Shown: positions 1-64,000 of the stretch, in pieces
How positions within the stretch are numbered: the stretch's first letter is position 1
Layout of the letters: every line of letters starts with the position of its first letter
NCBI RefSeq assembly: GCF_029953285.1
Contig: NZ_JASAOI010000004.1
Location: forward strand, 124,001 to 188,000
DNA from: Yinghuangia seranimata
GTDB lineage: Bacteria; Actinomycetota; Actinomycetes; Streptomycetales; Streptomycetaceae
Direction of reading: 5' to 3'
DNA length: 64,000 nucleotides
The notes under the pieces: generated by a model
Told to the model about the DNA's origin: nothing
The model's database searches: none
Seen by the model: only the letters and a program-made list of their open reading frames with translations
Position numbers and translations under genes: made by a program

Positions 1-208
1 CGAGCACACGGTACGGACCTTGGACTGTCCTGCCTGCCCCTCCTCGTCCGGCACGGCGCGCTCCCTCCCAGTGGCTCCCCGCCGAACGTACGAAACCGCG
101 ATGACGCGCAGGTCACGCCCGGCGGCGCGCGATGTTTCGTCTCGCCGCACGGGCGACGGGCGGCGCTGTGAGCACCGGTCCGCGTGGCGCGGCTCGCGCG
201 GCCGCGCG

Positions 209-1162
209 CTAGTGACCGGCCGCGGCGCTCGCCCGGCGGGTCATGTAGCCCCAGATGCGCCGCTGCCCCCGCAGGGCGAGGAAGCCGACGACCACCAACA
301 CGACCACGTTGAGCAGGAGTTGCAGCAGGGATCCCCACGCCTCGTCCCACTGGCCGAAGGCGATGGAGACGGCGATGTCCGACGCCGCGGGGATCGTGGT
401 CACCGAGATGAAGACGCCGAGGAGGGCGCTGCCGCGCGCCTCGGTGAGCGACACGATGCCGACGACACCGGCGAGGGTGGCGACGACGACGGAGAAGAAG
501 TCGGGTGTGTCGATGAGGTTGGAGACGGGCCGCAGCCCGAGCTCGAAGGCCCGGGACTCCAGGTCCGCGGCGCGGGCGATCGCCGCGAAGGCCAGTGTGA
601 CGGCGATGGCGAGCAGGAAGCCGAACGTCAGCGCGGCCGCGCCCGCGCGGATCCGGCGGCGGTCGCGTCGGTCAAGGCCCAGGGCGATGCTGCTGATCGC
701 GCCGTACTCGGGTCCGACCACCATGGCGGCGACGATGAGGATCTGGGAGTTGGTCATGATGCCGACCGAGCCGATCACGCCGGCGATGGCCAGAAGCAGG
801 TAGAAACTCGGCAGGTAGGTGCCCGAGGCGCGGATGCCGGCCTCGACCGCGGCCCACAGCGGTACGTGGACGAGCGCCGGCGGCTGGGCGGCCTCGATCT
901 CGGCGGCGCGCCGGGAGAACAGCACCTCGACGTCGTCGACCGCGATCGACCCCGCGTCGTCGACGCCCAGCGCGCGCAGCCCGTGCAGCAGATTGTTCGC
1001 GGCACCCTTGAGCACGTCGCACTCGAGCGCGTCGTCGCCCGGGCCGAGCGCCGACGCGCTCGTGACCACGAGGTTGAGGACCTGCGGGTCGCCGGTCAGC
1101 AGCTCCAGCGTCCGCTCGGTGAGCGCGGGCGGCAGCACGATCCGGATGTGGACCACGTCCAT
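209..1162 (-). CDS. DUF389 family membrane protein
   Basis: 317 residues. The N-terminal ~100 residues form a soluble domain (MDVVHIRIVLPPALTERTLELL), followed by about six hydrophobic segments separated by short charged loops (VVGPEYGAISSIALGLDRRDRRR in the middle), the standard layout of DUF389 proteins. The family is poorly characterised and its transport or signalling role is not established. The ATG is preceded by GGGAG at good spacing. The gene stands alone and ends with TAG. I see no gene in the 208 bases to its left. Family assignment is firm; function is unknown. Confidence 0.85.
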   Translation of the reverse strand: MDVVHIRIVLPPALTERTLELLTGDPQVLNLVVTSASALGPGDDALECDVLKGAANNLLHGLRALGVDDAGSIAVDDVEVLFSRRAAEIEAAQPPALVHVPLWAAVEAGIRASGTYLPSFYLLLAIAGVIGSVGIMTNSQILIVAAMVVGPEYGAISSIALGLDRRDRRRIRAGAAALTFGFLLAIAVTLAFAAIARAADLESRAFELGLRPVSNLIDTPDFFSVVVATLAGVVGIVSLTEARGSALLGVFISVTTIPAASDIAVSIAFGQWDEAWGSLLQLLLNVVVLVVVGFLALRGQRRIWGYMTRRASAAAGH

Positions 1163-1295
1163 CCGAGTCTCCCGTCGTGCCCGCCCGGCGGTTCCGCGTC
1201 GACCAGGCTAACGAGCGGACGGGCAGAGGCGGTGCCGTCGGCGCCGCGGCGGCCGCGGCGTTCATCCGATCGGCGGCGCGGGGTCCGGGGAGCGC

Positions 1296-2672
1296 TCAGG
1301 CGACCGGGTCGTACCAGGTGTCGCCGTTCGACAGCAGCGCGTCGGCCTCCTTGGGGCCCCAGGTGGCCCGGGCGTAGGGGTGCACCGGGACGACGTTCCC
1401 GAGGATCGGATCGACGACGCGCCAGGCCGCCTCGACGGTGTCCTCGCGGGCGAAGAGCCAGTGGTCGCCGTCGAGCGCGGCGCCGATGAGCCGGTCGTAC
1501 GGCCGCATGTCGGAGCCCGGGGGCTCGCTGAAGGACAGGTCCTGCTGCTGGGCCCGCCAGCCGCCGCCGGGCGCCTTGCCGGCGAGGGTGAGGCCCACCT
1601 GCGCCTCGGGCCAGATGCGGAAGCGCAGCGCGTTGGTCGCGGGCGTCGGGCGCAGCCCGAACACGTCGTGCGGGGCCGCGCGGAAGCGCAGCGTGATCTC
1701 GGTGGCGGTCACGGGGAGGCACTTCCCCGCGCGGATGAGGATCGGTACGTCGGCCCAGCGCCACGAGTCCGACGCGAGGCGGACCGCGGCGAACGTCTCG
1801 ACGGTGGAGCCGGGGGCCACGCCGTCCACGTCGAGATAGCCCTCGTACTGGCCGCGCACGATGTGGTCGGGGGTGAGCGGGCGCAGCGAGGAGATGGCGG
1901 TGGACTTCGAGGACCGCCAGCTCTGCAACCCCTGTCCGGAGGGCGGGTCGGCGAGCACGGTGGCCAGGACCTGCAGCATGTGGTTCTGGACGACGTCGCG
2001 TACGGCTCCGGCGCGGTCGTAGAACCGGCCCCGGTCGGAGACGTCGAAGGCCTCCGCCATGGTGATCTGGATCGACTCGACGTAGGTGCGGTTCAGCAGC
2101 GGTTCGAGGATCGAGTTCGCGAAGCGCGCGAACAGGACGTTCTCGACCGGGTCGAGCCCGAGCCAGTGGTCGACGCGGTAGATGGCGTCCTCGTCGAAGT
2201 ACGTGTGCATCGTGTCGTTGAGCTTGCGCGCGCTGTCCAGGTCGTCGCCGAAGGGCTTCTCGACCATGATGCGGGCGTTCTCCGCCCGGCCGGCGGTCGC
2301 GATGCCCTGCGCGATGCGGCCGAACAGCGGGGGAGGGACCTCCAGGTAGTACAGGGCGTGTGCGCCGCTGCCCATCGCGTCGGACATGGCCGTGTAGGTG
2401 GCGTCGTCGTCCAGGTCGCCGTCGACGTAGCGCAGCAGGCCCAGGAGCTTGACCGCCGCCGGGGATGCGGGGTCGAGCTTGTTGAGCGTCAGCGAGGCCT
2501 CGGCGTACGCGCGGAACTGCTCCAGACCCCAGCCGGTCTTGGCCACCCCGACCACCGGGACGTCGAGGACGCCGCGCTCGACGAGCCCCACCAGCGCGGG
2601 GAACGTCTCCAGCTTGGCCAGGTCGCCGGTGGCGCCGAAGATGACCAGCGCGTCGATCTGTGGTGTCGTCAT
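1296..2672 (-). CDS. zwf: Glucose-6-phosphate dehydrogenase-like protein (atypical)
   Basis: 458 residues, shorter than the usual ~490-510. Expected reaction: oxidation of glucose 6-phosphate to 6-phosphogluconolactone in the oxidative pentose phosphate pathway. The N-terminal nucleotide-binding motif FGATGDLAK (residues 12-20) and VEKPFGDD (137-144) are present. The signature usually read as RIDHYLGKE is here RVDHWLGLD (166-174), so the conserved Lys is Leu173. That departure makes substrate or activity uncertain. A strong AGGAGAG ribosome site precedes the ATG. It lies 25 bp downstream of the GMC oxidoreductase on the same strand, so the two are probably co-transcribed. The gene symbol refers to the family only. 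Confidence 0.8.
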
Positions 2673-2697
2673 GTCGGGCTCTCCTATGCGCGCCGGG

Positions 2698-4278
2698 TCA
2701 GCGCAGCCTCGCGACGAGGTGGTCGCCGACCCGCAGGGCGTTGGCGATGGCCGTCAGCGACGGGTTCACCGCGCCGATGCTCGGGAAGAAGCTGGTATCC
2801 ACGACGTAGAGGTTGTCCAGGTCGTGGGCCTTGCAGTTGACGTCGAGTGCGGACGTCCGGGGGTCGGTGCCGAAGCGCACGGTGCCGGCCTGGTGGGCCG
2901 TGGCGCCGATCGGCATGCCCTTGTGCAGGTACAGGGTGTGCGGCAGCAGGTGGTGCTCGTGCATCCCCAACTTGCCGAGCATGCCCTGGAGTTTGTGGCG
3001 CAGCCGCTTGAGCCCGGCGATGTTGTTCTTCTCGTCGAGCGCGAGGTGGACGTTGCCGTCGCCGTCGAGCGTCACCCGGTTCTCGGGGGTCGGCAGGTCC
3101 TCGCCGCAGAGCCAGAAGTCGACCGCGTGGTGCGCGATGACCTCGAACGGCATGTCGGGGGACACGGCTCCGGCCCAGCGCGGCGCCTCGCCGTGGATCT
3201 GCGCGGCGTCGGACTTGCCGAGCATCTGGATGCCGCCGAGCGGGAAGTCCCAGTCGTCCGCGCCCAGGTACCAGTCGTGCAGCGCCAGGGTCTTCTGGAA
3301 CGCGGTGGGGTTCGGCTCCTTCGACACGGCCATCAGGGCCAGGTTGTTGTGCCGCATGTAGTTGCGGCCCACGACGTCGGAGGCGTTGGCCAGCCCGTTC
3401 GGATGCCGGTCGTTCGCCGAACGCAGCAGCAGGAGCGCGGAGTTGACCGCGCCGCAGGCGACCACGACGATGTCGGCCGCCAGGGTCTCGGTGCTGCCGT
3501 CGGCGAGTTCGACGACCACGCCGGTGACGGTCCGGCCGCCCGGATCGGTCTCCAGTCGGCGCACGTTCGCGTGGGTGAGCATCGTGACGTTGTCGTGCTC
3601 AAGCGCCGGGTCGACGCAGATCACCTGCGCGTCGGACTTCGCGCCCAGCAGGCAGGGGAAACCGTCCACCCGGTCGCAGCGGATGCACGCGCTGCCGTGT
3701 GCGGCCCGGCCGTCCCCGTCCTGGGTGAGGTTCACCCCGATCGGCAGGTGGAACGGGTGCAGGCCGTGCTTCTCCAGGTCGTCGCTCAGCTGCTGGATGC
3801 GCGGCTCGTGCTCGACCGGCGGGAAGGGGTACGGGGCGCTCGCCGGGCCCGCGGTCGGGTCCTCGCCGTGGCGGCCGTGCACCAGGTACAGCTGCTCCGC
3901 CTGGGTGTAGTACGGCTCCAGGTCCTGGTAGTCGAGCGGCCAGGCGGGGGAGACCCCGTCGTGGTGGCGGAGTTCGCCGAAGTCCTCGGGGCGCAGCCGG
4001 AACAGCGCGGCGCCGTAGAACTTGGTGTTGCCGCCGACGTAGTAGTTCACCTCGGGCGGGAAGGCGTTGCCGTCCTTGTCGTACCAGTACTCCGGCGCAC
4101 GGTACTTGGCCTTGACGAAGACGGCGGAGGAGTCCCAGTTGTCGCGTTCGCGCGGCAGGTAGCCGCCGCGCTCGAGCAGGAGGACGCGTGTTCCGGTCGA
4201 CGCCAGCCGGTGGGCCAGCGTGCCGCCGCCCGCGCCGGTGCCGATGACGATGACGTCGTAGTGCTGATCGCCAGCCAT
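2698..4278 (-). CDS. GMC family FAD-dependent oxidoreductase
   Basis: About 526 residues from the chosen ATG, which has GGGAAG five bases upstream; ATGs at 4290 and 4386 are in frame but add a poor, low-complexity leader. The Rossmann FAD motif [27 protein letters not shown] is at the very N-terminus, and the GMC C-terminal motif [22 protein letters not shown] is present. The family oxidises alcohols, sugars or sterols with FAD. Sequence alone does not give the substrate. Its position between gluconokinase and a G6PD-like gene suggests a sugar or sugar acid, possibly glucose or gluconate. No signal peptide is evident, so it is probably cytoplasmic. Confidence 0.82.
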
Positions 4279-4503
4279 GGGGCTTCCCATCGGAGTCGAT
4301 GCATGCCCTGGGGTGTCTGTCCGCTCATCGGCCGCGGCGTGAAGCCGACCCGGCCATATGAGGCCCGCTGCTTCGGGGCCCGACACCCGGCGACGGGGGC
4401 GTCCGTCAGAACGTCGGCGCGCCCGTGCGCGGCATGTCCTGTCTCTTGCAAGCTATACCGGGGGCGGCGGGGCTGCACCTCAGGTCGGTGCCGCCGGGGG
4501 TGG

Positions 4504-5031
4504 CTACCGGGCCTGCTCCGGCAGCGAGCGGATCGCCGCCTCCACCGTGTCGGGCATGGTCCCGGACGCGTCGACGACGGCGCCGGGCTCGTCGTCCTGG
4601 AGGGGCTCGAGGTCCTCGAACTGCGAGTCGAGCAGTTGCGGCGGCATGAAGTGCCCGAGCCGGTGGGCGATGCGCCCGGCGGCCGTGGCGCGGTCGAGGT
4701 CGAGCTGGACGAACCACACGCCCGCCCCCGCCGTGCGGAACTGGTCCCGGTACCCGCGTTTGAGCGCGGAGCAGGCGATGACGCCGCCCCGGTGGCCGGC
4801 CGTGAGTGACCGGATCCGCTCGGTGACCGCCGCCAGCCAGGGGCGCCGGTCGGACTCGTCGAGGCGGTGCCCGGAAGCCATCTTGGCGCGGTTCTCGGGC
4901 GGGTGGAGGTCGTCCGCGTCCAGGTACGGCAGGCCGAGCCGTTCCGCGAGCCGTGAGGCGACGTGGGTCTTCCCGGCCCCGGACACGCCCATCACGATCA
5001 CGACCGGGGGACCGCCGGCGGAGGAGGGCAT
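4504..5031 (-). CDS. gntK: Gluconokinase
   Basis: 175 residues, the normal size for the family. It phosphorylates D-gluconate to 6-phosphogluconate with ATP. The P-loop VMGVSGAGKT sits near the N-terminus, followed by FLDADDLHPPENRAKM-like substrate-site sequence (YLDADDLHPPENRAKMASG) and CSALKRGYRDQFR, both gluconokinase hallmarks. The start at MPSSAGG is chosen because the frame remains open far upstream only as antisense of cydA. AGAAAGG lies upstream. It is on the same strand as the GMC and G6PD-like genes, 225 bp upstream of the former, consistent with a gluconate/6-phosphogluconate supply module. Confidence 0.92.
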   Translation of the reverse strand: MPSSAGGPPVVIVMGVSGAGKTHVASRLAERLGLPYLDADDLHPPENRAKMASGHRLDESDRRPWLAAVTERIRSLTAGHRGGVIACSALKRGYRDQFRTAGAGVWFVQLDLDRATAAGRIAHRLGHFMPPQLLDSQFEDLEPLQDDEPGAVVDASGTMPDTVEAAIRSLPEQAR

Positions 5032-5083
5032 CGCTGCGCGGCCCTTTCTGGGGAGCCCACGGGCAGGGCGTACATCTGCTGGT

Positions 5084-5108
5084 CCCCGGATTATCGCGCG
5101 ATCCGGGG
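5084..5108. promoter_or_regulatory. Inverted repeat in divergent gluconokinase/cydA promoter
   Basis: CCCCGGAT, a 9-base loop, then ATCCGGGG: a perfect 8-bp inverted repeat in the 195-bp divergent region between gluconokinase and cydA. Its position 119 bp before cydA and 53 bp before gluconokinase is suitable for an operator. It is not a Rex-type TTGTGAA site. No regulator can be assigned. Confidence 0.3.
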
Positions 5109-5226
5109 CGACCGGCCCGCGCTGCTCCGGACGGCCCGCGCTCGGCCGGGTTAAACCCCGCGCGCCGAACGGTTCCGCCCGGTGTCGGCGTGTTTGTCTG
5201 ATCCCGGGCCTGCCGAGAGGAGCGAC

Positions 5227-6609
5227 ATGAGCCAGCTGGACCTCGCCAGGCTGCAGTTCGCCATGACGTCGGTGTACCACTTCCTCTTCGTGCCGGTGAC
5301 CATCGGGCTGAGCCTGCTCACCGCGCTCCTGCAGACCGGCTGGCATCGCACGGGACGTCCCGAACTGCTGCGGCTGACCCGGTTCTTCGGCGTCCTGCTG
5401 GTGATCAACATCGCGGTCGGCGTGGTGACCGGCCTCGTGCAGGAGTTCCAGTTCGGCATGGACTGGTCGGCGTACTCGCGCACGGTCGGGGACGTGTTCG
5501 GCGCGCCGCTGGCCATGGAGGGCCTGGCCGCGTTCTTCCTGGAGTCGACGTTCCTGGGGCTGTGGCTGTTCGGCTGGGGCCGGCTTCCCAAGCGGGTCCA
5601 CCTGGCCACGATCTGGCTGGTGGCCCTCGGGGGCATGCTGTCCGCGGCGTTCATCATGGCGGCGAACTCCTGGATGCAGCACCCGGTCGGCTACACGGTC
5701 GACCAGACCACGGGCAATCCGCAGCTCAACGACGTGTGGAAGCTGTTCACCAACCCGGTCTTCCTGCGCGCGTACCTGCACGTGATCCTGGCCTCGCTGG
5801 TCACCGGCTCGGTCATCATGCTGGCCGTGTCCGCCTGGCAGCTGCGCAAGGGCTCGAACCGGCTCGCCTTCCACGCCTCCGCCAGGCTGTCCCTGGTCGT
5901 CCTGGTGCCGACGCTCCTGCTCGCGATGCTCGTCGGCAGCGAACTCGGCGTCACCGAGGGCAAGTACCAGCCGATGAAGATCGCGGGCGCGGAGGCCCAG
6001 TGGACCACGTGCCAGCCCTGCTCGTTCTCGGTCTTCCAGATCGGCGGCGGCAAGGCCGACCACACGCCCACGAAGATCATCGAGATTCCGCACCTGCTGT
6101 CGCTGCTGGCCACGAACCACTGGAACGGCCAGGTGCTCGGGCTCGACACCGTCCAGGCCCAGTACCAGCAGCAGTTCGGGCCCGGCGGCTACGTGCCGAA
6201 CATCTTCATCCAGTACTGGTCCATGCGGGTCATGGCCTACCTCGCCGTCGTGGTCCTGCTGGTCGGCCTCTGGGGCCTGTGGCTGCTGTGGCGCAAAAAA
6301 CTCAGCACCTCGCGGTGGTTCCTACGCATCGCGGTCTGGACCGCCGTCCTGCCGTTCCTGATGAACACCGCGGGCTGGCTCCTGACCGAGAACGGGCGCC
6401 AGCCGTGGATCGTGCAGGGCATCCAGCTCACCCGCGAAGGCGTCTCGCCGTCGGTGACCACGGCGACCGTCGCCACCAGCATCATCGTCTTCTTCCTGCT
6501 CTACGCGGCCCTGGCGGTGGTGGATTTCGTTCTCATGTCCCGCTACGCCCGCCGTGAACTGGAACCACCGGCCGTCGCGGACGCGGCGCTCACGCCGACG
6601 AGTTACTGA
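5227..6609 (+). CDS. cydA: Cytochrome bd ubiquinol oxidase subunit I
   Basis: 460 residues, membrane-embedded, carrying the haem and quinol sites of cytochrome bd, which reduces oxygen with quinol electrons and works at low oxygen. The start MSQLDLARLQFAMTSVYHFLFVPVTIG matches the CydA N-terminus with the conserved haem-ligand His in VYHFLF. It is preceded by AGAGGAG; the frame is open 15 codons further left, but that region lacks CydA sequence. Nine or so hydrophobic helices are visible. It is shorter than the E. coli protein, consistent with the short Q-loop form. It is followed 9 bp later by cydB. Confidence 0.95.
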   Translation: MSQLDLARLQFAMTSVYHFLFVPVTIGLSLLTALLQTGWHRTGRPELLRLTRFFGVLLVINIAVGVVTGLVQEFQFGMDWSAYSRTVGDVFGAPLAMEGLAAFFLESTFLGLWLFGWGRLPKRVHLATIWLVALGGMLSAAFIMAANSWMQHPVGYTVDQTTGNPQLNDVWKLFTNPVFLRAYLHVILASLVTGSVIMLAVSAWQLRKGSNRLAFHASARLSLVVLVPTLLLAMLVGSELGVTEGKYQPMKIAGAEAQWTTCQPCSFSVFQIGGGKADHTPTKIIEIPHLLSLLATNHWNGQVLGLDTVQAQYQQQFGPGGYVPNIFIQYWSMRVMAYLAVVVLLVGLWGLWLLWRKKLSTSRWFLRIAVWTAVLPFLMNTAGWLLTENGRQPWIVQGIQLTREGVSPSVTTATVATSIIVFFLLYAALAVVDFVLMSRYARRELEPPAVADAALTPTSY

Positions 6610-6618
6610 GGATGCCCC

Positions 6619-7629
6619 ATGGCGTTCGCCACGTTCTGGTTCATCGTCACGACCGTCCTGTGGACGGGCTTCTTCGTCCTGGAGGGCTTCGACCTCGGCG
6701 TCGGCATGCTGCACGCCGTGGTCGCCCGCGACGAGGCGGGGAGACGGGCGGCGATCAACACGATCGGGCCGCTGTGGGACGGCAACGAGGTCTGGCTGAT
6801 CGTCGCCGCCGCGGCCATGTTCGCCGCGTTCCCGCCGTGGTACGCGACCACGTTCTCCGGCTTCTACGCGGTCATGGTCCTGCTGCTGGCCGGGCTGATC
6901 GTGCGCGGGGTCTCGTTCGAGTTCCGCAACAAGGTCGACAGCGTCCGCTGGCGGCGCACGTGGGACACCCTGCTCACCGTCGGCAGCCTGCTGGTGCCGC
7001 TCCTCGTCGGGTTCACCCTGGGCGGCCTGCTGCACGGGGTGCCGATCGACCAGCAGCACGAATACACCGGCAACGTCGGCGACCTGTTCTCCGGCTACGC
7101 CGTCTTCGCGGGCATCACGCTGGTCCTGCTCTGCCTCCTGCACGGCGCCACGTTCATGACGCTCAAGACCACCGGCACACTGGAGCGCCGGTCCGCCACC
7201 CTGGCCCGCCGGATCGCGCCGGTTACGGCCCTGGCCGTGCTCGCCTTCCTGCCGTGGACGCACGCGACGGCCGGCAAGGGCGTCCTGCCCAGCGTCGTCG
7301 AACTCATCGCCGTCATCGCCGTCATCGCCGCGGCGTGGCTGGTGGTCGGACGTTCGGAGGGCTGGGCCTTCTTCGCCACCACGATCGCGATCGCGACGAC
7401 CATCGTGTCGATGTTCACCGACCTGTACCCGCGGCTCATGGTCTCCAGCACCAGCCATGCCTTCAACCTGACCGTGCAGAACAGCGCTTCCGGTGACTAC
7501 GCGCTCAAGGTGATGACGGTCATCGCGGCGGTCTTCCTCCCGCTCGTGCTGCTGTACCAGGGCTGGACGTACCACGTCTTCCGGCGCCGGGTCTCGGCGG
7601 AGGAGTTCACAGGACCGCGATCGGATTGA
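6619..7629 (+). CDS. cydB: Cytochrome bd ubiquinol oxidase subunit II
   Basis: 336 residues with about eight transmembrane helices. The N-terminus MAFATFWFIVTTVLWTGFFVLEGFDLGVGML and INTIGPLWDGNEVWLIVA are signature CydB sequence. It forms the heterodimeric cytochrome bd oxidase with CydA, nine bases upstream, with GAGGAT as ribosome site. The usual assembly/export pair cydCD is not next to it. The 3' end overlaps the convergent cyclase-family gene by 23 bp. Confidence 0.95.
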   Translation: MAFATFWFIVTTVLWTGFFVLEGFDLGVGMLHAVVARDEAGRRAAINTIGPLWDGNEVWLIVAAAAMFAAFPPWYATTFSGFYAVMVLLLAGLIVRGVSFEFRNKVDSVRWRRTWDTLLTVGSLLVPLLVGFTLGGLLHGVPIDQQHEYTGNVGDLFSGYAVFAGITLVLLCLLHGATFMTLKTTGTLERRSATLARRIAPVTALAVLAFLPWTHATAGKGVLPSVVELIAVIAVIAAAWLVVGRSEGWAFFATTIAIATTIVSMFTDLYPRLMVSSTSHAFNLTVQNSASGDYALKVMTVIAAVFLPLVLLYQGWTYHVFRRRVSAEEFTGPRSD

Positions 7630-8527
7630 CGGGGGACCCCGTGGCGGCCGGGAATCGCAGCGGGGCGATCACGCAGAAGAACGACCAGCGGCCCTGCTCC
7701 TCGCAGACCGGGACCAGGTCCTCGAACCGCAGGTAGTCCAGGAGGTGGATCCCCATCGCGTGTATCGCCAGCACGTGCACGGGGAAGGCCACGCCCTCCG
7801 TGGTGCTGGGCGCCGCGTCGTTGTTGCCGTCGCTGCCGAGCACCGCCACCTGGCGTTCCGCCACGAACTCCATGGCGTACGGGTGCAGTCCGGCCCGCGC
7901 CTCCGCCGCGTTCCACGCACCCAGCCGCGTCCGGCGGGCGCGGTGGCCGACCCGGACGAACAGCAGGTCGCCCGCACCGACGCGGACGTCCTGAGCCTCC
8001 TCGGCCGCCGCCAGTTCGTCGGCGGTCACCTGGTCGCCCGGCTCCAACCAGGGGGAGTCGCGCAGCCGCGGGATGTCGAGGAGGACGCCGCGGCCGACGA
8101 TGCCGTCCCGGGCCAGTGCGACCGACAGCGCCTGCGCGCCGGCGGCCGTCACGGTGGCCGCGTCCACGCCGCCGAACAGGGTGCCGTCGTAGATCACATG
8201 GCAGAGCGCGTCCAGGTGGCTGTACGCGTCGCCGTGCACGTTCATCCCGATGCGGTCCCTGGCGAAGTCCAGGCCCCCTCCGCCGGTGTCGCTCGCGACG
8301 CCTCCGGTCATGCGGTGGACGGCGGGCTCGGGGTTGTCGGGACCGGACGTCGTCTCCACCGGGGCCTCCAGGCTCACGTGGACCCCGGCGCGGACCTCGC
8401 GGGCCGCCGCGACCACGGTGTCCGGCGTGATGCGGTCCAGCGCGCCGCGGAGCGCCCCGTCGGCCGGGACCGTGCCGCGGCAGCGTTCGTACAGCGCGCG
8501 GAACTCCGCCGCGCTCACGCCGGCCAT
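7607..8527 (-). CDS. Cyclase family protein (putative metal-dependent hydrolase)
   Basis: 306 residues. The cyclase/kynurenine-formamidase-like family hydrolyses amides or lactones with a metal site built from the motif HxGTHxDAxxH. Here the motif reads VHGDAYSHLDALCH, with His and Asp ligands retained. A second conserved region, VLAIHAMGIHLLDYL, lies near the C-terminus. The substrate is unknown. The start codon lies one base beyond the stop of the GH15 gene, so the two are translationally coupled. The 3' end overlaps cydB in convergent orientation. Confidence 0.82.
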   Translation of the reverse strand: MAGVSAAEFRALYERCRGTVPADGALRGALDRITPDTVVAAAREVRAGVHVSLEAPVETTSGPDNPEPAVHRMTGGVASDTGGGGLDFARDRIGMNVHGDAYSHLDALCHVIYDGTLFGGVDAATVTAAGAQALSVALARDGIVGRGVLLDIPRLRDSPWLEPGDQVTADELAAAEEAQDVRVGAGDLLFVRVGHRARRTRLGAWNAAEARAGLHPYAMEFVAERQVAVLGSDGNNDAAPSTTEGVAFPVHVLAIHAMGIHLLDYLRFEDLVPVCEEQGRWSFFCVIAPLRFPAATGSPVNPIAVL

Positions 8528-8528
8528 G

Positions 8529-10346
8529 TCAGCGGCGCTCCAACTCGTCCAGGGCCTCGTCCAGCGTGGTGGCCGCCATGATCAGGGACAGATGCGTGAA
8601 CGCCTGGGGGAAGTTCCCCAGTTGCTCGCCCGTCGGGCCGATCTCCTCGGCGAACAGCCCGACATGGTTCGAGTAGGTGAGCATCTTCTCGAAGGCGTAC
8701 CGCGCTTGGCGCAGCCGCCCGGCGCGGGCCAGAGCGTCGACGTACAGGAACGTGCAGAGGCTGAACGTTCCCTCGGAGCCGCGCAGGCCGTCGGGCGACG
8801 CGGCCGGGTCGTACCGGTAGACCAGGCTGTCGGACACGAGCTTGCGGTCCATCGCGTCGAGCGTGGACAGCCAGGCCGGATCCTGGGGCGCGAGCATGCC
8901 GACCCGCGGAATGACCAGCAGCGAGGCGTCGAGGACGTCACCGCCGTAGTGCTGGACCAGGGCCTGCTCCTTGTCGCTCCACCCCTGGCTCATGATCTGC
9001 TCCAGGACCGCGTCGCGGGTCTCGCGCCAGTACACGATGTCCCCCGGCCGGCTGTACTCCTGCGCCAGGGAGATGGCGCGGTCGAAGGCCACCCAGGTCA
9101 TCACCCGGCTGAACGTGAAGTCCTTCCGCCCGCCGCGCGTCTCCCAGATGCCCTCGTCCGGCCGGTCCCAGTTCTCCGCCAGCCAGTCGAGGGTCGACGT
9201 CACGGTCTTCCAGCCGGCGTAGCCGCTGCGGAGCCCGATCTGCCGCCCCTCGTGCATCGCGTAGAGCGCCTCGCCGTAGATGTCGAGCTGGAGCTGGTCC
9301 ATCGCCGCGTTGCCCGCGCGGACCGGGTAGGAGCCGCGATAGCCCTCGAAGTGCTCCAGGATCTCCTCGGACAAATGCGGGTCCCCGTCGACCCGGTACA
9401 TGATCTGCAGCCGGTCGCCCGGCAGGTCCGCGCGTTCCTGAAGCCGCGCGCCGAGCCAGTGGGCGAACGCGCCGGCCTCCTCGGTGAAGCCCAGGTCGAG
9501 CAGGGCTCTCATGGACAGCGAGGCGTCCCGGACCCACGTGAAGCGGTAGTCCCAGTTGCGCTCGCCGCCGACCTGCTCCGGCAGGCCCATGGTCGCGGCC
9601 GCGATCGGCGCGCCGGTCGGCGCGTACGTCAGCAGCTTGATCGTGATCGCGGAGCGGCGCACCATGCTGGGCCAGCGGCCGCGGTAGTTCGAGGTGCGCA
9701 CCCACGTCTGCCAGAAGTCCACCGTGGACCACAGCTCCTCCCAGAGCTGCTCCTTGGTCGGCCTCGCGGGCGCGGGTGAGTCCGCCGCGCACACCGTGAG
9801 CACCACCGCGGCCACCTCGCCCGCCTTGAGGGTCAGGTGGCCGCGCACGTCGTCGCCCGACCGCTCGATCGGGAAGCTGCTGTGCAGGTACAGCGCGGTG
9901 CCGGGGCCGCGGAAGACCGCGTGGTCCGTGTCGACCTCGAGGTCGTGCCGCCCGCGCCCGTAGTCGAAGCGCGGCTTGCACTCGAGGCTGAGGTCGATGG
10001 TGCCGCGCACCGCGCGCACCCCTCGGATGATCGTGTGGCGGTCGGTCGCCTGGCCGGTCAGCGGCGGCATCCAGTCCATCAGCTCGCCGACGCCGTCGGG
10101 GGACATGAACCGGGTGACCAGCACCGCGGTGTCCGGGTAGTACAGCTGCTGGTAGGTCACGTCGGTCGCGTCCGGCGCGATCCGGAAGTGGCCGCCGTGG
10201 TCGTGGTCGAGCAGGGCGGCGAAGACGCTCGGGGAGTCGAAGCGGGGCGTGGCGAACCAGTCCATCACGCCCTTGTTGGAGACGAGAGCCACGGTCTGCA
10301 GGTCTCCCACCAGGCCGTGGTCGGCGATCAGCGGATAGCGGTCCAT
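8529..10346 (-). CDS. Glycoside hydrolase family 15 protein
   Basis: 605 residues. GH15 enzymes include glucoamylase and actinobacterial alpha,alpha-trehalase. The start MDRYPLIADHGLVGDLQTVALVSNKGVMDWFATPRFDSPSVFAALLD matches the N-terminal beta-sandwich of the trehalase/glucodextranase-like branch, and GGERNWDYRFTWVRDASLSMRALLDLGF is the conserved catalytic (alpha/alpha)6-barrel region. No signal peptide, so intracellular trehalose or oligosaccharide turnover is likely. GGGAG precedes the chosen ATG; an earlier in-frame ATG at 10382 is less likely. It is coupled to the cyclase-family gene downstream. Confidence 0.88.
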   Translation of the reverse strand: MDRYPLIADHGLVGDLQTVALVSNKGVMDWFATPRFDSPSVFAALLDHDHGGHFRIAPDATDVTYQQLYYPDTAVLVTRFMSPDGVGELMDWMPPLTGQATDRHTIIRGVRAVRGTIDLSLECKPRFDYGRGRHDLEVDTDHAVFRGPGTALYLHSSFPIERSGDDVRGHLTLKAGEVAAVVLTVCAADSPAPARPTKEQLWEELWSTVDFWQTWVRTSNYRGRWPSMVRRSAITIKLLTYAPTGAPIAAATMGLPEQVGGERNWDYRFTWVRDASLSMRALLDLGFTEEAGAFAHWLGARLQERADLPGDRLQIMYRVDGDPHLSEEILEHFEGYRGSYPVRAGNAAMDQLQLDIYGEALYAMHEGRQIGLRSGYAGWKTVTSTLDWLAENWDRPDEGIWETRGGRKDFTFSRVMTWVAFDRAISLAQEYSRPGDIVYWRETRDAVLEQIMSQGWSDKEQALVQHYGGDVLDASLLVIPRVGMLAPQDPAWLSTLDAMDRKLVSDSLVYRYDPAASPDGLRGSEGTFSLCTFLYVDALARAGRLRQARYAFEKMLTYSNHVGLFAEEIGPTGEQLGNFPQAFTHLSLIMAATTLDEALDELERR

Positions 10347-10383
10347 CGACGAACTCCCAGCTGGCACGTGCCGGAACGGCACT

Positions 10384-11706
10384 TCACGGATCGATCGAGG
10401 CGTACGGGTCGCGGTGCACGTCGATTCCGGACGTGAGGAACGCCCTTTCGCGGCGCACGTCGCGGCTGAAGGCCGTGGCCCAGGTCAGAATCGCGCCCGC
10501 ACGGTTGCGGTAACCGGTGAGGAAGGCGATGTGGATGAACAACCAGGTCAGCCAGCCCATCAGTCCGCCGAAGCGGAGGGGCCCCACGCTGACCACGGCG
10601 TTGCCGCGCGAGATGTACGCGGCCGAGCCCAGGTCGCGGTAGCGGAACGGCTTGGCCTTCGTGTCGCCGGCGATCTCGCGCTTGATGCGGTGTGCGGCGT
10701 ACAGCCCGCCCTGCATGGCGACTTCCGCGACACCCGGCAGTTTGTCGAGGCTCATCAGGTCGCCGATGACCGTGATCTCGGGGTGCCCGGGAACGGTCAG
10801 GTCGGGTGCGACGCAGATACGCCCGGCCCGGTCGCTGGGGGCGCCGGTGGCCTCCGCCAAGGTCTTGGCGAGTGCGGGGGCCTGGACGCCGGCGGTCCAC
10901 AGGACCGTACCGGCGTCGTGGCGGGTCTCCGTGCCCTCCTTGTCGCGGGCCACCAGGCCGTCGGCGTCGATCTGGGTGACCACCGTGTGCATGTACAGCT
11001 CGACCCCCAGCTTTGCCAGGGTGCGTGCCGCCGTGGCGCCCAGTTTGGGCCCGAAGGCCGCGAGCGGCGCCTCGCCTCCGTCGAACAGCAGGACGCGCGC
11101 GTCCTCGGGCTTGATCTCGCGGAACTCGGACCTGAGTGTGTGCGTCGCCAGTTCGCGTAGCTGGCCGGCGAGTTCGACGCCGGTCGGCCCCGCGCCGACC
11201 AGGGCGAACGTGAGCAGGCGCCGGCGTTCGTCCGGATCCCGTGCCGTCTCGGCCACTTCGAACGCCCCGTAGACGCGCCGACGGATGGCGAGCGCGTCGG
11301 ACAGGCTCTTCATGCCGGGTGCGAAGCGGGCGAACTCGTCGTGGCCGAAATAGGATTGGTGCACCCCGGCGGCGACGATCAGGTGGTCGTAGGGCAGTTC
11401 GATGCGCTCACCGCCGGGGCGGCGGGCCGACACGGTGCGTCCCGCGACGTCGAAGTCGAAGACCTCGGCCAGGATCACCTCGGTGTTGCGGTGGTGCTTG
11501 AACAGCGCGCGCAGCGGCACCGCGATCTGTCCCTCGGACAGGATCCCGGTGGCGCACTGGTACAGCAAAGGCTGGAACAGATGGTGACCGGCACGGTCCA
11601 CGACCGTCACGTCCACCGGGCTGTGACGCAGAGCGCGTGCGGCGAACAGGCCCCCGAAGCCTCCTCCGATGATCACGACCTTGGGCCGCGCGGACGTGCT
11701 GTCCAT
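10384..11706 (-). CDS. ndh: Type II NADH:quinone oxidoreductase (NDH-2)
   Basis: About 440 residues. Single-subunit FAD enzyme that passes electrons from NADH to the quinone pool without proton pumping. FAD motif VVIIGGGFGGLFAARAL near residue 10; second dinucleotide motif FALVGAGPTGVELAGQL; quinone-site region QGGLYAAHRIKREI; C-terminal helix region typical of membrane association. ATG at 11706 with GGGAA upstream is preferred over ATG 11733. Placement near cydAB suggests a shared respiratory role, though it is not in the same operon. Confidence 0.87.
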   Translation of the reverse strand: MDSTSARPKVVIIGGGFGGLFAARALRHSPVDVTVVDRAGHHLFQPLLYQCATGILSEGQIAVPLRALFKHHRNTEVILAEVFDFDVAGRTVSARRPGGERIELPYDHLIVAAGVHQSYFGHDEFARFAPGMKSLSDALAIRRRVYGAFEVAETARDPDERRRLLTFALVGAGPTGVELAGQLRELATHTLRSEFREIKPEDARVLLFDGGEAPLAAFGPKLGATAARTLAKLGVELYMHTVVTQIDADGLVARDKEGTETRHDAGTVLWTAGVQAPALAKTLAEATGAPSDRAGRICVAPDLTVPGHPEITVIGDLMSLDKLPGVAEVAMQGGLYAAHRIKREIAGDTKAKPFRYRDLGSAAYISRGNAVVSVGPLRFGGLMGWLTWLFIHIAFLTGYRNRAGAILTWATAFSRDVRRERAFLTSGIDVHRDPYASIDP

Positions 11707-11961
11707 ATCAGCGTTCCCATCGTGTGCTGCCATTGCGGGCGATCGCCGGGGGAGTCCTCAGCCGGCGGCGGGGGCCGTTCACAGCGCGTTCCACGCAAAG
11801 GCCGGCCACGGAAACCGTCACCAAGCGCCCAAATCGAGCCTACGGCGGCCCCGCCGGGTCGGCGACCCGGCCTTCGCGAGGCGCCCGGCGCGTGAGGCGA
11901 GGGGCCGGGCGTCCGCAGCCGGGGCCTTGCCGCGCCGCGGCCCGCGCGGCCTGGGAGACTC

Positions 11962-13698
11962 GTGTCTTTGCCGGATCACGGGAGCGGGAAAGTGCAGGGA
12001 GCGGTTCTCAACGGGCGGTACCGGCTGACCCGGCGGCTCGGCGGCGGGTCGATGGGCGACGTCTGGGCCGGTGAGGACGCCGTGCTCGGCCGCGCCGTCG
12101 CGGTCAAGGTCCTCAAGGCCCAGCTGCTCGGCGACCCCGCGTTCGCCGCCCGGTTCCGCACCGAGGCCCGCACACTGGCCCGGCTCAGCCACCGCGGCGT
12201 GGTCGCGGTGTTCGACTACGGCCAGGCCCCGTACGCGGGCGGCGACATCGCCTACCTCGTGATGGAACTGGTCGACGGCGAGGCCCTCGGCGCCGTGCTG
12301 GCCGAACGCCGTACGCTGCCCGCCCGCACCGTCCTGCACCTCGCCGCCCAGATCCTCGACGCGCTCGCCGCCGCGCACCGCGAGGGCATCGTGCACCGGG
12401 ACCTCAAGCCCGCCAACCTCATCGTCCGCGGCGACACCGCCGGGCCCGGCGCGGCGCCCGAGGTCGTGCTGGCCGACTTCGGCATCGCGGCCCCGGGGTT
12501 CGACCCGCGCCTGACCGAGTCCGGCATCGTGCTCGGCACCGCGCACTACCAGGCCCCGGAGGCCGCCGCGCGCGGCGAGACGACGGCCGCCGTGGACCTC
12601 TACTCGCTGGGCGTCGTGCTGTACGAATGCCTGGCCGGGCAGGTCCCGTTCGACGGCGACACCGCCTTCGAGGTCGTCTACAAACACCTCAGCGAACCGC
12701 CGCCGCCCCTGCCCGGCGACGTGCCCGAAGGACTCCGGGCACTGGTCGCACGGGCCCTGGCCAAGTCCCCGGCGGCCCGGTGGCCGGACGCCGAGACGAT
12801 GGCGGACGCCGTACGGGCGCTGCTCGCGGAAGGCGGCGTGCCGGGGGAGGCGAGCGGTCAGGGGCCGGCTGCGGCGGACCCCGCCGCCGCGGCCCCGACG
12901 GAATCCGCGTCGGCCGCCGCACCCGGCCCCGGCGACGGCAGGGCGGCGCGTTTCGTCCACCGACGTCGCAGGATCCTCATACCGGCCGCCACCGCGCTGC
13001 TGCTCACCGGCACGGCGGCCACCGTCGCGGTCACCCTGTCCGACCGAGGGCATCCGCAGCGCCCTCAGGCCGAGGGCCGGCAGCGCCCGGACCCGGTCGG
13101 CGCGACCGGATCCCCCGGCACCGCCCCGCCGGCGACGCCACCGCCCGCGTCCAAGGCGCCCACCGGCCCGCTGACGAACCCGCCGCCCGCCGCCCCCGGC
13201 GGTGCCACGGCCGTCGCGCCCGGCACCACGTCCCCGCCCTCCGGCACCACTGCGGACGACACCTACCGCGATGCTGTGCCCAACCAACTCCCGACCGGCA
13301 CCTACACCTTGGTGACGCGCGACGGCGTGGCCCTCGACCTGTTCGGCGGCGGGACCTCCGACGGCACCCCTGTGGTCGGCGGCGTCCCCAGCGCCGCCGA
13401 CGCGGAGCGCTGGTACATGTGGGCGCCGCCCGAACTGAACGAGCCCGGCTGGCTGTTGATGAACGTCGGCACGGACCGTAAGCGCTGGCTCGACCTCGAC
13501 GTCCCCACCCGGGACGTCCAGGTCCGCGGCGACACCTGGGCGATCCAGCAGGTCTGGAAGTTCGAACCCGTTCCGGGCGGCTACCAGGTGGTCAACGTCA
13601 AGAACGCCTCGTGCCTCACCGCGGTCGGCCTCGGCAAGCGCGTGACCGCACAGACGTGCACGACCGGCCTCCACGCCCAGATCTGGATCCCCACCTGA
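11962..13698 (+). CDS. Receptor-like Ser/Thr protein kinase with ricin-like C-terminus
   Basis: 578 residues, GTG start with GGGAG upstream. Kinase domain about residues 18-290: glycine loop LGGGSMGDVW, catalytic HRDLKPANL, DFG (LADFGIA). One transmembrane segment (ILIPAATALLLTGTAATVAVTL) follows, then a Pro/Ala/Thr-rich linker and a C-terminal ~130-residue domain with YTLVTRDGVALDLFGGGTSDGTPV...ASCLTAVG...TAQTCTTGLHAQIW, which resembles a ricin-type beta-trefoil. The ectodomain may bind a carbohydrate and signal inward. The downstream targets are unknown. The next gene starts 121 bp later. Confidence 0.85.
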   Translation: MSLPDHGSGKVQGAVLNGRYRLTRRLGGGSMGDVWAGEDAVLGRAVAVKVLKAQLLGDPAFAARFRTEARTLARLSHRGVVAVFDYGQAPYAGGDIAYLVMELVDGEALGAVLAERRTLPARTVLHLAAQILDALAAAHREGIVHRDLKPANLIVRGDTAGPGAAPEVVLADFGIAAPGFDPRLTESGIVLGTAHYQAPEAAARGETTAAVDLYSLGVVLYECLAGQVPFDGDTAFEVVYKHLSEPPPPLPGDVPEGLRALVARALAKSPAARWPDAETMADAVRALLAEGGVPGEASGQGPAAADPAAAAPTESASAAAPGPGDGRAARFVHRRRRILIPAATALLLTGTAATVAVTLSDRGHPQRPQAEGRQRPDPVGATGSPGTAPPATPPPASKAPTGPLTNPPPAAPGGATAVAPGTTSPPSGTTADDTYRDAVPNQLPTGTYTLVTRDGVALDLFGGGTSDGTPVVGGVPSAADAERWYMWAPPELNEPGWLLMNVGTDRKRWLDLDVPTRDVQVRGDTWAIQQVWKFEPVPGGYQVVNVKNASCLTAVGLGKRVTAQTCTTGLHAQIWIPT

Positions 13699-13819
13699 TC
13701 CGGCGCGGTCGACGACGACTCCGCCGACGGATCGCGGCCCCGGCACCCCGAACGCGTGACCGAGAGGCTCCATCGAGCGTTGATCCCGCAGAACCACCGC
13801 CCACCAGCGAAGGAACCGC

Positions 13820-15106
13820 GTGATCCCCGCCCTCAACGCCTGGACGCTGGACGCCCTGCCCCGACTGAACAACGCCGTGCTGGCAGGCGACAGCCCGTGC
13901 GAGTCGCTCACCGACGCCCTCAGCGACGGCGTCCTGCCCCGGCTCCCGGCGGACGTCGGCGCACTGCCCGCCGCCGACGCCCGGCGGCTCACGGTCCTGC
14001 TCGGCATGTGGGGCTCCGCCTGCGTGCGGCACTTCGTCCAGAGCGGCCGCGTGACGCAGACCGGTACCGGTGCCGTCTTCGCGCGGCTCGACGTCCACGG
14101 CCGCGGCTTCCGCGACTACCTCGGCGAAGTCGCCGCCCGCACCGGCGCGGGCCACCCCGACCGCGACACATACGTGTCGTACTTCCACTGGAACCCGCCG
14201 ACCGTCCGGGTCGACTACGTCGGGCAACACTGGTGCGCGCCAGGTGTGTTCGAAGACGGCCTGCTGCGGACTCACACCGGCGACGACCGCGAACGCGAGC
14301 TGCTGCTGTTCGTCAAGTCCGCCGAGGCCGTCGAGCTTGCCGCCAACGACCTGATCGAGCCGCTGCTCACCGAGGACCTCCCGCCCGCGGACCGGATCGA
14401 ACGTATGACCGCGGCCGCGGTGCTGCTCGGCGCCGTCCACCGGATCTTCGCCGCCTTCACCCGCCTGCCCGCCGAACGGCGCATGACCCCGGAGTTCTTC
14501 ACGGACACCTGGCGCCAGTACACGAACCACTGGGAGCCCGGCGACTACCCGCCCTCGGGCGCCGCCGACGCCGAGTTCATCGCCCGCGACCTGATCCTCG
14601 GCGTGGACGTGCCCGACTACCTCTCCTATGTGCGGCGCCTGTTCCCGGCTCTGCTACCTGACGGCCGGGCACGCCTCACCCGCCTCATGGGCGCGACGCC
14701 GCTGCCCGCCCTCGTCCTCGCCCGCACCGGCGTGACCCCGGACGACCTGCACGGCGCGGCCCCCGACAAGCTCCTGGCGATCGCCGAACAGCACCCGGAA
14801 CTCGCCGCCTGCTACCTCCTGCTCGCCGAGAACGTCCGCGTCGCCACCGCACACCTCAACTTCGCCCGCCGCTTCGTCTTCGACCTCCGCCGCACCCGCG
14901 ACGCCGACGGAACGCCCGACACGGTCGTCATGAGCAGCCGTATCGGCTCGACCGGCATCCGCGAGAGCTTCATGGACGAGCTCAAGAACGGCCGCCGACG
15001 CCACCCGCTGACCGCCTTCGAACGAGTCCCACGCGCCCGACTCGCCACCCTCGTCGGCGCCGGGCGCCCGGCGGGGCCCGATCCGGTCGTCTCCGTCGGA
15101 GCCTGA
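13820..15106 (+). CDS. PrnB-like protein, TDO/IDO superfamily (putative heme protein)
   Basis: 428 residues, GTG start behind AAGGAA. The sequence follows the order of motifs I recall for PrnB (monodechloroaminopyrrolnitrin synthase, DUF1864): PRLN near residue 14, RDTYVSYFHWNPPTVRVDYVG (115-135), PEFFTDTWRQYTNHWEPG, then AHLNFARRF with His345 at the position of the proximal heme ligand, and RIGSTGIRESFMDEL (374-388), corresponding to a glycine-rich loop near the active site. PrnB rearranges 7-chlorotryptophan in pyrrolnitrin synthesis. No prnA, prnC or prnD homologue is nearby, so the substrate here is unknown. Family assignment rests on motif recall, not on a search. Confidence 0.6.
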   Translation: MIPALNAWTLDALPRLNNAVLAGDSPCESLTDALSDGVLPRLPADVGALPAADARRLTVLLGMWGSACVRHFVQSGRVTQTGTGAVFARLDVHGRGFRDYLGEVAARTGAGHPDRDTYVSYFHWNPPTVRVDYVGQHWCAPGVFEDGLLRTHTGDDRERELLLFVKSAEAVELAANDLIEPLLTEDLPPADRIERMTAAAVLLGAVHRIFAAFTRLPAERRMTPEFFTDTWRQYTNHWEPGDYPPSGAADAEFIARDLILGVDVPDYLSYVRRLFPALLPDGRARLTRLMGATPLPALVLARTGVTPDDLHGAAPDKLLAIAEQHPELAACYLLLAENVRVATAHLNFARRFVFDLRRTRDADGTPDTVVMSSRIGSTGIRESFMDELKNGRRRHPLTAFERVPRARLATLVGAGRPAGPDPVVSVGA

Positions 15107-15215
15107 CGCTGCGTGCGCCGAACGGGTGGGGTCGGGTGGTGGCGTGGGCGCGTCCGGCCCGTCCATGAAGAGGTAACTGGTTGGTTTCATCTCGACCAGC
15201 TCTCCAGGGAAGGAC

Positions 15216-16172
15216 ATGTCGGTGCCGCTCGCCTACCTGCGCTCCGACGCGGACCGTGCGTACGGGGTCGGCTGGCCTGCCGTCCTGGTCCGCGAAACGG
15301 CCGGCGTGCTGCGCGACATGGGTGCCGCGGCGCGGCGCGGGTCCGGGAGTAGTCGAGTGCGCGCGCCGTACTGGATGGCCCGGCGGTTGCTGGGTGCCGC
15401 GGGGCGGCCGCTCGACGGGGACGAGCTCGTCACGCTGGACTTCGCGACGCCGACCCGGCCGGTGCGGGTCTGCGTCCGGAAGAACCAGAGCGACCTGCTG
15501 ATCCTGTGGCAGATCTTCCTCGGGCGCTTCTACGAGCTGGGCGCCGTCTACCGGCTCGACCGCGACATCGACACCCTCGGCACCATCGTTGATTTGGGCG
15601 GCAACACGGGACTCGCCGCCGCCTACTTGACCGCCAGGTATCGGCCACACACCCTGCTGACCGTCGAACCGATCGCGGAGAGCCGCGCCGTCTTGGAGCG
15701 CAATGCCGGACTGTCCGGCCTGGAGTGGCGGATCGATTCGCGGGCGGTGTCCGGCGAGGAAGGCGAACTCGACTTCGTGGTCAGCGGGTTCTGGGACACC
15801 TGTACGGCGGTGCCGGCCGTCCACGAGCTGCGCCGGACCCGGCCGTACCGGCTCGAGAACGTGCTCGCCCGCCCGCCGCGCACGTTGCCGGCGACGACCG
15901 TGGACCGGCTGCTGCGGGACCACGGCATCGACCACGTGGACCTGCTCAAGGTCGACGTCGAAGGCACCGAAGCGGATGTCTTCGCCGAGCCTCGGCCGTG
16001 GATGGACCGGGTCGACCGGATCGTGCTGGAGGTCCACGACAAGTACATCGACGGCCACGCGGTCCGGACCACGCTGCGCAAGGCCGGCTTCCGGGAGGTT
16101 CCGCCGCGGCGGCCGCAGCCGCGGGGGTTCAATCCCGTCGAGCTGTACGTGCGTGCGGACGGTGTCGCGTGA
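15216..16172 (+). CDS. FkbM family methyltransferase
   Basis: 318 residues. SAM-dependent methyltransferase of the FkbM type, which usually O-methylates sugars or polyketides. The SAM-binding motif IVDLGGNTGLAAAYL lies near residue 128, TVEPIAESRAVLERN gives the acidic loop, and VDLLKVDVEGTEADVF is the FkbM signature. The N-terminal ~90 residues are family specific. AGGGAAGGA precedes the ATG. The last codon overlaps the HAD gene start (GTGA), so the two are coupled. Methyl acceptor unknown. Confidence 0.85.
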   Translation: MSVPLAYLRSDADRAYGVGWPAVLVRETAGVLRDMGAAARRGSGSSRVRAPYWMARRLLGAAGRPLDGDELVTLDFATPTRPVRVCVRKNQSDLLILWQIFLGRFYELGAVYRLDRDIDTLGTIVDLGGNTGLAAAYLTARYRPHTLLTVEPIAESRAVLERNAGLSGLEWRIDSRAVSGEEGELDFVVSGFWDTCTAVPAVHELRRTRPYRLENVLARPPRTLPATTVDRLLRDHGIDHVDLLKVDVEGTEADVFAEPRPWMDRVDRIVLEVHDKYIDGHAVRTTLRKAGFREVPPRRPQPRGFNPVELYVRADGVA

Positions 16173-16870
16173 ACCGGACGAGCGGTTTCGCCGCGGTGGT
16201 GTTCGACTGCGACGGGACGCTCATGGACACCGACGCGTGCGTGGAGGCGGCCCTCGACGCCGTGTTCGCGCGGCGCGGTCTGGTGTGTGACGCCTCGACG
16301 CGTGCCGCCGTGGCCGGTCATGCCGTCGGCTGGCAGGCCGGGTTCCTGGGAGACCTCCTCGGCGAACCGGCCGCGGATCTTGCGAGGGAGTTCGCGTGCG
16401 CCCTCGTCGAGGCGGTTCCCCGCTCCGCGAAGCCCATGCCGGGCGCGGTCGACGTCGTGGCCGCGACGGCTGCCAGGGGCCCGGTCGCCGTCGCCAGCAA
16501 TTCGTTCCGCGAGCTGCTCAGCGCCACGCTGGCCTACGGCAGGCTGGACCGGCTCGTCGACGTTTCCGTCGCGGCCGACGAGGTGGCGGCCCCCAAGCCC
16601 GCACCGGACCTGTACCTGGCGGCCTGCGCCCGGCTCGGCGTCGCGCCGGAGCGGGCCCTTGCGGTCGAGGACTCCCGGACGGGGATCGAGGCGGCCCGCG
16701 CCGCCGGGCTGACCGTCCTGGGGGTCGGTGCCCGCGCCCGGGAGGGGCGGGTGGACCAGTGGATGCCGTGTCTCGACGGGGCGTTCGTGCGGCTGGTGGA
16801 GGGGGAGCCGTCCGCCGCGTTGTCGCAGGCGTTTCGTTCCGGCCGTCCGGCGTCCGGCGGGGTAAGATAA
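16169..16870 (+). CDS. HAD family hydrolase (phosphatase/phosphomutase-like)
   Basis: 233 residues. HAD motif I FDCDGTLMDT at residues 12-21 holds the nucleophile Asp, motif II is VASNSF, the motif III Lys is in APKPAPDLYL, and motif IV VEDSRTGIEAA binds magnesium. The cap and spacing resemble beta-phosphoglucomutase/phosphoglycolate phosphatase. The GTG start overlaps the FkbM stop, implying joint expression. An operator-like repeat for the next gene begins 8 bp after its stop. Confidence 0.85.
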   Translation: MNRTSGFAAVVFDCDGTLMDTDACVEAALDAVFARRGLVCDASTRAAVAGHAVGWQAGFLGDLLGEPAADLAREFACALVEAVPRSAKPMPGAVDVVAATAARGPVAVASNSFRELLSATLAYGRLDRLVDVSVAADEVAAPKPAPDLYLAACARLGVAPERALAVEDSRTGIEAARAAGLTVLGVGARAREGRVDQWMPCLDGAFVRLVEGEPSAALSQAFRSGRPASGGVR

Positions 16871-16877
16871 GTACCAG

Positions 16878-16895
16878 TTGCATAGGAAATGCACT
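16878..16895. promoter_or_regulatory. Putative MerR-B12 (CarH/LitR-type) operator, autoregulatory
   Basis: TTGCATA (16878) and ATGCACT (16889) are spaced exactly 11 bp apart. The same stretch contains a perfect inverted repeat, TGCAT-AGGAA-ATGCA. CarH proteins are known to bind adjacent 11-bp direct repeats as a tetramer. The site lies 50-67 bp before the MerR-B12 start and its TTGCAYA core recurs before the DUF4383 gene. Binding is inferred. Confidence 0.5.
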
Positions 16896-16944
16896 GATTC
16901 TCGGGTGGTGGTGCAGCTCCTTGCCGATCTGCCGGAAGGCCGCC

Positions 16945-17946
16945 ATGGACGAGCGTTCGTCGCCGACGTCGCGGGTCGAAGCCTCTGTGTCGGGGCCCGC
17001 GCTCGGGATCGGGGCGGTTGCGCAGCGCCTCGGGATCGCGGTGGCGACGCTGAGGAGCTGGGAGCGCCGCTACGGCATCGGCGCCGACGGGCACAGCCCC
17101 GGAGGGCACCGCCGGTACACGTCCGAGGACATGGCGCGCCTGGAGTACATGTGCCGGCTCGCCGGTGAGGGGACGCCTCCCGCCGAGGCGGCCGCGCTCG
17201 CGTTGAGCGGTGGACGTGGATCTGATGCGGATGCGCCGCGGCCTGCTGCCCGCGCGGGCGGGGGCGGCACGCTCCCCGTGGGGCGGGGCGCCGCGCGGCG
17301 GAGCGGTCAGGGGCTGGCGAAGGCCGCGATGCGGCTGGACCCGGCGGCGGTCGCGGGCGTGCTGGACGACGCGTTCGCGACCGGGGGTGTCGTCGACACC
17401 TGGGACGAACTGGTCGTTCCGGTCCTGTTCGGCATGGGCCGCAAATGGGCCGAGTCCAGCGCGGCCCTGGGGCAGGGCGCCCACGGCAGCCGGTATGTGG
17501 AAGTCGAGCACCTGCTTACGTACGGCGTGTCCGCCGCGCTCCACCGGGCCGTCGCCCAGGCGGCGTCCGAGGTGGGAGAAGTCGCCGCGTCGGCACGGTC
17601 GCGCGGCGTCGTGCTCGCCTGCACGGAGGGCGAACTGCACACGCTCGCGCTGGAGGCGTTGGCCGCGGCGCTCGCCGAACGCGGCCTCCCCGTCCGGATG
17701 TTCGGGGCGGGGCTGCCGCGTGCGGCGCTGGTCCAGGCGGTGCGCCGCACCGGCCCGGCGGCCGTGGTCCTGTGGTCGCAGACCGCGCCGACCTGCGATC
17801 TGCAGGCGTTGGCCATGCTCCGCGACGCGCCGAGGACCACGGTGGTCCCCGCCGGACCGGGCTGGCGTGCCGGTGCGCGTGACGTCCCGCTGCCCACACC
17901 CGCGAACCTGCGCGACGCCGTCCGCATGCTCGCCGGCGAACCCTGA
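16945..17946 (+). CDS. MerR family regulator with B12-binding domain (CarH/LitR-like)
   Basis: 333 residues, ATG behind GGAAGG. MerR winged helix at residues 20-90 (GIGAVAQRLGIAVATLRSWERRYGI). A four-helix bundle follows, with Trp168 and Glu188-His189, and a Rossmann-like cobalamin domain with TEGELHTLALE, where His232 could be the lower axial ligand. CarH/LitR proteins use adenosylcobalamin as a light sensor, repressing in the dark. The usual W-x9-EH motif is stretched here to 19 residues between Trp and Glu-His, and the DxHxxG motif is degenerate, so light sensing should be regarded as inferred. The SDR-DUF2867 gene follows 41 bp downstream. Confidence 0.8.
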   Translation: MDERSSPTSRVEASVSGPALGIGAVAQRLGIAVATLRSWERRYGIGADGHSPGGHRRYTSEDMARLEYMCRLAGEGTPPAEAAALALSGGRGSDADAPRPAARAGGGGTLPVGRGAARRSGQGLAKAAMRLDPAAVAGVLDDAFATGGVVDTWDELVVPVLFGMGRKWAESSAALGQGAHGSRYVEVEHLLTYGVSAALHRAVAQAASEVGEVAASARSRGVVLACTEGELHTLALEALAAALAERGLPVRMFGAGLPRAALVQAVRRTGPAAVVLWSQTAPTCDLQALAMLRDAPRTTVVPAGPGWRAGARDVPLPTPANLRDAVRMLAGEP

Positions 17947-17987
17947 CAACCGCAGGCTGTCCGATCACGTCATGGGATGAGGCCGAC

Positions 17988-19559
17988 ATGAACCGCAACA
18001 GCGATCACCGGGACGGCAACCGCCCGGCCCGGGAGACGGCGCCGAAACACGCGACGCCTCGGGCCGCGGACCCCGGCCCGCTGTGCCTGGTCACCGGCGC
18101 CACCGGCTACATCGGCGGCCGTCTGGTGCCCGAACTGCTGGCCGCCGGGTACCGGGTGCGATGCCTGGCCCGTGATCCGGGCCGGCTCAGGGACCTGCCC
18201 TGGCGCGAGCGTGTCGAGGTGGTCCCCGGCGACGTCACCCGTTCCGGGACGCTCGCGGCGGCCCTGGACGGCGTCGACGTCGCCTACTACCTCGTCCACG
18301 CGCTCGGCACCGGGGCGGACTTCGAGGCGACCGACCGGAGTTCGGCGGAAGGGTTCGCGGCGGCGGCCAGAACCGCCGGTGTGGGCCGGTTGGTGTACCT
18401 CGGCGGGCTGACCCCTCGTGGAGTCGACGCGAAGGACCTTTCTCCGCACCTGCGTTCGCGTGCCGAGGTGGGGGAGATCCTGCTGGCGAGCGGGGTCCCG
18501 ACGGCGTATCTGCGCGCCGCGGTGATCATCGGATCGGGTTCCGCGTCCTTCGAGATGCTGCGCTACCTCACCGAACGGCTTCCCGTCATGGTGACGCCGA
18601 CGTGGGTGCACACCCGGGTCCAGCCGATCGCCGTGCGGGACGTGCTGCGCTACCTCGTGGCCTCCGCGGCCCTTCCGGCGCACGTGAGCCGCGCGTTCGA
18701 CATCGGCGGGCCGGACGTCCTGACCTACCGCGCGATGATGGAACGCTACGCCGAGGTCGCCCGCCTGCCGCGCCGCCTGGTGCTCCCGGTGCCGGTGCTC
18801 TCGCCGTCGCTGTCCAGCCTCTGGGTCGGCCTGGTGACCCCTGTCCCGGCCGGGATCGCCCGGCCGCTCGTGGAGTCCCTGCGCAACGAGGTGACGTGCT
18901 CCGACCGGGACATCGCGGCCTACGTCCCCGACCCCGTCCAGGGGCTCATCGGTTTCGACGACGCCGTGCGCCTCGCCCTGCGCCGCGTCCGCGACGCCGA
19001 CGTGTCGACGCACTGGTCTTCCGCGACGTTGCCCGGCGCCCCCAGCGACCCGCTGCCGTCGGACCCGAACTGGTCCGGCGGGACCGTCTACCAGGACCGC
19101 CGGGCACGCCGCGTCGCGGCACCGGCGCAGGCGTTGTGGCAGGTCGTCGAAGGGGTCGGCGGTACGAACGGCTGGTACTCGTTCCGGCTCGGCTGGATCG
19201 TCCGAGGGGCGGTGGACCGGCTCTCCGGCGGGGTCGGGCTGCGCCGGGGCCGCCGTGACCCGCACCGGCTGAGGGTCGGCGACGCGCTCGACTTCTGGCG
19301 GGTCGAGGACGTCGCGCAGGGCGAGATGCTGCGACTGCGGGCCGAGATGCGGCTCCCCGGCGTCGCCTGGCTCGAACTGCGGTGCGACGCGGCGGGGGAC
19401 GGGCGTTCGGTCTACCGGCAGCGGGCGATCTTCCGCCCGCACGGACTGCTCGGCCACCTGTACTGGTGGGGCGTCTCGCCGTTCCACAGCCTGGTGTTCG
19501 GCTCGATGGCCCGCAACATCGCGCGCCGCGCCGAGCAGTCCGCGGCCGGGCCCGGATGA
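17988..19559 (+). CDS. SDR family NAD(P)-binding protein with C-terminal DUF2867
   Basis: 523 residues. Atypical SDR domain with NAD(P) motif VTGATGYIGGRLVPELLAAGYRVRCLARD at about residues 35-63, then a long middle region, then DUF2867 (from about residue 365: YQDRRARRVAAPAQALWQVVEGVGGTNGWY...HGLLGHLYWWGVSPFH). The fusion is common in actinobacteria; the reaction is unknown. It probably shares a transcript with the MerR-B12 regulator upstream, so it is a candidate member of a light- or B12-responsive unit. Its stop codon lies in the loop of a perfect hairpin. Confidence 0.8.
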   Translation: MNRNSDHRDGNRPARETAPKHATPRAADPGPLCLVTGATGYIGGRLVPELLAAGYRVRCLARDPGRLRDLPWRERVEVVPGDVTRSGTLAAALDGVDVAYYLVHALGTGADFEATDRSSAEGFAAAARTAGVGRLVYLGGLTPRGVDAKDLSPHLRSRAEVGEILLASGVPTAYLRAAVIIGSGSASFEMLRYLTERLPVMVTPTWVHTRVQPIAVRDVLRYLVASAALPAHVSRAFDIGGPDVLTYRAMMERYAEVARLPRRLVLPVPVLSPSLSSLWVGLVTPVPAGIARPLVESLRNEVTCSDRDIAAYVPDPVQGLIGFDDAVRLALRRVRDADVSTHWSSATLPGAPSDPLPSDPNWSGGTVYQDRRARRVAAPAQALWQVVEGVGGTNGWYSFRLGWIVRGAVDRLSGGVGLRRGRRDPHRLRVGDALDFWRVEDVAQGEMLRLRAEMRLPGVAWLELRCDAAGDGRSVYRQRAIFRPHGLLGHLYWWGVSPFHSLVFGSMARNIARRAEQSAAGPG

Positions 19560-19571
19560 CCGGGCCCGGCC
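19544..19571. terminator. Bidirectional hairpin between convergent genes
   Basis: GGCCGGGCCCGG, loop ATGA, CCGGGCCCGGCC: a perfect 12-bp stem. The loop contains the stop codon of the SDR-DUF2867 gene, and the DUF4383 stop lies 13 bp beyond on the other strand. There is no T-run, as is usual in this GC range. Confidence 0.65.
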
Positions 19572-19583
19572 GAGTGAACCGCG

Positions 19584-20093
19584 TCAGTGCCGTTGCACGG
19601 CTCCCGCGATGCGGGTGGACTCCGCGGCGGCCTGCTCGGGGTGCCGGGCGCGCCAATAGGGGTTGTCGTGCGGGAGATTGCCGCTGACGCGGCCGTAGAG
19701 GCCGAAGGTGAGGACCATCAGGCCGACGAGGAAGCTGAAGATCACGTTCGGCATGCGGAACGCCAGGACGTTCGCGTCCTTGTCGAGCAGGAACAGGTTG
19801 ACGAATCCGCTCGCGATGAAGAGGATCCCGACCGTCGCGTTCACCGTCGACGCGACGTTGCCGCCGACGACCGCTCCGGCGATCAGGACGGCACCGGTGA
19901 CCACCGAGACCGTGCTGAGCGCGCCGTTGGTGCTCAGACCCGCGATGTTGCTGCCGTTGGTGTCGAAGTAGGCGAGCTGGTCGGCGAATCCGAGGCAGCC
20001 GAAGACGACGAGCAGCAGCCCGGTCAGTCCTCCGCCGAACCGGTACACCTGGCTGAGCCTGTGGTCCGCGGGGAGTTCGTCGGAGAGCTTCAT
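19584..20093 (-). CDS. DUF4383 domain membrane protein
   Basis: 169 residues with four predicted membrane helices (LTGLLLVVFGCLGFA, VVTGAVLIAGAVVG, VGILFIASGFVNLFLL, IFSFLVGLMVLTFGLYG). DUF4383 is an uncharacterised actinobacterial family, often stress-associated. The start MKLSDELPADHRLSQVYR has an excellent GGAGGA site; the open frame continues to 20231 but that stretch is promoter and contains the repeat at 20207-20232. Convergent with the SDR-DUF2867 gene. Candidate target of the MerR-B12 regulator. Confidence 0.82.
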   Translation of the reverse strand: MKLSDELPADHRLSQVYRFGGGLTGLLLVVFGCLGFADQLAYFDTNGSNIAGLSTNGALSTVSVVTGAVLIAGAVVGGNVASTVNATVGILFIASGFVNLFLLDKDANVLAFRMPNVIFSFLVGLMVLTFGLYGRVSGNLPHDNPYWRARHPEQAAAESTRIAGAVQRH

Positions 20094-20206
20094 GACCGTC
20101 CTCCACGTTGCGTGCGGCCCGCAGGGGCTGCCGGCCGGGGATTGGGATTTCGGACGGCGCCGCGACCGCGCCGCCCGTACTCCCAGCGTCCGCACTCCGC
20201 GGCCGA

Positions 20207-20232
20207 TGTGCAAGTTGCACAGTAATTGCACA
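20207..20232. promoter_or_regulatory. Putative MerR-B12 operator before DUF4383
   Basis: TGTGCAA-G-TTGCACA is a perfect palindrome (20207-20221), and a second TTGCACA (20226-20232) follows at exactly 11-bp spacing. The core matches the TTGCATA repeat in front of the MerR-B12 gene. It lies 114-139 bp upstream of the DUF4383 start. Its use by that regulator is inference from the shared core and spacing. Confidence 0.5.
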
Positions 20233-20270
20233 GGTTTGCCCCTACATCCCCTTGCCCCCGGGCGCCGCGC

Positions 20271-21737
20271 TCAGCGCAGCACGAAGGGGTTCCCGGTCGC
20301 CGCGCCCGTGTTGATCCAGACGCACTTGTCGTCGAGGTAGGCGTTGATCGCCGCGATGCCGTTCTCGCGGCCGACCCCGGAGTCCTTGAAGCCGCCGAAG
20401 GGCGCGAGGTAGCTGACCGCCCGGTACGTGTTGACCCAGACCGTGCCGGACCGGATGCGGTCGGCCATGCGGAAGGCGCGGCCGATGTCGGCGGTCCACA
20501 CGCCCGCGCCGAGTCCGTAGCGGCTGTCGTTCGCGATCGCGACCGCCTCGTCCTCGTCCTCGAACGGGATGACCGCGAGAACCGGGCCGAACACCTCCTC
20601 CTGGGCGATACGCATGCTGTTGCGCACGCCCGTGAAGACCGTCGGTTCGACGAACCAGCCGCCCCGGTCCGCGGCCTTGCCGCCGAGGACGAGCCCCGCG
20701 CCCTCCTCCCGCGCGACGTCGATGTAGTCGAGGACCTTGGCGTACTGGGCGGGCGTGGTGATCGGCCCGACCTGGGTGTCCGCGTCCATCGGGTCGCCCA
20801 TGCGGGCCGTCGACGCGAGGGCGACCAGCCGGTCGACGACGTCGTCGTGGACGCCGGCCTGCACGAGGAGGCGCGAACCCGCGATGCAGGTCTGGCCGGT
20901 GGCCGCGAAGATCCCGGACACCGCGCCGTTGACCGCGGCGTCGAGGTCGGCGTCGGCGAACACGATGTTGGGCGACTTGCCGCCGAGTTCGAGGCCGACG
21001 TGCTTGAAGTCGGCGGCCGCCGCCCGGTTGATGTGCCGGCCGGTGGCGTCCGACCCGGTGAAGCTGATCTTCCTGACGAGCGGATGCTCGACCAGCGCGG
21101 CGCCGACGTCCTGCCCGAACCCCGTGACGACGTTGAAGACACCGGGCGGCAGCCCCGCCTCGTGGAAGAGCCGGGCCAGTTCGAGGGTGGACGCGGAGGT
21201 GAACTCCGACGGCTTCACCACGACCGTGCACCCCGCGGCCAGCGCCGGCGCGATCTTCCAGGCGAGCAGCAGCAGCGGGGAGTTCCACGGCGTGATGACC
21301 GCGACGACCCCGACGGGCTCCTTCTTCGTGAACGCGAAGTAGCCCTTCTTGTCGAGCGGGGGAACCGTGCCCTCGATCTTGTCGGCGAGACCGCCGTAGT
21401 AGTGGAACCACTCGGGGATGTAGCTCACTTGGCCGTGCATCTCGGTGAACAGCTTGCCGTTGTCCCGGACTTCGAGCTCGGCGAGACGGCGCGCGTCGGC
21501 GGCGATGGCGTCGCCGAGCCGACGAACCAGGGCGCCGCGTGCGCTGGCGGTCAGTTCCGCCCAAGCGCCCGTGTGCAGCGCCCGGTCGGCGGCTCGGACG
21601 GCGTCGTCGACGTCCTGCTCCGTACCCTTGGCGATCTCCGCCCACGGGGTGCCGAGGTAGGGGTTGTCGGTGGGGAACCACTCGTTCCCGGCCGCCGCGC
21701 GGCACTCGCCGTCGATGAACAACTCGTAGCGCTGCAT
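20271..21737 (-). CDS. Aldehyde dehydrogenase (NAD(P)+-dependent)
   Basis: 488 residues, the normal ALDH length. NAD-binding and catalytic motifs are present: TPWNSPLLLLAWKIAPALAAGCTVVVKPSE, FTGSDATGRHI, the general base in LELGGKSPNIVFADADLD, and the nucleophilic Cys in ATGQTCIAGSR. It oxidises an aldehyde to its acid. It lies 34 bp downstream of the CaiB-type CoA-transferase gene on the same strand, so the acid made here may be the CoA acceptor. The specific aldehyde cannot be read from sequence. Confidence 0.9.
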   Translation of the reverse strand: MQRYELFIDGECRAAAGNEWFPTDNPYLGTPWAEIAKGTEQDVDDAVRAADRALHTGAWAELTASARGALVRRLGDAIAADARRLAELEVRDNGKLFTEMHGQVSYIPEWFHYYGGLADKIEGTVPPLDKKGYFAFTKKEPVGVVAVITPWNSPLLLLAWKIAPALAAGCTVVVKPSEFTSASTLELARLFHEAGLPPGVFNVVTGFGQDVGAALVEHPLVRKISFTGSDATGRHINRAAAADFKHVGLELGGKSPNIVFADADLDAAVNGAVSGIFAATGQTCIAGSRLLVQAGVHDDVVDRLVALASTARMGDPMDADTQVGPITTPAQYAKVLDYIDVAREEGAGLVLGGKAADRGGWFVEPTVFTGVRNSMRIAQEEVFGPVLAVIPFEDEDEAVAIANDSRYGLGAGVWTADIGRAFRMADRIRSGTVWVNTYRAVSYLAPFGGFKDSGVGRENGIAAINAYLDDKCVWINTGAATGNPFVLR

Positions 21738-21771
21738 CAGGTATCCCGCCGTTTCAGGTGGTGTTCAGGGG

Positions 21772-22971
21772 TCAGATGACGTGCGAGGCGCGCAGGTCGG
21801 CGATCTCGGCCGGGGCGTATCCGAGCGAGGCCAGGACACGGTCGGTGTGCTCGCCCGCGGCGGGCACGGGGTCCATGCGGGGGGCGAGGCCGGCGAGGTC
21901 CGCCGGGGGCACCAGCGCGGGCACCACGGCTCCGCCGGGGATCGCGACGTCCCGCCACCGCCCGCGTGCCTCCAGCACCGGGTGCGCCAGGAAGTCCTCG
22001 ACGTCGTTCACGCCCGCGTTGGCGATGCCGATACGGTTCAGCAGATCCATCGCCTCCGCACTGTCCACCTCGGCGAAGCGGGCGGCCAGGATGACGTTCA
22101 ACGCTCCACGGTGCGCCACGCGGTCCGACGTGGTGGCGAAGCGCGCGTCGTCGACGAGTTCGGGACGCTTGAGGAACCGCTCGCACAGGGCGGCCCATTC
22201 GCGTTCGTTCTGGACGGTGAGCAGCACGTCCTTGCCGTCGGCCGCCGAGTAGGCGCCGTACGGGGCGATGGTGGCGTGCTGCGTGCCGATGCGCGGCGGC
22301 TGCGCGCCTCCGTACCGCGTGTAGTACGCGGGTTGGCTCATCCACTCGGCCAGCGCCTCGAACAACGACACCTCGACCGCCCGCGCGACGCCCGTGGTCG
22401 CCCGCGTGAGCAGGGCGGTGAGGACGCCCGAGTACGCGTACATCCCCGCCGCGATGTCGGCGATCGACACCCCGACGCGGGCCGGCCCGTGCTCGTTGCC
22501 GGTCAGCGACACCAGACCGGCCTGGCACTGCACGAGCAGGTCGTACGCCTTCCGGTCGGACCACGGGCCCCCGGAGCCGTACCCGGAGACGGAGCACGGG
22601 ATCAGCGACGGAAAGCGCTCGGCCAGCGCCTCGGCGCCCAGGCCCATCCGGGCGGCGGCGCCCGGCGCCAGGTTCTGCACGAAGACGTCGGCGTCCGCGA
22701 GCAGGGCCTCCAGGACCGCGAGGCCGGCGTCCGCCTTGAGGTCGAGCGTCACCGACTCCTTGGAGCGGTTGAGCCAGACGAAGTAGCTCGACTCGCCGTG
22801 CACGGTGGTGTCGTAGCGGCGGGCGAAGTCGCCCCCGCCGGGACGCTCCACCTTGATCACCCGGGCCCCGAGGTCGGCGAGCTGCCGCGTGGCGAACGGG
22901 GCCGCCACCGCCTGCTCGATGCTGACCACGGTGACGCCCGCCAGCGGGAGGTCTCCTGCGCGGTCGTTCAT
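21772..22971 (-). CDS. CaiB/BaiF (class III) CoA-transferase
   Basis: 399 residues. Transfers CoA between a donor thioester (commonly succinyl-CoA) and a carboxylic acid. [24 protein letters not shown] at the N-terminus, SYFVWLNRSKESVTLDLK, and LVQCQAGLVSLTG are standard for the family. It is divergent from a LysR gene (128 bp apart) and is followed by the ALDH gene. With the hydratase and CitE-like lyase across the regulator it could form an itaconate/mesaconate/citramalate-type CoA pathway; that reading is inference. Confidence 0.88.
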   Translation of the reverse strand: MNDRAGDLPLAGVTVVSIEQAVAAPFATRQLADLGARVIKVERPGGGDFARRYDTTVHGESSYFVWLNRSKESVTLDLKADAGLAVLEALLADADVFVQNLAPGAAARMGLGAEALAERFPSLIPCSVSGYGSGGPWSDRKAYDLLVQCQAGLVSLTGNEHGPARVGVSIADIAAGMYAYSGVLTALLTRATTGVARAVEVSLFEALAEWMSQPAYYTRYGGAQPPRIGTQHATIAPYGAYSAADGKDVLLTVQNEREWAALCERFLKRPELVDDARFATTSDRVAHRGALNVILAARFAEVDSAEAMDLLNRIGIANAGVNDVEDFLAHPVLEARGRWRDVAIPGGAVVPALVPPADLAGLAPRMDPVPAAGEHTDRVLASLGYAPAEIADLRASHVI

Positions 22972-23037
22972 GGGGCCTCCGTCGGGTCGGGGTCGCGCTC
23001 CGGCCCGTCCATCATGATGAAGAATGACCCTGTCGTT

Positions 23038-23050
23038 GAAATAGCATTTC
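23038..23050. promoter_or_regulatory. Inverted repeat in the CaiB/LysR divergent promoter
   Basis: GAAAT-AGC-ATTTC, a perfect 5-bp-arm repeat in the only AT-rich part of the 128-bp region between the CoA-transferase and LysR genes. A second palindrome, CATCATGATG, lies at 23010-23019. Either could be part of a LysR binding site; neither has a clear T-N11-A core. Confidence 0.35.
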
Positions 23051-23099
23051 GTGATGCCCCCATGCGGGCACCGGATAGCCGCTGAGGGGAGGGCGCACC

Positions 23100-24053
23100 T
23101 TGGACATCAGGCAGCTCAGGGCCGTCGTGACGGTGGCGGAGGCGGGCAGCGTGACCCGGGCCGCCGAACTGCTCCACCTCGTGCAGCCGGCGGTCACCCG
23201 GCAGATCCGCACGCTGGAGAAAGAGCTCGGCGTCCCGCTCTTCGAGCGCACCGGGCAGGGCATGCGGCCCACCAAGGCCGGAGCGGTCATGGTCGACCGC
23301 GCCCGGCGCGCGCTCAACGAACTGGAGCGCGCCCGCGCGGAAGTGCAGCCGCCCCCGGGCGCGGTGTCCGGCATCGTCACCGTCGGCCTGCTGGAGAGCA
23401 CCAGCGACCTGCTGGCCGAACCGCTGGTGTCGGCGATCGGCCGCGACCACCCCGGCGTGGACCTGCAGCTCATGACCGCCTACTCGGGGCACCTCGAGCG
23501 GTGGCTCGCCGACGGGGACCTCGACCTGTCGCTGCTGTACAACCTGGACAGCACGCCCGCGCTCAACGCCAGGCCGCTGGTGCGCGAGCGCCTGTGGGCC
23601 GTCGCCCCACCCGACGCGGGCCTGCGCGCCGACGTCGCGGTGCCGTTCGCGGAGGCGGCCCGGCACCCGCTCGTCATGCCCGCGTCCGGACACGCGCTGC
23701 GCGGGCTGATCGACGCGGCGGCCGCGCGGGCGCACACCGAGCTGGACGTCGCCGTGCAGACGAACTCGATGCGCGTGCAGAAGCGGCTCGTCCTCGCGGG
23801 CCACGGCTGGACGATCCTGCCGGGGCTGGGCATCGCCGAGGACGTCGCCGAAGGCCGGGTGAGCGCCGCGCCCCTGAGCGAGCCGGAGGTGCTGCGCTCG
23901 ATCGTCCTCGCGACGCCGAGGTTCGGCCGCACGCCGCCCGCCGTGGAGGTCGTCGCGCACGAACTGGTCCGCCAGGTGAACGCGGCGGTGGCGCGGGGAC
24001 GCTGGCCGTCCGCCGAACCCCAGGGGGCCGACGGGCCGCTGGACGGGGACTGA
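23100..24053 (+). CDS. LysR family transcriptional regulator
   Basis: 317 residues, TTG start behind GGGGAGGG. N-terminal winged helix-turn-helix (MDIRQLRAVVTVAEAGSVTRAAELLHLVQPAVTRQIRTLEKELGVPLFER) and a C-terminal periplasmic-binding-like effector domain. It sits between the divergent CoA-transferase/ALDH operon and the hydratase/lyase operon, the usual place for a LysR protein that activates both. The effector is unknown; a pathway acid or CoA ester is likely. Confidence 0.88.
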   Translation: MDIRQLRAVVTVAEAGSVTRAAELLHLVQPAVTRQIRTLEKELGVPLFERTGQGMRPTKAGAVMVDRARRALNELERARAEVQPPPGAVSGIVTVGLLESTSDLLAEPLVSAIGRDHPGVDLQLMTAYSGHLERWLADGDLDLSLLYNLDSTPALNARPLVRERLWAVAPPDAGLRADVAVPFAEAARHPLVMPASGHALRGLIDAAAARAHTELDVAVQTNSMRVQKRLVLAGHGWTILPGLGIAEDVAEGRVSAAPLSEPEVLRSIVLATPRFGRTPPAVEVVAHELVRQVNAAVARGRWPSAEPQGADGPLDGD

Positions 24054-24243
24054 GGCCCTTCCGCCCGTTCGCGCCGCGCGGGCGCGCCGGACGACGGAGC
24101 CCGGCCGCCCGCCATGCGCGGTCATCATGCAGACATCACGCCTTTCTATTGTTCAAACCGGCTCGTCGGCGCCCATGATCACGGGTGGGTGGTCCACCAC
24201 CCCTCGCGCTGCACGAATCCGTACCTCGCCGCCGGAGGCGCCG

Positions 24244-25143
24244 ATGCCCCCCGCTCCCGACGCCGGCTCCGACGCCGGGTCCGAAGCCGTTCCGCTCGGC
24301 TCGTACGTGGAGTCGTGGAACCCCGGACCGGTCACGGACCACGACCCGCTGCACGCCGAACCGGTGGCGGCGCTGTCGGCCGTCCTGGACCTGCCGGACA
24401 CCGTCGCGGACGTCGGCGACCCGCTGCCGCCGCTGTGGCACTGGCTGCACTTCCTGAACTGGCCGGCGCAACGCGACCTCGGCGCCGACGGCCACCCGCG
24501 GAACGGGCACTTCCTGCCGCCCGTCCCGGACCGGCAGCGGATGTTCGCCGGCGGGCGCTGCGAGATCGCCGAACCGCTCCGCCTCGGCGAACCCGCCGAA
24601 CGCACCAGCACCTTGGTGTCGGTGACCGCGAAGCACGGACGCACCGGCGAGCTGCTGTTCGTCACCGAGCGCCGTACGTTCCGGCAGCGCGGCCGCATCC
24701 GCCTCGTCGAGGAGCAGGACGTCGTCTACCGGTCGGGACGTGGCGCGGCACGGCACCCGAGCGGACTCGACGGGTCCGCCGCCCCCGAATCCGGCGACCC
24801 GTGGCGGCTGCCGCTGCGCCCGGACCCGGCGCTCCTGTTCCGCGTCAGCGCGCTGACCGCGAACGCGCACCGCATCCACTACGACGCCCCCTACTGCCGC
24901 GAGGAAGAGGGGTACCCGGGCCCGGTCGTCCACGGGCCGCTGCTCGCACTGCTCATGTACGAGCTGCCGCGCCGCCACGCCCCCGCGCGGCGGGTGCGCG
25001 GCCTGTCCTACCGGCTCCGGACGCCCGTGTTCGCCGGTGAGCGGCTGGTCGCCTGCGGCACACCGTCCGACGGGCGTGCCACGATGCGCGTCGCCACCCA
25101 CCGTGACGGCGAACACGCCACGGCAGAGGCGACGTTCGCATGA
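24244..25143 (+). CDS. Double hot-dog hydratase (HTD2 / mesaconyl-C4-CoA hydratase-like)
   Basis: 299 residues from MPPAPDAGSD, chosen for GGAGG 8 bp upstream; the frame is open to 24127 without a ribosome site. The N-terminal half resembles the FAS1-type dehydratase hot dog, and the C-terminal half carries RVSALTANAHRIHYDAPYCREEEGYPGPVVHGPLLALLM, the catalytic R-hydratase segment with its Asp/His pair. Such proteins hydrate mesaconyl-CoA, itaconyl-CoA or fatty enoyl thioesters. The stop overlaps the next start (ATGA), so it works with the CitE-like lyase. Confidence 0.78.
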   Translation: MPPAPDAGSDAGSEAVPLGSYVESWNPGPVTDHDPLHAEPVAALSAVLDLPDTVADVGDPLPPLWHWLHFLNWPAQRDLGADGHPRNGHFLPPVPDRQRMFAGGRCEIAEPLRLGEPAERTSTLVSVTAKHGRTGELLFVTERRTFRQRGRIRLVEEQDVVYRSGRGAARHPSGLDGSAAPESGDPWRLPLRPDPALLFRVSALTANAHRIHYDAPYCREEEGYPGPVVHGPLLALLMYELPRRHAPARRVRGLSYRLRTPVFAGERLVACGTPSDGRATMRVATHRDGEHATAEATFA

Positions 25144-25967
25144 CCGCCGCCCGCGACCGTGTCGCCGCCGCCAGAAGCCTGCTCTTCGTGCCCGGCGACC
25201 GGCCCGACCGCTTCGACAAGGCGGCGTCCTCCGGCGCCGACCTGGTCGTCGTCGACCTCGAGGACGCCGTGGCCGCCGCCGACAAGGACGCGGCCCGCGA
25301 CCACGCCGCAGCCTGGCTCGCCCACGGCAACCGGGCGATCGTACGGATCAACGCGCCCGGAACGCCGTGGTCCGATGCCGACCTGGCCATGGCGGCCGGG
25401 TACGGCTGCCCGGTGATGGTGCCCAAGGCCGAGGACCCCGCCGTGCTCGCGGACCTCGCCGCCCGTACGGCCGGCCGGTTCGACCTCGTCCCGCTCGTGG
25501 AAACGGCGCTCGGCGTCGAACGCGCCTACGAGGTGTGCTCCACGCCGGGCGCCGTCCGCGCGGCGTTCGGCAACGTCGACCTTTCGGCGCAGCTCGGCAT
25601 CGCGCACGACGACCACACGGCGCTCGCGTATGCGCGCTCGCGCCTGGTCGCCGCGTCCGCCGCGGCCGGCATCGCCTCACCGGTCGACGGCGTCACCACC
25701 GCGGTACGCGACGCCGACGCGCTGCGCGCGGACGTCGCCCACGCCCGGCGGCTGGGCTTCACCGGCAAGTTGTGCATCCACCCGGCCCAACTGGCCGGCG
25801 TCGCGACGGGGTTCATACCGTCGGCGGAGGAAGTGCGGTGGGCGGAACGCGTCCTCGCGGCGGGGGAGTCCGTCACGGCCGTCGACGGCCAGATGGTCGA
25901 CAAGCCCGTGCTGGAACGCGCCCGACGCGTCCTCGCGGCGGCGGGGGAGCGGCGCGCCGGGCGCTGA
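25140..25967 (+). CDS. CitE-like CoA-ester lyase (HpcH/HpaI aldolase family)
   Basis: 275 residues. LLFVPGDRPDRFDKAASSGADLVVVDLEDAVA, VRINAPGT, PKAEDP, LVETALGV and GKLCIHPAQL are the conserved blocks of the citrate lyase beta / malyl- and citramalyl-CoA lyase family; Asp and Glu of VDLEDAV and LVETALG bind magnesium and substrate. It cleaves a 3-hydroxyacyl-CoA, for example citramalyl-CoA to pyruvate and acetyl-CoA. Co-translated with the hydratase. Followed by a strong hairpin. Confidence 0.85.
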   Translation: MTAARDRVAAARSLLFVPGDRPDRFDKAASSGADLVVVDLEDAVAAADKDAARDHAAAWLAHGNRAIVRINAPGTPWSDADLAMAAGYGCPVMVPKAEDPAVLADLAARTAGRFDLVPLVETALGVERAYEVCSTPGAVRAAFGNVDLSAQLGIAHDDHTALAYARSRLVAASAAAGIASPVDGVTTAVRDADALRADVAHARRLGFTGKLCIHPAQLAGVATGFIPSAEEVRWAERVLAAGESVTAVDGQMVDKPVLERARRVLAAAGERRAGR

Positions 25968-25995
25968 CGGCGGGGAAACCCGTACCCGGGACACG

Positions 25996-26029
25996 ACGAA
26001 GGGGCCTCCCGCGCGGGAGGCCCCTTCGT
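25996..26029. terminator. Strong bidirectional terminator hairpin
   Basis: ACGAAGGGGCCTCCC, loop GCGC, GGGAGGCCCCTTCGT: a perfect 15-bp stem between the convergent lyase and acyl-CoA dehydrogenase genes, with AAGG/CCTT at the base that reads as a partial T-run on both strands. Confidence 0.88.
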
Positions 26030-26049
26030 ACGCCGTCAACCGTGCCGGT

Positions 26050-27201
26050 TCACCGCGAGACGCGGTTGCGCGCGACGAGCTGCTTGGCGATGACGTTGCG
26101 CTGGATCTCATTGGTGCCCTCGCCCACGATCATGAGCGGGGCGTCGCGGAAGTAGCGCTCGACGTCGAACTCCGACGAGTACCCGTAACCGCCGTGGATA
26201 CGCACGGCGTTGAGCGCGATCTCCATGGCCGTCTCGGACGCGAACAGCTTGGCCATGCCGGCCTCCATGTCCACGCGGTCGCCTTCGTCGTACCGCTGGG
26301 CCGCGAACAGCGTGAGCTGCCGGGCGGCTTCGAGCTTGGTGGCCATGTCGGCGAGGTAGTTGCCGATCGACTGGTGCTTCCAGATCGGCTGCCCGAAGGA
26401 CTCCCGTTCCTGGGCGTAGCGCAGCGAGTCCTCCAGCGCGGCCCGCCCGACGCCGAGCGCGCGGGCGGCCACCTGGAGCCGGCCGACCTCGAGCCCGCGC
26501 ATCATCTGCGGGAAGCCCTCGCCCTCCTTGGTCCCGAGCAGGGCGTCCGCGGGGACGCGCATGTCCTCGAAGACGAGCTCCGACGTCTCGACGCCCTTGT
26601 AGCCGAGCTTGTGGAGGTCCCGGGAGACCGTCAGGCCCTCGCCCTTCTCGACGAGCAGGATGGACACGCCCTTGTGGGGCGGTTCCGCGGTCGGGTCCGT
26701 CTTGCAGAGCAGTGCGACGAGACCGGAACGCCGCGCGTTCGAGATCCACATCTTGGAGCCGTTGACGACGTAGGTGTCGCCCTCGGCCCGCGCGACCGTG
26801 CGCATGGCCTGGAGGTCCGATCCGCCGCCGGGTTCGGTCAGGGCCATCGTGGCGCGCAGTTCGCCCGTGGCGAGGCGCGGCAGGTACCGGTCCTTCTGCT
26901 CCTCGGTGCCGAAGTCGTGGATCAGCTTGCAGACCACGGTGTGGCCGCCCATCGCGCCGGCCAGGCTCATCCAGCCGCGCGCCAGCTCCTCGGTGACCAG
27001 CACGTAGCAGGCCGCGCTGACCCGCCCGAAGCCCCACGGCTCGGGGACGGCCAGTCCGTAGATCCCGAGTTCCTTCATGTCCTCGACGAGCTTCTCGGGG
27101 TAGACGTCGCCCGCCTCGAGGTCGTGGACCACCGGTTTGACCGCGGTGTCCACGAACCGCCGGACCACGCTGACGATTTCGCGCTCCTCTTTCGAAAGCA
27201 C
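26050..27201 (-). CDS. Acyl-CoA dehydrogenase
   Basis: 383 residues from the GTG at 27201 (VLSKEEREIVSVVRRF), preceded by GGGAGCGAAGG; an upstream in-frame ATG at 27252 would place the operator palindrome inside the gene. FAD enzyme that introduces an alpha,beta double bond into an acyl-CoA. MALTEPGGGSDLQAMRT is the FAD/substrate loop, and the catalytic Glu is in VGEGTNEIQRN near the C-terminus. A TTTAT-type palindrome lies 44-58 bp upstream, so the gene is probably in the GntR regulon. The acyl chain is unknown. Confidence 0.88.
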   Translation of the reverse strand: MLSKEEREIVSVVRRFVDTAVKPVVHDLEAGDVYPEKLVEDMKELGIYGLAVPEPWGFGRVSAACYVLVTEELARGWMSLAGAMGGHTVVCKLIHDFGTEEQKDRYLPRLATGELRATMALTEPGGGSDLQAMRTVARAEGDTYVVNGSKMWISNARRSGLVALLCKTDPTAEPPHKGVSILLVEKGEGLTVSRDLHKLGYKGVETSELVFEDMRVPADALLGTKEGEGFPQMMRGLEVGRLQVAARALGVGRAALEDSLRYAQERESFGQPIWKHQSIGNYLADMATKLEAARQLTLFAAQRYDEGDRVDMEAGMAKLFASETAMEIALNAVRIHGGYGYSSEFDVERYFRDAPLMIVGEGTNEIQRNVIAKQLVARNRVSR

Positions 27202-27244
27202 GGACCTTCGCTCCCCTCGACTGGCCACCCGAACTGCTCGATAC

Positions 27245-27259
27245 TTTATCATTGATAAA
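27245..27259. promoter_or_regulatory. GntR operator, site A
   Basis: TTTATCATTGATAAA, a perfect 15-bp palindrome 44-58 bp before the acyl-CoA dehydrogenase start. It shares the pattern TTTATnnnnnATAAA with the site between the aminotransferase and the GntR gene. A/T palindromes are very rare in this GC-rich sequence, which supports a regulatory role. Confidence 0.65.
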
Positions 27260-27297
27260 ATCAGGAGCCGCCTCTGGGGCTCCCCGCCAGGGCCGCC

Positions 27298-28575
27298 TCA
27301 GCCCGCGAGCACCGACGCGACGACCTCGCGGAAGACGGCGACGGCCTGGTCGAGCTCCGCGCGGGAGACGACGAGCGGCGGCATCCAGCGGACCGCGGCG
27401 CCCCGTGCGCCCGCCGTGGTCAGGATGAGGTTCCGTTCCAGGCAGCCCCCGACGATGCGCTGGGTGACCGCCGGGTCGGCGAACTCGATCGCCAGCATCA
27501 GGCCGAGGCCGCGCACGTCGACGACCGCGTCGGGGTGGGCTGAGCCGACCTCCAGGAGCGCTTCGCGCAGCGCCTCGGCCAGCGCGCGGACGTGTTCGAG
27601 CGCGCCCGGCCCGGTCAGCACGTCGATCGTGGCCAGCGCCGCCGCGCAGGCGACCGCGTTCCCGCCGTACGTGCCGCCGTGCGAGCCCGGCACCCACGAC
27701 TCCATGACCGACGCCCGCGCGCCCACCGCGCTCAGCGGCATGCCGGAGGCGATGCCCTTGGCGAGCACCATGACGTCGGGCTCGACGCCGTAGTGCTCGA
27801 TCGCGAACATCGCGCCCGTGCGGCCGAAGCCCGTCTGCACCTCGTCGACGACCAGCAGGATCCCGTGTTCGTCGCAGATCTCCCGGAGCCCGCGCAGGAA
27901 CGCCGCCGGCACCGGCCGGTAGCCGCCCTCGCCCTGCACGGGCTCGATCACGAACGCCGCGACGTCGGACGGGTGGCACGTCGAGTCGAGCAGCTCGCGC
28001 ACGCCGGCGAGGCACCGCTCGACCTCCGCGTCGGCGTCCCGGTCGCCGACCGGGGCGGGGAACGGCGCGACGAAGACGCCGGACGGCAGGGGCTGCGCGT
28101 GCAGCCGGTAGACGGCCTTCGACGTGGTCATCGCGGCGGTGAGGTGCGTGCGGCCGTGGAACGACCCCTGGAAGACCACGACTCCGGTGCGCCCGGTGGC
28201 CTGCTTCGCCAGCTTGACGGCGGCCTCGACCGCCTCGGCGCCGGAGTTGCTGAAGAAGAACCGCTCGATCGACCCGGGCGTCAGCTCGACCAGCCGGTCG
28301 GCCAGCGGCTCGAGCAGGTCGTGCTGGTAGCAGTTGACCTGCGCGTGCATGATCCGCCCGGCCTGCCGCCGCACCGCCTCGACGACGTGCGGGTGGGAGT
28401 GGCCCGTGGAGCAGACGGCTATGCCTGCCGTGAAGTCCAGGTAGCGCTGTCCGTCGGAGGTCTCCACCCAGGCGCCGGACCCGGAGACGACGTCGAGCCG
28501 CGTGATCCGGCTCCAGACCCCGGCGAGCGACGAAACGGGCGACACAGGCGGCACGAGGCTGGGCGTGGCGGACAT
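27298..28575 (-). CDS. Class III PLP aminotransferase (GABA aminotransferase-like)
   Basis: 425 residues from MSATPSLVPP (GGGAG upstream), family-normal. Transfers an omega-amino group to 2-oxoglutarate or pyruvate, giving a semialdehyde. Conserved blocks: FTAGIAVCSTGHSHPHVVEAV, FFSNSGAEAVEAAVKLAKQATGR, VVDEVQTGFGRTGAMFAIEHYGVEPDVMVLAKGIASGMPL with the PLP Lys in LAKG, and GGTYGGNAVACAAALATID. Most like 4-aminobutyrate/5-aminovalerate aminotransferases. Divergent from the GntR gene across operator site B. The semialdehyde produced could feed the ALDH at 20271-21737. Confidence 0.87.
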   Translation of the reverse strand: MSATPSLVPPVSPVSSLAGVWSRITRLDVVSGSGAWVETSDGQRYLDFTAGIAVCSTGHSHPHVVEAVRRQAGRIMHAQVNCYQHDLLEPLADRLVELTPGSIERFFFSNSGAEAVEAAVKLAKQATGRTGVVVFQGSFHGRTHLTAAMTTSKAVYRLHAQPLPSGVFVAPFPAPVGDRDADAEVERCLAGVRELLDSTCHPSDVAAFVIEPVQGEGGYRPVPAAFLRGLREICDEHGILLVVDEVQTGFGRTGAMFAIEHYGVEPDVMVLAKGIASGMPLSAVGARASVMESWVPGSHGGTYGGNAVACAAALATIDVLTGPGALEHVRALAEALREALLEVGSAHPDAVVDVRGLGLMLAIEFADPAVTQRIVGGCLERNLILTTAGARGAAVRWMPPLVVSRAELDQAVAVFREVVASVLAG

Positions 28576-28616
28576 TCGGCGGCTCCCGTCGGAAGGGGGA
28601 AAGATCGGCTGCACGT

Positions 28617-28631
28617 TTTATAAACGATAAA
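28617..28631. promoter_or_regulatory. GntR operator, site B
   Basis: TTTATAAACGATAAA: five-base perfect arms (TTTAT/ATAAA) with the same 5-bp spacer length as site A. It lies between the divergent aminotransferase start (28575) and the GntR start (28735), which suggests autoregulation and control of the aminotransferase. Confidence 0.62.
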
Positions 28632-28734
28632 CTATCAGAGTGATCGCGCGAGTAACATGTCAGCGACCGGAGCCGATCCGGTCTGGGGGCGCGGACGTCG
28701 CGGCCCTCAGTGCGGCCGACGAGATTGCGGAGTC

Positions 28735-29436
28735 ATGAGCGGACATTTCTCTCCCAGGACACGAGTCCCGGCCCGCAGGGTGCTGCGCGAGGATGTCGCC
28801 GACGTGATCCGCAACAGCATCATGGTCGGCGAACTCCGCCGCGGCAGCCGCCTGGACGTGTCCGGCCTGGCCGCCGAGCTCGACGTCAGCCAACTCCCGG
28901 TCCGCGAGGCGCTCATCGCGCTCGCCGCGGAGGGTCTGGTGCGCGCCGAGCCGCGCCGCGGCTACTACGTCGAGGAACTCGCCCCCGTCGACGTCCTGGA
29001 CCACTACGAGATCTACGGGAAGATCTCGGGCATCGCCGTCGCGCGCGCCTCCAAGCTGATGACCGACCAGGACATCGACGACCTGCAGGCACTCAACGAC
29101 CGCATGCGCGCGGCCGAGGACCCGCAGGAGCAGGAGGCGCTGAACAACGAGATCCACGGCCGGATCAACCGGGTCGGCGCGTCCCGCCGGCTGCGCTCGG
29201 TGCTGCTGCCGCTGTCACACGGGATGGACGTGCGCTTCGGCGTGATCATCCCCGGATGGCAGCGCAACGCCGCGAACGAGCACGACGCGATCATCGCCGC
29301 CCTGCGCGTCCGCGACGAGGACACCGCGCGGGCGGCCATGGAGCACCACCTCGTGGTCAACGGCCAGCGGGCCGTCGACGCGCTCACCGAGGCGGGCTTC
29401 TTCCAGACCGGCGACGAGCCGGCCGCCACCCGCTGA
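28735..29436 (+). CDS. GntR family regulator, FCD (FadR) type
   Basis: 233 residues; ATG at 28735 with CGGAG upstream. N-terminal winged helix (VLREDVADVIRNSIMVGELRRGSRLDVSGLAAELDVSQLPVREALIALAAEGLVRAEPRRGYYV) and an all-helical FCD effector domain with candidate metal-binding His residues in NNEIHGRINR, NEHDAIIAAL and MEHHLVVNG. FCD regulators commonly repress catabolic operons until an acid or CoA ester binds. Three similar AT-rich palindromes in front of neighbouring operons (27245, 28617, 33607) are its likely sites. Confidence 0.88.
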   Translation: MSGHFSPRTRVPARRVLREDVADVIRNSIMVGELRRGSRLDVSGLAAELDVSQLPVREALIALAAEGLVRAEPRRGYYVEELAPVDVLDHYEIYGKISGIAVARASKLMTDQDIDDLQALNDRMRAAEDPQEQEALNNEIHGRINRVGASRRLRSVLLPLSHGMDVRFGVIIPGWQRNAANEHDAIIAALRVRDEDTARAAMEHHLVVNGQRAVDALTEAGFFQTGDEPAATR

Positions 29437-29467
29437 CCCGGGTACGGTTCCGGATTCGGATCCGCGT

Positions 29468-29505
29468 CGGGCCGACGCACGCGGCGGTCCGCGTACGTCG
29501 GCCCG
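29468..29505. terminator. Bidirectional terminator hairpin
   Basis: CGGGCCGACG and CGTCGGCCCG pair over 10 bp, and inside them ACGCGG and CCGCGT pair over 6 bp around a CGGT loop, with one mismatch (C/A) between the two stems. It lies between the convergent GntR and P450 genes. Confidence 0.75.
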
Positions 29506-29515
29506 CCGCGCGGGC

Positions 29516-30787
29516 TCAGCGCGCGCCGGCCGGCCGGTAGGCCGGGTCGAAGTGCACGCGCACCGGCATCTTCTTGATGCCGTGCACCAGGTTCGAGCGC
29601 ACCATGCTGGGCTCGCCCAGCAGTTCGATGCGCTCCAAGCGCTCGAGCAGCGCGGTGATCACGATCTTGATCTCCAGGCGGGCCAGCGCGTTGCCGAGGC
29701 AGAAGTGCGGGCTGCCCTTGCCGAACGAGACGTGCTCGACGTTCTTGCGGTGCACGTCGAACACGTGCGGGTTCTCGAACTTGCGCTCGTCGAAGTTCGC
29801 GGAGCCGAACCACATCACCACCTTGTCGCCCTCGCGGATCGTCTGCCCGTGCAGCTCGACGTCGCGGGTCGCGGTGCGGCGGAAGTGCCCGATCGGGGTG
29901 GCCCAGCGGAGGAACTCCTCGACCGCGTTCTGCACCAGCGACGGGTCGGCCTTGAGGTCGGCCCACGCCTGCGGGTTCGAGGCGAGCGCCCGGACGGTGT
30001 GCGAAATGGTGTGCCGGGTGGTCTCGTTGCCCGCGATGATCAGCAGCGAGAAGTAGTTCTGGTAGTCCAGGTCGGACAGCGGGACGCCGTCCTCCGGGGT
30101 GGTGTTGACCAGTTTGGACACCAGGTCGGTCCCCGTCCCGCCCTTGCGCTGCGCGGCGAGCCGGAACCCGTACTCGAAGACCTCGAGGGCGGCGGGGGAG
30201 CGGAACGGCAGGTTGCGGTACTGCTCGGACTCCGGGCTGCCGGCCAGCACGTCCGTGTAGTCGGGGTCCGAGTTCGCGATCATCTGGTTGCCCCAGTCGA
30301 TCAGCTTGTCGGTGTCCTCGACCGGTACGTCGAGCATCCGCGCCAGCAGGCGGATCGGGATGTCGGCGCTGATCTGCTCGACGAAGTCGAACTCGCCCAG
30401 CGCCAGGGCGCGGTCGAGCGTGACGCCGGTCAGCTCCGTGAGGAAGTCGCCGTACAGCGCCACCGCGCGGGGGCTGAACTCCCGTACGAGCAGCTTGCGC
30501 AGCGCCCAGTGCCGGGCTCCGTCGGTGTCGATCATCGACTTGCGGACGAGGAGCTGCTCCTCGTCGAGCTCCTCCAGCGTGACCTGCTGCTCGGACGAGA
30601 ACGTCGCGGCGTCCTTGTCCACCGCGGCGACGTCGTCGTACCGGGTCACGGACCAGAAGCCCTTGTTCCCGTCGGACTCGTCGTTCCAGAACAGCGGCGC
30701 CCGGTCGCGCAGCGCGCGGAACGTCTCGTGCGGGGTTCCGCCGCCGAAGAGGTCGAGGTCGGTGAGGTCGATGTCAGCAAGGTCCAT
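29516..30787 (-). CDS. Cytochrome P450
   Basis: 423 residues, soluble bacterial class. Heme motif SFGKGSPHFCLGNALA with Cys363; I-helix oxygen-activation motif AGNETT (252-257); ExxR as EFLR (291-294). It should hydroxylate or dealkylate a substrate using ferredoxin, but no ferredoxin or reductase gene is adjacent. It overlaps the upstream gamma-glutamyl hydrolase gene by 14 bp, so it is the last gene of the glutamine-synthetase operon. In this context oxidation of an alkyl amine or its gamma-glutamyl adduct is a reasonable guess. Confidence 0.9.
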   Translation of the reverse strand: MDLADIDLTDLDLFGGGTPHETFRALRDRAPLFWNDESDGNKGFWSVTRYDDVAAVDKDAATFSSEQQVTLEELDEEQLLVRKSMIDTDGARHWALRKLLVREFSPRAVALYGDFLTELTGVTLDRALALGEFDFVEQISADIPIRLLARMLDVPVEDTDKLIDWGNQMIANSDPDYTDVLAGSPESEQYRNLPFRSPAALEVFEYGFRLAAQRKGGTGTDLVSKLVNTTPEDGVPLSDLDYQNYFSLLIIAGNETTRHTISHTVRALASNPQAWADLKADPSLVQNAVEEFLRWATPIGHFRRTATRDVELHGQTIREGDKVVMWFGSANFDERKFENPHVFDVHRKNVEHVSFGKGSPHFCLGNALARLEIKIVITALLERLERIELLGEPSMVRSNLVHGIKKMPVRVHFDPAYRPAGAR

Positions 30788-31529
30788 GACGTTCCTTCGT
30801 CGGCTGGGCTCGTGCGGCGCGGTCCCCCGCCGCGGCCACGAAGCGGGTGAACAGGAGCCGCTGGTGCGGGTCGGTGGCCGCGGTGTCCTCCGGGTGCCAC
30901 TGCACGCCGAACACCCAGCCGGGGGCCGAGCGGTGGCGCACCGCCTCGACGGTGCCGTCGTCCGCGTAGGCGGACGGCTCGAGCGCGTCGGCCAGGACGT
31001 CGATGCGCTGGCGGTGGTAGCAGCTCACCGGAAAGGGGGCCGGTCCGAGGGGGTCCGGTCCGAGGAGGACCGGCTCGACAGGCGTGACCTTGTGGACCAT
31101 GTGGACGTGCCCGGGGGACATGTCCTGCTCCAGGGTGCCGCCGAGGAGGACGTTGAGGAGCTGGGTCCCGCGGCAGACGGTGAGCACCGGCACCGCGTGG
31201 TCGACGGCGTGCCGGAGGACCGCCATGTCGAAAGCGTCCTGGAGGTCGTCGGGCGGGTCGGTGCCCGGAGACGCGACGGCCCCGTACAGTGCCGGGTTGA
31301 CGTCCGCGCCGCCCGGGAGCAGGACGCCGTCGTAGCCGTCGAGCCGCGCCGCCGTCTTCTTGGGGGAGGTCGCGTCGGCGGGCAGCAGGGTGACGGGGTC
31401 GCCGCCCGCGGCCCACACCGCGTCGAGCAGCGCCTGCGCGTTCACGAGGGCGCGGAAGCGCAGCGCCGACGCCGAATGGCTGAACCGGCCGGGGATCGCG
31501 ATGCGCGGCCGCCGTGTGCACGTGCTCAT
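30774..31529 (-). CDS. Gamma-glutamyl-gamma-aminobutyrate hydrolase family (peptidase C26, PuuD-like)
   Basis: 251 residues. Class I glutamine-amidotransferase fold used as a hydrolase that releases glutamate from gamma-glutamyl amides. PGGADVNPALYG, the nucleophile Cys119 in VCRGTQLLNV, and His212/Glu214 in GVQWHPED form the triad. YHRQRIDVLA is also typical of PuuD-type proteins. Its start overlaps the preceding amidotransferase gene by 4 bp and its end overlaps the P450 gene, so the operon is translationally coupled. It is the natural partner of the glutamine-synthetase-like ligase upstream. Confidence 0.87.
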   Translation of the reverse strand: MSTCTRRPRIAIPGRFSHSASALRFRALVNAQALLDAVWAAGGDPVTLLPADATSPKKTAARLDGYDGVLLPGGADVNPALYGAVASPGTDPPDDLQDAFDMAVLRHAVDHAVPVLTVCRGTQLLNVLLGGTLEQDMSPGHVHMVHKVTPVEPVLLGPDPLGPAPFPVSCYHRQRIDVLADALEPSAYADDGTVEAVRHRSAPGWVFGVQWHPEDTAATDPHQRLLFTRFVAAAGDRAARAQPTKERHGPC

Positions 31530-32272
31530 CCCCGGTCCCCGATCACCCGGTCGAGGAACGTGCCGAGGTTCGCCTGCGCGGTCTCGACGTCGGCCGCCAC
31601 CTCGGCGCGCAGCCGGTCCGCTCCGTAGACCGCGTCGAGTCCGGCCTCGTCGGTGCGGATCCAGGACTCGACGAGCTCGCGGGTGACCTCGGGGTGGAAC
31701 TGGACGCCGATCGCCCGGTCGCGGGCGAAGATCTGCGGCCCGAAGTCGCTGCGCGCCAGGAGCTCGGCGTCCGGCGGGAGCACCACGCGGTCGCTGTGCC
31801 AGGAGAACCAGGGCCCGCCCGGCACCGGGCAGCCCGGCACCGTGGGGAACGTCAGCATGCCGATCTCGGACCCGTCGCCCGGCTCGACCGTGCCGCCCCA
31901 GGCCGCGGCCAGGAGCTGGCCGCCGAAGCAGATGCCTATATAGGGGATGCCCAGGTCCAGGACGCCCCGGACCCAGGCGACCTCGGCCGCGACCCAGTCC
32001 TTGTGCCGGGGCTCCCAGGCGTGCGCGAACGAGCCGAAGACCACGACCAGGTCGGCGCCTTCGGGGTCGGGCAGCGGATGCCGCGGACGGTAGTCCCGGC
32101 CGTCCGGGAACACCGAGTGGTGGGTCACCTCGAAGCCGCGCTCCAGCAGAAACCGGCGGACCACACCGGTGTCGTCGGCACCGAAGGCCTCGTGCGTGAC
32201 GAGGACCGCGCGCCGGGGCCTCCGGGTCGGTTCCGCGGGGGCCGGCGCGGAGGCGTCAGAAGACATCGGCAT
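31526..32272 (-). CDS. Type 1 glutamine amidotransferase (class I, GMP-synthase-like)
   Basis: 248 residues. A second class I amidotransferase fold, from a different branch than the C26 protein. Catalytic Cys115 in GICFGGQLLA and His193/Glu195 in GVQFHPEVT; WHSDRVVLPP near residue 158 is typical of stand-alone GATase1 proteins. It may hydrolyse a gamma-glutamyl amide or donate ammonia. The ATG at 32272 overlaps the glutamine-synthetase gene by 17 bp; an ATG at 32266 is an alternative start. Exact substrate unknown. Confidence 0.83.
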   Translation of the reverse strand: MPMSSDASAPAPAEPTRRPRRAVLVTHEAFGADDTGVVRRFLLERGFEVTHHSVFPDGRDYRPRHPLPDPEGADLVVVFGSFAHAWEPRHKDWVAAEVAWVRGVLDLGIPYIGICFGGQLLAAAWGGTVEPGDGSEIGMLTFPTVPGCPVPGGPWFSWHSDRVVLPPDAELLARSDFGPQIFARDRAIGVQFHPEVTRELVESWIRTDEAGLDAVYGADRLRAEVAADVETAQANLGTFLDRVIGDRG

Positions 32273-33593
32273 AACGGGCGAACTCCCAGTCGGTGATGTG
32301 CGCGCCGAAGGCGGCGAGTTCGTTGCGCTGGATGACGGTCAGGGTGTCGACGAACATGTCGCCGTAGACACGGCGCGCGAACTCGCTGCCGTGGAAGGCC
32401 TCGACGGCCTTGTCCAGGCTCGGTGCGACGCGCGCGAGCGTGGTGTCGGTGTGCGGGTCGCCGGTCGAGACCGGCTGCAACGGCGCGTTGTCGCGCATTC
32501 CTTCGAGGCCGGCCTGCAGGTAGCCGTGCGAGAGCAGGTACGGGTTGGCGTCCGCGGCCCCCCACCGGACCTCGACGCGGGTGCCCGGGGCGTCGGGGGT
32601 CAGGCAGCGAACCCCGACGAGCCGGTTGTCCATGCCCCAGCAGACCTGGGTCGGCGAGAACGAGTAGTCCTCGGCCCGCCGGTACGCGGTGACCGTCGGC
32701 ATGGCCAGCACCTGGAGGTCCAGTTGCCGGCGCAGCAGCCCGGCGACGTACCCCTGCATGGCCTTGGACGGCAGCGGGTGGCCGGGGCTGTCGGCGACGG
32801 CGAAGACGTTGCGGCCGTCGGCGTCCACCAGGCTCTGGTGGATGTGCATGCCGGAGCCGGCGCCGCCGTTGATGGGCTTGACCATGAAGGTCGCGTTGTA
32901 GCCGTGGCGGCGCGCGACGGCGCGGGTGATGAGCCGGAACAGGATCGTCTCGTCGATGGCCGTCGTGCCCGGCGAGTAGCGCAGGTTGATCTCGACCTGG
33001 GACTGGCCGTACTCGACGTTGCCCGCCTCGCACTCGATGCCGGTCCGCAGCAGGGCCTCGCGGATGGCGCCGAGGACCGGCTCGAGTTCGTCGGCGCGGT
33101 CGATCGAGTAGCACAGCGTCTTGTCGGAGATCGGCCGCCAGTGCGCGTCGAAGAGGTGGAACTCCAGCTCCGGGGCCTGGTTGACGGTCAGTCCGAGGTC
33201 GGCGTACTCGCGCAGCGTGCGCTTGAGCATCGAGCGCGAGTCCAGCGCGGTCGGCAGGCCGGTCTCCAGGTCCACCGTGTCGCAGATGACGACCGCCGTG
33301 CCCTCGGTCCATCCGGCGATCCGGAAGGTGTCGAGGTCGGCGACGACCGCCATGTCCTTGAACTCGCTGTCCATCTGCGCCCAGGGCGTGGGCTTGATGT
33401 CGGAACGCGGGTCCCACGACAGGGCCACGGCCGCGGTGGTGAAGCGCCCGCCCCGCAGGAACTGGCGGATCGGGAGGTACTTCCCGCGCGGCACCCCCCA
33501 TGTGTCGGTGAAGAGGCAGACGACGGAATGTACGCCGCCGGCCTCGGCTATGCGTGCGCACTCGTCAAGGTTTCTGCCCGGCTCGATCGCCAC
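32256..33593 (-). CDS. Glutamine synthetase family protein (gamma-glutamyl-amine ligase, PuuA-like)
   Basis: 445 residues from the GTG at 33593 (VAIEPGRNLDECAR), chosen for GGAGGG four bases upstream; an ATG at 33626 would put the operator inside the gene. Glutamine-synthetase blocks: APELEFHLFD, EAGNVEYGQSQVEINLRYSP (metal-binding Glu), GSGMHIHQSL (ATP site), ADANPYLL. The N-terminal part is divergent from housekeeping GlnA, as in PuuA/GlnA3/GlnA4 enzymes that gamma-glutamylate polyamines or ethanolamine. First gene of the operon with two amidotransferase-fold hydrolases and a P450. Confidence 0.85.
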   Translation of the reverse strand: MAIEPGRNLDECARIAEAGGVHSVVCLFTDTWGVPRGKYLPIRQFLRGGRFTTAAVALSWDPRSDIKPTPWAQMDSEFKDMAVVADLDTFRIAGWTEGTAVVICDTVDLETGLPTALDSRSMLKRTLREYADLGLTVNQAPELEFHLFDAHWRPISDKTLCYSIDRADELEPVLGAIREALLRTGIECEAGNVEYGQSQVEINLRYSPGTTAIDETILFRLITRAVARRHGYNATFMVKPINGGAGSGMHIHQSLVDADGRNVFAVADSPGHPLPSKAMQGYVAGLLRRQLDLQVLAMPTVTAYRRAEDYSFSPTQVCWGMDNRLVGVRCLTPDAPGTRVEVRWGAADANPYLLSHGYLQAGLEGMRDNAPLQPVSTGDPHTDTTLARVAPSLDKAVEAFHGSEFARRVYGDMFVDTLTVIQRNELAAFGAHITDWEFARYADVF

Positions 33594-33606
33594 GGCCCCT
33601 CCAGTA

Positions 33607-33626
33607 GATAAATTATCGTCTATCAA
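33607..33626. promoter_or_regulatory. GntR operator, site C
   Basis: GATAAATTATC is a perfect 11-bp palindrome at 33607-33617, overlapping ATTATCGTCTATCAA, which on the other strand reads TTGAT-AGACG-ATAAT and fits the TTTATnnnnnATAAA pattern of sites A and B with two changes. It lies between the divergent glutamine-synthetase and alcohol dehydrogenase genes. Confidence 0.55.
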
Positions 33627-33680
33627 TTAGCGTACCGGCGATCCGCCAAGAGCGGCAAGGCACCGTAGAGAGGCCGGCCG

Positions 33681-34649
33681 ATGCGCACGATGACCCTGCA
33701 AGCCCCTGGAGAACCGCTCGTGGAGCGCGAGGTCGCCGACCCGGTGGCCACCGGCCCGCACGAAGCGGTGATCGACGTCCTCGGCTGCGGGGTGTGCCAT
33801 TCGGACCTCCACGTGGCCGACGGCCACATCGGGCGGACACCGATCGTTCTCGGCCACGAGGTGGTCGGCACGGACGCCCGGCTCGGGCCGGTGATGGTCT
33901 ACGCCCCGTGGGGCTGTCGGCGCCCGGAGTGCCTGCAGTGCGCCGCGGGCGACGAGATGATCTGCGCCGACAGCCACGAGGCCGGGATCTGGGACGACGG
34001 CGGCTACGCCTCGAAGATGCTGGTGCCGAGGCGCGAGTACCTGATCCCGTTGGACGGCCTCGACCCCCTCGAGGTCGCCCCTCTCGCATGCGGCGGACTG
34101 ACCGCGTTCCGCGCGGTGCGGCGGGCCACGTCCCGCTTCGAACCGGGCCGCCCCGCGCGGGTCCTCGTGATCGGCGCCGGCGGACTCGGGCAGTACGCCG
34201 TACAGTTCCTCGCCCGCACCCCCGGGGCGCACGTGACCGTCGTCGACACGCTCCCGGCCAGGCTCGCCGTCGCCCGCGAACTCGGCGCCGACGTCACGCT
34301 GTCGCCCGACGAACTCGACGGGCCGCCGTACGACGCGGTCGTCGACTTCGTCGGCGCCGAGCCGACGCTGCGGTCCGCCGTGGCGTTCGTGCGACGCGGC
34401 GGCGCGGTGGTCCTGGTGGGCATGTTCGGCGGCACGGTGCCCTTCGGCCTCGGCCGCCTGCCCAGTGAGGCGTGGCTGACCACCAGCATCTGGGGCAGTC
34501 CCGCCGACCTGAGGGCCGTGCTCGACCTGACCCGCCGCGAGCCGCTGCGCCATGTCGTCGAGTACCTCCCGCTCGAAGAGGCGAACCGCGCCCACGGGCT
34601 CCTGCGGTCGGGCGGATCGCGGGGACGCGTCGTCCTCACCGTCTCCTGA
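33681..34649 (+). CDS. Zinc-dependent medium-chain alcohol dehydrogenase
   Basis: 322 residues. Catalytic zinc ligands in GCGVCHSDLHVADG and GHEVVG; structural zinc lobe in CRRPECLQCAAGDEMIC, which holds four Cys; NAD(P) motif VIGAGGLGQYAVQFLA. It oxidises a primary or secondary alcohol to an aldehyde or ketone. Divergent from the glutamine-synthetase operon across operator site C and followed 66 bp later by the permease. In the proposed pathway it would oxidise the hydroxyl introduced by P450 or already present on the amine. Confidence 0.87.
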   Translation: MRTMTLQAPGEPLVEREVADPVATGPHEAVIDVLGCGVCHSDLHVADGHIGRTPIVLGHEVVGTDARLGPVMVYAPWGCRRPECLQCAAGDEMICADSHEAGIWDDGGYASKMLVPRREYLIPLDGLDPLEVAPLACGGLTAFRAVRRATSRFEPGRPARVLVIGAGGLGQYAVQFLARTPGAHVTVVDTLPARLAVARELGADVTLSPDELDGPPYDAVVDFVGAEPTLRSAVAFVRRGGAVVLVGMFGGTVPFGLGRLPSEAWLTTSIWGSPADLRAVLDLTRREPLRHVVEYLPLEEANRAHGLLRSGGSRGRVVLTVS

Positions 34650-34715
34650 CCTCGTGTGCGCCACGTCGGGTGCGCCGAGAAACGCACGTCCCGACCGACT
34701 CTTTGGGAGGAATCC

Positions 34716-36218
34716 GTGAAAACCGAGGCCGTAACGCCGGTATCCGCCGAGGGCGCCGCCGGCTCGCTCACCAAGGACGCCATCGGCGTCTTCGGCATCT
34801 GCTTCTTCGTCATCGCCGCCGCCGCGCCGATCGCGGGCATGACGGGGCTGGTGCCCAGCATCCTCGTCATCGGCAACGGAGCCGCCGCCCCCGGGACGTT
34901 CCTCGTCGCGGGACTGGTCTTCCTGCTGTTCTCCGTGGGCTACGCCGCGATGAGCCACCACGTGGTGCACACCGGCGCCTTCTTCGCCTACATAGGACGC
35001 GGCCTGGGCGTGCCCTGGGGAGTGGCGTCCGCCTTCGTGACGGTGATGTCGTACTGCCTCGTGCAGGCCGCCGTCTACGGCTACCTGGGCGCGACCGTGG
35101 TCGGGACGCTGCCGGACCTGGGCGTCCCGTGGTGGGTGTGGTCCCTGATCGCGGTGGCGCTGGTCCAGGTGCTCGGCCTGATGAACGTCGAGTTCGGCGC
35201 GAAGCTGCTCGGTCTGCTGCTCGTCCTCGAGGTCGGCTCCATGGTCCTGACCGCGATCGCGGTCTTCGCCGACGGCGGCGGCCCGGACGGCATCGGCTTC
35301 GGGGCGTCGTTCGGGCCGTCGGCCATCATGGACGGCGCGCCCGGCATCGCGTTCGCGTTCGCCTTCGCCGGGTTCATCGGGTTCGAGGCGACCGCCATCT
35401 ACGGCGAGGAGTCGCGGAACCCGCGGCGCACCGTCCCGCTGGCGACGTACCTCTCCGTCGGGATCATCACCGCCGTCTTCGCGGTCGTCTCGTTCGGCGT
35501 CGTCAGCGGCGTGGGCCACGAGCACATCGCGGACGAGACCGTGCGGCTCACCACGGTCGGCGACGTCCCGCTCGCCGACCCCGCGCAGGTGCTGTTCCAC
35601 GTCGCCGACCAGTACGTCGGCTCGTGGCTCGCGGAGATGATGAAGTGGCTGCTGATCAGCAGTGCCTTCGCGTGCGTCCTCGCGTTCCACAACTCGGCCA
35701 CCCGCTACTTCTTCGCGATGGGCCGCTCCGGGCTGCTGCCACGGGCGTTCAACCGGACGAGTACGCGCGGCGTGCCGGCCAACGCGTCGTTCCTGCAGAC
35801 CGCGATCGCCGGCCTCGTCGTGGCCGCGTTCGCGCTCTTCCACCGCGACCCGGTGGTGGACCTCTTCTACTGGTTCGCGATCACCGCGATCGTGGCGCTC
35901 ACGTTCGTGCAGGCGCTCGTGAGCGTCTCCGTCATCGTCTACTTCAGACGGACCGGCGCGGACTCCCGGGCCTGGAACGTGCTCGTCGCCCCCGCGCTGA
36001 GCCTGGTCGCCATGGTCGGCATCCTCTACCTGCTCCTGGCCCGGTTCGGCCTCATCAGCGGCACGGCCGGGGCGAGCATGGAGGCATGGCACATGTCGAC
36101 CACGGGATGGGTGCTGGCGCTGTGCCCGTTCGTGGTGTTCGGCTGCGCGATGGCGTTCGGCGTCGCCACCGCGCGGCGGCGGCAAGGGAACGCGGTGCTC
36201 CGCGACTTCGTGAGCTGA
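34716..36218 (+). CDS. APC family amino acid/polyamine permease
   Basis: 500 residues, about 12 hydrophobic helices. GTG start with GGGAGGAAT upstream, 66 bp after the alcohol dehydrogenase. IGVFGICFFVIAAAAPIAGMTGLVPSI at the N-terminus is the substrate/sodium-site helix TM1, and GFIGFEATAIYGEESRNPRRTVP is the APC TM6/loop signature. It probably imports the amine handled by the cluster. The ORF ends just before the poly-G/poly-C tract. Confidence 0.88.
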   Translation: MKTEAVTPVSAEGAAGSLTKDAIGVFGICFFVIAAAAPIAGMTGLVPSILVIGNGAAAPGTFLVAGLVFLLFSVGYAAMSHHVVHTGAFFAYIGRGLGVPWGVASAFVTVMSYCLVQAAVYGYLGATVVGTLPDLGVPWWVWSLIAVALVQVLGLMNVEFGAKLLGLLLVLEVGSMVLTAIAVFADGGGPDGIGFGASFGPSAIMDGAPGIAFAFAFAGFIGFEATAIYGEESRNPRRTVPLATYLSVGIITAVFAVVSFGVVSGVGHEHIADETVRLTTVGDVPLADPAQVLFHVADQYVGSWLAEMMKWLLISSAFACVLAFHNSATRYFFAMGRSGLLPRAFNRTSTRGVPANASFLQTAIAGLVVAAFALFHRDPVVDLFYWFAITAIVALTFVQALVSVSVIVYFRRTGADSRAWNVLVAPALSLVAMVGILYLLLARFGLISGTAGASMEAWHMSTTGWVLALCPFVVFGCAMAFGVATARRRQGNAVLRDFVS

Positions 36219-36243
36219 CGCGCCGTCACGCCGAAACGCGGAA

Positions 36244-36343
<100 letters not shown>

Positions 36344-36361
36344 GCCGCAGGTCAGGCCAGG

Positions 36362-37483
36362 TCAGCCCGCCGCGTTCCGGAACCGCGTCGTGCTGTGCTC
36401 CGGGTCCGTGTCGATCTTCGGGATGATGTGCTCGCCGAACAGCCGGATCGTGCGCAGCGTGTTCTCCGGCGTGTCCGCGCCGAGCCCCAGCGTGAGCTGG
36501 TCGACGCCCGCCGCCTCGAACGCCTTGACGGCCTTCAGCGCGGTGTCCGGGTCGCCGACGATCATCCCGCCCGCCTCGGCCGCGAACTGGACCACCTCGT
36601 ACGTCAGGTCCGGGATCGTCTCGGGCCAGAACGGGATGCCCTCGGGGTGCGGGAACGTGTCGTGGTAGCGGAAGACGTTGCTGGTCAGGTACATCAGCCG
36701 CGAGTCGACCGCCGCCTGGTACGCCTCCTCCTTCGTCTCCGCGACGAAGCCCGTCGAGCACACCATCACGTTGTTGTTGACGAACGCGCCGATCGGCTCC
36801 GCGTCGACGATCTGCCGCTTGTAGTCGGCCACCGCCTTCTCGGCCTGCTCCACGTCCCCGATCGAGAAGCCGAGCACGCCCAGGCCCATCTTGGCGGCCA
36901 TGGCGTACGAGGACGGGGAGCCCGCGGCGTACCACATCGCGGGGTGGCCCTTGCCGTAAGGCTTGGGGAGGATCCGGCGCGGCGGGAGCGACCAGAAGCG
37001 GCCCTCGTAGCCCTCGTACTCGTCCTGGAGGAACATCTTCGGGAACTCGCGGATGACGTCTTCCCAGATGTCCTTCGTCTGGTTCATGTCCTCGATCCCC
37101 GGCAGGAAGCCGAGGATCTCGTGGCTGCCCGCGCCGCGCCCCGTCCCGAACTCGAAACGGCCGCCCGAGAGGTGGTCGAGCATCGCGACCCGCTCGGCGA
37201 CCTTGGCCGGGTGGTTGACCTGGGGGAGCGGGTTGAAGATGCCCGAGCCGATGTGGATGCGCTCGGTGGCGTGCGCGAGGTAGCCCAGCATCACGTCGTT
37301 CGCGCTCAGGTGCGAGTACTCGTCGAGGAAGTGGTGCTCGCTGAGCCATACGTACTTGAAGCCGGCCTTGTCGGCGGCGATCGCGTACGACATGTCGTTC
37401 ATCAGGGCCTCGTGCTCGGCGTTCGGATTGCCCTCGCGCCGGAACTTGGGGTTGTAGCCCTGAACGAAGATGCCGAATTCCAT
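36362..37483 (-). CDS. Luciferase-like (LLM class) flavin-dependent oxidoreductase
   Basis: 373 residues from MEFGIFVQGYNPKF, chosen for AGGGAG just upstream; five codons earlier another ATG exists. TIM-barrel FMN or F420 monooxygenase/oxidoreductase: WLSEHHFLDEYSHLSAN, LDHLSGGRFEFGTGRGAG and WYAAGSPSSYAMAAKMGLGVLGFS are characteristic. Substrate unknown. It is 123 bp downstream of an SDR gene on the same strand. The downstream boundary is the poly-C tract. Confidence 0.87.
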   Translation of the reverse strand: MEFGIFVQGYNPKFRREGNPNAEHEALMNDMSYAIAADKAGFKYVWLSEHHFLDEYSHLSANDVMLGYLAHATERIHIGSGIFNPLPQVNHPAKVAERVAMLDHLSGGRFEFGTGRGAGSHEILGFLPGIEDMNQTKDIWEDVIREFPKMFLQDEYEGYEGRFWSLPPRRILPKPYGKGHPAMWYAAGSPSSYAMAAKMGLGVLGFSIGDVEQAEKAVADYKRQIVDAEPIGAFVNNNVMVCSTGFVAETKEEAYQAAVDSRLMYLTSNVFRYHDTFPHPEGIPFWPETIPDLTYEVVQFAAEAGGMIVGDPDTALKAVKAFEAAGVDQLTLGLGADTPENTLRTIRLFGEHIIPKIDTDPEHSTTRFRNAAG

Positions 37484-37606
37484 GAGGCTCCCTTGCACGT
37501 GTCGTGGGTGGGGCTGAGCGGTGGAACGGGCAGAACAGGCGAAGCAGTGAGGCCACCGGGACCGGGGCGGACGGCTGTGAACGGTGTTTTCAGGCGGCGG
37601 CCCGAC

Positions 37607-38398
37607 TCACGGCGTCCAGGTGCCGTCCGCGCGCCGGGTCCAGCCGGACGCCGCGTGCGTCCCGCCGTCGACGTGCAGCGTCGTGCCGGTCATGTACCGG
37701 GACATCTCGCTCGCCAGGAACACGATCGGCGCGGCGCAGTCGTCCGGCACCCCGAGCCCGAACGGCACCTTGGCGCCGTAGTCGAGGCCGCCGACCGCCT
37801 CCGCCAGGCCGTCGTCGCCGGGGGTGGGGATGGCGTCCGGCGCGACGCAGTTGACCCGGATGCGCCGAGGCGACAGCTCCAGCGCGAGAGACTTCGTCAA
37901 CTGCTCGACGGCGGCCTTCATCGCCGCATAGACGGCGAACCCGGGAGCCGCGCGGTGCGCCTCCACACTGGTCACGTTCACGATCGACCCGCCGTCGTTC
38001 ATCAACGGCACGCCCGCGCGCACCACATGGGTCACACTCGTGAAGTTCTCGTCGACGAGCGCCGCCTGGCCCTTCCCCCGCACGTCCAGGAACGGCGACC
38101 AAAATCCGCCGCCGGCATTGTTGACCAGCACGTCGAACCGACCCAGCTCGGCGTGCGCGGCCTGCAGGAACGCGGCGACCTTGTCCCCGTCCCGCACGTC
38201 CAACGTCCCGACGTACACCTTCCGCCCGGCCGCCTCGACGGCCTTCGCCGTCTCGCCCTGGTCCTCCCGGTCGCAGATCGCGACATCGGCACCGAAGCGC
38301 GCGAGCGCCACTGCCGTCGCGGCCCCGATCCCACGCGCGGCACCGGTGACCACGGCGACCTTGCCGGACAACGAGACAGCAGAAGGATCGAGCACCAC
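37607..38398 (-). CDS. SDR family NAD(P)-dependent oxidoreductase
   Basis: 263 residues, classical SDR. Cofactor motif VTGAARGIGAATAVAL at about residues 17-32, NNAGGG, catalytic Ser in NVTSVEAH and YxxxK as YAAMK. It reduces or oxidises a hydroxyl/carbonyl; the substrate is not evident. Likely in one operon with the LLM oxidoreductase. An imperfect palindrome upstream (38437-38452) may be its operator. Confidence 0.87.
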   Translation of the reverse strand: MVLDPSAVSLSGKVAVVTGAARGIGAATAVALARFGADVAICDREDQGETAKAVEAAGRKVYVGTLDVRDGDKVAAFLQAAHAELGRFDVLVNNAGGGFWSPFLDVRGKGQAALVDENFTSVTHVVRAGVPLMNDGGSIVNVTSVEAHRAAPGFAVYAAMKAAVEQLTKSLALELSPRRIRVNCVAPDAIPTPGDDGLAEAVGGLDYGAKVPFGLGVPDDCAAPIVFLASEMSRYMTGTTLHVDGGTHAASGWTRRADGTWTP

Positions 38399-38736
38399 GG
38401 GCGTACCTCACACTCTCTTGCGTCTTCACCAGCGCGTTTCGGCATGGCGAAAGCGACCGTGCGACGTCGACGGCGCTCCGCTCACCATGCCATCTGACGC
38501 GACGTCACTAAAGAGCGATCCGGCGCGATTTCGCTCGCACTCACACTGGCCATGGGGCACGAGGCGCCCCTACTGTGACGCCGACCCGTACACACCTGCG
38601 CCCGCGCCGCACCGCCCGCACCGCACCGCCCGCCGCCCAGCCAGCCGCCCAAGCCGCCTGCAAGCCCCTCCCGGGCCCGCCGCGCAAACCGCCCCCTCAC
38701 AACCCGCCGCCTCGTCCCCGTCCCGCGAGGAGTCCC
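38399..38736. other. Divergent intergenic region with a TTTCG-type palindrome
   Basis: 338 bp between the SDR and the SnoaL-like gene, with no convincing gene on either strand (frames here are Pro/Arg/Ala-rich shadows). TTTCGGCATGGCGAAA at 38437-38452 is a 16-bp palindrome with one mismatched pair, 39-54 bp before the SDR start, and could be a TetR/GntR-like operator. No clear -10/-35 pair stands out. Confidence 0.4.
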
Positions 38737-39195
38737 GTGTCCCCTGAACGCCAGCCCGGCCACATCGCCGTCCCGAACCTCATCGCCCTCTACGCCGAGG
38801 CCATCGACGCCGGCGACTTCGAAGCCGTCGCCGACCTCCTCGCCGACTGCACGATCACCACCGAGGGCACCGACACCCAGGTCACCGGCCGCGACGCCGT
38901 CCTCGCCCTCTACGAAACCTGGACCCGCCGCTACGACGACGGCACCCCGCGCACCAAGCACGTCACCACGAACCTGATCCTCGACATCGACGACTACTCA
39001 GGCGAGGCCTCCGCCCGCTCCTACTTCACCGTCCTCCAGTCCACCCCGGACCTCCCCCTCCAACCGATCATCACCGGCCGCTACCGCGACACCTTCACCC
39101 GCAACCCAGACGGCGCCTGGCGCTTCACCACCCGCCACATGACCACCGAACACACCGGCGACCTAACCCACCACCTCAACCTCCCGCTGAGCTGA
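38737..39195 (+). CDS. SnoaL-like / NTF2-fold family protein
   Basis: 152 residues from the GTG at 38737 (GAGGAG upstream); the preceding open frame is Pro/Arg-rich and rejected. HIAVPNLIALYAEAIDAGDFEAVADLLADCTITTEG and GRYRDTFTRNPDGAWRFTTRHMTTEH are typical of SnoaL_4-type proteins, which range from isomerases/dehydratases to ligand-binding proteins. No clear catalytic assignment. Single gene, divergent from the SDR. Confidence 0.8.
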   Translation: MSPERQPGHIAVPNLIALYAEAIDAGDFEAVADLLADCTITTEGTDTQVTGRDAVLALYETWTRRYDDGTPRTKHVTTNLILDIDDYSGEASARSYFTVLQSTPDLPLQPIITGRYRDTFTRNPDGAWRFTTRHMTTEHTGDLTHHLNLPLS

Positions 39196-39271
39196 CAATC
39201 AGGTAAAGGCCCTCCCTGCGTGCCCGTGGTTTGGCATCATGATCGCCCCAACCGATCTGTGGGGGGATCCA

Positions 39272-39946
39272 ATGCGCACTCGCGCGTTCACGTGTGCCGC
39301 AACCGCCTTCGTCCTGGCCGGTACCTTGGCCGCCTGCAGCAGTGGCTCGGCGAACAAGATCAATGACCGTGCCGACACGCCCGATGTCGCCGCCATGAAG
39401 TGCGACGACCCGAAGATTCCTATGGGCGAGTGGCGCAAACGCTGCGACACCGCCGCGCCGAACGGCGGTGCGACGGGCGCGGGCAGGCCGTCGGTGTCCG
39501 GCGCCGCCTCGCCGTCGGCCTCCGCGTCGTCGGCCAGGGCCGGTGTGGGGGACACGATTTCGATGCGAGGCGACGAGAGCGAGAAATTCGACGCGACGCT
39601 GGTGAAGCTCGTCGACCCGGCGACGCCGAAGAACGAGTTCTCCAAGCCCGAGAGCGGCAGCCGGCTGATCGCCATCCAATGGAGGATCACCAACACCGGC
39701 ACAACGCCGGTCAACTCCAATCCGCTCTTCAAGACGACCGTGGTCGACGACCAGGGCCAGCAGTTCAAGCTCTCGCTCTCGGGGGAGAGCGGCGCCGGAG
39801 TCGCGTTCGACAGCGATGTGACCATTCCACCGGGCGAAAGCCGCCTCGGCTTTGTCACGTATGAGCTGCCCGAGGGCGCCAAGGCCGCCACGGTTCAGTA
39901 CCGAGGCGGCTACGACAAGCCCGTCGGCCAGTGGAAGCTCTCCTGA
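39272..39946 (+). CDS. DUF4352-type lipoprotein
   Basis: 224 residues; ATG behind GGGGGGAT. Signal peptide MRTRAFTCAATAFVLAGTLAACSSG with lipobox LAAC, so it should be lipid-anchored outside the membrane. After a Ser/Ala-rich linker a domain with DTISMRG, SRLIAIQWRITNTGTTPVNSNPLFKTTVVDDQGQ and PPGESRLGFVTYELPEGAKAATVQY matches the Ig-like DUF4352 fold (telokin-like). Function unknown; stand-alone gene convergent with the aldo/keto reductase. Confidence 0.83.
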   Translation: MRTRAFTCAATAFVLAGTLAACSSGSANKINDRADTPDVAAMKCDDPKIPMGEWRKRCDTAAPNGGATGAGRPSVSGAASPSASASSARAGVGDTISMRGDESEKFDATLVKLVDPATPKNEFSKPESGSRLIAIQWRITNTGTTPVNSNPLFKTTVVDDQGQQFKLSLSGESGAGVAFDSDVTIPPGESRLGFVTYELPEGAKAATVQYRGGYDKPVGQWKLS

Positions 39947-39959
39947 GCCGACCGAACGG

Positions 39960-39994
39960 CGCGTCACGGACGCGGTACCCGTGCCCGTGACGCG
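39960..39994. terminator. Bidirectional hairpin
   Basis: CGCGTCACGG and CCGTGACGCG form a perfect 10-bp stem with a 15-base loop between the convergent lipoprotein and aldo/keto reductase genes. Confidence 0.6.
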
Positions 39995-40010
39995 GGTTCG
40001 TCGTCGTGTG

Positions 40011-40874
40011 TCAGGCGGCGGCGTTCAGATCGGCGAGTTCCTCGGAAGTGAGTTCGAGGTCGGCGGCGGCTGCCGAGTTCGTGATGCTCTCGGGGCGGGA
40101 GGCGCCCGGGATCGGGATGACGGTGTCTGAGAGCGACAACTCCCAAGCCAGGCAGACTTGTTGGGGGCTGACGCCGCGGGATTCGGCGATGCGGGCGAAG
40201 GCGGTGTGGTGGTCGCCTAGGGTGCCGGCGCGGGACATGCCGCCTAGGGGGCTGTAGGGGAGGAAGGCCAGGCCGAGTTCGGCGCACAGGTGGAGTTGGG
40301 GCTCGCTGCCGCGGACGGCGGGGGAGAAGTTGTTCTGCACGGAGACGAGGCGGTGGCCCAGGATGGCGTGGGCTTCGCGGAGTTGGTCGGAGTTGACGTT
40401 GGAGATGCCCGCCGCGCGGATCTTGCCCTCGTCGTACAGGTCGCGGAGTACGCCCACGGAGTCGGCGTAGGGGATGTTCGGGTCGGGGACGTGGAGTTGG
40501 TACAGCCCGATGGCGTCCACGCCGAGGCGCTTGAGTGAACCCTCGGCGGCCGCGCGTAGCGTCGCCGGGTCGGCCTGGAAGAGCCAGGTGCCGTCCGCGT
40601 CGCGGGCCGCGCCGCCCTTGGTGGCGACGAGGACGTGCGAGGTGTCGCCGCCGTACGCCGCCAGGGCGCGGGCGATCAGAGCCTCGTTGTGTCCGGCCTC
40701 GGAGGCGTTCAGGCAGTAGGAGACGGCCGTGTCGATCAGCGACACGCCGGCGTCGAGTGCGGCGTGGATGGTCGCGAACGCCCGTGCCTCGTCCGGCCGT
40801 CCCTCGATCGACAGCGGCATCGCGCCGAGCCCGATCGCGCTTACGGTGACGTCGCCGATCTTGCGTGTCCGCAT
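40011..40874 (-). CDS. Aldo/keto reductase
   Basis: 287 residues, TIM-barrel NADPH oxidoreductase. The catalytic tetrad positions are recognisable: Asp and Tyr in IDTAVSYCLNASEAGHNE, Lys in VATKGG, His in YQLHVPDP. IPIPGASRPESI near the C-terminus binds the cofactor phosphate. Substrate unknown. Stands alone, ATG start. Confidence 0.88.
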   Translation of the reverse strand: MRTRKIGDVTVSAIGLGAMPLSIEGRPDEARAFATIHAALDAGVSLIDTAVSYCLNASEAGHNEALIARALAAYGGDTSHVLVATKGGAARDADGTWLFQADPATLRAAAEGSLKRLGVDAIGLYQLHVPDPNIPYADSVGVLRDLYDEGKIRAAGISNVNSDQLREAHAILGHRLVSVQNNFSPAVRGSEPQLHLCAELGLAFLPYSPLGGMSRAGTLGDHHTAFARIAESRGVSPQQVCLAWELSLSDTVIPIPGASRPESITNSAAAADLELTSEELADLNAAA

Positions 40875-40963
40875 TGTTCCCCGTTTCGTCGCTGTGAGCG
40901 TGCGGCTTGATCGTAGTCGGGAGGAGTGCTGGGGAGACGATCACAAGTGCCGGGACCGCACGG

Positions 40964-41674
40964 TCAGTTGCGTTTGCGGGGGCGGCGTAGTGGCTTCGGT
41001 GGGCGGCGGCCGGGGTTGCGGGATTTCTTGGACGGACGGTTCGCGGGGATCGGCAACGGCTGGGCGGCGTAGCGGGCGGAGACGACGGCTGCGGCGGATA
41101 GCACGCTCGTTGCGGACAGCACCAACAGCGGCCCTGACCACGGGTCGAGGCCGCCTTTCGTGGTCAACGCGGGGCGGAAGACGCCGGACGGGTCGTACAC
41201 CATACGGACGCTGGTGAAGTCCCGTCCGGGGCAGTGCCCGTGGGCGCGCGTGTCGCGCACCTCGCCGTCGGGCTGGGTGACCGTGCACTGGTAGACGTGG
41301 CCGCTGCGCGCCGATTCCGAGCGCTCCTCGTAGACCATGCCGACGCCTTCGCGGCCGAACGTGTAGAGGTACCAGTCGGAGGCGCGGGTGGCCGAGGCGA
41401 CGAAGAGCGCTGCGGACAGCAGCACGAGGCCTTTGACGAGACGCTCGCGCGGGTCGCCGCGGTAGAGGAAGTACGTGTAGCCGAACCGGTAGGCGAGTGC
41501 GAGCGTCAGCGCGTACACGACGAGGCCGAGGCCGAGGTCTGCGAGCCACGCGAACCACGTCCAGGCGGCGAACAGCACGAGCATGGCGCAGCCGAACAGC
41601 ACCCAGCGGGTGATGAACGCGCCGCGCGGCAGCGTCCGCACGCGGTCCGCGCGCAGCTCGCTCTTCCGGCTCAT
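40964..41674 (-). CDS. Hypothetical membrane protein
   Basis: 236 residues. Three hydrophobic segments in the first 100 residues (FITRWVLFGCAMLVLFAAWTW, GLGLVVYALTLALAYRF, LVKGLVLLSAALFVA), then an extracellular-looking ~70-residue part with two Cys (YQCTVTQ...HGHCPGRD) that could form a disulfide, a fourth helix (LLVLSATSVLSAAAVVSA) and a very basic tail (SKKSRNPGRRPPKPLRRPRKRN). I do not recognise the family. It is separated from the nuclease gene by a terminator hairpin. Confidence 0.65.
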   Translation of the reverse strand: MSRKSELRADRVRTLPRGAFITRWVLFGCAMLVLFAAWTWFAWLADLGLGLVVYALTLALAYRFGYTYFLYRGDPRERLVKGLVLLSAALFVASATRASDWYLYTFGREGVGMVYEERSESARSGHVYQCTVTQPDGEVRDTRAHGHCPGRDFTSVRMVYDPSGVFRPALTTKGGLDPWSGPLLVLSATSVLSAAAVVSARYAAQPLPIPANRPSKKSRNPGRRPPKPLRRPRKRN

Positions 41675-41688
41675 GCTCCGCCCGCCTC

Positions 41689-41728
41689 TCCCGGCCGATG
41701 GCGATGATAGGCGCGCGCTCGGCCGGGA
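41689..41728. terminator. Terminator hairpin after the kinase-helicase-nuclease operon
   Basis: TCCCGGCCGA and TCGGCCGGGA form a 10-bp perfect stem with a 20-base loop, just downstream of the nuclease stop (minus strand). Confidence 0.6.
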
Positions 41729-41755
41729 AAGGGGACGGATTCGTTCAAAAGTAGG

Positions 41756-42802
41756 TCAGGCGGAGCCGTCGACCTGGTCCATGGAGGTCGTGCCGTCGCC
41801 AAGCGCCGCTGGCTCGGGGGCTGCGCCGTCGGACGCGCCGTCCAGCGGATCGCTCTGACGCTCCGACCAGGGAGCACCGCCGGAAAGGATCTCGAAGCTC
41901 GCTCGGAGTAGCCGTTGGACCGCGGGTTTGCCGAGATCGGGTTCACGCAGCCGCAGTGAAACCGGGTTGGCTCCGGCGTTGTAGCTCGGGGTCCAACTCG
42001 GCGCGAGGCCCACCCGGGTGAGTTCGTTCCGGAAGTAGTCGTAGGCGGGTGACTCTTCGTCCTTGGAACCGTCCGGGTCCGGCAGATGCAGAGTCGCTCC
42101 GTCCGCATTGGGCCATATCGGTGCCCACACGCGGCGGCCCCGGCGCACCCCGATATAGGACTTGACCGCGTAACTCACCTGTACGTCACCAAGGTTGGCC
42201 TTCACCCACGACAGAAAAGCCTCGTGGAACTGCCACGCCGAAGGGTGTTGTACGCGCCAGTCCTCCGGCGTCCGGTCTGCGGCGGTCAGTGCGCCTGCGG
42301 GAGCGTCCCCGAGATCAAGGCTCTCATTCTTGACGACCACCTCCGGGACGAGGACGACCTCATGCTGCGCCCGCCACGCACGCAGCTCAATGACGATGAG
42401 TGGTGTGTACTCGGCCAGCGCCTCCAGCGCTATGCGGAAGCGTCCCGAGGCGCTCTCCGCGACCAACACGGCGATATGCGTCTTGCCGGGCTGCCGCTTT
42501 CGATTGCGGGCCCAGTAGTCGTAGACGCGGAAGCCGTGCGACGCGTCAACCTCGCCGAGTTGGACTTCAATGCTGAAGTAGATATCGCCGCTCGTTGCCA
42601 GGATGTCCAGGCTTCCGCCGCCTGACTGGGTCTGCTCCTGTTCGACCAGCTTGACGTCGCCCAGCCCCAGTCGTCGCGGGTCGGCGGCAAGCCAGTCCTG
42701 GAGCCAGTGCTCGTTGAGGTCGAGGTCGCGCAGCCGCACGGGCGTGCCCGAGTGCACACGTCGGCCGGCTGTGGTCCCGGGTTGGCCGGCACCGTTGTTC
42801 AT
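41756..42802 (-). CDS. PD-(D/E)XK-type nuclease-like protein
   Basis: 348 residues; the ATG at 42802 overlaps the helicase stop (ATGA). Candidate nuclease core in the N-terminal half: NEHWLQDWLAADPRRLGLGDV (Glu31), then LDILATSGDIYFSIEVQLGE with Asp66 and Glu79-Val-Gln81. This D...ExQ pattern after an E...WL..P..LGL helix is typical of PD-(D/E)XK nucleases of the NucS/DUF91 kind. The C-terminal part (YAVKSYIGVRRGRRVWAPIWPN onward) is an unassigned domain. Last gene of the kinase-helicase operon. Nuclease function is inferred from motifs only. Confidence 0.6.
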   Translation of the reverse strand: MNNGAGQPGTTAGRRVHSGTPVRLRDLDLNEHWLQDWLAADPRRLGLGDVKLVEQEQTQSGGGSLDILATSGDIYFSIEVQLGEVDASHGFRVYDYWARNRKRQPGKTHIAVLVAESASGRFRIALEALAEYTPLIVIELRAWRAQHEVVLVPEVVVKNESLDLGDAPAGALTAADRTPEDWRVQHPSAWQFHEAFLSWVKANLGDVQVSYAVKSYIGVRRGRRVWAPIWPNADGATLHLPDPDGSKDEESPAYDYFRNELTRVGLAPSWTPSYNAGANPVSLRLREPDLGKPAVQRLLRASFEILSGGAPWSERQSDPLDGASDGAAPEPAALGDGTTSMDQVDGSA

Positions 42803-44940
42803 ACAGCACCCGCTTCGGTGAGGAATCGACTGGGCTTCCCTGACCATGAGACGTAGAGCCCGTCCCGCGCCCGAGTGCATGCTACGAACAGTAGGCAGCG
42901 CTCCGCGGCGAGATCGGCCTCGTGCTGGAGTTGGTCGACCTCGACAGGGGTGACGGCACGCGGGAACGGAAGGGCACCGTCGTGCGCGCCGATGACCGCC
43001 ACACACCGGAACTCCAAGCCCTTGAACGAGTGCATGGTCCCGACCTGGACGGCATCGGTGGCACCCGACCCGTCGGCGTTGAGCCGTACAGCGGGGATTC
43101 CGACCGACTTCAACTGGGCGACCGCCATGTCACCGGTGTTGTTGAACCTGCTGGTGACACCGATCTCGCCGGGCAGCACGCCAGCCTCCATCCACGCCCG
43201 AACTCTGGTGACCAAGGCCGCCAGCTCGACCGTGTCCGACACAGCATGGTGGAGCTCGGGGCCGTCCCCATGGAGGGCGGACCGGTACCCAAGCAGGGTC
43301 TCGCTGCGGTTTTCGTCCTCGAGCTGTGCGATCGGACGACCCACCAGCAGGGAGGTGGACCACCGCAGGATTTCGTGCGTACTGCGGTAGTTCTTCCTCA
43401 TCTTCGCCGACCGCCCGGCCACCGAGATGCCCAACGCCTTGAGTGAGACGCGTGAGTCGTAGATGCGCTGGTGGGGATCCCCTGCGATGAACAGGTCGTC
43501 GGGACGTACCGCGGCCGCCGCTCGTAGGAGCCGCCACTGCGCGGGGTGCAGATCCTGCGCTTCGTCGACCACGATGTGCCGGTACATCGGCCCCCGGGAC
43601 GCCAGGATGCGGGCGGCCTCGTCGCAGGTCTGCAAGTACGTCCGTTGCCCGCCCTCGCGCAGACGGCGGTGGAACTCGTGGACAGCAGCCCACACTTGGG
43701 GCCTGAGTGACTGGGGGATCTTGGTCCCGCGGCCTGCGCGGTCGGCTGCGGCATACGCCTCGAGGCTGGTGAGGTCCTGAGCCAGGATCACATGCTTGTA
43801 CTCCTGCGCCAGGAACTGCGGCGTTCCGGGAAACCCAGTGGTCTTTGCGGCCTCGGCCCAGTGGGTGTCTTCATCCCTGCCGCTGACGGGTCGCCGACCC
43901 TCGCCGCGGGCGGCCGTCACCACCCGTCCCGCGAAGGCGTCGACGGTCGTGATGTCGACGCGGCCGCGCAGCATCTCATCGGGCACCAGCGCGGCAAGCC
44001 CGCTCTTGAGTGCATGGACGAGGGCCTTCGTGTACGTGGTCAGCAAAATGCGTTCGCCGTCGCGCAAGTGCCCCATCAAGTGCTTCACCCGGTGCAAGGC
44101 CACCACGGTCTTCCCCGTGCCCGGCCCGCCGCGGACCTGCGCCGGGCCCGAGTAGCTGGGGCGATAGGCGATCTTGTGCTGCGACGGGTGCAGGAAGATT
44201 CGCCAAGCGTCGAACGGCTTGCCGAGGATGTCCCGGAGTTCGTCCGGCGCAGAGACCAGTGCGATGCGCGTGTGGGAGTTGCGGACCGCGGTGTCGAAGT
44301 CGTGGTCGTGCGCGAGTTCCGCGGCGGACTGCTGACTCTGGACCACGACGTCCTGCCACACCTCCTCGACTGAGAACCCGGCGGCCAGGTATTCGAGGAC
44401 CTCGCGCTGGTCCTGCGGAAAGTGCGGCGCGAAGACCTCCAGTTGCTCCTGGGTGGTCAGGACCCGGGCGGCTCGAAGAGTGTCCGCGTCGATGCCGAGT
44501 GCGGCCATCTCCGTGTCCGAGATCTTGGCAAACAGCCGCCGCTCGGCCGCAGGCGCGATCTGCTCGTAGGCGGGCGCCAGAACCTCCAGCTCTGCCGCGT
44601 TCCGGATCTCCACAGCCCGCGTGACCGTGTTGATGCTGACTCGCTGTTTGACAGCCCAGTCGATCGCCTTGTCGTGCGGAAGCACACGAAGCAGTGTGAA
44701 GGTGTCTCCGCGTTCAGGAGCCACCACGACACCCCGCCACATCTGGTCGATGCGGATGGTTCGAATGTGGGGGTCTCGTGCCCGGGTCAGTGTTTCGAGC
44801 TTCAGGCCGGGATGCTTGAACAAATCGTCAAGAGTCAGCGCGCCGAACTTCTCCCACGCCTCGAGTACCTCCTTCACCACCGGCTTCGGGAGCTTGCCCA
44901 TCTCCTTGAGGAATTCGATGTGGAACGCGAGTTGTGGCAT
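42799..44940 (-). CDS. UvrD-family helicase with N-terminal RelE/ParE-like domain
   Basis: 713 residues from MPQLAFHIEFLKEMG; the frame runs on to 45132 but that part is antisense of the kinase gene. Residues 1-110 resemble a RelE/ParE fold (HPGLKLETLTRARDPHIRTIRID...RGVVVAP...VLPHDKAIDWA). Superfamily 1 motifs follow: HPSQHKIAYR Q-type motif, Walker A GGPGTGKT (271-278), IVVDEAQDLHPAQW, GDPHQRIYD, and the UvrD_C_2 part with TMHSFKGLEF and VACTRARDGLYV. It unwinds DNA with ATP. Four bases separate it from the upstream kinase and 4 bp overlap joins it to the nuclease-like gene. Confidence 0.85.
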   Translation of the reverse strand: MPQLAFHIEFLKEMGKLPKPVVKEVLEAWEKFGALTLDDLFKHPGLKLETLTRARDPHIRTIRIDQMWRGVVVAPERGDTFTLLRVLPHDKAIDWAVKQRVSINTVTRAVEIRNAAELEVLAPAYEQIAPAAERRLFAKISDTEMAALGIDADTLRAARVLTTQEQLEVFAPHFPQDQREVLEYLAAGFSVEEVWQDVVVQSQQSAAELAHDHDFDTAVRNSHTRIALVSAPDELRDILGKPFDAWRIFLHPSQHKIAYRPSYSGPAQVRGGPGTGKTVVALHRVKHLMGHLRDGERILLTTYTKALVHALKSGLAALVPDEMLRGRVDITTVDAFAGRVVTAARGEGRRPVSGRDEDTHWAEAAKTTGFPGTPQFLAQEYKHVILAQDLTSLEAYAAADRAGRGTKIPQSLRPQVWAAVHEFHRRLREGGQRTYLQTCDEAARILASRGPMYRHIVVDEAQDLHPAQWRLLRAAAAVRPDDLFIAGDPHQRIYDSRVSLKALGISVAGRSAKMRKNYRSTHEILRWSTSLLVGRPIAQLEDENRSETLLGYRSALHGDGPELHHAVSDTVELAALVTRVRAWMEAGVLPGEIGVTSRFNNTGDMAVAQLKSVGIPAVRLNADGSGATDAVQVGTMHSFKGLEFRCVAVIGAHDGALPFPRAVTPVEVDQLQHEADLAAERCLLFVACTRARDGLYVSWSGKPSRFLTEAGAV

Positions 44941-44944
44941 GCGG

Positions 44945-46549
44945 TCACTCTTCCGGCGAACGGCGGTGCTCTTCGTCGTGGGCGAGGCGGATCCGGGCGA
45001 GGGCGTCGGCGATCTCCAGGCTGTCCTCGTCATCGGAGCCATGGACGACACACAGGTCGGAGTACAGCGGCTCCAGTACATGCCGAGCCTCGGCGAAACG
45101 GCCCTCGGACAGCAGCAGGAACCCGATGGCACGCCGCAGTTCGATGGCCTCTTCGCTCACGTCACTGTCCACGGAGCGCACCTGGCGCAGCACCGCCTCG
45201 AACTGCTCCAGCGCGGCGGTCACCTGCCCCAGCTCGGCCCGGCAGTGCGCTGCCTGGACGCGGCACGAGCGGGCATACTCGCTTGCCGGGCCCTCGGTCC
45301 GCGAGAACGCCTGTGCCAGCGCATCGAACTCGGGTAGGGCACTGCGGAAGTCGCCGCCGAGGAACAGGACGGCGGCGCGCTGCTGACGCAGGTCGAGCAC
45401 CTTGCGGTTGTCCGGACCGAGAGCCGCCGCGGCCGGCGGGATGACCTCGTAGAGCACCTCGGCCGCCTGGGCGAACCGCTCGTCGTCGAGGAGCGCGTCG
45501 GCGTGCGCCATCGCAGCCTTGATGTCCTCTTGGAGCTGCGCGGGGACCGGCACAGGCAGCGGGTGCGCGTTCGGGTTCACCGTGGTGGGCGCAGGAGCCG
45601 CGGTGGCGGTCGGGCGCGGCCGCGGTGCGTACGGCTGTCGGTACACCCGGGTCGGGTCAGGAACCCCCGGCTGCCCGGCCTCATGAGGCTCTGGTGTCGA
45701 CCCGGCCGGCGGCACGAACGGAAACAGCCGCTCGTGCACCTCCTGCGTGTCGACGGGACGCCGCTCCGGCCGCTTGCGCAAAAGGTGGAGGACCAGCTCC
45801 TCCAGCTCTTCGGGGACGTCGGGGCGCAGCTCGCGGAGTGGAGTCGGTGCCGCTTGCACATGTTGCAACATGCGCGCGAAATCGCTGCTGCCATCGAACA
45901 GCGTTTTTCCAGAGAGGAGTTCGTGGAGCACGCACCCCAGCGCGTACAGGTCGCTTTGCGGAGTGATGCGCGCCGCCTGGACCTGCTCCGGCGACATGTA
46001 GTGGCTGGTGCCGACGGGGCTGCCGGTCGCGGTGAGCTTGGTGACGTCGGTCCGCATGATGGCGGCGATACCGAAGTCCAGCACCTTCACCGTGCCGTCG
46101 CGCGCCACCATGATGTTGCTCGGCTTCAGGTCACGGTGGATGACCGGGACCGCGTGGGCGTGCGACAGGACGGTGCACACCTGTGCGCCCACAGCGGCGG
46201 CCCACGAGATCGGGAGCGGGGCAGCGGGGTCGATGTAGTCGTGGAGTGGGACGCCGTCCACCAGCTCCATGACCAGGTAGAGGTTCTCGTGGGACGCGTC
46301 GAGCACCGCGTCGAAGACCTGGGGGACGCCAGGGTGTTGGATGCGGGCCGTGATGCGTGCCTCGCGGCGGAACCGCTTGGCGAACTCCTCCGCAAGCTCG
46401 GGGGACGAGCCGACCACGGCCTGGCGGATGAGCTTGACGGCGACCGGGCGGTCAAGCACGCGGTCGAAGCCGCGGTAGACGTCGCCCATGCCGCCGTGGC
46501 TCAGCGGTTGGACGAGCTCGTAGCGGTTCGAGATCACTTGCGGCGGCAC
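44945..46549 (-). CDS. Soluble Ser/Thr protein kinase with C-terminal TPR-like region
   Basis: 534 residues from the GTG at 46549 (VPPQVISNRYELVQPL), chosen for GGGGGA upstream; ATG at 46606 is possible but off the kinase domain. Glycine loop SHGGMGDVY, Lys39, HRDLKPSN with Asp140, DFG 158-160. A Pro-rich linker (residues 280-340) leads to a helical repeat region (about 345-530) with TPR-like spacing. There is no transmembrane segment, unlike the kinase at 11962-13698. It heads an operon with a helicase and a nuclease-like gene, which suggests regulation of a DNA-processing or defence function. Confidence 0.82.
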   Translation of the reverse strand: MPPQVISNRYELVQPLSHGGMGDVYRGFDRVLDRPVAVKLIRQAVVGSSPELAEEFAKRFRREARITARIQHPGVPQVFDAVLDASHENLYLVMELVDGVPLHDYIDPAAPLPISWAAAVGAQVCTVLSHAHAVPVIHRDLKPSNIMVARDGTVKVLDFGIAAIMRTDVTKLTATGSPVGTSHYMSPEQVQAARITPQSDLYALGCVLHELLSGKTLFDGSSDFARMLQHVQAAPTPLRELRPDVPEELEELVLHLLRKRPERRPVDTQEVHERLFPFVPPAGSTPEPHEAGQPGVPDPTRVYRQPYAPRPRPTATAAPAPTTVNPNAHPLPVPVPAQLQEDIKAAMAHADALLDDERFAQAAEVLYEVIPPAAAALGPDNRKVLDLRQQRAAVLFLGGDFRSALPEFDALAQAFSRTEGPASEYARSCRVQAAHCRAELGQVTAALEQFEAVLRQVRSVDSDVSEEAIELRRAIGFLLLSEGRFAEARHVLEPLYSDLCVVHGSDDEDSLEIADALARIRLAHDEEHRRSPEE

Positions 46550-46690
46550 GCAGCGTCCCCCGTTTCGACTACTACACGTGATGCGCACTCGGCACGCCAA
46601 GATCACCGAGTGTCCACTGCTGTGTTCCTAGTGTGACGCGTGGGGCGATCTTCGTCCAGATGGTTGGACGTCTGGTGAATCGGTTTTGGC

Positions 46691-46724
46691 GCGGCCGGGC
46701 ACCCGTGTTGGGATGCCCGGCCGC
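46691..46724. terminator. Terminator hairpin after hsdR
   Basis: GCGGCCGGGCA and TGCCCGGCCGC form a perfect 11-bp stem around a 12-base loop (CCC/GGG may extend it), 15 bp downstream of the hsdR stop. It separates the restriction operon from the kinase operon. Confidence 0.72.
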
Positions 46725-46738
46725 GGCACGCGTGTCCA

Positions 46739-49700
46739 TCAGTCCTCGACGCCTTCTTGGCGGCGGATCATCCGCCATGCGGCGCGCCGAGCGCTGCGGT
46801 TCAGCGAGTTCTTGAAACTGCGGTCGGGGCCGAAGTACTGGCGCCCCATATCGGCGATGGTGTCGATGTGGTCGGCCATCTTGTCCTCGAACACGTCGTC
46901 GAAGACCACACCGAAGTTGTCCGGGTCGTCGTTGGCGACGGCCGCGAGACGCACCTTCGGATCGGCCATAGCCTCCTCGAACGGCCGAATGACGTCCTGT
47001 TCGGTGAACTCGGTTCCGAACTTCTCGTTGAAGCGTTCGATCAGCTCCGACAGTGGTGATTTCTCCGGCTCGGCCGCGCCGCCCGTGCCGTCGCCGAAGC
47101 CGGGCATCACTGTCGGCCCTTCGGGGGAGAGGCTGAGGTCGTGCTCGCCGGTCTGCTCGACGCGCATGTGGCTCAGGTCGACTTCCCCTATGTCGACGCC
47201 GCCGTCGGCGCGGCGGGGGAGCCGGTTGAGGAGATGCCGGCCGTACAGGTAGAGGCGTTCCAGGTCGGCGTCACGGTACGGGACGATCTGCGCCAGGAAC
47301 CCATACTTGCGGACATAGTCGTTGAGGTCGGCTCGGAAGTCCTCGGCGGTTTTCTGGTCGTCCTCGTCCTCGCTGTCCGCGAGCGCGGTGAAGCGCTCGA
47401 CGGCCGGGTTGAGCAGCCGGTAAAGCTCGGCGTGCAGCCGCTCCCACTTGGCCGACGAGCCGGCGGCCTTCTGCTCGGCGGCGAGGTACGCGGCCGCGAA
47501 CTCCTGCATCTCCCGCTCGGTGAGGATCGGCGCGGACATCACCCGGCTCTGCGCGGTGTAGAGCAGGTTCGGGTCGGACGGGAGCGTCATCGCCTCTTCG
47601 AAGTACGGGCGGAAAGACTCCCTGATGTCCTCGGCGTCGTTGACGAAGTCGATGACGGCCAGGTCGCCCTGCGCCTTGCGCGGGGCGGTGCGGTTGAGAC
47701 GGGAAAGCGTCTGCACCGCAGAGATGCCGGCGAGCTTCTTGTTCACGTACATGGTGGTCAGCAGCGGCTGGTCGAAGCCCGTCTGGTACTTCTCCGCGAC
47801 GACGAGAATGCGGAACTCCTGCTGGCCCCGGCCGCCGGAGCGAGTGGCCTTGTCGTCGGCGCGGGTGTACGCGAACGCCTTCGGCAGGGCGCTTTCGGGG
47901 ATCCCGCCGTTCTCCTTGGACTCGGTGGTCTCGTCGCCCTCATAGGTGAGAGACCCCGAGAAGGCGACGAGGACGCCGAGGTCGGGGTACTTCTTGTCGT
48001 AGTCGCGGTCGCCGATGTACTGCTTGATCGCCCGCGCCATCTGCACGGCGCTCTGCCGGGATGCGGTGACGACCATCGCCTTCGCGCGGCCGCCGAGCCG
48101 CCCGCGGCTGTGCGCGATGAAGTGCTCGGTGATGATCTGCGCGTGCTGCGACACGGTCGACTCGTGGGTGAGCGCGAACCGGGCGAGCAGGCTGTTGGCC
48201 TTCTTCGGGTCCACCTCGCGCTCGTCGGGGTTCTCGTTGACCAGCTTCCAATACGTGCTGTAGGTGACGTAGTTGCGGAGCGGGTCGAGGATGAAGCCCT
48301 CTTCGATGGCTTGGCGCATCGAGTAGGTGTGGAACGGGCGGTACGTGAGCTTGCCGTCGACGGTGTCCGGCGTACCGAAGAGTTCGAGCGTCTTCGACTT
48401 CGGGGTAGCCGTGAACGCGAAGTAAGAGAGATTAGCGGCCCGGCCGCGCTGCTCGGCCTTCTGCTTGAGCTGCACGTCGACCGTGGTCTCCTCGACCCGG
48501 GCGGCGCCTTGTTCGTCATCATCGGCGTCGAGACCGAGGTTGCGGAGCGCCGCGCGGACCGCGGTGGCGGCGTCGCCCGACTGCGAGGAATGGGCCTCGT
48601 CGACAATTATCGCGAACTTGCTGCCCTGGATCTCGGTCGGATTGCGCTGGAGGTAGTCGAGGAGGGCGGGGAAGGTATGCAGCGTGACGGTGACGATCTT
48701 CCCGGTCTCACGGGAGAGCGCGTTCGCCAGTTGCTCAGACTTCGCGCCGTGCTTCTCGTCGATCTTGACGACGAGGCCGACTGTTTGCTCGAAGCTGCCG
48801 ACGGTTTCCCGGAGCTGGGAGTCCAGGTTGCGGCGGTCGGTGATGATGATGACTTTGTCGAAGACCGGGACGCCAGGTTCGAGGCCGTTGGCGGCGGCCG
48901 TTGGGTCCAGCTCGGATGGGTTGGTCGGCGTGTGCAGGTCGCTGAGCCGGTGGCCGAGCCAACCGATGGTGTTCGACTTGCCGGACCCGGCTGAGGCCAT
49001 GATCAGGTAGTTGTGGCCGGCGCCATGGGTGGCGGCGTGCGCGGTGAGCCTCTTGACGACGTCCCACTGGTGGTAGCGAGGGAAGATCGTCACCGTGTCC
49101 GTGCGGCCGCCGGGCTTCTTGGACTTGTGGACGTGGACGAAGCGTTGCAGCAAGTCGAGCCAGTTGTCCCGCTGCCAGATCTGTTCCCAGAGGTAGGCCG
49201 TTGCGTGCTGGCCGGGGACGGTGGGCGCGGGGTTGCCTTTGCCGCCAGGGAGCCCGGGGCCTGCGGAGCCCGTGTTCAAGGGCAGGAACTGGGTCTGCGC
49301 GCCACGCAGTTGCGTCGCGACAAAGACCAGATCGGGATCAACGGCGAAGTTCGCGATGACCCGACGAGCAAAGATGAGTTCCGTGGGGTCACGCTCGGAC
49401 CGGTACTGCTCCTTGGCGTTCTCGACGCCCTGGCGGGTGAGCGGGTTCTTGAGCTCGGCCGTCGCGACGGGGATCCCGTTGAGGAAGAGCGTCAGGTCAA
49501 GGCGGTTGTGCCAGTCGGCCTGCTTGGTGGCGTATTCGAGCTCACGGACAACGGTCAGCCGGTTCGCCCGATAGTTGTCCAGCGCGGAGTCATCCGGAAC
49601 CAGGTTCGGCTTGAAGTAGGCAAGCCTGATGAGGACGCCCCGGTCCTTGACCCCCTTCCGGAGGGCGTCAAGGAGTCCGTCGGTGGCGATGGCCTGATCC

Positions 49701-49930
49701 AGCCGCCTGGCATACCCACGCTGTGCTTCGTTACGGTCGCCGCCGTAGAGCGAGACAAGCTCTTCCCACTCGTCGGGTTGCGTATCCCCGATGAACTCGA
49801 AGAGCTGGGCAGTATCAAGCCCGAGGTCAGGTTGGTAGTGACGAGGGTTCCCGACGGCCCACCCACCACGCTCGACCAAGGCCGCAATGATGGCCCCGCC
49901 GAAGGTGGACTCGTCATAGACGGGACTCAT
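46739..49930 (-). CDS. hsdR: Type I restriction endonuclease subunit R
   Basis: 1063 residues, the family-normal size. N-terminal PD-(D/E)XK nuclease: Asp145 in DLTLFLNGIPVATAELKN with Glu159 and Lys161; QYRSER at about 175 is the QxxxY-like motif. Superfamily 2 motor: MASAGSGKSNTIGWLG (about residues 311-325), DEAHSSQSG, FTATPKS, YQTGFDQPLL, QTLSRLNR. It translocates unmethylated DNA and cuts it distantly. Its ATG overlaps the hsdS stop by 4 bp. Confidence 0.95.
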   Translation of the reverse strand: MSPVYDESTFGGAIIAALVERGGWAVGNPRHYQPDLGLDTAQLFEFIGDTQPDEWEELVSLYGGDRNEAQRGYARRLDQAIATDGLLDALRKGVKDRGVLIRLAYFKPNLVPDDSALDNYRANRLTVVRELEYATKQADWHNRLDLTLFLNGIPVATAELKNPLTRQGVENAKEQYRSERDPTELIFARRVIANFAVDPDLVFVATQLRGAQTQFLPLNTGSAGPGLPGGKGNPAPTVPGQHATAYLWEQIWQRDNWLDLLQRFVHVHKSKKPGGRTDTVTIFPRYHQWDVVKRLTAHAATHGAGHNYLIMASAGSGKSNTIGWLGHRLSDLHTPTNPSELDPTAAANGLEPGVPVFDKVIIITDRRNLDSQLRETVGSFEQTVGLVVKIDEKHGAKSEQLANALSRETGKIVTVTLHTFPALLDYLQRNPTEIQGSKFAIIVDEAHSSQSGDAATAVRAALRNLGLDADDDEQGAARVEETTVDVQLKQKAEQRGRAANLSYFAFTATPKSKTLELFGTPDTVDGKLTYRPFHTYSMRQAIEEGFILDPLRNYVTYSTYWKLVNENPDEREVDPKKANSLLARFALTHESTVSQHAQIITEHFIAHSRGRLGGRAKAMVVTASRQSAVQMARAIKQYIGDRDYDKKYPDLGVLVAFSGSLTYEGDETTESKENGGIPESALPKAFAYTRADDKATRSGGRGQQEFRILVVAEKYQTGFDQPLLTTMYVNKKLAGISAVQTLSRLNRTAPRKAQGDLAVIDFVNDAEDIRESFRPYFEEAMTLPSDPNLLYTAQSRVMSAPILTEREMQEFAAAYLAAEQKAAGSSAKWERLHAELYRLLNPAVERFTALADSEDEDDQKTAEDFRADLNDYVRKYGFLAQIVPYRDADLERLYLYGRHLLNRLPRRADGGVDIGEVDLSHMRVEQTGEHDLSLSPEGPTVMPGFGDGTGGAAEPEKSPLSELIERFNEKFGTEFTEQDVIRPFEEAMADPKVRLAAVANDDPDNFGVVFDDVFEDKMADHIDTIADMGRQYFGPDRSFKNSLNRSARRAAWRMIRRQEGVED

Positions 49931-51267
49931 GACACAACTCCTCGCCCGCTCGCGGTAGATACGTCGAACTGCCCAGTCACAGCGGCAGTGATGAGTGCCT
50001 GACGGCTTTCCGCTAGCAACGAGGTTTGTTGTCCCAGCAGGTCGCGAAGGCGGCGAATACGGTCCAGGGAAGTCTGAGCCTGGCTAACCATCCGTCGCTG
50101 CTCGGTGATTCTTGGTAGAGGGATCGGGAAGCTCATAATCTTGCTGCTGTTGGTCGATGCCAGATTCGTGGTGCGAGTTCCAGTGCTTTCGAAATAGCAT
50201 CGTCCGTGCACTGTCTGCGTCATGAGCGCCAGGTACTCGGCATCCAAGCGTTCTGCTTCCGGGCGCAGGGCAAAGATATGGTTCTGGTGGAGGCAGGAGG
50301 CTAGCTCACCATGCCAAACGGTCCCACGGCCGAGCTTGTCCAAGTCGCCCCCCTCGGTCATTAGGACATCACCCGCACGCAGCATGCTCCGCTCTGCCGT
50401 CGAACGTCGAACGGTGATTTCCTTCACGGAGTCGAGTTCCAGGCGGCCGGCCTGAACGTTTGCCACCCGGAGATACGGAAGCGATACGACATCGCCACTT
50501 AGGTCGCGGCCGCTGTCCACAGTCAACCCGTTTTGCAGGCGGCAGACATATCCCAATCGAACCAGCGGGCGCCCCACGTCCATTTGTGGGAGCCATGGCC
50601 ATGGGCCAATTTGGCGGGGACTCGTGAGAATTCCAGGGATGAGCGCGTCTGACACCACGGCGTAAGCCCTTTCTTCAAGAAGCTTCGCTTGGGTGGCGCG
50701 CCGGGAATTGATGCGGTCGATTCGCGCGGTCTCTGTGTCAAGGAAGTCGCCGATGCGGCGCTGCTCGTCGAGAGGCGGGACTGGGACGGGAGCATCTCCG
50801 AGGCGGTCTCGGTTGAGTTCGATCTGATTGGTTGCTCCTACTGCGAGCGCGGACAGTGTGTACACCTGGAAAGGGTGGCAGCTCAGCCAATAGTAGCAAT
50901 ATCGCGAGTCCAGAACATTCGGATTTGTGCGCACCACAGTCACGTGACTATCTGCCATGCACGGGATCTTGTCAGGTGGCGAGGAGAAGTATCCGACGCG
51001 CCCCAAAGTGCCCGTACCTGTCGAGTTGACGAGAATGTCCCGCGGGTAGAGGAGTCCCTTGAGCCGACTCAGAGGTCCCCGATGGTCGTGGTATCGAGTC
51101 CGCTCCCACTCAAGCCCGGTCTCCTGATTGGCGGCTTGGCTGATGGCGCGAACCGGCCCCGCGTCGGCATAGGTCGGTGCAGATCCGCGATTCAAATGTG
51201 TCGTCAAGTGTTTCAACGGCGCGGATGCCCAACTTGGCGGGAGGTTCACTCCAAAGATGGCGCTCAC
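49927..51267 (-). CDS. hsdS: Type I restriction specificity subunit S
   Basis: 446 residues with two target-recognition domains separated by a helical spacer: VPVPPLDEQRRIGDFLDTETARIDRINSRRATQAKLLEE ends the first, and FPIPLPRITEQRRMVSQAQTSLDRIRRLRDLLGQQTSLLAE ends the second. These two half-repeats determine the bipartite recognition sequence. GTG start overlaps the hsdM stop (GTGA). The recognition sequence cannot be read from the protein. Confidence 0.92.
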   Translation of the reverse strand: MSAIFGVNLPPSWASAPLKHLTTHLNRGSAPTYADAGPVRAISQAANQETGLEWERTRYHDHRGPLSRLKGLLYPRDILVNSTGTGTLGRVGYFSSPPDKIPCMADSHVTVVRTNPNVLDSRYCYYWLSCHPFQVYTLSALAVGATNQIELNRDRLGDAPVPVPPLDEQRRIGDFLDTETARIDRINSRRATQAKLLEERAYAVVSDALIPGILTSPRQIGPWPWLPQMDVGRPLVRLGYVCRLQNGLTVDSGRDLSGDVVSLPYLRVANVQAGRLELDSVKEITVRRSTAERSMLRAGDVLMTEGGDLDKLGRGTVWHGELASCLHQNHIFALRPEAERLDAEYLALMTQTVHGRCYFESTGTRTTNLASTNSSKIMSFPIPLPRITEQRRMVSQAQTSLDRIRRLRDLLGQQTSLLAESRQALITAAVTGQFDVSTASGRGVVS

Positions 51268-53291
51268 TCCGTCACCTCGCTCAGCAGCATCTGAATCTCG
51301 GCTTCCAGTGCTTGCAAATCCGCATCGATTTCAGTCAGCGGGCGAGGCGGGTCGTACACGTAGAAGTGGCGGGTGAACGGGATCTCATAGCCGATCTTCG
51401 TCTTCGTGTGGTCGATCCAGGCGTCCGGGACATGGGGGGCGACCTCGCGCTTGAGGTACTCCTCGACGTCCTCGTCGAGCGGGACGTTTTCGTAATCGCG
51501 CAGCTCTGTGTCGGGCTCGGGATCGCCCTTGATCTCCTGGACTTCGCCGTCAGCAGTCCGCACGCCGATGGTGTCGCGCAGTGCTTTCGTGAACGGGGCG
51601 CCGGTCGGCCAGCTCAGGCCAGCCGCCACCTGAGCATCCTTCAGTGCCAGGAATGCTTCGGACTTTGTGGACCAGGTAGAGCCGAGGAGGGGGCGTAGGG
51701 CTGCTACGAAATCGTCGGCATTCGCAAGTTTCTGGATGGGCTTTGCGTCTGCGAGCGCGGACAACGTCTCGTCGGTCAGCTCGAACCGGAGCTTGAGTGG
51801 GCGTTCGACGGTGATGCGGCGGTATCCGAAGTCCTCGTTCGGGAAGACTTTCACCTTGCCGTGCAGCGGGTGCTCGGGATCTTGCGCGACCTGGAGGGCC
51901 TCTCCATACAGTTGCGTGACCTCGGCGATGTGCTCGTCTGGGATGAACTTCCGCTTGTCGCCGAGCGACTTGCGCATCTTTTGCCAGTAGGCGCGGGCGT
52001 CCAGCAGAATGACCTTGCCCTTGTGGTCCGGCGACTTGCGGTTCGTCAGGATCCAGAAGTACGTCGAGATGCCCGTGTTGTAGAACAGCTGGTCTGGCAG
52101 TGCGACAATAGCCTCAAGCCAGTCGTTCTCCAAGATCCACTGGCGGATCTTCGACTCGCCCGACTCTGCCGCCCCGGTGAACAACGGCGAGCCATTGAAG
52201 ACGATGGCGATCCGGCTGCCGCCTCCACCGTTCCCGTCCACCGGCTTCCGCTTCGACAGCATGTGTTGCAAGAACAGCAGCGAGCCGTCGTTAATTCGCG
52301 GCAACCCTGCGCCGAAACGGCCGGAATCTCCTTGTTTCTTGTACTCGTCCTCGACCTGGCTCTGGACCTTTTTCCACTCCACGCCGAATGGGGGATTCGC
52401 CAGCATGTAGTCAAACGTTGCCTTCTCGTGTCCGTCCACGGTGAAGGAGTTTCCGAATGCAATGTTGTCGGGGTTTTGACCCTTGATCATCAAGTCTGAT
52501 CGGCAGATGGCCCACGACTCCGGGTTGAGCTCCTGTCCGTAGACCTCAACCTTGGCGGCCTTGTTGTGCTCGCGGACGAAGTCCTCGACAGCACTAAGCA
52601 TGCCACCGGTGCCGCAAGCTGGGTCCATCACTGTGCGGACGACTCCGGGAATGCCCAGTGCGTCGGCGTCCGGTGTCACCAGGAGCTTGACCATCAGCTT
52701 GATGACCTCGCGCGGAGTGAAGTGCTCACCAGCTGTCTCGTTCGAGAGCTCGGCGAACCGGCGGATCAGCTCCTCGAACAGGTAGCCCATGTTGTGGTTG
52801 AGAACGGATTTCGGGTGTAGGTCGAGGTCCACGAACTCGCTCAGCACCAGGTACAGCAGGTTCGCTCGGTCGAGCCGCCGGACCTGCTGCGCGAACTCGT
52901 ACTTCTCCAGAACTTCACGGGCGTTGTCCGAGAACGAGCCCATGTAGATCAGCAGGTTCGCAGCCGCGTGCGCAGGGTCGTCGGCGATCTTCTTGAGGGT
53001 CAGGTCGCTCTTGTTGTAGAAACGCTGACCGGATGCGCTGCGCAAGAACCTGTCGGGATCGAGATCCCGACCTGCCAGCTCCGCGGCCTTCTTGACTACT
53101 GCATCCCTTGTCGGCTCTAGGACACACTCCAGGCGTCGCAGCACGGTGAACGGCAAGATCACCTTGCCGTAGTCGGACTGCTTGTAGTCGCCGCGCAGCA
53201 GGTCGGCGACCGACCACGCCTGGTTTGCCAGCTCCGTGTGCTTGCTGCTGTTCAACGGGTCCTCGAATTCCTTCCGAACCGAGTGGGACAC
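51264..53291 (-). CDS. hsdM: Type I restriction modification methyltransferase subunit M
   Basis: 675 residues. N6-adenine methyltransferase: SAM motif DPACGTGGML (223-232), catalytic NPPF (299-302), N-terminal helical domain ANQAWSVADLLRGDYKQSDYGKVILPFTVLRRLE typical of HsdM. The C-terminal extension (from about 560) ends in a helical tail. GTG start with weak upstream site. First gene of the hsdM-hsdS-hsdR operon, all three overlapped by 4 bp. Confidence 0.93.
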   Translation of the reverse strand: MSHSVRKEFEDPLNSSKHTELANQAWSVADLLRGDYKQSDYGKVILPFTVLRRLECVLEPTRDAVVKKAAELAGRDLDPDRFLRSASGQRFYNKSDLTLKKIADDPAHAAANLLIYMGSFSDNAREVLEKYEFAQQVRRLDRANLLYLVLSEFVDLDLHPKSVLNHNMGYLFEELIRRFAELSNETAGEHFTPREVIKLMVKLLVTPDADALGIPGVVRTVMDPACGTGGMLSAVEDFVREHNKAAKVEVYGQELNPESWAICRSDLMIKGQNPDNIAFGNSFTVDGHEKATFDYMLANPPFGVEWKKVQSQVEDEYKKQGDSGRFGAGLPRINDGSLLFLQHMLSKRKPVDGNGGGGSRIAIVFNGSPLFTGAAESGESKIRQWILENDWLEAIVALPDQLFYNTGISTYFWILTNRKSPDHKGKVILLDARAYWQKMRKSLGDKRKFIPDEHIAEVTQLYGEALQVAQDPEHPLHGKVKVFPNEDFGYRRITVERPLKLRFELTDETLSALADAKPIQKLANADDFVAALRPLLGSTWSTKSEAFLALKDAQVAAGLSWPTGAPFTKALRDTIGVRTADGEVQEIKGDPEPDTELRDYENVPLDEDVEEYLKREVAPHVPDAWIDHTKTKIGYEIPFTRHFYVYDPPRPLTEIDADLQALEAEIQMLLSEVTE

Positions 53292-53349
53292 CCAACCGAG
53301 CGGGTGTACGGGGTCAAGTCTGGTGGATCGTTGAAGATCGTGTGGCTGT

Positions 53350-55494
53350 TCAGCCGGAGTCGTGGTCGGGCGGGAGCAGCGCGCCGGTTGTCAGGCCTGT
53401 GGCGAGGAGTGCGGCCGCATCACGGCTCGCGTCTGCGGCTCGGCTAGCTGCAGTGCGTAGCTCGCGGATTCTGCGGAACGCCTCGCCGTAGTGGCGTTGT
53501 TCATCCAACGGCAGCAACGGCACGCGCAACCGACCCGGCTGCACCTGGATCGTCGCGGTGCCCGTCGACGCCCCGGCGATGTTGTCTGTGTCGTCTAGGA
53601 AGCCGGCTAGGAACCACGCATCCAGCCGCGAGGGATCCGGACGCAGGAGCAAAAGCATCCGACCGAGCACACTTCCAGCGTCGTCCTCGCCGGCAACCCT
53701 CGCCATTGGACCGCCACCACCGGCGACCGAGCGCAGGAGGACGTCACCTTCGAGGATGATCGGCGCCGTTTCGGACGAGAGATCGGTCAGGGATCCCGAC
53801 GGAGCCTCGTCGCGTGCGATGTCGAGGGCGGTCAGCACCCGGCGTCCCTCATTCTCGGTACGCCATGCTTCCAGCGCATCATCCTTCGTGCCCGGCGTTG
53901 TCCGAAGCATTTCGATCGCGCCGCCGCGTGCCAGGTCAGCGATCGTTGCTGTACGCCACTCCCGTGGGGTGTCGCCGACGGGCTGCCAGTCCCCGTAGGA
54001 CGCTGACGCTGCAAACGAGTTCACCAATTTCGCCAGCCGATCGCGGCTCGTGCGTGCCAGCTGCGAGACCGCGGCTGGGTCAGCCGCTGTCGGAGCGACC
54101 CGGACATGCCGCGTCGGAGTCAGATCGACGACGTCATCGAGTAGATCCAGGATCGAGACTGCGCGGGCTTCGCCTGCCGTGTCTTCGAATGTGTCCGCGG
54201 CTTCCCGGAACCGCTCCCAGTGCCCGAGTACCGCGCTTGTGAGGCTGTCCCAATCCAAGCTCTCTCGACGATGGCGCGGCCGCGACGAGCCGACGGGTTC
54301 CGGGCTCGTCGTGTTGTCCTGACGTTGGCTGGCATTCGCGTCGATGAACAACACAGATCGACGCTCGGCGCCCCCGACCTCCGGCCGTTGCAGCACCCAC
54401 ACCTGAAGCCCAATATGCAGCGGCATGGATGCCCTCGCCGGAAGCCCCACGACAGCGCGAATCGCCCCAGCGCGGGTCAGTTCCGCTCGGATGCGTCGAC
54501 CCGATGTGCGGAAGGCGACCCCGGGTGGGACCAGGAACACCGCATACCCGTCGGGCTTCAGATGAGCAAGCGCGTGCTGCATCCAAGCCAGCTCCGATTC
54601 TCCGCGTGAGGGCACTCCGTACGCCCAGCGCGGGTCGTATGCCAGCTCCTCGTGCCCCCAATCCCGGTCGCCGTAAGGCGGATTGCATAGCACGCCATCG
54701 GCAATGACATCCGGAAAGGCATCCGCACGCAGGCTGTCCCCGGCACGCACACGTACCTGGGCATCCGGCGATGACAGCATCAAGCTGACGGCCGCACGCC
54801 GGGCCTGCACCGGCAGAACATCCTGCCCGTACAGCTCCGATGCGCTGCGTCGCGCCGCGGCCTCCAGGAGTGTTCCGCTTCCGCAGGCTGGATCGAGTAC
54901 GCGTACGCAGCCGACGGTCAGAAGCGACGCCATCAGTCGGGCCAGCCCAGTGGGTGTCTGATAAGCGCCGGCCGCCGCGCTGTCGTCGAGCTCCCGCTCG
55001 GCCAGTGCGTCGAGAGCGGCTTGACCGCCCTCCGCGCGTACGCACACGAGCAGAGCCCGGATGGCGGGGGCGTCGGCCGCCAAGTACCGCACCGTATCCA
55101 CGCCCGGCACGGCCTCGGCCAGGCCGGTGGCCTCGGAATTCGCACGAGCGGTCAGTGCCTTGTCCGACAGTTCCGCGAGGTCTGCCATGTCGCTCGGCGG
55201 AAGTTTGGATAGGGCGGCGACCAGGGGGAGCAGTCGGCTCACGGCTTGCGAGGCGTCCGGGTGGAGACGCAGCACCGTCCGGAGCTCGGTCACAGGTGAC
55301 GCGCCGGACGCCTGCCCTCGGGCGTCCAGCCACGTCCGTACGGCCGTCAAGTCGTAGAGCGGGCTCGCGTCGCTGCCGCCGATCGGTGCCGGAAAGTCGC
55401 CGTGGCGTCGCCGCCAGTTGCTTACGGTCGCGCGCGTCACCCCCGCGATCCGGCCGATCTCGGCAGCCGTGACCAGCGTGGCCTGGTCGGTCAC
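53350..55494 (-). CDS. HTH-N6-adenine methylase with C-terminal TRD-like domain
   Basis: 714 residues, GTG start with GAGGGGGA upstream. Residues 8-35 form a helix-turn-helix (AAEIGRIAGVTRATVSNWRRR), a feature of solitary regulatory-type methylases. SAM motif DPACGSGTLL (201-210) and NPPYGD (271-276) mark an N6-adenine methyltransferase. The C-terminal part (about 480-700) has LPLLPLDEQRHYGEAFRRIRELRTAA, the same kind of spacer as HsdS, so M and S functions seem fused. No separate restriction subunit is adjacent other than hsdR. It may be part of a defence system or act alone. Confidence 0.82.
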   Translation of the reverse strand: MTDQATLVTAAEIGRIAGVTRATVSNWRRRHGDFPAPIGGSDASPLYDLTAVRTWLDARGQASGASPVTELRTVLRLHPDASQAVSRLLPLVAALSKLPPSDMADLAELSDKALTARANSEATGLAEAVPGVDTVRYLAADAPAIRALLVCVRAEGGQAALDALAERELDDSAAAGAYQTPTGLARLMASLLTVGCVRVLDPACGSGTLLEAAARRSASELYGQDVLPVQARRAAVSLMLSSPDAQVRVRAGDSLRADAFPDVIADGVLCNPPYGDRDWGHEELAYDPRWAYGVPSRGESELAWMQHALAHLKPDGYAVFLVPPGVAFRTSGRRIRAELTRAGAIRAVVGLPARASMPLHIGLQVWVLQRPEVGGAERRSVLFIDANASQRQDNTTSPEPVGSSRPRHRRESLDWDSLTSAVLGHWERFREAADTFEDTAGEARAVSILDLLDDVVDLTPTRHVRVAPTAADPAAVSQLARTSRDRLAKLVNSFAASASYGDWQPVGDTPREWRTATIADLARGGAIEMLRTTPGTKDDALEAWRTENEGRRVLTALDIARDEAPSGSLTDLSSETAPIILEGDVLLRSVAGGGGPMARVAGEDDAGSVLGRMLLLLRPDPSRLDAWFLAGFLDDTDNIAGASTGTATIQVQPGRLRVPLLPLDEQRHYGEAFRRIRELRTAASRAADASRDAAALLATGLTTGALLPPDHDSG

Positions 55495-55637
55495 AGGTCC
55501 CCCTCTTCGAGCCGGGCATGTCGGTGGATGTATTCACCATAGCGCACCCACCAATTCGGTCAAGTCGATTGACAGCGCTTTCACTCTGATGCTCTCCTGA
55601 TCTCGATGGAGTGAAAACATCTACCTCGGAGCCCTCC

Positions 55638-57449
55638 ATGACCGCAGTCATCACCGTTCTTGCCGTATTTGCCGCTCTCGCCTTGGGCGTAGCGATGGGC
55701 GGGCTGCTGGCCCGCGCCAGAGCGCGGGCGGCGCTCGCGGAGTCTCAAGCCGCCCGCAATGCCGCCGACGAAGCGCGTGCTCGTGCCGAGGCGGAGGCGC
55801 AGGAATGCCGCTCCCGCGCCGAGCGCATCGAGGCGCAGGCCAGCTCGCACGGGCAGCGGGCCGCTGAACTCGGGGCGACGTTAGCCGAGCGCGACGTCCA
55901 GCTCGCCCGCCTGGAAACTGCTCTTGGCGCGGCGCGTGAGGCCGAGACGTCCACCGAGAACCGGCGGGACGACCTTGCGCATGAGCTCGCGACAGTGCGC
56001 GGCGAGTACGAGGCCCAGGGGAGGGAGCTCGCGGGTGTCCAGCAAGCCGCTGTGGCGTTCACCGCTGAGCGCGATGCGGCCCGTGACAAGGTCCAGGCGA
56101 GCGAGCGTGACCTCGCCAAAGCGCGCGCCGAGTCCGACGGCCTCCGCAGCCAGCTGGCCGACCGCACCCGCGAGCTTTCCGATGTCCGCGAGGCTGCAGC
56201 CAAGTCGGACGGCACAGCCTCGGCGCTTCGCGACGAGCTCGACACTCTGAAGGCCGCTCACGCCGAGTTGGCGGGACGTCAGAAGTCGGTCGAACAGCAG
56301 GCCGCCGTCCTCGACTCCGCCCGGGACGAGGTCGAACGCCTCCGCGTCGAGGCGACGAAGCTCATGGAGGACCGCTTCGCGGCCCTGTCGAACAAGGCGT
56401 TGGAAACGAACCGTGCGGCACTGCTGTCCACCGCCGAGGACAAGCTCGGTGCGATCGGGACCCCGGTGCGCGAACGGCTCGACCAGCTCAATCAGGAAGT
56501 GCGGAAGCTGGAGGAGCGCCGCACTGCCGCCGAAGCCGAACTCAAGCAGCAGATCGTGGGGATGCACGAGGAGACCGGCAGGCTCCGTGATCAGGCCCAA
56601 TCACTCGTCGACGCCCTCAAGAAGCCGCAGGTGCGCGGCAGCTGGGGCGAGATGACGCTGCGGCGTACGGCGGAGCTGGCCGGCATGTCCGAGCGCTGCG
56701 ACTTCGAGGAGCAGGTCAGCAGCCGCGGCGAGAGCGGGCTGCTGCGCCCGGACATGGTGGTGTACCTCAGCGACGGCCGGGAAGCCGTCGTCGACGCGAA
56801 GGTGCCGCTCAAGGCGTTCATGGAGGCCGCGGAAGCCGCCGATGACACGACGCGGGCCGCGCGGCTGAAGGACCATGCACAGCAGGTGCGGAAGCACATC
56901 GACAACCTGGCATCCAAGGAGTACCACAAGCTGCGCAAGGCGTCGCCGGAGTTCGTGATCATGTTCATCCCGGGCGAAGCGTTCCTCGGTCCCGCGCTGG
57001 ACGCCGATCGAGGCCTGCTGGAATACGCGTTGGACAAGGGCATCGTGATCACCACACCCACGACGCTCATGGCGCTGCTGCGCACGGTCGCGCTCATGTG
57101 GACGCAAGCCGGCCTCGCCGAGAACCTGCGCGAGGTGCATGAGATCGGCAGTGAACTCTACGACCGGATCGTCGTGTTCAGCGAGCACATGGCCAAGCTC
57201 GGGAAGGAGCTCGGCGGCTCAGTCGACGCGTATAACAAGGCGGTCGGGTCCATGGAGTCCCGCATGCTGGTCAGCGCCCGCCGCTTCCAGCAGCTCAAGG
57301 TCGGGGCAAAGCCGCTGCCGCCGGCTATGGCCATCGAGGCGGCCCCGCGCCCGTTGACCGCCGCCGAGCTGGTCGAGGCGAGCGCGGCGAGCGGGACCTT
57401 GGAGATCCCGCCCGCGCGCGGCGTCGATCCGGCGGACGGCTCAGCGTGA
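55638..57449 (+). CDS. rmuC: RmuC-family DNA recombination protein
   Basis: 603 residues from ATG at 55638 (GGAG upstream; GTG 55611 possible). One N-terminal membrane helix (VITVLAVFAALALGVAMGGLLA), a long coiled coil to about residue 320, then the RmuC domain (about 330-550): GSWGEMTLRRTAELAGM, LRPDMVVYLSDGREAVVDAKVPLKAFMEA, FVIMFIPGEAFLGPALD. RmuC is a nuclease-fold protein limiting DNA inversion. It diverges from the HTH-methylase gene, and its 3' end overlaps the convergent DUF397 gene by 9 bp. Confidence 0.9.
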   Translation: MTAVITVLAVFAALALGVAMGGLLARARARAALAESQAARNAADEARARAEAEAQECRSRAERIEAQASSHGQRAAELGATLAERDVQLARLETALGAAREAETSTENRRDDLAHELATVRGEYEAQGRELAGVQQAAVAFTAERDAARDKVQASERDLAKARAESDGLRSQLADRTRELSDVREAAAKSDGTASALRDELDTLKAAHAELAGRQKSVEQQAAVLDSARDEVERLRVEATKLMEDRFAALSNKALETNRAALLSTAEDKLGAIGTPVRERLDQLNQEVRKLEERRTAAEAELKQQIVGMHEETGRLRDQAQSLVDALKKPQVRGSWGEMTLRRTAELAGMSERCDFEEQVSSRGESGLLRPDMVVYLSDGREAVVDAKVPLKAFMEAAEAADDTTRAARLKDHAQQVRKHIDNLASKEYHKLRKASPEFVIMFIPGEAFLGPALDADRGLLEYALDKGIVITTPTTLMALLRTVALMWTQAGLAENLREVHEIGSELYDRIVVFSEHMAKLGKELGGSVDAYNKAVGSMESRMLVSARRFQQLKVGAKPLPPAMAIEAAPRPLTAAELVEASAASGTLEIPPARGVDPADGSA

Positions 57450-57653
57450 GCGGCCCAGTCCGGTCACGAGCCCGCTCCAAGCGCCCGAGGTGAAGCGGAG
57501 CGCGTCGGCGTACGGGCGCTTGCTGTCGCGAACGGCGGTGTCGGTGGGGGCGAGTGCGGCGACTTCGACGCACTCGCCGCCCTCGCCGCTGCTGTAGCTG
57601 CTCTTGATCCAGGTCGGGCTGTGGTTCTGCGAGACGGCGGCAGAACGATTCAT
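57441..57653 (-). CDS. DUF397 domain protein
   Basis: 70 residues. PTWIKSSYSSGEGGECVEVAAL and VRDSKRPYADALRFTSGAWSGLV are the DUF397 signature. In actinomycetes these small proteins pair with XRE-DUF5753 regulators (WhiJ-type) and often control development or antibiotic genes. The ATG overlaps the XRE gene stop (ATGA). It is convergent with rmuC. Confidence 0.93.
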   Translation of the reverse strand: MNRSAAVSQNHSPTWIKSSYSSGEGGECVEVAALAPTDTAVRDSKRPYADALRFTSGAWSGLVTGLGRSR

Positions 57654-58498
57654 CGGTCTCCCAGCATGTTGGCGATGAAGGAGGCGGACTCTTGCGGCGT
57701 CAGGGCTTGCGCACGGATGCTGCCGTACCTTGCCGCGAGGATGCGGACCTCTTCTGGTTCAGTGATCAGTCTGCTGATGTTCTGAACCTCAACATAGGCG
57801 ACTTGCGGCCGCCCTTTGGGAGTGAGGAGCGTGAATGGTCCTCCGAGACTCGGATGTTCGTCGCGATCGGTCGGCATTACCTGAAGTTCGACGTTGCGCA
57901 GACGTCCGATTTGGAGAAGCCTCTCGAGCTGCCCTCGATGCGTTTCCTTGCCCCCGATGGGGCGCTGAAGCGCGGATTCCTCGATAGTGAAGGTGGTTTG
58001 AGGCGGAGGCCATCGCGTGAGTACCTGTTGCCGGGCCAGCCGGGCGGCGACACGCATCTCCACAGTCTCTTCGTCGAGCAGGGGCTGACGGCTCGTGAAG
58101 ACCGCACGCGCGTGACCTTCTGTTTGCAACACACCCGGCAAGGCGAGGGCTCCGTAGTAGTTCAGCTCCACCGCCTCCCGCTCCAGCCTCGCGTAATCGC
58201 GGAACCACGCCGGGTGCCTCACCCGCGCTTTCGCTTTGGCCCGCGCCACGTCCTCCTTCGCGGCGGACAACATGCCGTTGGCGCCCAGTAGTCCGTCAAC
58301 CGCGTCCAGGAACTCGTCCTGTGGAACGCGCCGCCCGCGCTCCAGCGACGAGATCTGTTCCTCGCTGTACCCCAGGCGCTCGCCGAGCTGCCGCTGTGTC
58401 AGCCCTGCCCGCTCCCGCAGCACCTTCACCATTCGGCCGAGTGCGCGGAACAGATCCACCGCACCGTCGCCCGCGTCTTCGTCGTCCGGATCGGCCAT
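57650..58498 (-). CDS. XRE-family regulator with DUF5753 domain
   Basis: 282 residues. Helix-turn-helix LGRMVKVLRERAGLTQRQLGERLGYSEEQISSLERGRRVP, then DUF5753 (WFRDYARLEREAVELNYYGALALPGVLQTEGHARAVF...VAARLARQQVLTR), a partner-binding region found with DUF397. The ATG at 58498 has GGGGGA upstream; the frame is open to 58825 without support. Together with DUF397 (overlapping) and the divergent HATPase it forms a WhiJ-like set. Targets unknown. Confidence 0.9.
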   Translation of the reverse strand: MADPDDEDAGDGAVDLFRALGRMVKVLRERAGLTQRQLGERLGYSEEQISSLERGRRVPQDEFLDAVDGLLGANGMLSAAKEDVARAKAKARVRHPAWFRDYARLEREAVELNYYGALALPGVLQTEGHARAVFTSRQPLLDEETVEMRVAARLARQQVLTRWPPPQTTFTIEESALQRPIGGKETHRGQLERLLQIGRLRNVELQVMPTDRDEHPSLGGPFTLLTPKGRPQVAYVEVQNISRLITEPEEVRILAARYGSIRAQALTPQESASFIANMLGDR

Positions 58499-58636
58499 GC
58501 GCCGTCCCCCTGTTCGCAGCCAGTCTCGGTGTCCGCCCGGCAGCCCGGACGGGCAGCTGTCCGCACACGTCCACGCACGCTCTGTACTGGGCGCAGTGCT
58601 TGGCCAGGGTAGGCATGTCCGGAAACGTTCGGTGGC

Positions 58637-59086
58637 GTGAATTACGAAATCACCACCCGAGCGGACGCGTTCGAGCAGCGCTTCAGTTCGACCGCTCGAG
58701 GCGCGCGTCTCGCACGCCTGCTTGCGGTGGAGCACCTCACGTATTGGGGCTGGCCTCCGGATCACCCACTCGTCGAAGCCGTCGCGCTCGTTGTCGGCGA
58801 GCTTGCAGCCAACGCAGTGGCCCATGCGGGCGCTTGGGCCGAAGACTTCGAGATCCGGCTCACGCGCGACACGCCTTCAGCGGCCGTCCGCCTCGAAGTG
58901 ACTGACACGGCAGGCGACTTTGAACGCGTTCACGTGCGCTGTCCCGCCGCGACCGCCGAATCCGGCCGCGGACTGTTGATCGTCGATGCCATCGCTGACG
59001 CCTGGGGCGTCGAACCGCACGCCGGCGGCGGCAAGACGGTGTGGGCCGAGCTGTCCTCTTCCGCGGTCGCCGTCAGGCCGCCGTGA
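58637..59086 (+). CDS. HATPase-fold ATP-binding protein (anti-sigma-factor-like kinase)
   Basis: 149 residues. GHKL ATPase blocks: N-box VGELAANAVAHAG, G1 VTDTAGD, G2 GRGLLIVDAIADAWG. Resembles RsbW/SpoIIAB-like serine kinases, which inhibit sigma factors or regulate signal proteins. GTG start. It diverges from the XRE gene and converges with the AIPR gene (5 bp between stops). It likely belongs to the WhiJ-type set. Confidence 0.88.
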   Translation: MNYEITTRADAFEQRFSSTARGARLARLLAVEHLTYWGWPPDHPLVEAVALVVGELAANAVAHAGAWAEDFEIRLTRDTPSAAVRLEVTDTAGDFERVHVRCPAATAESGRGLLIVDAIADAWGVEPHAGGGKTVWAELSSSAVAVRPP

Positions 59087-59091
59087 CCGGT

Positions 59092-61248
59092 CTACTCCTC
59101 GTCGTTCTGGGCGTCGAGCCAGTCCACCGCGATCTCGTACAGGTTCCGCTTCCCGTCTGGGGTCCAGCGGGCCGGAGCTTGCACGGCCACTGGTGCTTCA
59201 TTCCAACCCGCCAACTCCCAGATCTTCAGCACCAGCTTGTTGGCGGTATACGTCTGGCCGTCGTATGCCCACAGCAGGGGCCGGGTCCGCTCGTTCTGCC
59301 ACGTGGCCTGACCGCGGGCCGGATCCTCGGCGAGCCAGGAGTTCACCGCCTCGGCCTCTGGGACGTTCCCTGCGACGTACGTCAGGCGCGTGCCCGCAGG
59401 GAGAATCTCCGCATTGACGAGCGTTGGAACCGTGGGCGGACGGCGCGTCTGCCGCGCCGTGCGCGCCGGAGGCTGGTAGTCCTCGGGCAGTTCAGGGACG
59501 GGGCCTCCGCGGCGAACATCGCGCACCACCGCCTCAGCGAGTGCTTTGCAGCGCTTCTCGTTGGTGAAGGTGCTGGTGAGAAATGAATTCGTGCCGAACT
59601 CGGAGTCGACGTGGTGGATCAGCCAGGACAGCACCGACTCGGTGAGGGCAGGCACCGACTTGAGAATCGGCGTGATGTCGTAGTCGGGCTCGTCGATCTC
59701 GTCGGTGTCGATCAGCTGGAAGACGAGGTGGGCGACAATGAGGTCGCCGCGCTTGGAAACGTCGACGGCGCGCCCACGTAGAGCCTTCCGGGACGCGTCG
59801 AGGGCGTCGCCGACCGCACGCTGGATCAGCACGCTGTGCCAGATCCGAAGGGCACTCGGCCGTTCGCCGAACAGGCGCTGGTACGCGCCGCTCGATCCAC
59901 GCTCCCAGAGAAGGTCGGTGCTCTTGTTGGCACGTACCGCGAGTTCGGGTGTGTTGTGGGCGCAGGCCAGGGCGATGGCGGCGTGCTCGACCGAGCAACC
60001 GGCCTCGGGGGCCGGATCGGCCTCGCCGCGTTTTACGACGTAGGCCTTCTGGAGCATGACGTCGAAGTCGCTCCGGATGTCTGCCTGGGTTGGGTCAAGG
60101 GCGATGAAGTCGCGTTCCGAGACGTCGTTCTGGGTGTTGGTCGTCTCGGTGATACGGGCCGCGTACGAGCCCCGCTCGGCGCCGAGCGAGATCACCTTGA
60201 GTGAGACGTCGGCGAACTCGACCGTCTCCGGGTGGTGCTCCATCGCCTTCGCGATCTCGGTAACAGTCTGCGCGCCGTTGACGATGCTGGCGCGCTTGAG
60301 CGACAGCACGACGGGTTCGTTCGGCACGCGGCGCCCCGGCCAGTCGGGGACGATCTCGTCACACAGGATCGTGATGCCGTTGTTGAAGTACCAGAAGTTG
60401 TCGGGTTCACCGGTGAGCGTCTGCTGGATCCCCGTGTTGATCCGGGTCGCCCCGAGCGACTGGCGGATGTTCTCGGTGAAGAGCTTGGAGCCGTGCTCGT
60501 CGTACCACTCGGCCACCTGGCCGGCGGAGACCGAGCCTTGGTAGGCGGGAAAGGGGAGGTCACGCTTGATCCACTGTGGCATCCGCGCCGTGATGTGAAC
60601 CGGATCGGGTGAGCGGTCGTCCCGGAGCTGTTGGAGGAGTTCAGCCGCTCCCATGAGGCGGTAGTCCAGCATCGGGCCGTGCCCGTAGTGGTCGTCGACA
60701 GCGCGGTTCAGGATCGCCTTGGTGTCGTCGTGGAGCGGATCGTTGCCGACGACGGCGACAACCAGGGTGATCTTGAGGTTGGTGTCACGCAGAGCGGCGT
60801 CGAGCTTCTGTGTGAAGGGCGTGATTCGGTCGTTGAACAGATCGAATTTCCGGTGCTCCAACAGGTGGAGCCCTTCTATGAAGGCTCGTGCGGCGTCCGT
60901 CTGGAAGCCGGCTGTGCCCGAGTCCTTCCACTTGGCCTGGACGAGCCACACCCGTGAGGCCTCGGTTACGGCGACCGCGTCGATGCCGTTGTCGTGGCTC
61001 CCGTCGACGACGGCGGCGGCACAGTCCTCGTGGGCCCAGCCGGTGACGTGTCGGATCGCGGTTGCCGCGACGGCACGGGACAGAAAGGCGCGATCGCGTT
61101 CCGGCTCCGAATTGCGTTGCAGGTCGGACTCGTCGATGAGGCCGCGATACGTGGCGATGAGTGCCGAGCGCATCGTGTACAACTCCTGAGGCGTGACGCG
61201 CACTGGCCCCCGACCCTTGTTGCTCACCGTACCCCCGACGTTGCGCAT
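59092..61248 (-). CDS. AIPR family (abortive infection phage resistance) protein
   Basis: 718 residues from the ATG at 61248; a GTG at 61227 has a better GGGGG site and is an alternative, and the frame beyond 61293 has no support. Residues 85-106 read SHDNGIDAVAVTEASRVWLVQAKW, an Mrr-like endonuclease pattern (Asp90, Gln104-Ala-Lys106). The AIPR domain is from about 250 on, with NTGIQQTLTGEPDNFWYFNNGITILCDE, the family signature. AIPR proteins cause abortive infection in some phage defences. Divergent from the TIGR02677-type gene. Confidence 0.83.
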   Translation of the reverse strand: MRNVGGTVSNKGRGPVRVTPQELYTMRSALIATYRGLIDESDLQRNSEPERDRAFLSRAVAATAIRHVTGWAHEDCAAAVVDGSHDNGIDAVAVTEASRVWLVQAKWKDSGTAGFQTDAARAFIEGLHLLEHRKFDLFNDRITPFTQKLDAALRDTNLKITLVVAVVGNDPLHDDTKAILNRAVDDHYGHGPMLDYRLMGAAELLQQLRDDRSPDPVHITARMPQWIKRDLPFPAYQGSVSAGQVAEWYDEHGSKLFTENIRQSLGATRINTGIQQTLTGEPDNFWYFNNGITILCDEIVPDWPGRRVPNEPVVLSLKRASIVNGAQTVTEIAKAMEHHPETVEFADVSLKVISLGAERGSYAARITETTNTQNDVSERDFIALDPTQADIRSDFDVMLQKAYVVKRGEADPAPEAGCSVEHAAIALACAHNTPELAVRANKSTDLLWERGSSGAYQRLFGERPSALRIWHSVLIQRAVGDALDASRKALRGRAVDVSKRGDLIVAHLVFQLIDTDEIDEPDYDITPILKSVPALTESVLSWLIHHVDSEFGTNSFLTSTFTNEKRCKALAEAVVRDVRRGGPVPELPEDYQPPARTARQTRRPPTVPTLVNAEILPAGTRLTYVAGNVPEAEAVNSWLAEDPARGQATWQNERTRPLLWAYDGQTYTANKLVLKIWELAGWNEAPVAVQAPARWTPDGKRNLYEIAVDWLDAQNDEE

Positions 61249-61404
61249 TCCGCTGTGGGCTGCCGAGCCTAGCCCTGCATCAGACGAGTACATGACGGCA
61301 TTCCGGTCCTGCTCGGTCCGAAGTGGGGGCAACAGCAGGATATTTCGGGCAGTTGGGCAACTCGCCGGATGGTTCGCCCTGTGGCGCTCTACCCTGTCGA
61401 CGGT

Positions 61405-62991
61405 ATGGGGGACGAGAACCCGCCCGACGCGGCGGCAGTCGACCAGCCGGAAGAGGAAGACCGCTCCCGGCTGAGCGCCTACGCCTACCTGACTGCTCCA
61501 GAGCGGGACGACTACCTCGCGGTCATGCGGCTGTTCACCGGCAGCCTGTTGGCGGATCTCGCTGCGCCGGACGTGGCCGCTCGGCTGCCGCAGGTGGGCC
61601 CGGACGTGGTCGTCGCCCGGCTCGACCAGCTCGTGGAGTGGGGCAACCTGCTGCGCAGCACCCACCGGGTCAAAGCCCACAGCATCAGCGAGTTCCAGCG
61701 CGCCAGGTCGCGGTACCAGGTGTCCAAACTCGGCGAGCGCGTGCAACGGGGTGTGGACGACGTCCTCGGGCACGCCGACGCCGCTCGTGAGGTCGCCGCC
61801 GAGATGCTGGGCATGGTCGACCGCGGACTGGCCGAGCTCGCCGACGCCGTCGAACTTCCGGGTGGCGTAGGCGCGATGGATCCGGAGCACGCTCGGGACA
61901 CCATCGCCACGGTGTTCGTCCAGTTCGGGGAGTTCGCCGAGTCGGTACGCGACTTCTACGCCTACCTCGGCGACGTGCTTTCCCGCTACGACCTTGACGG
62001 CGCCGAGTACCGGGGCTTCAAGGAACTGCTCCTCGATTACGTCGAGGCGATACGCGAGGACGTGTCCTATCACGCGCCCCGCATCGAGGACTCGCTGCGC
62101 ATCCTGGCACCGCACCTACCCCGACTGCTGCGTCGCATCGACGAGGCCAGCCCCGGCCTGTCCGGTCTGGAGTCCGTGGGCGGCGCACGCGTCCAGCGCA
62201 CGCAAGGCCGGGACCTCGCGGACTGGGAGGCGCTGCGGGGCTGGTTCACCGCGGCCGGAGACGCGTCGGCGGACGGCAGCCAGGTCGAGCAGCTGCGCGA
62301 CGCGACACTGCGGGCGCTGTCCTCCCTACTGATGAACGCGAAGCGGATGATCCGGTCGTCCCACTCCGGCCAGTCGCGGCGCGGATACCTGCTCAGGTTG
62401 GCGCGGTGGTTCGACCGGGCGGACGAGGCCACCGCCCACGACCTCTTCGCCGCCGCGTTCGGCCTGTACCCGGCACGGCACCTCGCCTACCCCGGGGACC
62501 TCGACCGCCCCGAACCCGCGACCACGAGCTGGTGGACGGGGCCTGTGGTCGATGTTCCGGTCGCGCTTCGTGAGCGGGGCGAGCGCATAGCCCGCGGCAG
62601 GGCGGCGGCGGTCGAAGACCATGCGGCGCAAAAGGAGAAGCTGCTGTCCGAAGCGGCTGAGCGGGCACGGCTCAGGGCGGCGGCCGCCGCCGAGTTGCGG
62701 TCCGCGGCAGGTCGGCTGGAGGACATACGTCTTTCGGGCGCGGCGCACAGCCTGCTCCTGGAACTCCTCGCCACCGCCTTGGGCAACGCACAGGCCGGCG
62801 CGCTTGACGGTGCCGAAGCCCGTGTGCCCCACCTCGGGATCGGCCTGCGGGTCCGGCCCGTGCCAGGCTACGTACTTCGGTTGGCCACCGCGGAAGGCCA
62901 CTTCGAACTCGAAGGCCTGGCGTTGGACATCGTGGGAGCCGACGCCGACGAACTCGCGTCTGCGAACCGCCTGACCGGGACCGGTGACTGA
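61405..62991 (+). CDS. TIGR02677/DUF2397 family protein (Wadjet JetA-type)
   Basis: About 528 residues from ATG 61405; an ATG at 61369 is also possible. SAYAYLTAPERDDYLAVMRLF at the start, FAESVRDFYAYLGDVLSRYDLD, and GYLLRLARWFDRADEATAHDLFAAAFGLYPARHL are typical of DUF2397 proteins. In Wadjet systems the A subunit is a kleisin-like part of an SMC-type complex that cleaves plasmids. Its stop overlaps the DUF2398 start by one base. The SMC-like and TOPRIM-like partners should lie beyond the window. Confidence 0.8.
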   Translation: MGDENPPDAAAVDQPEEEDRSRLSAYAYLTAPERDDYLAVMRLFTGSLLADLAAPDVAARLPQVGPDVVVARLDQLVEWGNLLRSTHRVKAHSISEFQRARSRYQVSKLGERVQRGVDDVLGHADAAREVAAEMLGMVDRGLAELADAVELPGGVGAMDPEHARDTIATVFVQFGEFAESVRDFYAYLGDVLSRYDLDGAEYRGFKELLLDYVEAIREDVSYHAPRIEDSLRILAPHLPRLLRRIDEASPGLSGLESVGGARVQRTQGRDLADWEALRGWFTAAGDASADGSQVEQLRDATLRALSSLLMNAKRMIRSSHSGQSRRGYLLRLARWFDRADEATAHDLFAAAFGLYPARHLAYPGDLDRPEPATTSWWTGPVVDVPVALRERGERIARGRAAAVEDHAAQKEKLLSEAAERARLRAAAAAELRSAAGRLEDIRLSGAAHSLLLELLATALGNAQAGALDGAEARVPHLGIGLRVRPVPGYVLRLATAEGHFELEGLALDIVGADADELASANRLTGTGD

Positions 62992-64000
62992 TGCCGGCGA
63001 AACCTCGCCGCCCGTCCATTGTGGACCACGATGCCGGTATCGCCGCAGAGCGCCGCGCCGCCGCCCGCCTCCTGCTCGCGGAGGCGCTGGTCCGCAAAGA
63101 CGGCCCGCATGCCGACGTCTTCCCGCTCATCCGCCGCCACGCCGACTGGCTTGCCGACATGTTCCGCCGATTCCTCGAGTACGACCTGATCGTCGAGGCG
63201 GGCTTCGCCCGTCTCTTCAAAGCGGGGCCGGGGGTCGGCGCGGGCCGGGGCCTGGCCCGCGCCACTGGGACACCTTTCAGCCCGCGTACTTACGCCTATC
63301 TCGCGTTGTCGCTCGCGGTGCTGGTGACCGCGCCCGAGCAGATGCTTCTCTCGGTGCTGGTCGCGGACGTCCGTGCAGCGGCGGCGGATGCGGACATCGA
63401 GTTGGACGACGTCGGCCGGCGCAGCGAACTGCGCACTCTCACCGCGGCACTGCGGCAGCTGGTGGTGTGGGGAGTGCTGACGGAGACCGAAGGCAGCGTC
63501 GCGGCGTATGCCGAGCGCGACGACGGTGAAGCCCTTCTGACCGTCGACCGTGACCTCGCCCGCAACCTGCTCAACGGGCCATTCCCCGATGCCGACGACG
63601 CCGAGGACCTGATCGCCCGCGCGGCGGACCCGGGCCGCGACCGCCAGCGGATCCCGGTGCGCCGCCGGCTCGCCGAGACTCCGGTGGTGATTCGGGACGA
63701 ACTGACCCCGGAGGAGGACGACTGGCTGCGCAGGAACCAGCGCCGCGAAGCCCAGTTGTTCCAGGAGAGGTTCGGCCTGGAAGCCGAGATCCGCGCGGAA
63801 GGCGTGGCCATGCTTGACCCGGCCGAAGAGCTCTCGGACATCCGTTTTCCCGGCACGGGCACGGTAGCCCAGGCCGGATTGCTGCTGATCGGCCGCCTGC
63901 TGGCCGAGGCGCGGCCGACCGGCGACGATCCCGCGTTCACCGTGTCCGACGACCTGCTTTCCCGGCATCTCGGCGACCTCGTCGACGAGTACGCGCGGGT
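62991..64000 (+). CDS. TIGR02678/DUF2398 family protein (Wadjet JetB-type), partial
   Basis: Starts MPAKPRRPSIVDHDAGIAAERRAAARLLLAEALVRKDG and is open to the end of the window (336 codons, no stop), so the C-terminus is missing. ARLFKAGPGVGAGRGLARATGTPFSPRTYAYLALSLAVLV and NLLNGPFPDADD fit DUF2398. The coupling to DUF2397 by a TGATG junction is the standard order. In Wadjet complexes the B subunit is a winged-helix (KITE-like) partner of the SMC protein. Confidence 0.8.
   Translation, partial: MPAKPRRPSIVDHDAGIAAERRAAARLLLAEALVRKDGPHADVFPLIRRHADWLADMFRRFLEYDLIVEAGFARLFKAGPGVGAGRGLARATGTPFSPRTYAYLALSLAVLVTAPEQMLLSVLVADVRAAAADADIELDDVGRRSELRTLTAALRQLVVWGVLTETEGSVAAYAERDDGEALLTVDRDLARNLLNGPFPDADDAEDLIARAADPGRDRQRIPVRRRLAETPVVIRDELTPEEDDWLRRNQRREAQLFQERFGLEAEIRAEGVAMLDPAEELSDIRFPGTGTVAQAGLLLIGRLLAEARPTGDDPAFTVSDDLLSRHLGDLVDEYAR

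Follow-up and report, generated by a model that had tools for sequence, protein, structure and literature searches.

Type I restriction enzymes such as EcoKI (HsdRMS) are usually described as self-contained. Other described systems resemble further parts of the locus considered here: BREX type 2, or Pgl, joins a methyltransferase (PglX) to a Ser/Thr kinase (PglW), Gabija is made up of an OLD nuclease (GajA) and a UvrD helicase (GajB), and the Type I enzyme EcoprrI carries the anticodon nuclease PrrC. The RelE fold is known from toxins such as YoeB and from the CRISPR-linked RelE protein Cami1 (8phj). The locus in Yinghuangia seranimata was analysed within a window of 64,000 nucleotides, the whole stretch of DNA under study, using mechanical gene calls; the features given below between 41689 and 55494 lie on its reverse strand. 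A first-pass annotation had singled out three of its genes as a candidate defence or DNA-damage system, namely a soluble Ser/Thr kinase, a UvrD-like helicase with a RelE-type N-terminus and a NucS-like nuclease.

The coordinates, strand and spacing of this trio were re-derived as originally given, including two bounding hairpins (46691-46724 and 41689-41728). The kinase runs from a GTG start at 46549 to a stop at 44945 and is followed after 4 bp (ccgc) by the ATG of the helicase at 44940. The TGA of the helicase and the ATG of the nuclease overlap as ATGA at 42799-42802. Pfam matches agree with the domains proposed for the kinase (44945-46549; Pkinase E 3.6e-49, C-terminal TPR_12 E 3.5e-8) and for the SF1 helicase (42799-44940; UvrD N E 2e-21, UvrD C E 4.7e-15). 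However, a complete Type I restriction operon (46739-53291) lies directly upstream of the trio. The gene 190 bp upstream of the kinase is hsdR (46739-49930; SWI2_SNF2 E 1.1e-17, HSDR_N E 1.5e-11, T1R_D3-like E 6.4e-12), preceded by the overlapping hsdS (49927-51267; Methylase_S E 1e-13, PADLOC Specificity_I E 6e-124) and hsdM (51264-53291; HsdM_N E 1.7e-25, N6_Mtase E 1.6e-58). As in EcoKI, the full hsdM-hsdS-hsdR operon is present with the expected domains in all three subunits: HsdM_N and N6_Mtase in HsdM, target recognition in HsdS, and an HSDR_N nuclease with an SF2 motor in HsdR. By gene and domain content, the locus thus encodes a predicted Type I restriction-modification system. Beyond it lies a second methyltransferase, MTaseB (53350-55494; N6_Mtase Pfam E 1.2e-37, PADLOC MTase_I E 1.6e-260), which is the first gene of the conserved set described below. 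The first-pass annotation was right in what it observed but misplaced the boundaries of the unit, as the trio is the tail of a larger anti-phage island. A defence role is supported, while the neighbourhoods lend no support to the alternative of DNA repair.

It is this upstream operon together with MTaseB, and not the helicase-nuclease pair, that forms the constant partner of the kinase, the fifth gene of the set. An HsdR homologue was found in 40 of 249 Streptomycetaceae genomes, at 41 loci. At the 24 loci where HsdR is at least 73% identical (own genome included), the kinase is always downstream on the same strand (24/24), at a distance of 0.1-4.2 kb except in genome G221, where it is about 14.5 kb. 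Six further loci with HsdR at 49-54% identity have the kinase approximately 0.2 kb after HsdR (6/6), whereas 11 loci outside this clade (HsdR 38-42%) have neither kinase nor MTaseB at this position. The kinase is therefore found downstream of HsdR in 30/30 loci within the clade versus 0/11 outside, a contrast among Streptomycetaceae loci only that represents one evolutionary event and not 41 independent ones. The kinase-bearing HsdRs form one branch (support 99/98), with a single change in all bootstrap trees, and MTaseB is upstream of HsdM in every clade stretch that reaches that far. Within one HsdR clade, then, MTaseB, HsdM, HsdS, HsdR and the kinase are inherited as a set of five genes. 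Against a functional tie of the kinase to restriction, HsdR and the kinase are 1-4 kb apart in many relatives, with other genes in between; in L024 (6814-8237), L031 (6802-8209) and others these appear by eye to be a regulator-like and a small ATP-binding-like gene.

Distances between the proteins tell the same story. Across 24 genomes the HsdR-kinase correlation is 0.83, with a partial r of 0.81 after removal of rpoB distance (Mantel p 0.0005), which is close to the value of 0.84 for HsdM and HsdR, while kinase and helicase give a partial r of 0.56 (p 0.002). HsdS, the negative control, has distances uncorrelated with the others; it is the most variable subunit (mean distance 0.65-0.69 versus 0.11-0.20 for HsdR, the range depending on the set compared) and is reshuffled between strains. 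The catalytic residues of the kinase (a VAVK/VAIK-type Lys, HRD, and DFG or DLG) are kept in the homologues examined, and the kinase is retained at loci without the helicase. Overall, the kinase is part of the restriction system. Three of the loci without a RelE-UvrD helicase (L138, L148, and L149) have a large DUF4011/PDC-S37 helicase-nuclease gene downstream of the kinase, and a gene of the same type lies near MTaseB in L038.

The G+C-rich hairpin 3' of hsdR (46691-46724) has a 15-bp stem, an MFE of -37.4 kcal/mol and a z-score of -3.8, and the hsdR-kinase gaps of close relatives hold similar hairpins. It is a probable terminator or attenuator between the restriction operon and the kinase unit; given its strength, hsdR and the kinase are probably on separate transcripts. 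Neither this hairpin nor the one at the 3' end of the island (41689-41728; z -5.2) has a U-tract, and around the operon sigma-70 promoters and U-tract terminators were not above chance. Third-position G+C is mostly 0.9 or more left of 41.7 kb but drops to 0.66-0.88 in the island genes, as would fit an island that was acquired and that has its left edge next to the nuclease stop; no tRNA attachment site was found within the window. Farther out, the same island holds an AIPR/AbiU-like gene (59092-61197) and a Wadjet type II JetA2 gene (61369-62991). In such a setting, an ordinary Type I system could simply have as its neighbor an independent abortive-infection unit functionally unconnected to restriction, be it the kinase-helicase-nuclease trio as first drawn or a Gabija-like pair. 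Such a juxtaposition would account for the hairpin and 190-bp gap separating hsdR from the kinase, for the nearby AIPR/AbiU and JetA2 genes, and for the kinase also being found without HsdMSR; the best PADLOC model for the helicase is moreover GajB (E 4e-31), and an OLD nuclease sometimes follows it. We nonetheless consider it unlikely, as it sits poorly with the clade-wide linkage of the kinase to HsdR, with HsdR-kinase co-evolution in excess of species distance and with the persistence of the kinase where the helicase is missing.

The helicase itself (motifs GGPGTGKT, DEAQD, and GDPHQR) is of interest for its N-terminus. An AlphaFold2 model of residues 1-260 reached a pLDDT of 82.6 and, when searched against PDB folds, returned almost only RelE/YoeB/YafQ/HigB/ParE toxins among the 50 matches listed, mostly at probabilities of 0.9-1.0, with a target TM of up to 0.71 and a best E of 5e-3. 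Residues ~1-125 (44566-44940) are accordingly modelled as a RelE/YoeB/YafQ fold, in agreement with the RelE/ParE-type fold that the first-pass annotation had proposed for the first 110 residues. Sequence profiles did not detect this fold: Pfam gave nothing on the N-terminus, a PDB sequence search with this region and with the nuclease domain returned nothing useful, and profile-profile comparison of the RelE domain with a YoeB alignment gave no result, the alignments being too shallow. E49, R69, and H89 are invariant in 33/33 helicase homologues, and also in the E. coli and Haematobacter plasmid copies. Compared with the catalytic Glu, Arg, and His of YoeB, R69 and H89 line up with the Arg and His in each of three alignment modes, while E49 is one column off the Glu, so that any RNase activity of the domain is putative.

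Scanning 84,980 species genomes yielded 58 helicase loci. In Streptomyces, 24 loci have a helicase at 67-69% identity: 21 of these have the kinase upstream (of the remaining three, two are truncated by contig ends), and 19 have HsdR within reach. Of the synteny implied by the first-pass trio, the kinase-helicase part therefore recurs elsewhere. Conversely, the helicase is present in about 12 of the 24 close HsdR loci, and at least three gains or losses are needed on the HsdR tree. It is a mobile partner, frequent but separable from the five-gene set. It also occurs after McrB-McrC with a convergent MTaseB, after DrmB-DrmC of DISARM and, on E. coli, Haematobacter, and Streptomyces plasmids (L010, L011, and L014), after a very large gene and a DruE-like helicase; the very large gene is a methyltransferase in L010 and L011, and a small gene intervenes in L010. 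If the proposed function is correct, this helicase, common to McrBC, DISARM, and Druantia-like loci, would be a general backup effector, for which no description was found in the literature that could be searched, mostly outside subscription journals.

The nuclease (41756-42802), the last gene of the island, comprises a candidate NucS-like PD-(D/E)xK domain and a C-terminal domain. It has no Pfam match and only a weak Rpn-type match (TIGR01784, E 0.007), but a structure model of moderate quality (pLDDT 70) found NucS/EndoMS as its best PDB fold matches (2vld E 8.6e-4, 5gke E 1.0e-3, probability 1.0), in agreement with the fold first suggested for it. The predicted active site reads D66...E79-x-Q81, with Gln or Met replacing the usual catalytic Lys throughout the aligned relatives. 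The trio as a conserved unit is ruled out by the absence of this nuclease from all 58 helicase loci. Likewise, the nuclease was rejected as a gene of the lineage, since no close homologue was found in the 249 Streptomycetaceae or 396 phylum-wide genomes; three weak Streptomycetaceae matches are by eye unrelated proteins, e.g., an AraC-type regulator and an NRPS. For this third gene, the lack of synteny elsewhere that the first-pass annotation had named as refuting its proposal was thus observed. Its close form was seen only in this genome among those searched. Of its more distant relatives, one overlaps the HsdR end in G322 (L167), one comes after a DruE-like helicase in G590 (L168), and one lies directly 3' of a BREX system's BrxL on a viral contig (L182 3887-6813). 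The nuclease is thus a locus-specific add-on that recurs with restriction-type systems and is not a member of this one.

The pairing of a helicase with a nuclease that the first-pass annotation envisaged holds in part, as 10 of 37 close helicase copies have a nuclease as their next co-oriented gene, but from other families (OLD in 6/37, GmrSD in 4/37). This occasional filling of the slot after the helicase, and the ATGA coupling of an SF1 motor to a NucS-like nuclease in this genome, would suit a small AddAB/RecBCD-type enzyme that degrades the fragments left by HsdR, with the RelE fold merely docking and the kinase tuning expression. We think this improbable, given that most close copies have no recognised co-oriented nuclease adjoining the helicase and that R69, H89, and D90 are invariant from Streptomyces to E. 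coli plasmids, which suggests more than docking.

MTaseB combines in a single chain an HTH, an N6-adenine methyltransferase (DPACGSG, NPPY) and an HsdS-like C-terminus. Its SAM motif is kept in nearly all contexts, but the catalytic NPPY/F is intact only in the close Type I loci (14/14) and in some other contexts. Beside McrBC, the motif reads DPPV, DPPA, EPPA, or similar in 10/11, as if the protein had been turned into a reader. MTaseB followed by a homologous kinase without HsdMSR was observed alone or in DISARM-like loci (L260, L261, L263, L265, L038, other Actinomadura loci, L041, and L066). A more speculative idea, which we hold only tentatively and think somewhat doubtful, is that MTaseB and the kinase are a portable methylation-sensing relay, present by itself in some Streptomyces and Actinomadura, on either side of HsdMSR here and within DISARM-like loci in Nocardiopsis. 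It would drive effectors that can be exchanged, the RelE-UvrD helicase being one of them, and MTaseB lacking the catalytic NPPY Asn in several contexts would act as a reader, not a writer.

From the observed linkage we infer, with slightly better than even confidence, that a kinase is built into this Type I system and that its backup effectors can be swapped. The methylation state of DNA entering the cell would be read by HsdRMS and by MTaseB, which has a recognition domain of its own. An engaged or inhibited restriction complex would be sensed by the TPR kinase, which would relay this by phosphorylation, its target being either HsdR or the downstream effector; phosphorylation of EcoKI HsdR has been reported in work cited in PMC12707154. 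The helicase-nuclease pair would serve as backup, with the motor processing DNA that is broken or lacks modification and the RelE domain cutting ribosome-bound mRNA when restriction fails, a logic that may be comparable to that of a Type I enzyme carrying the RNase PrrC. The constancy of the kinase and the variability of the effectors point to a shared relay whose outputs can be exchanged. If this is true, a kinase as constant as HsdM would tie protein phosphorylation to restriction and would offer a direct way to test how cells alleviate or escalate restriction during infection, a long-standing question.

No published description of this gene combination was found in the same searchable literature, and BREX-2, MADS, and Gabija were each considered and rejected as classifications on their defining scores or partners. 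The methyltransferase-kinase logic is that of BREX type 2, but here HsdR is present, the PglW model matches the kinase domain only (59.9 bits versus a cut-off of 990), and no PglZ or BrxC-type ATPase was recognised among the genes examined. MADS, a methylation-associated defence system with the kinase MAD6, was compared through profile models only and gives weak to moderate matches (mad6 on the kinase, 4e-70; mad2 on MTaseB, 5e-26; mad1 on its HTH, residues 8-63, 1e-5; mad5 on HsdS, 6e-27), but the kinase scores 149.8 bits against the curated MAD6 cut-off of 460 and true HsdM and HsdR are present here. Gabija shares a UvrD-type helicase, which its GajB models match best, and an OLD nuclease adjoins in some relatives; it differs in that the present helicase has a RelE N-terminus and an attached kinase, and the nuclease of the trio is NucS-like, not OLD. 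PrrC had no match among the family searches and would share with this locus an RNA-cutting backup on a Type I enzyme, but the putative RNase here is a RelE fold fused to a helicase. Toxins such as YoeB and RelE, like Cami1, share the predicted fold of helicase residues 1-125, although here it is fused to an SF1 motor and no antitoxin gene was noted adjoining. From Type I restriction-modification itself, this locus differs by a fused second methyltransferase and a Ser/Thr kinase that are constant in the lineage.
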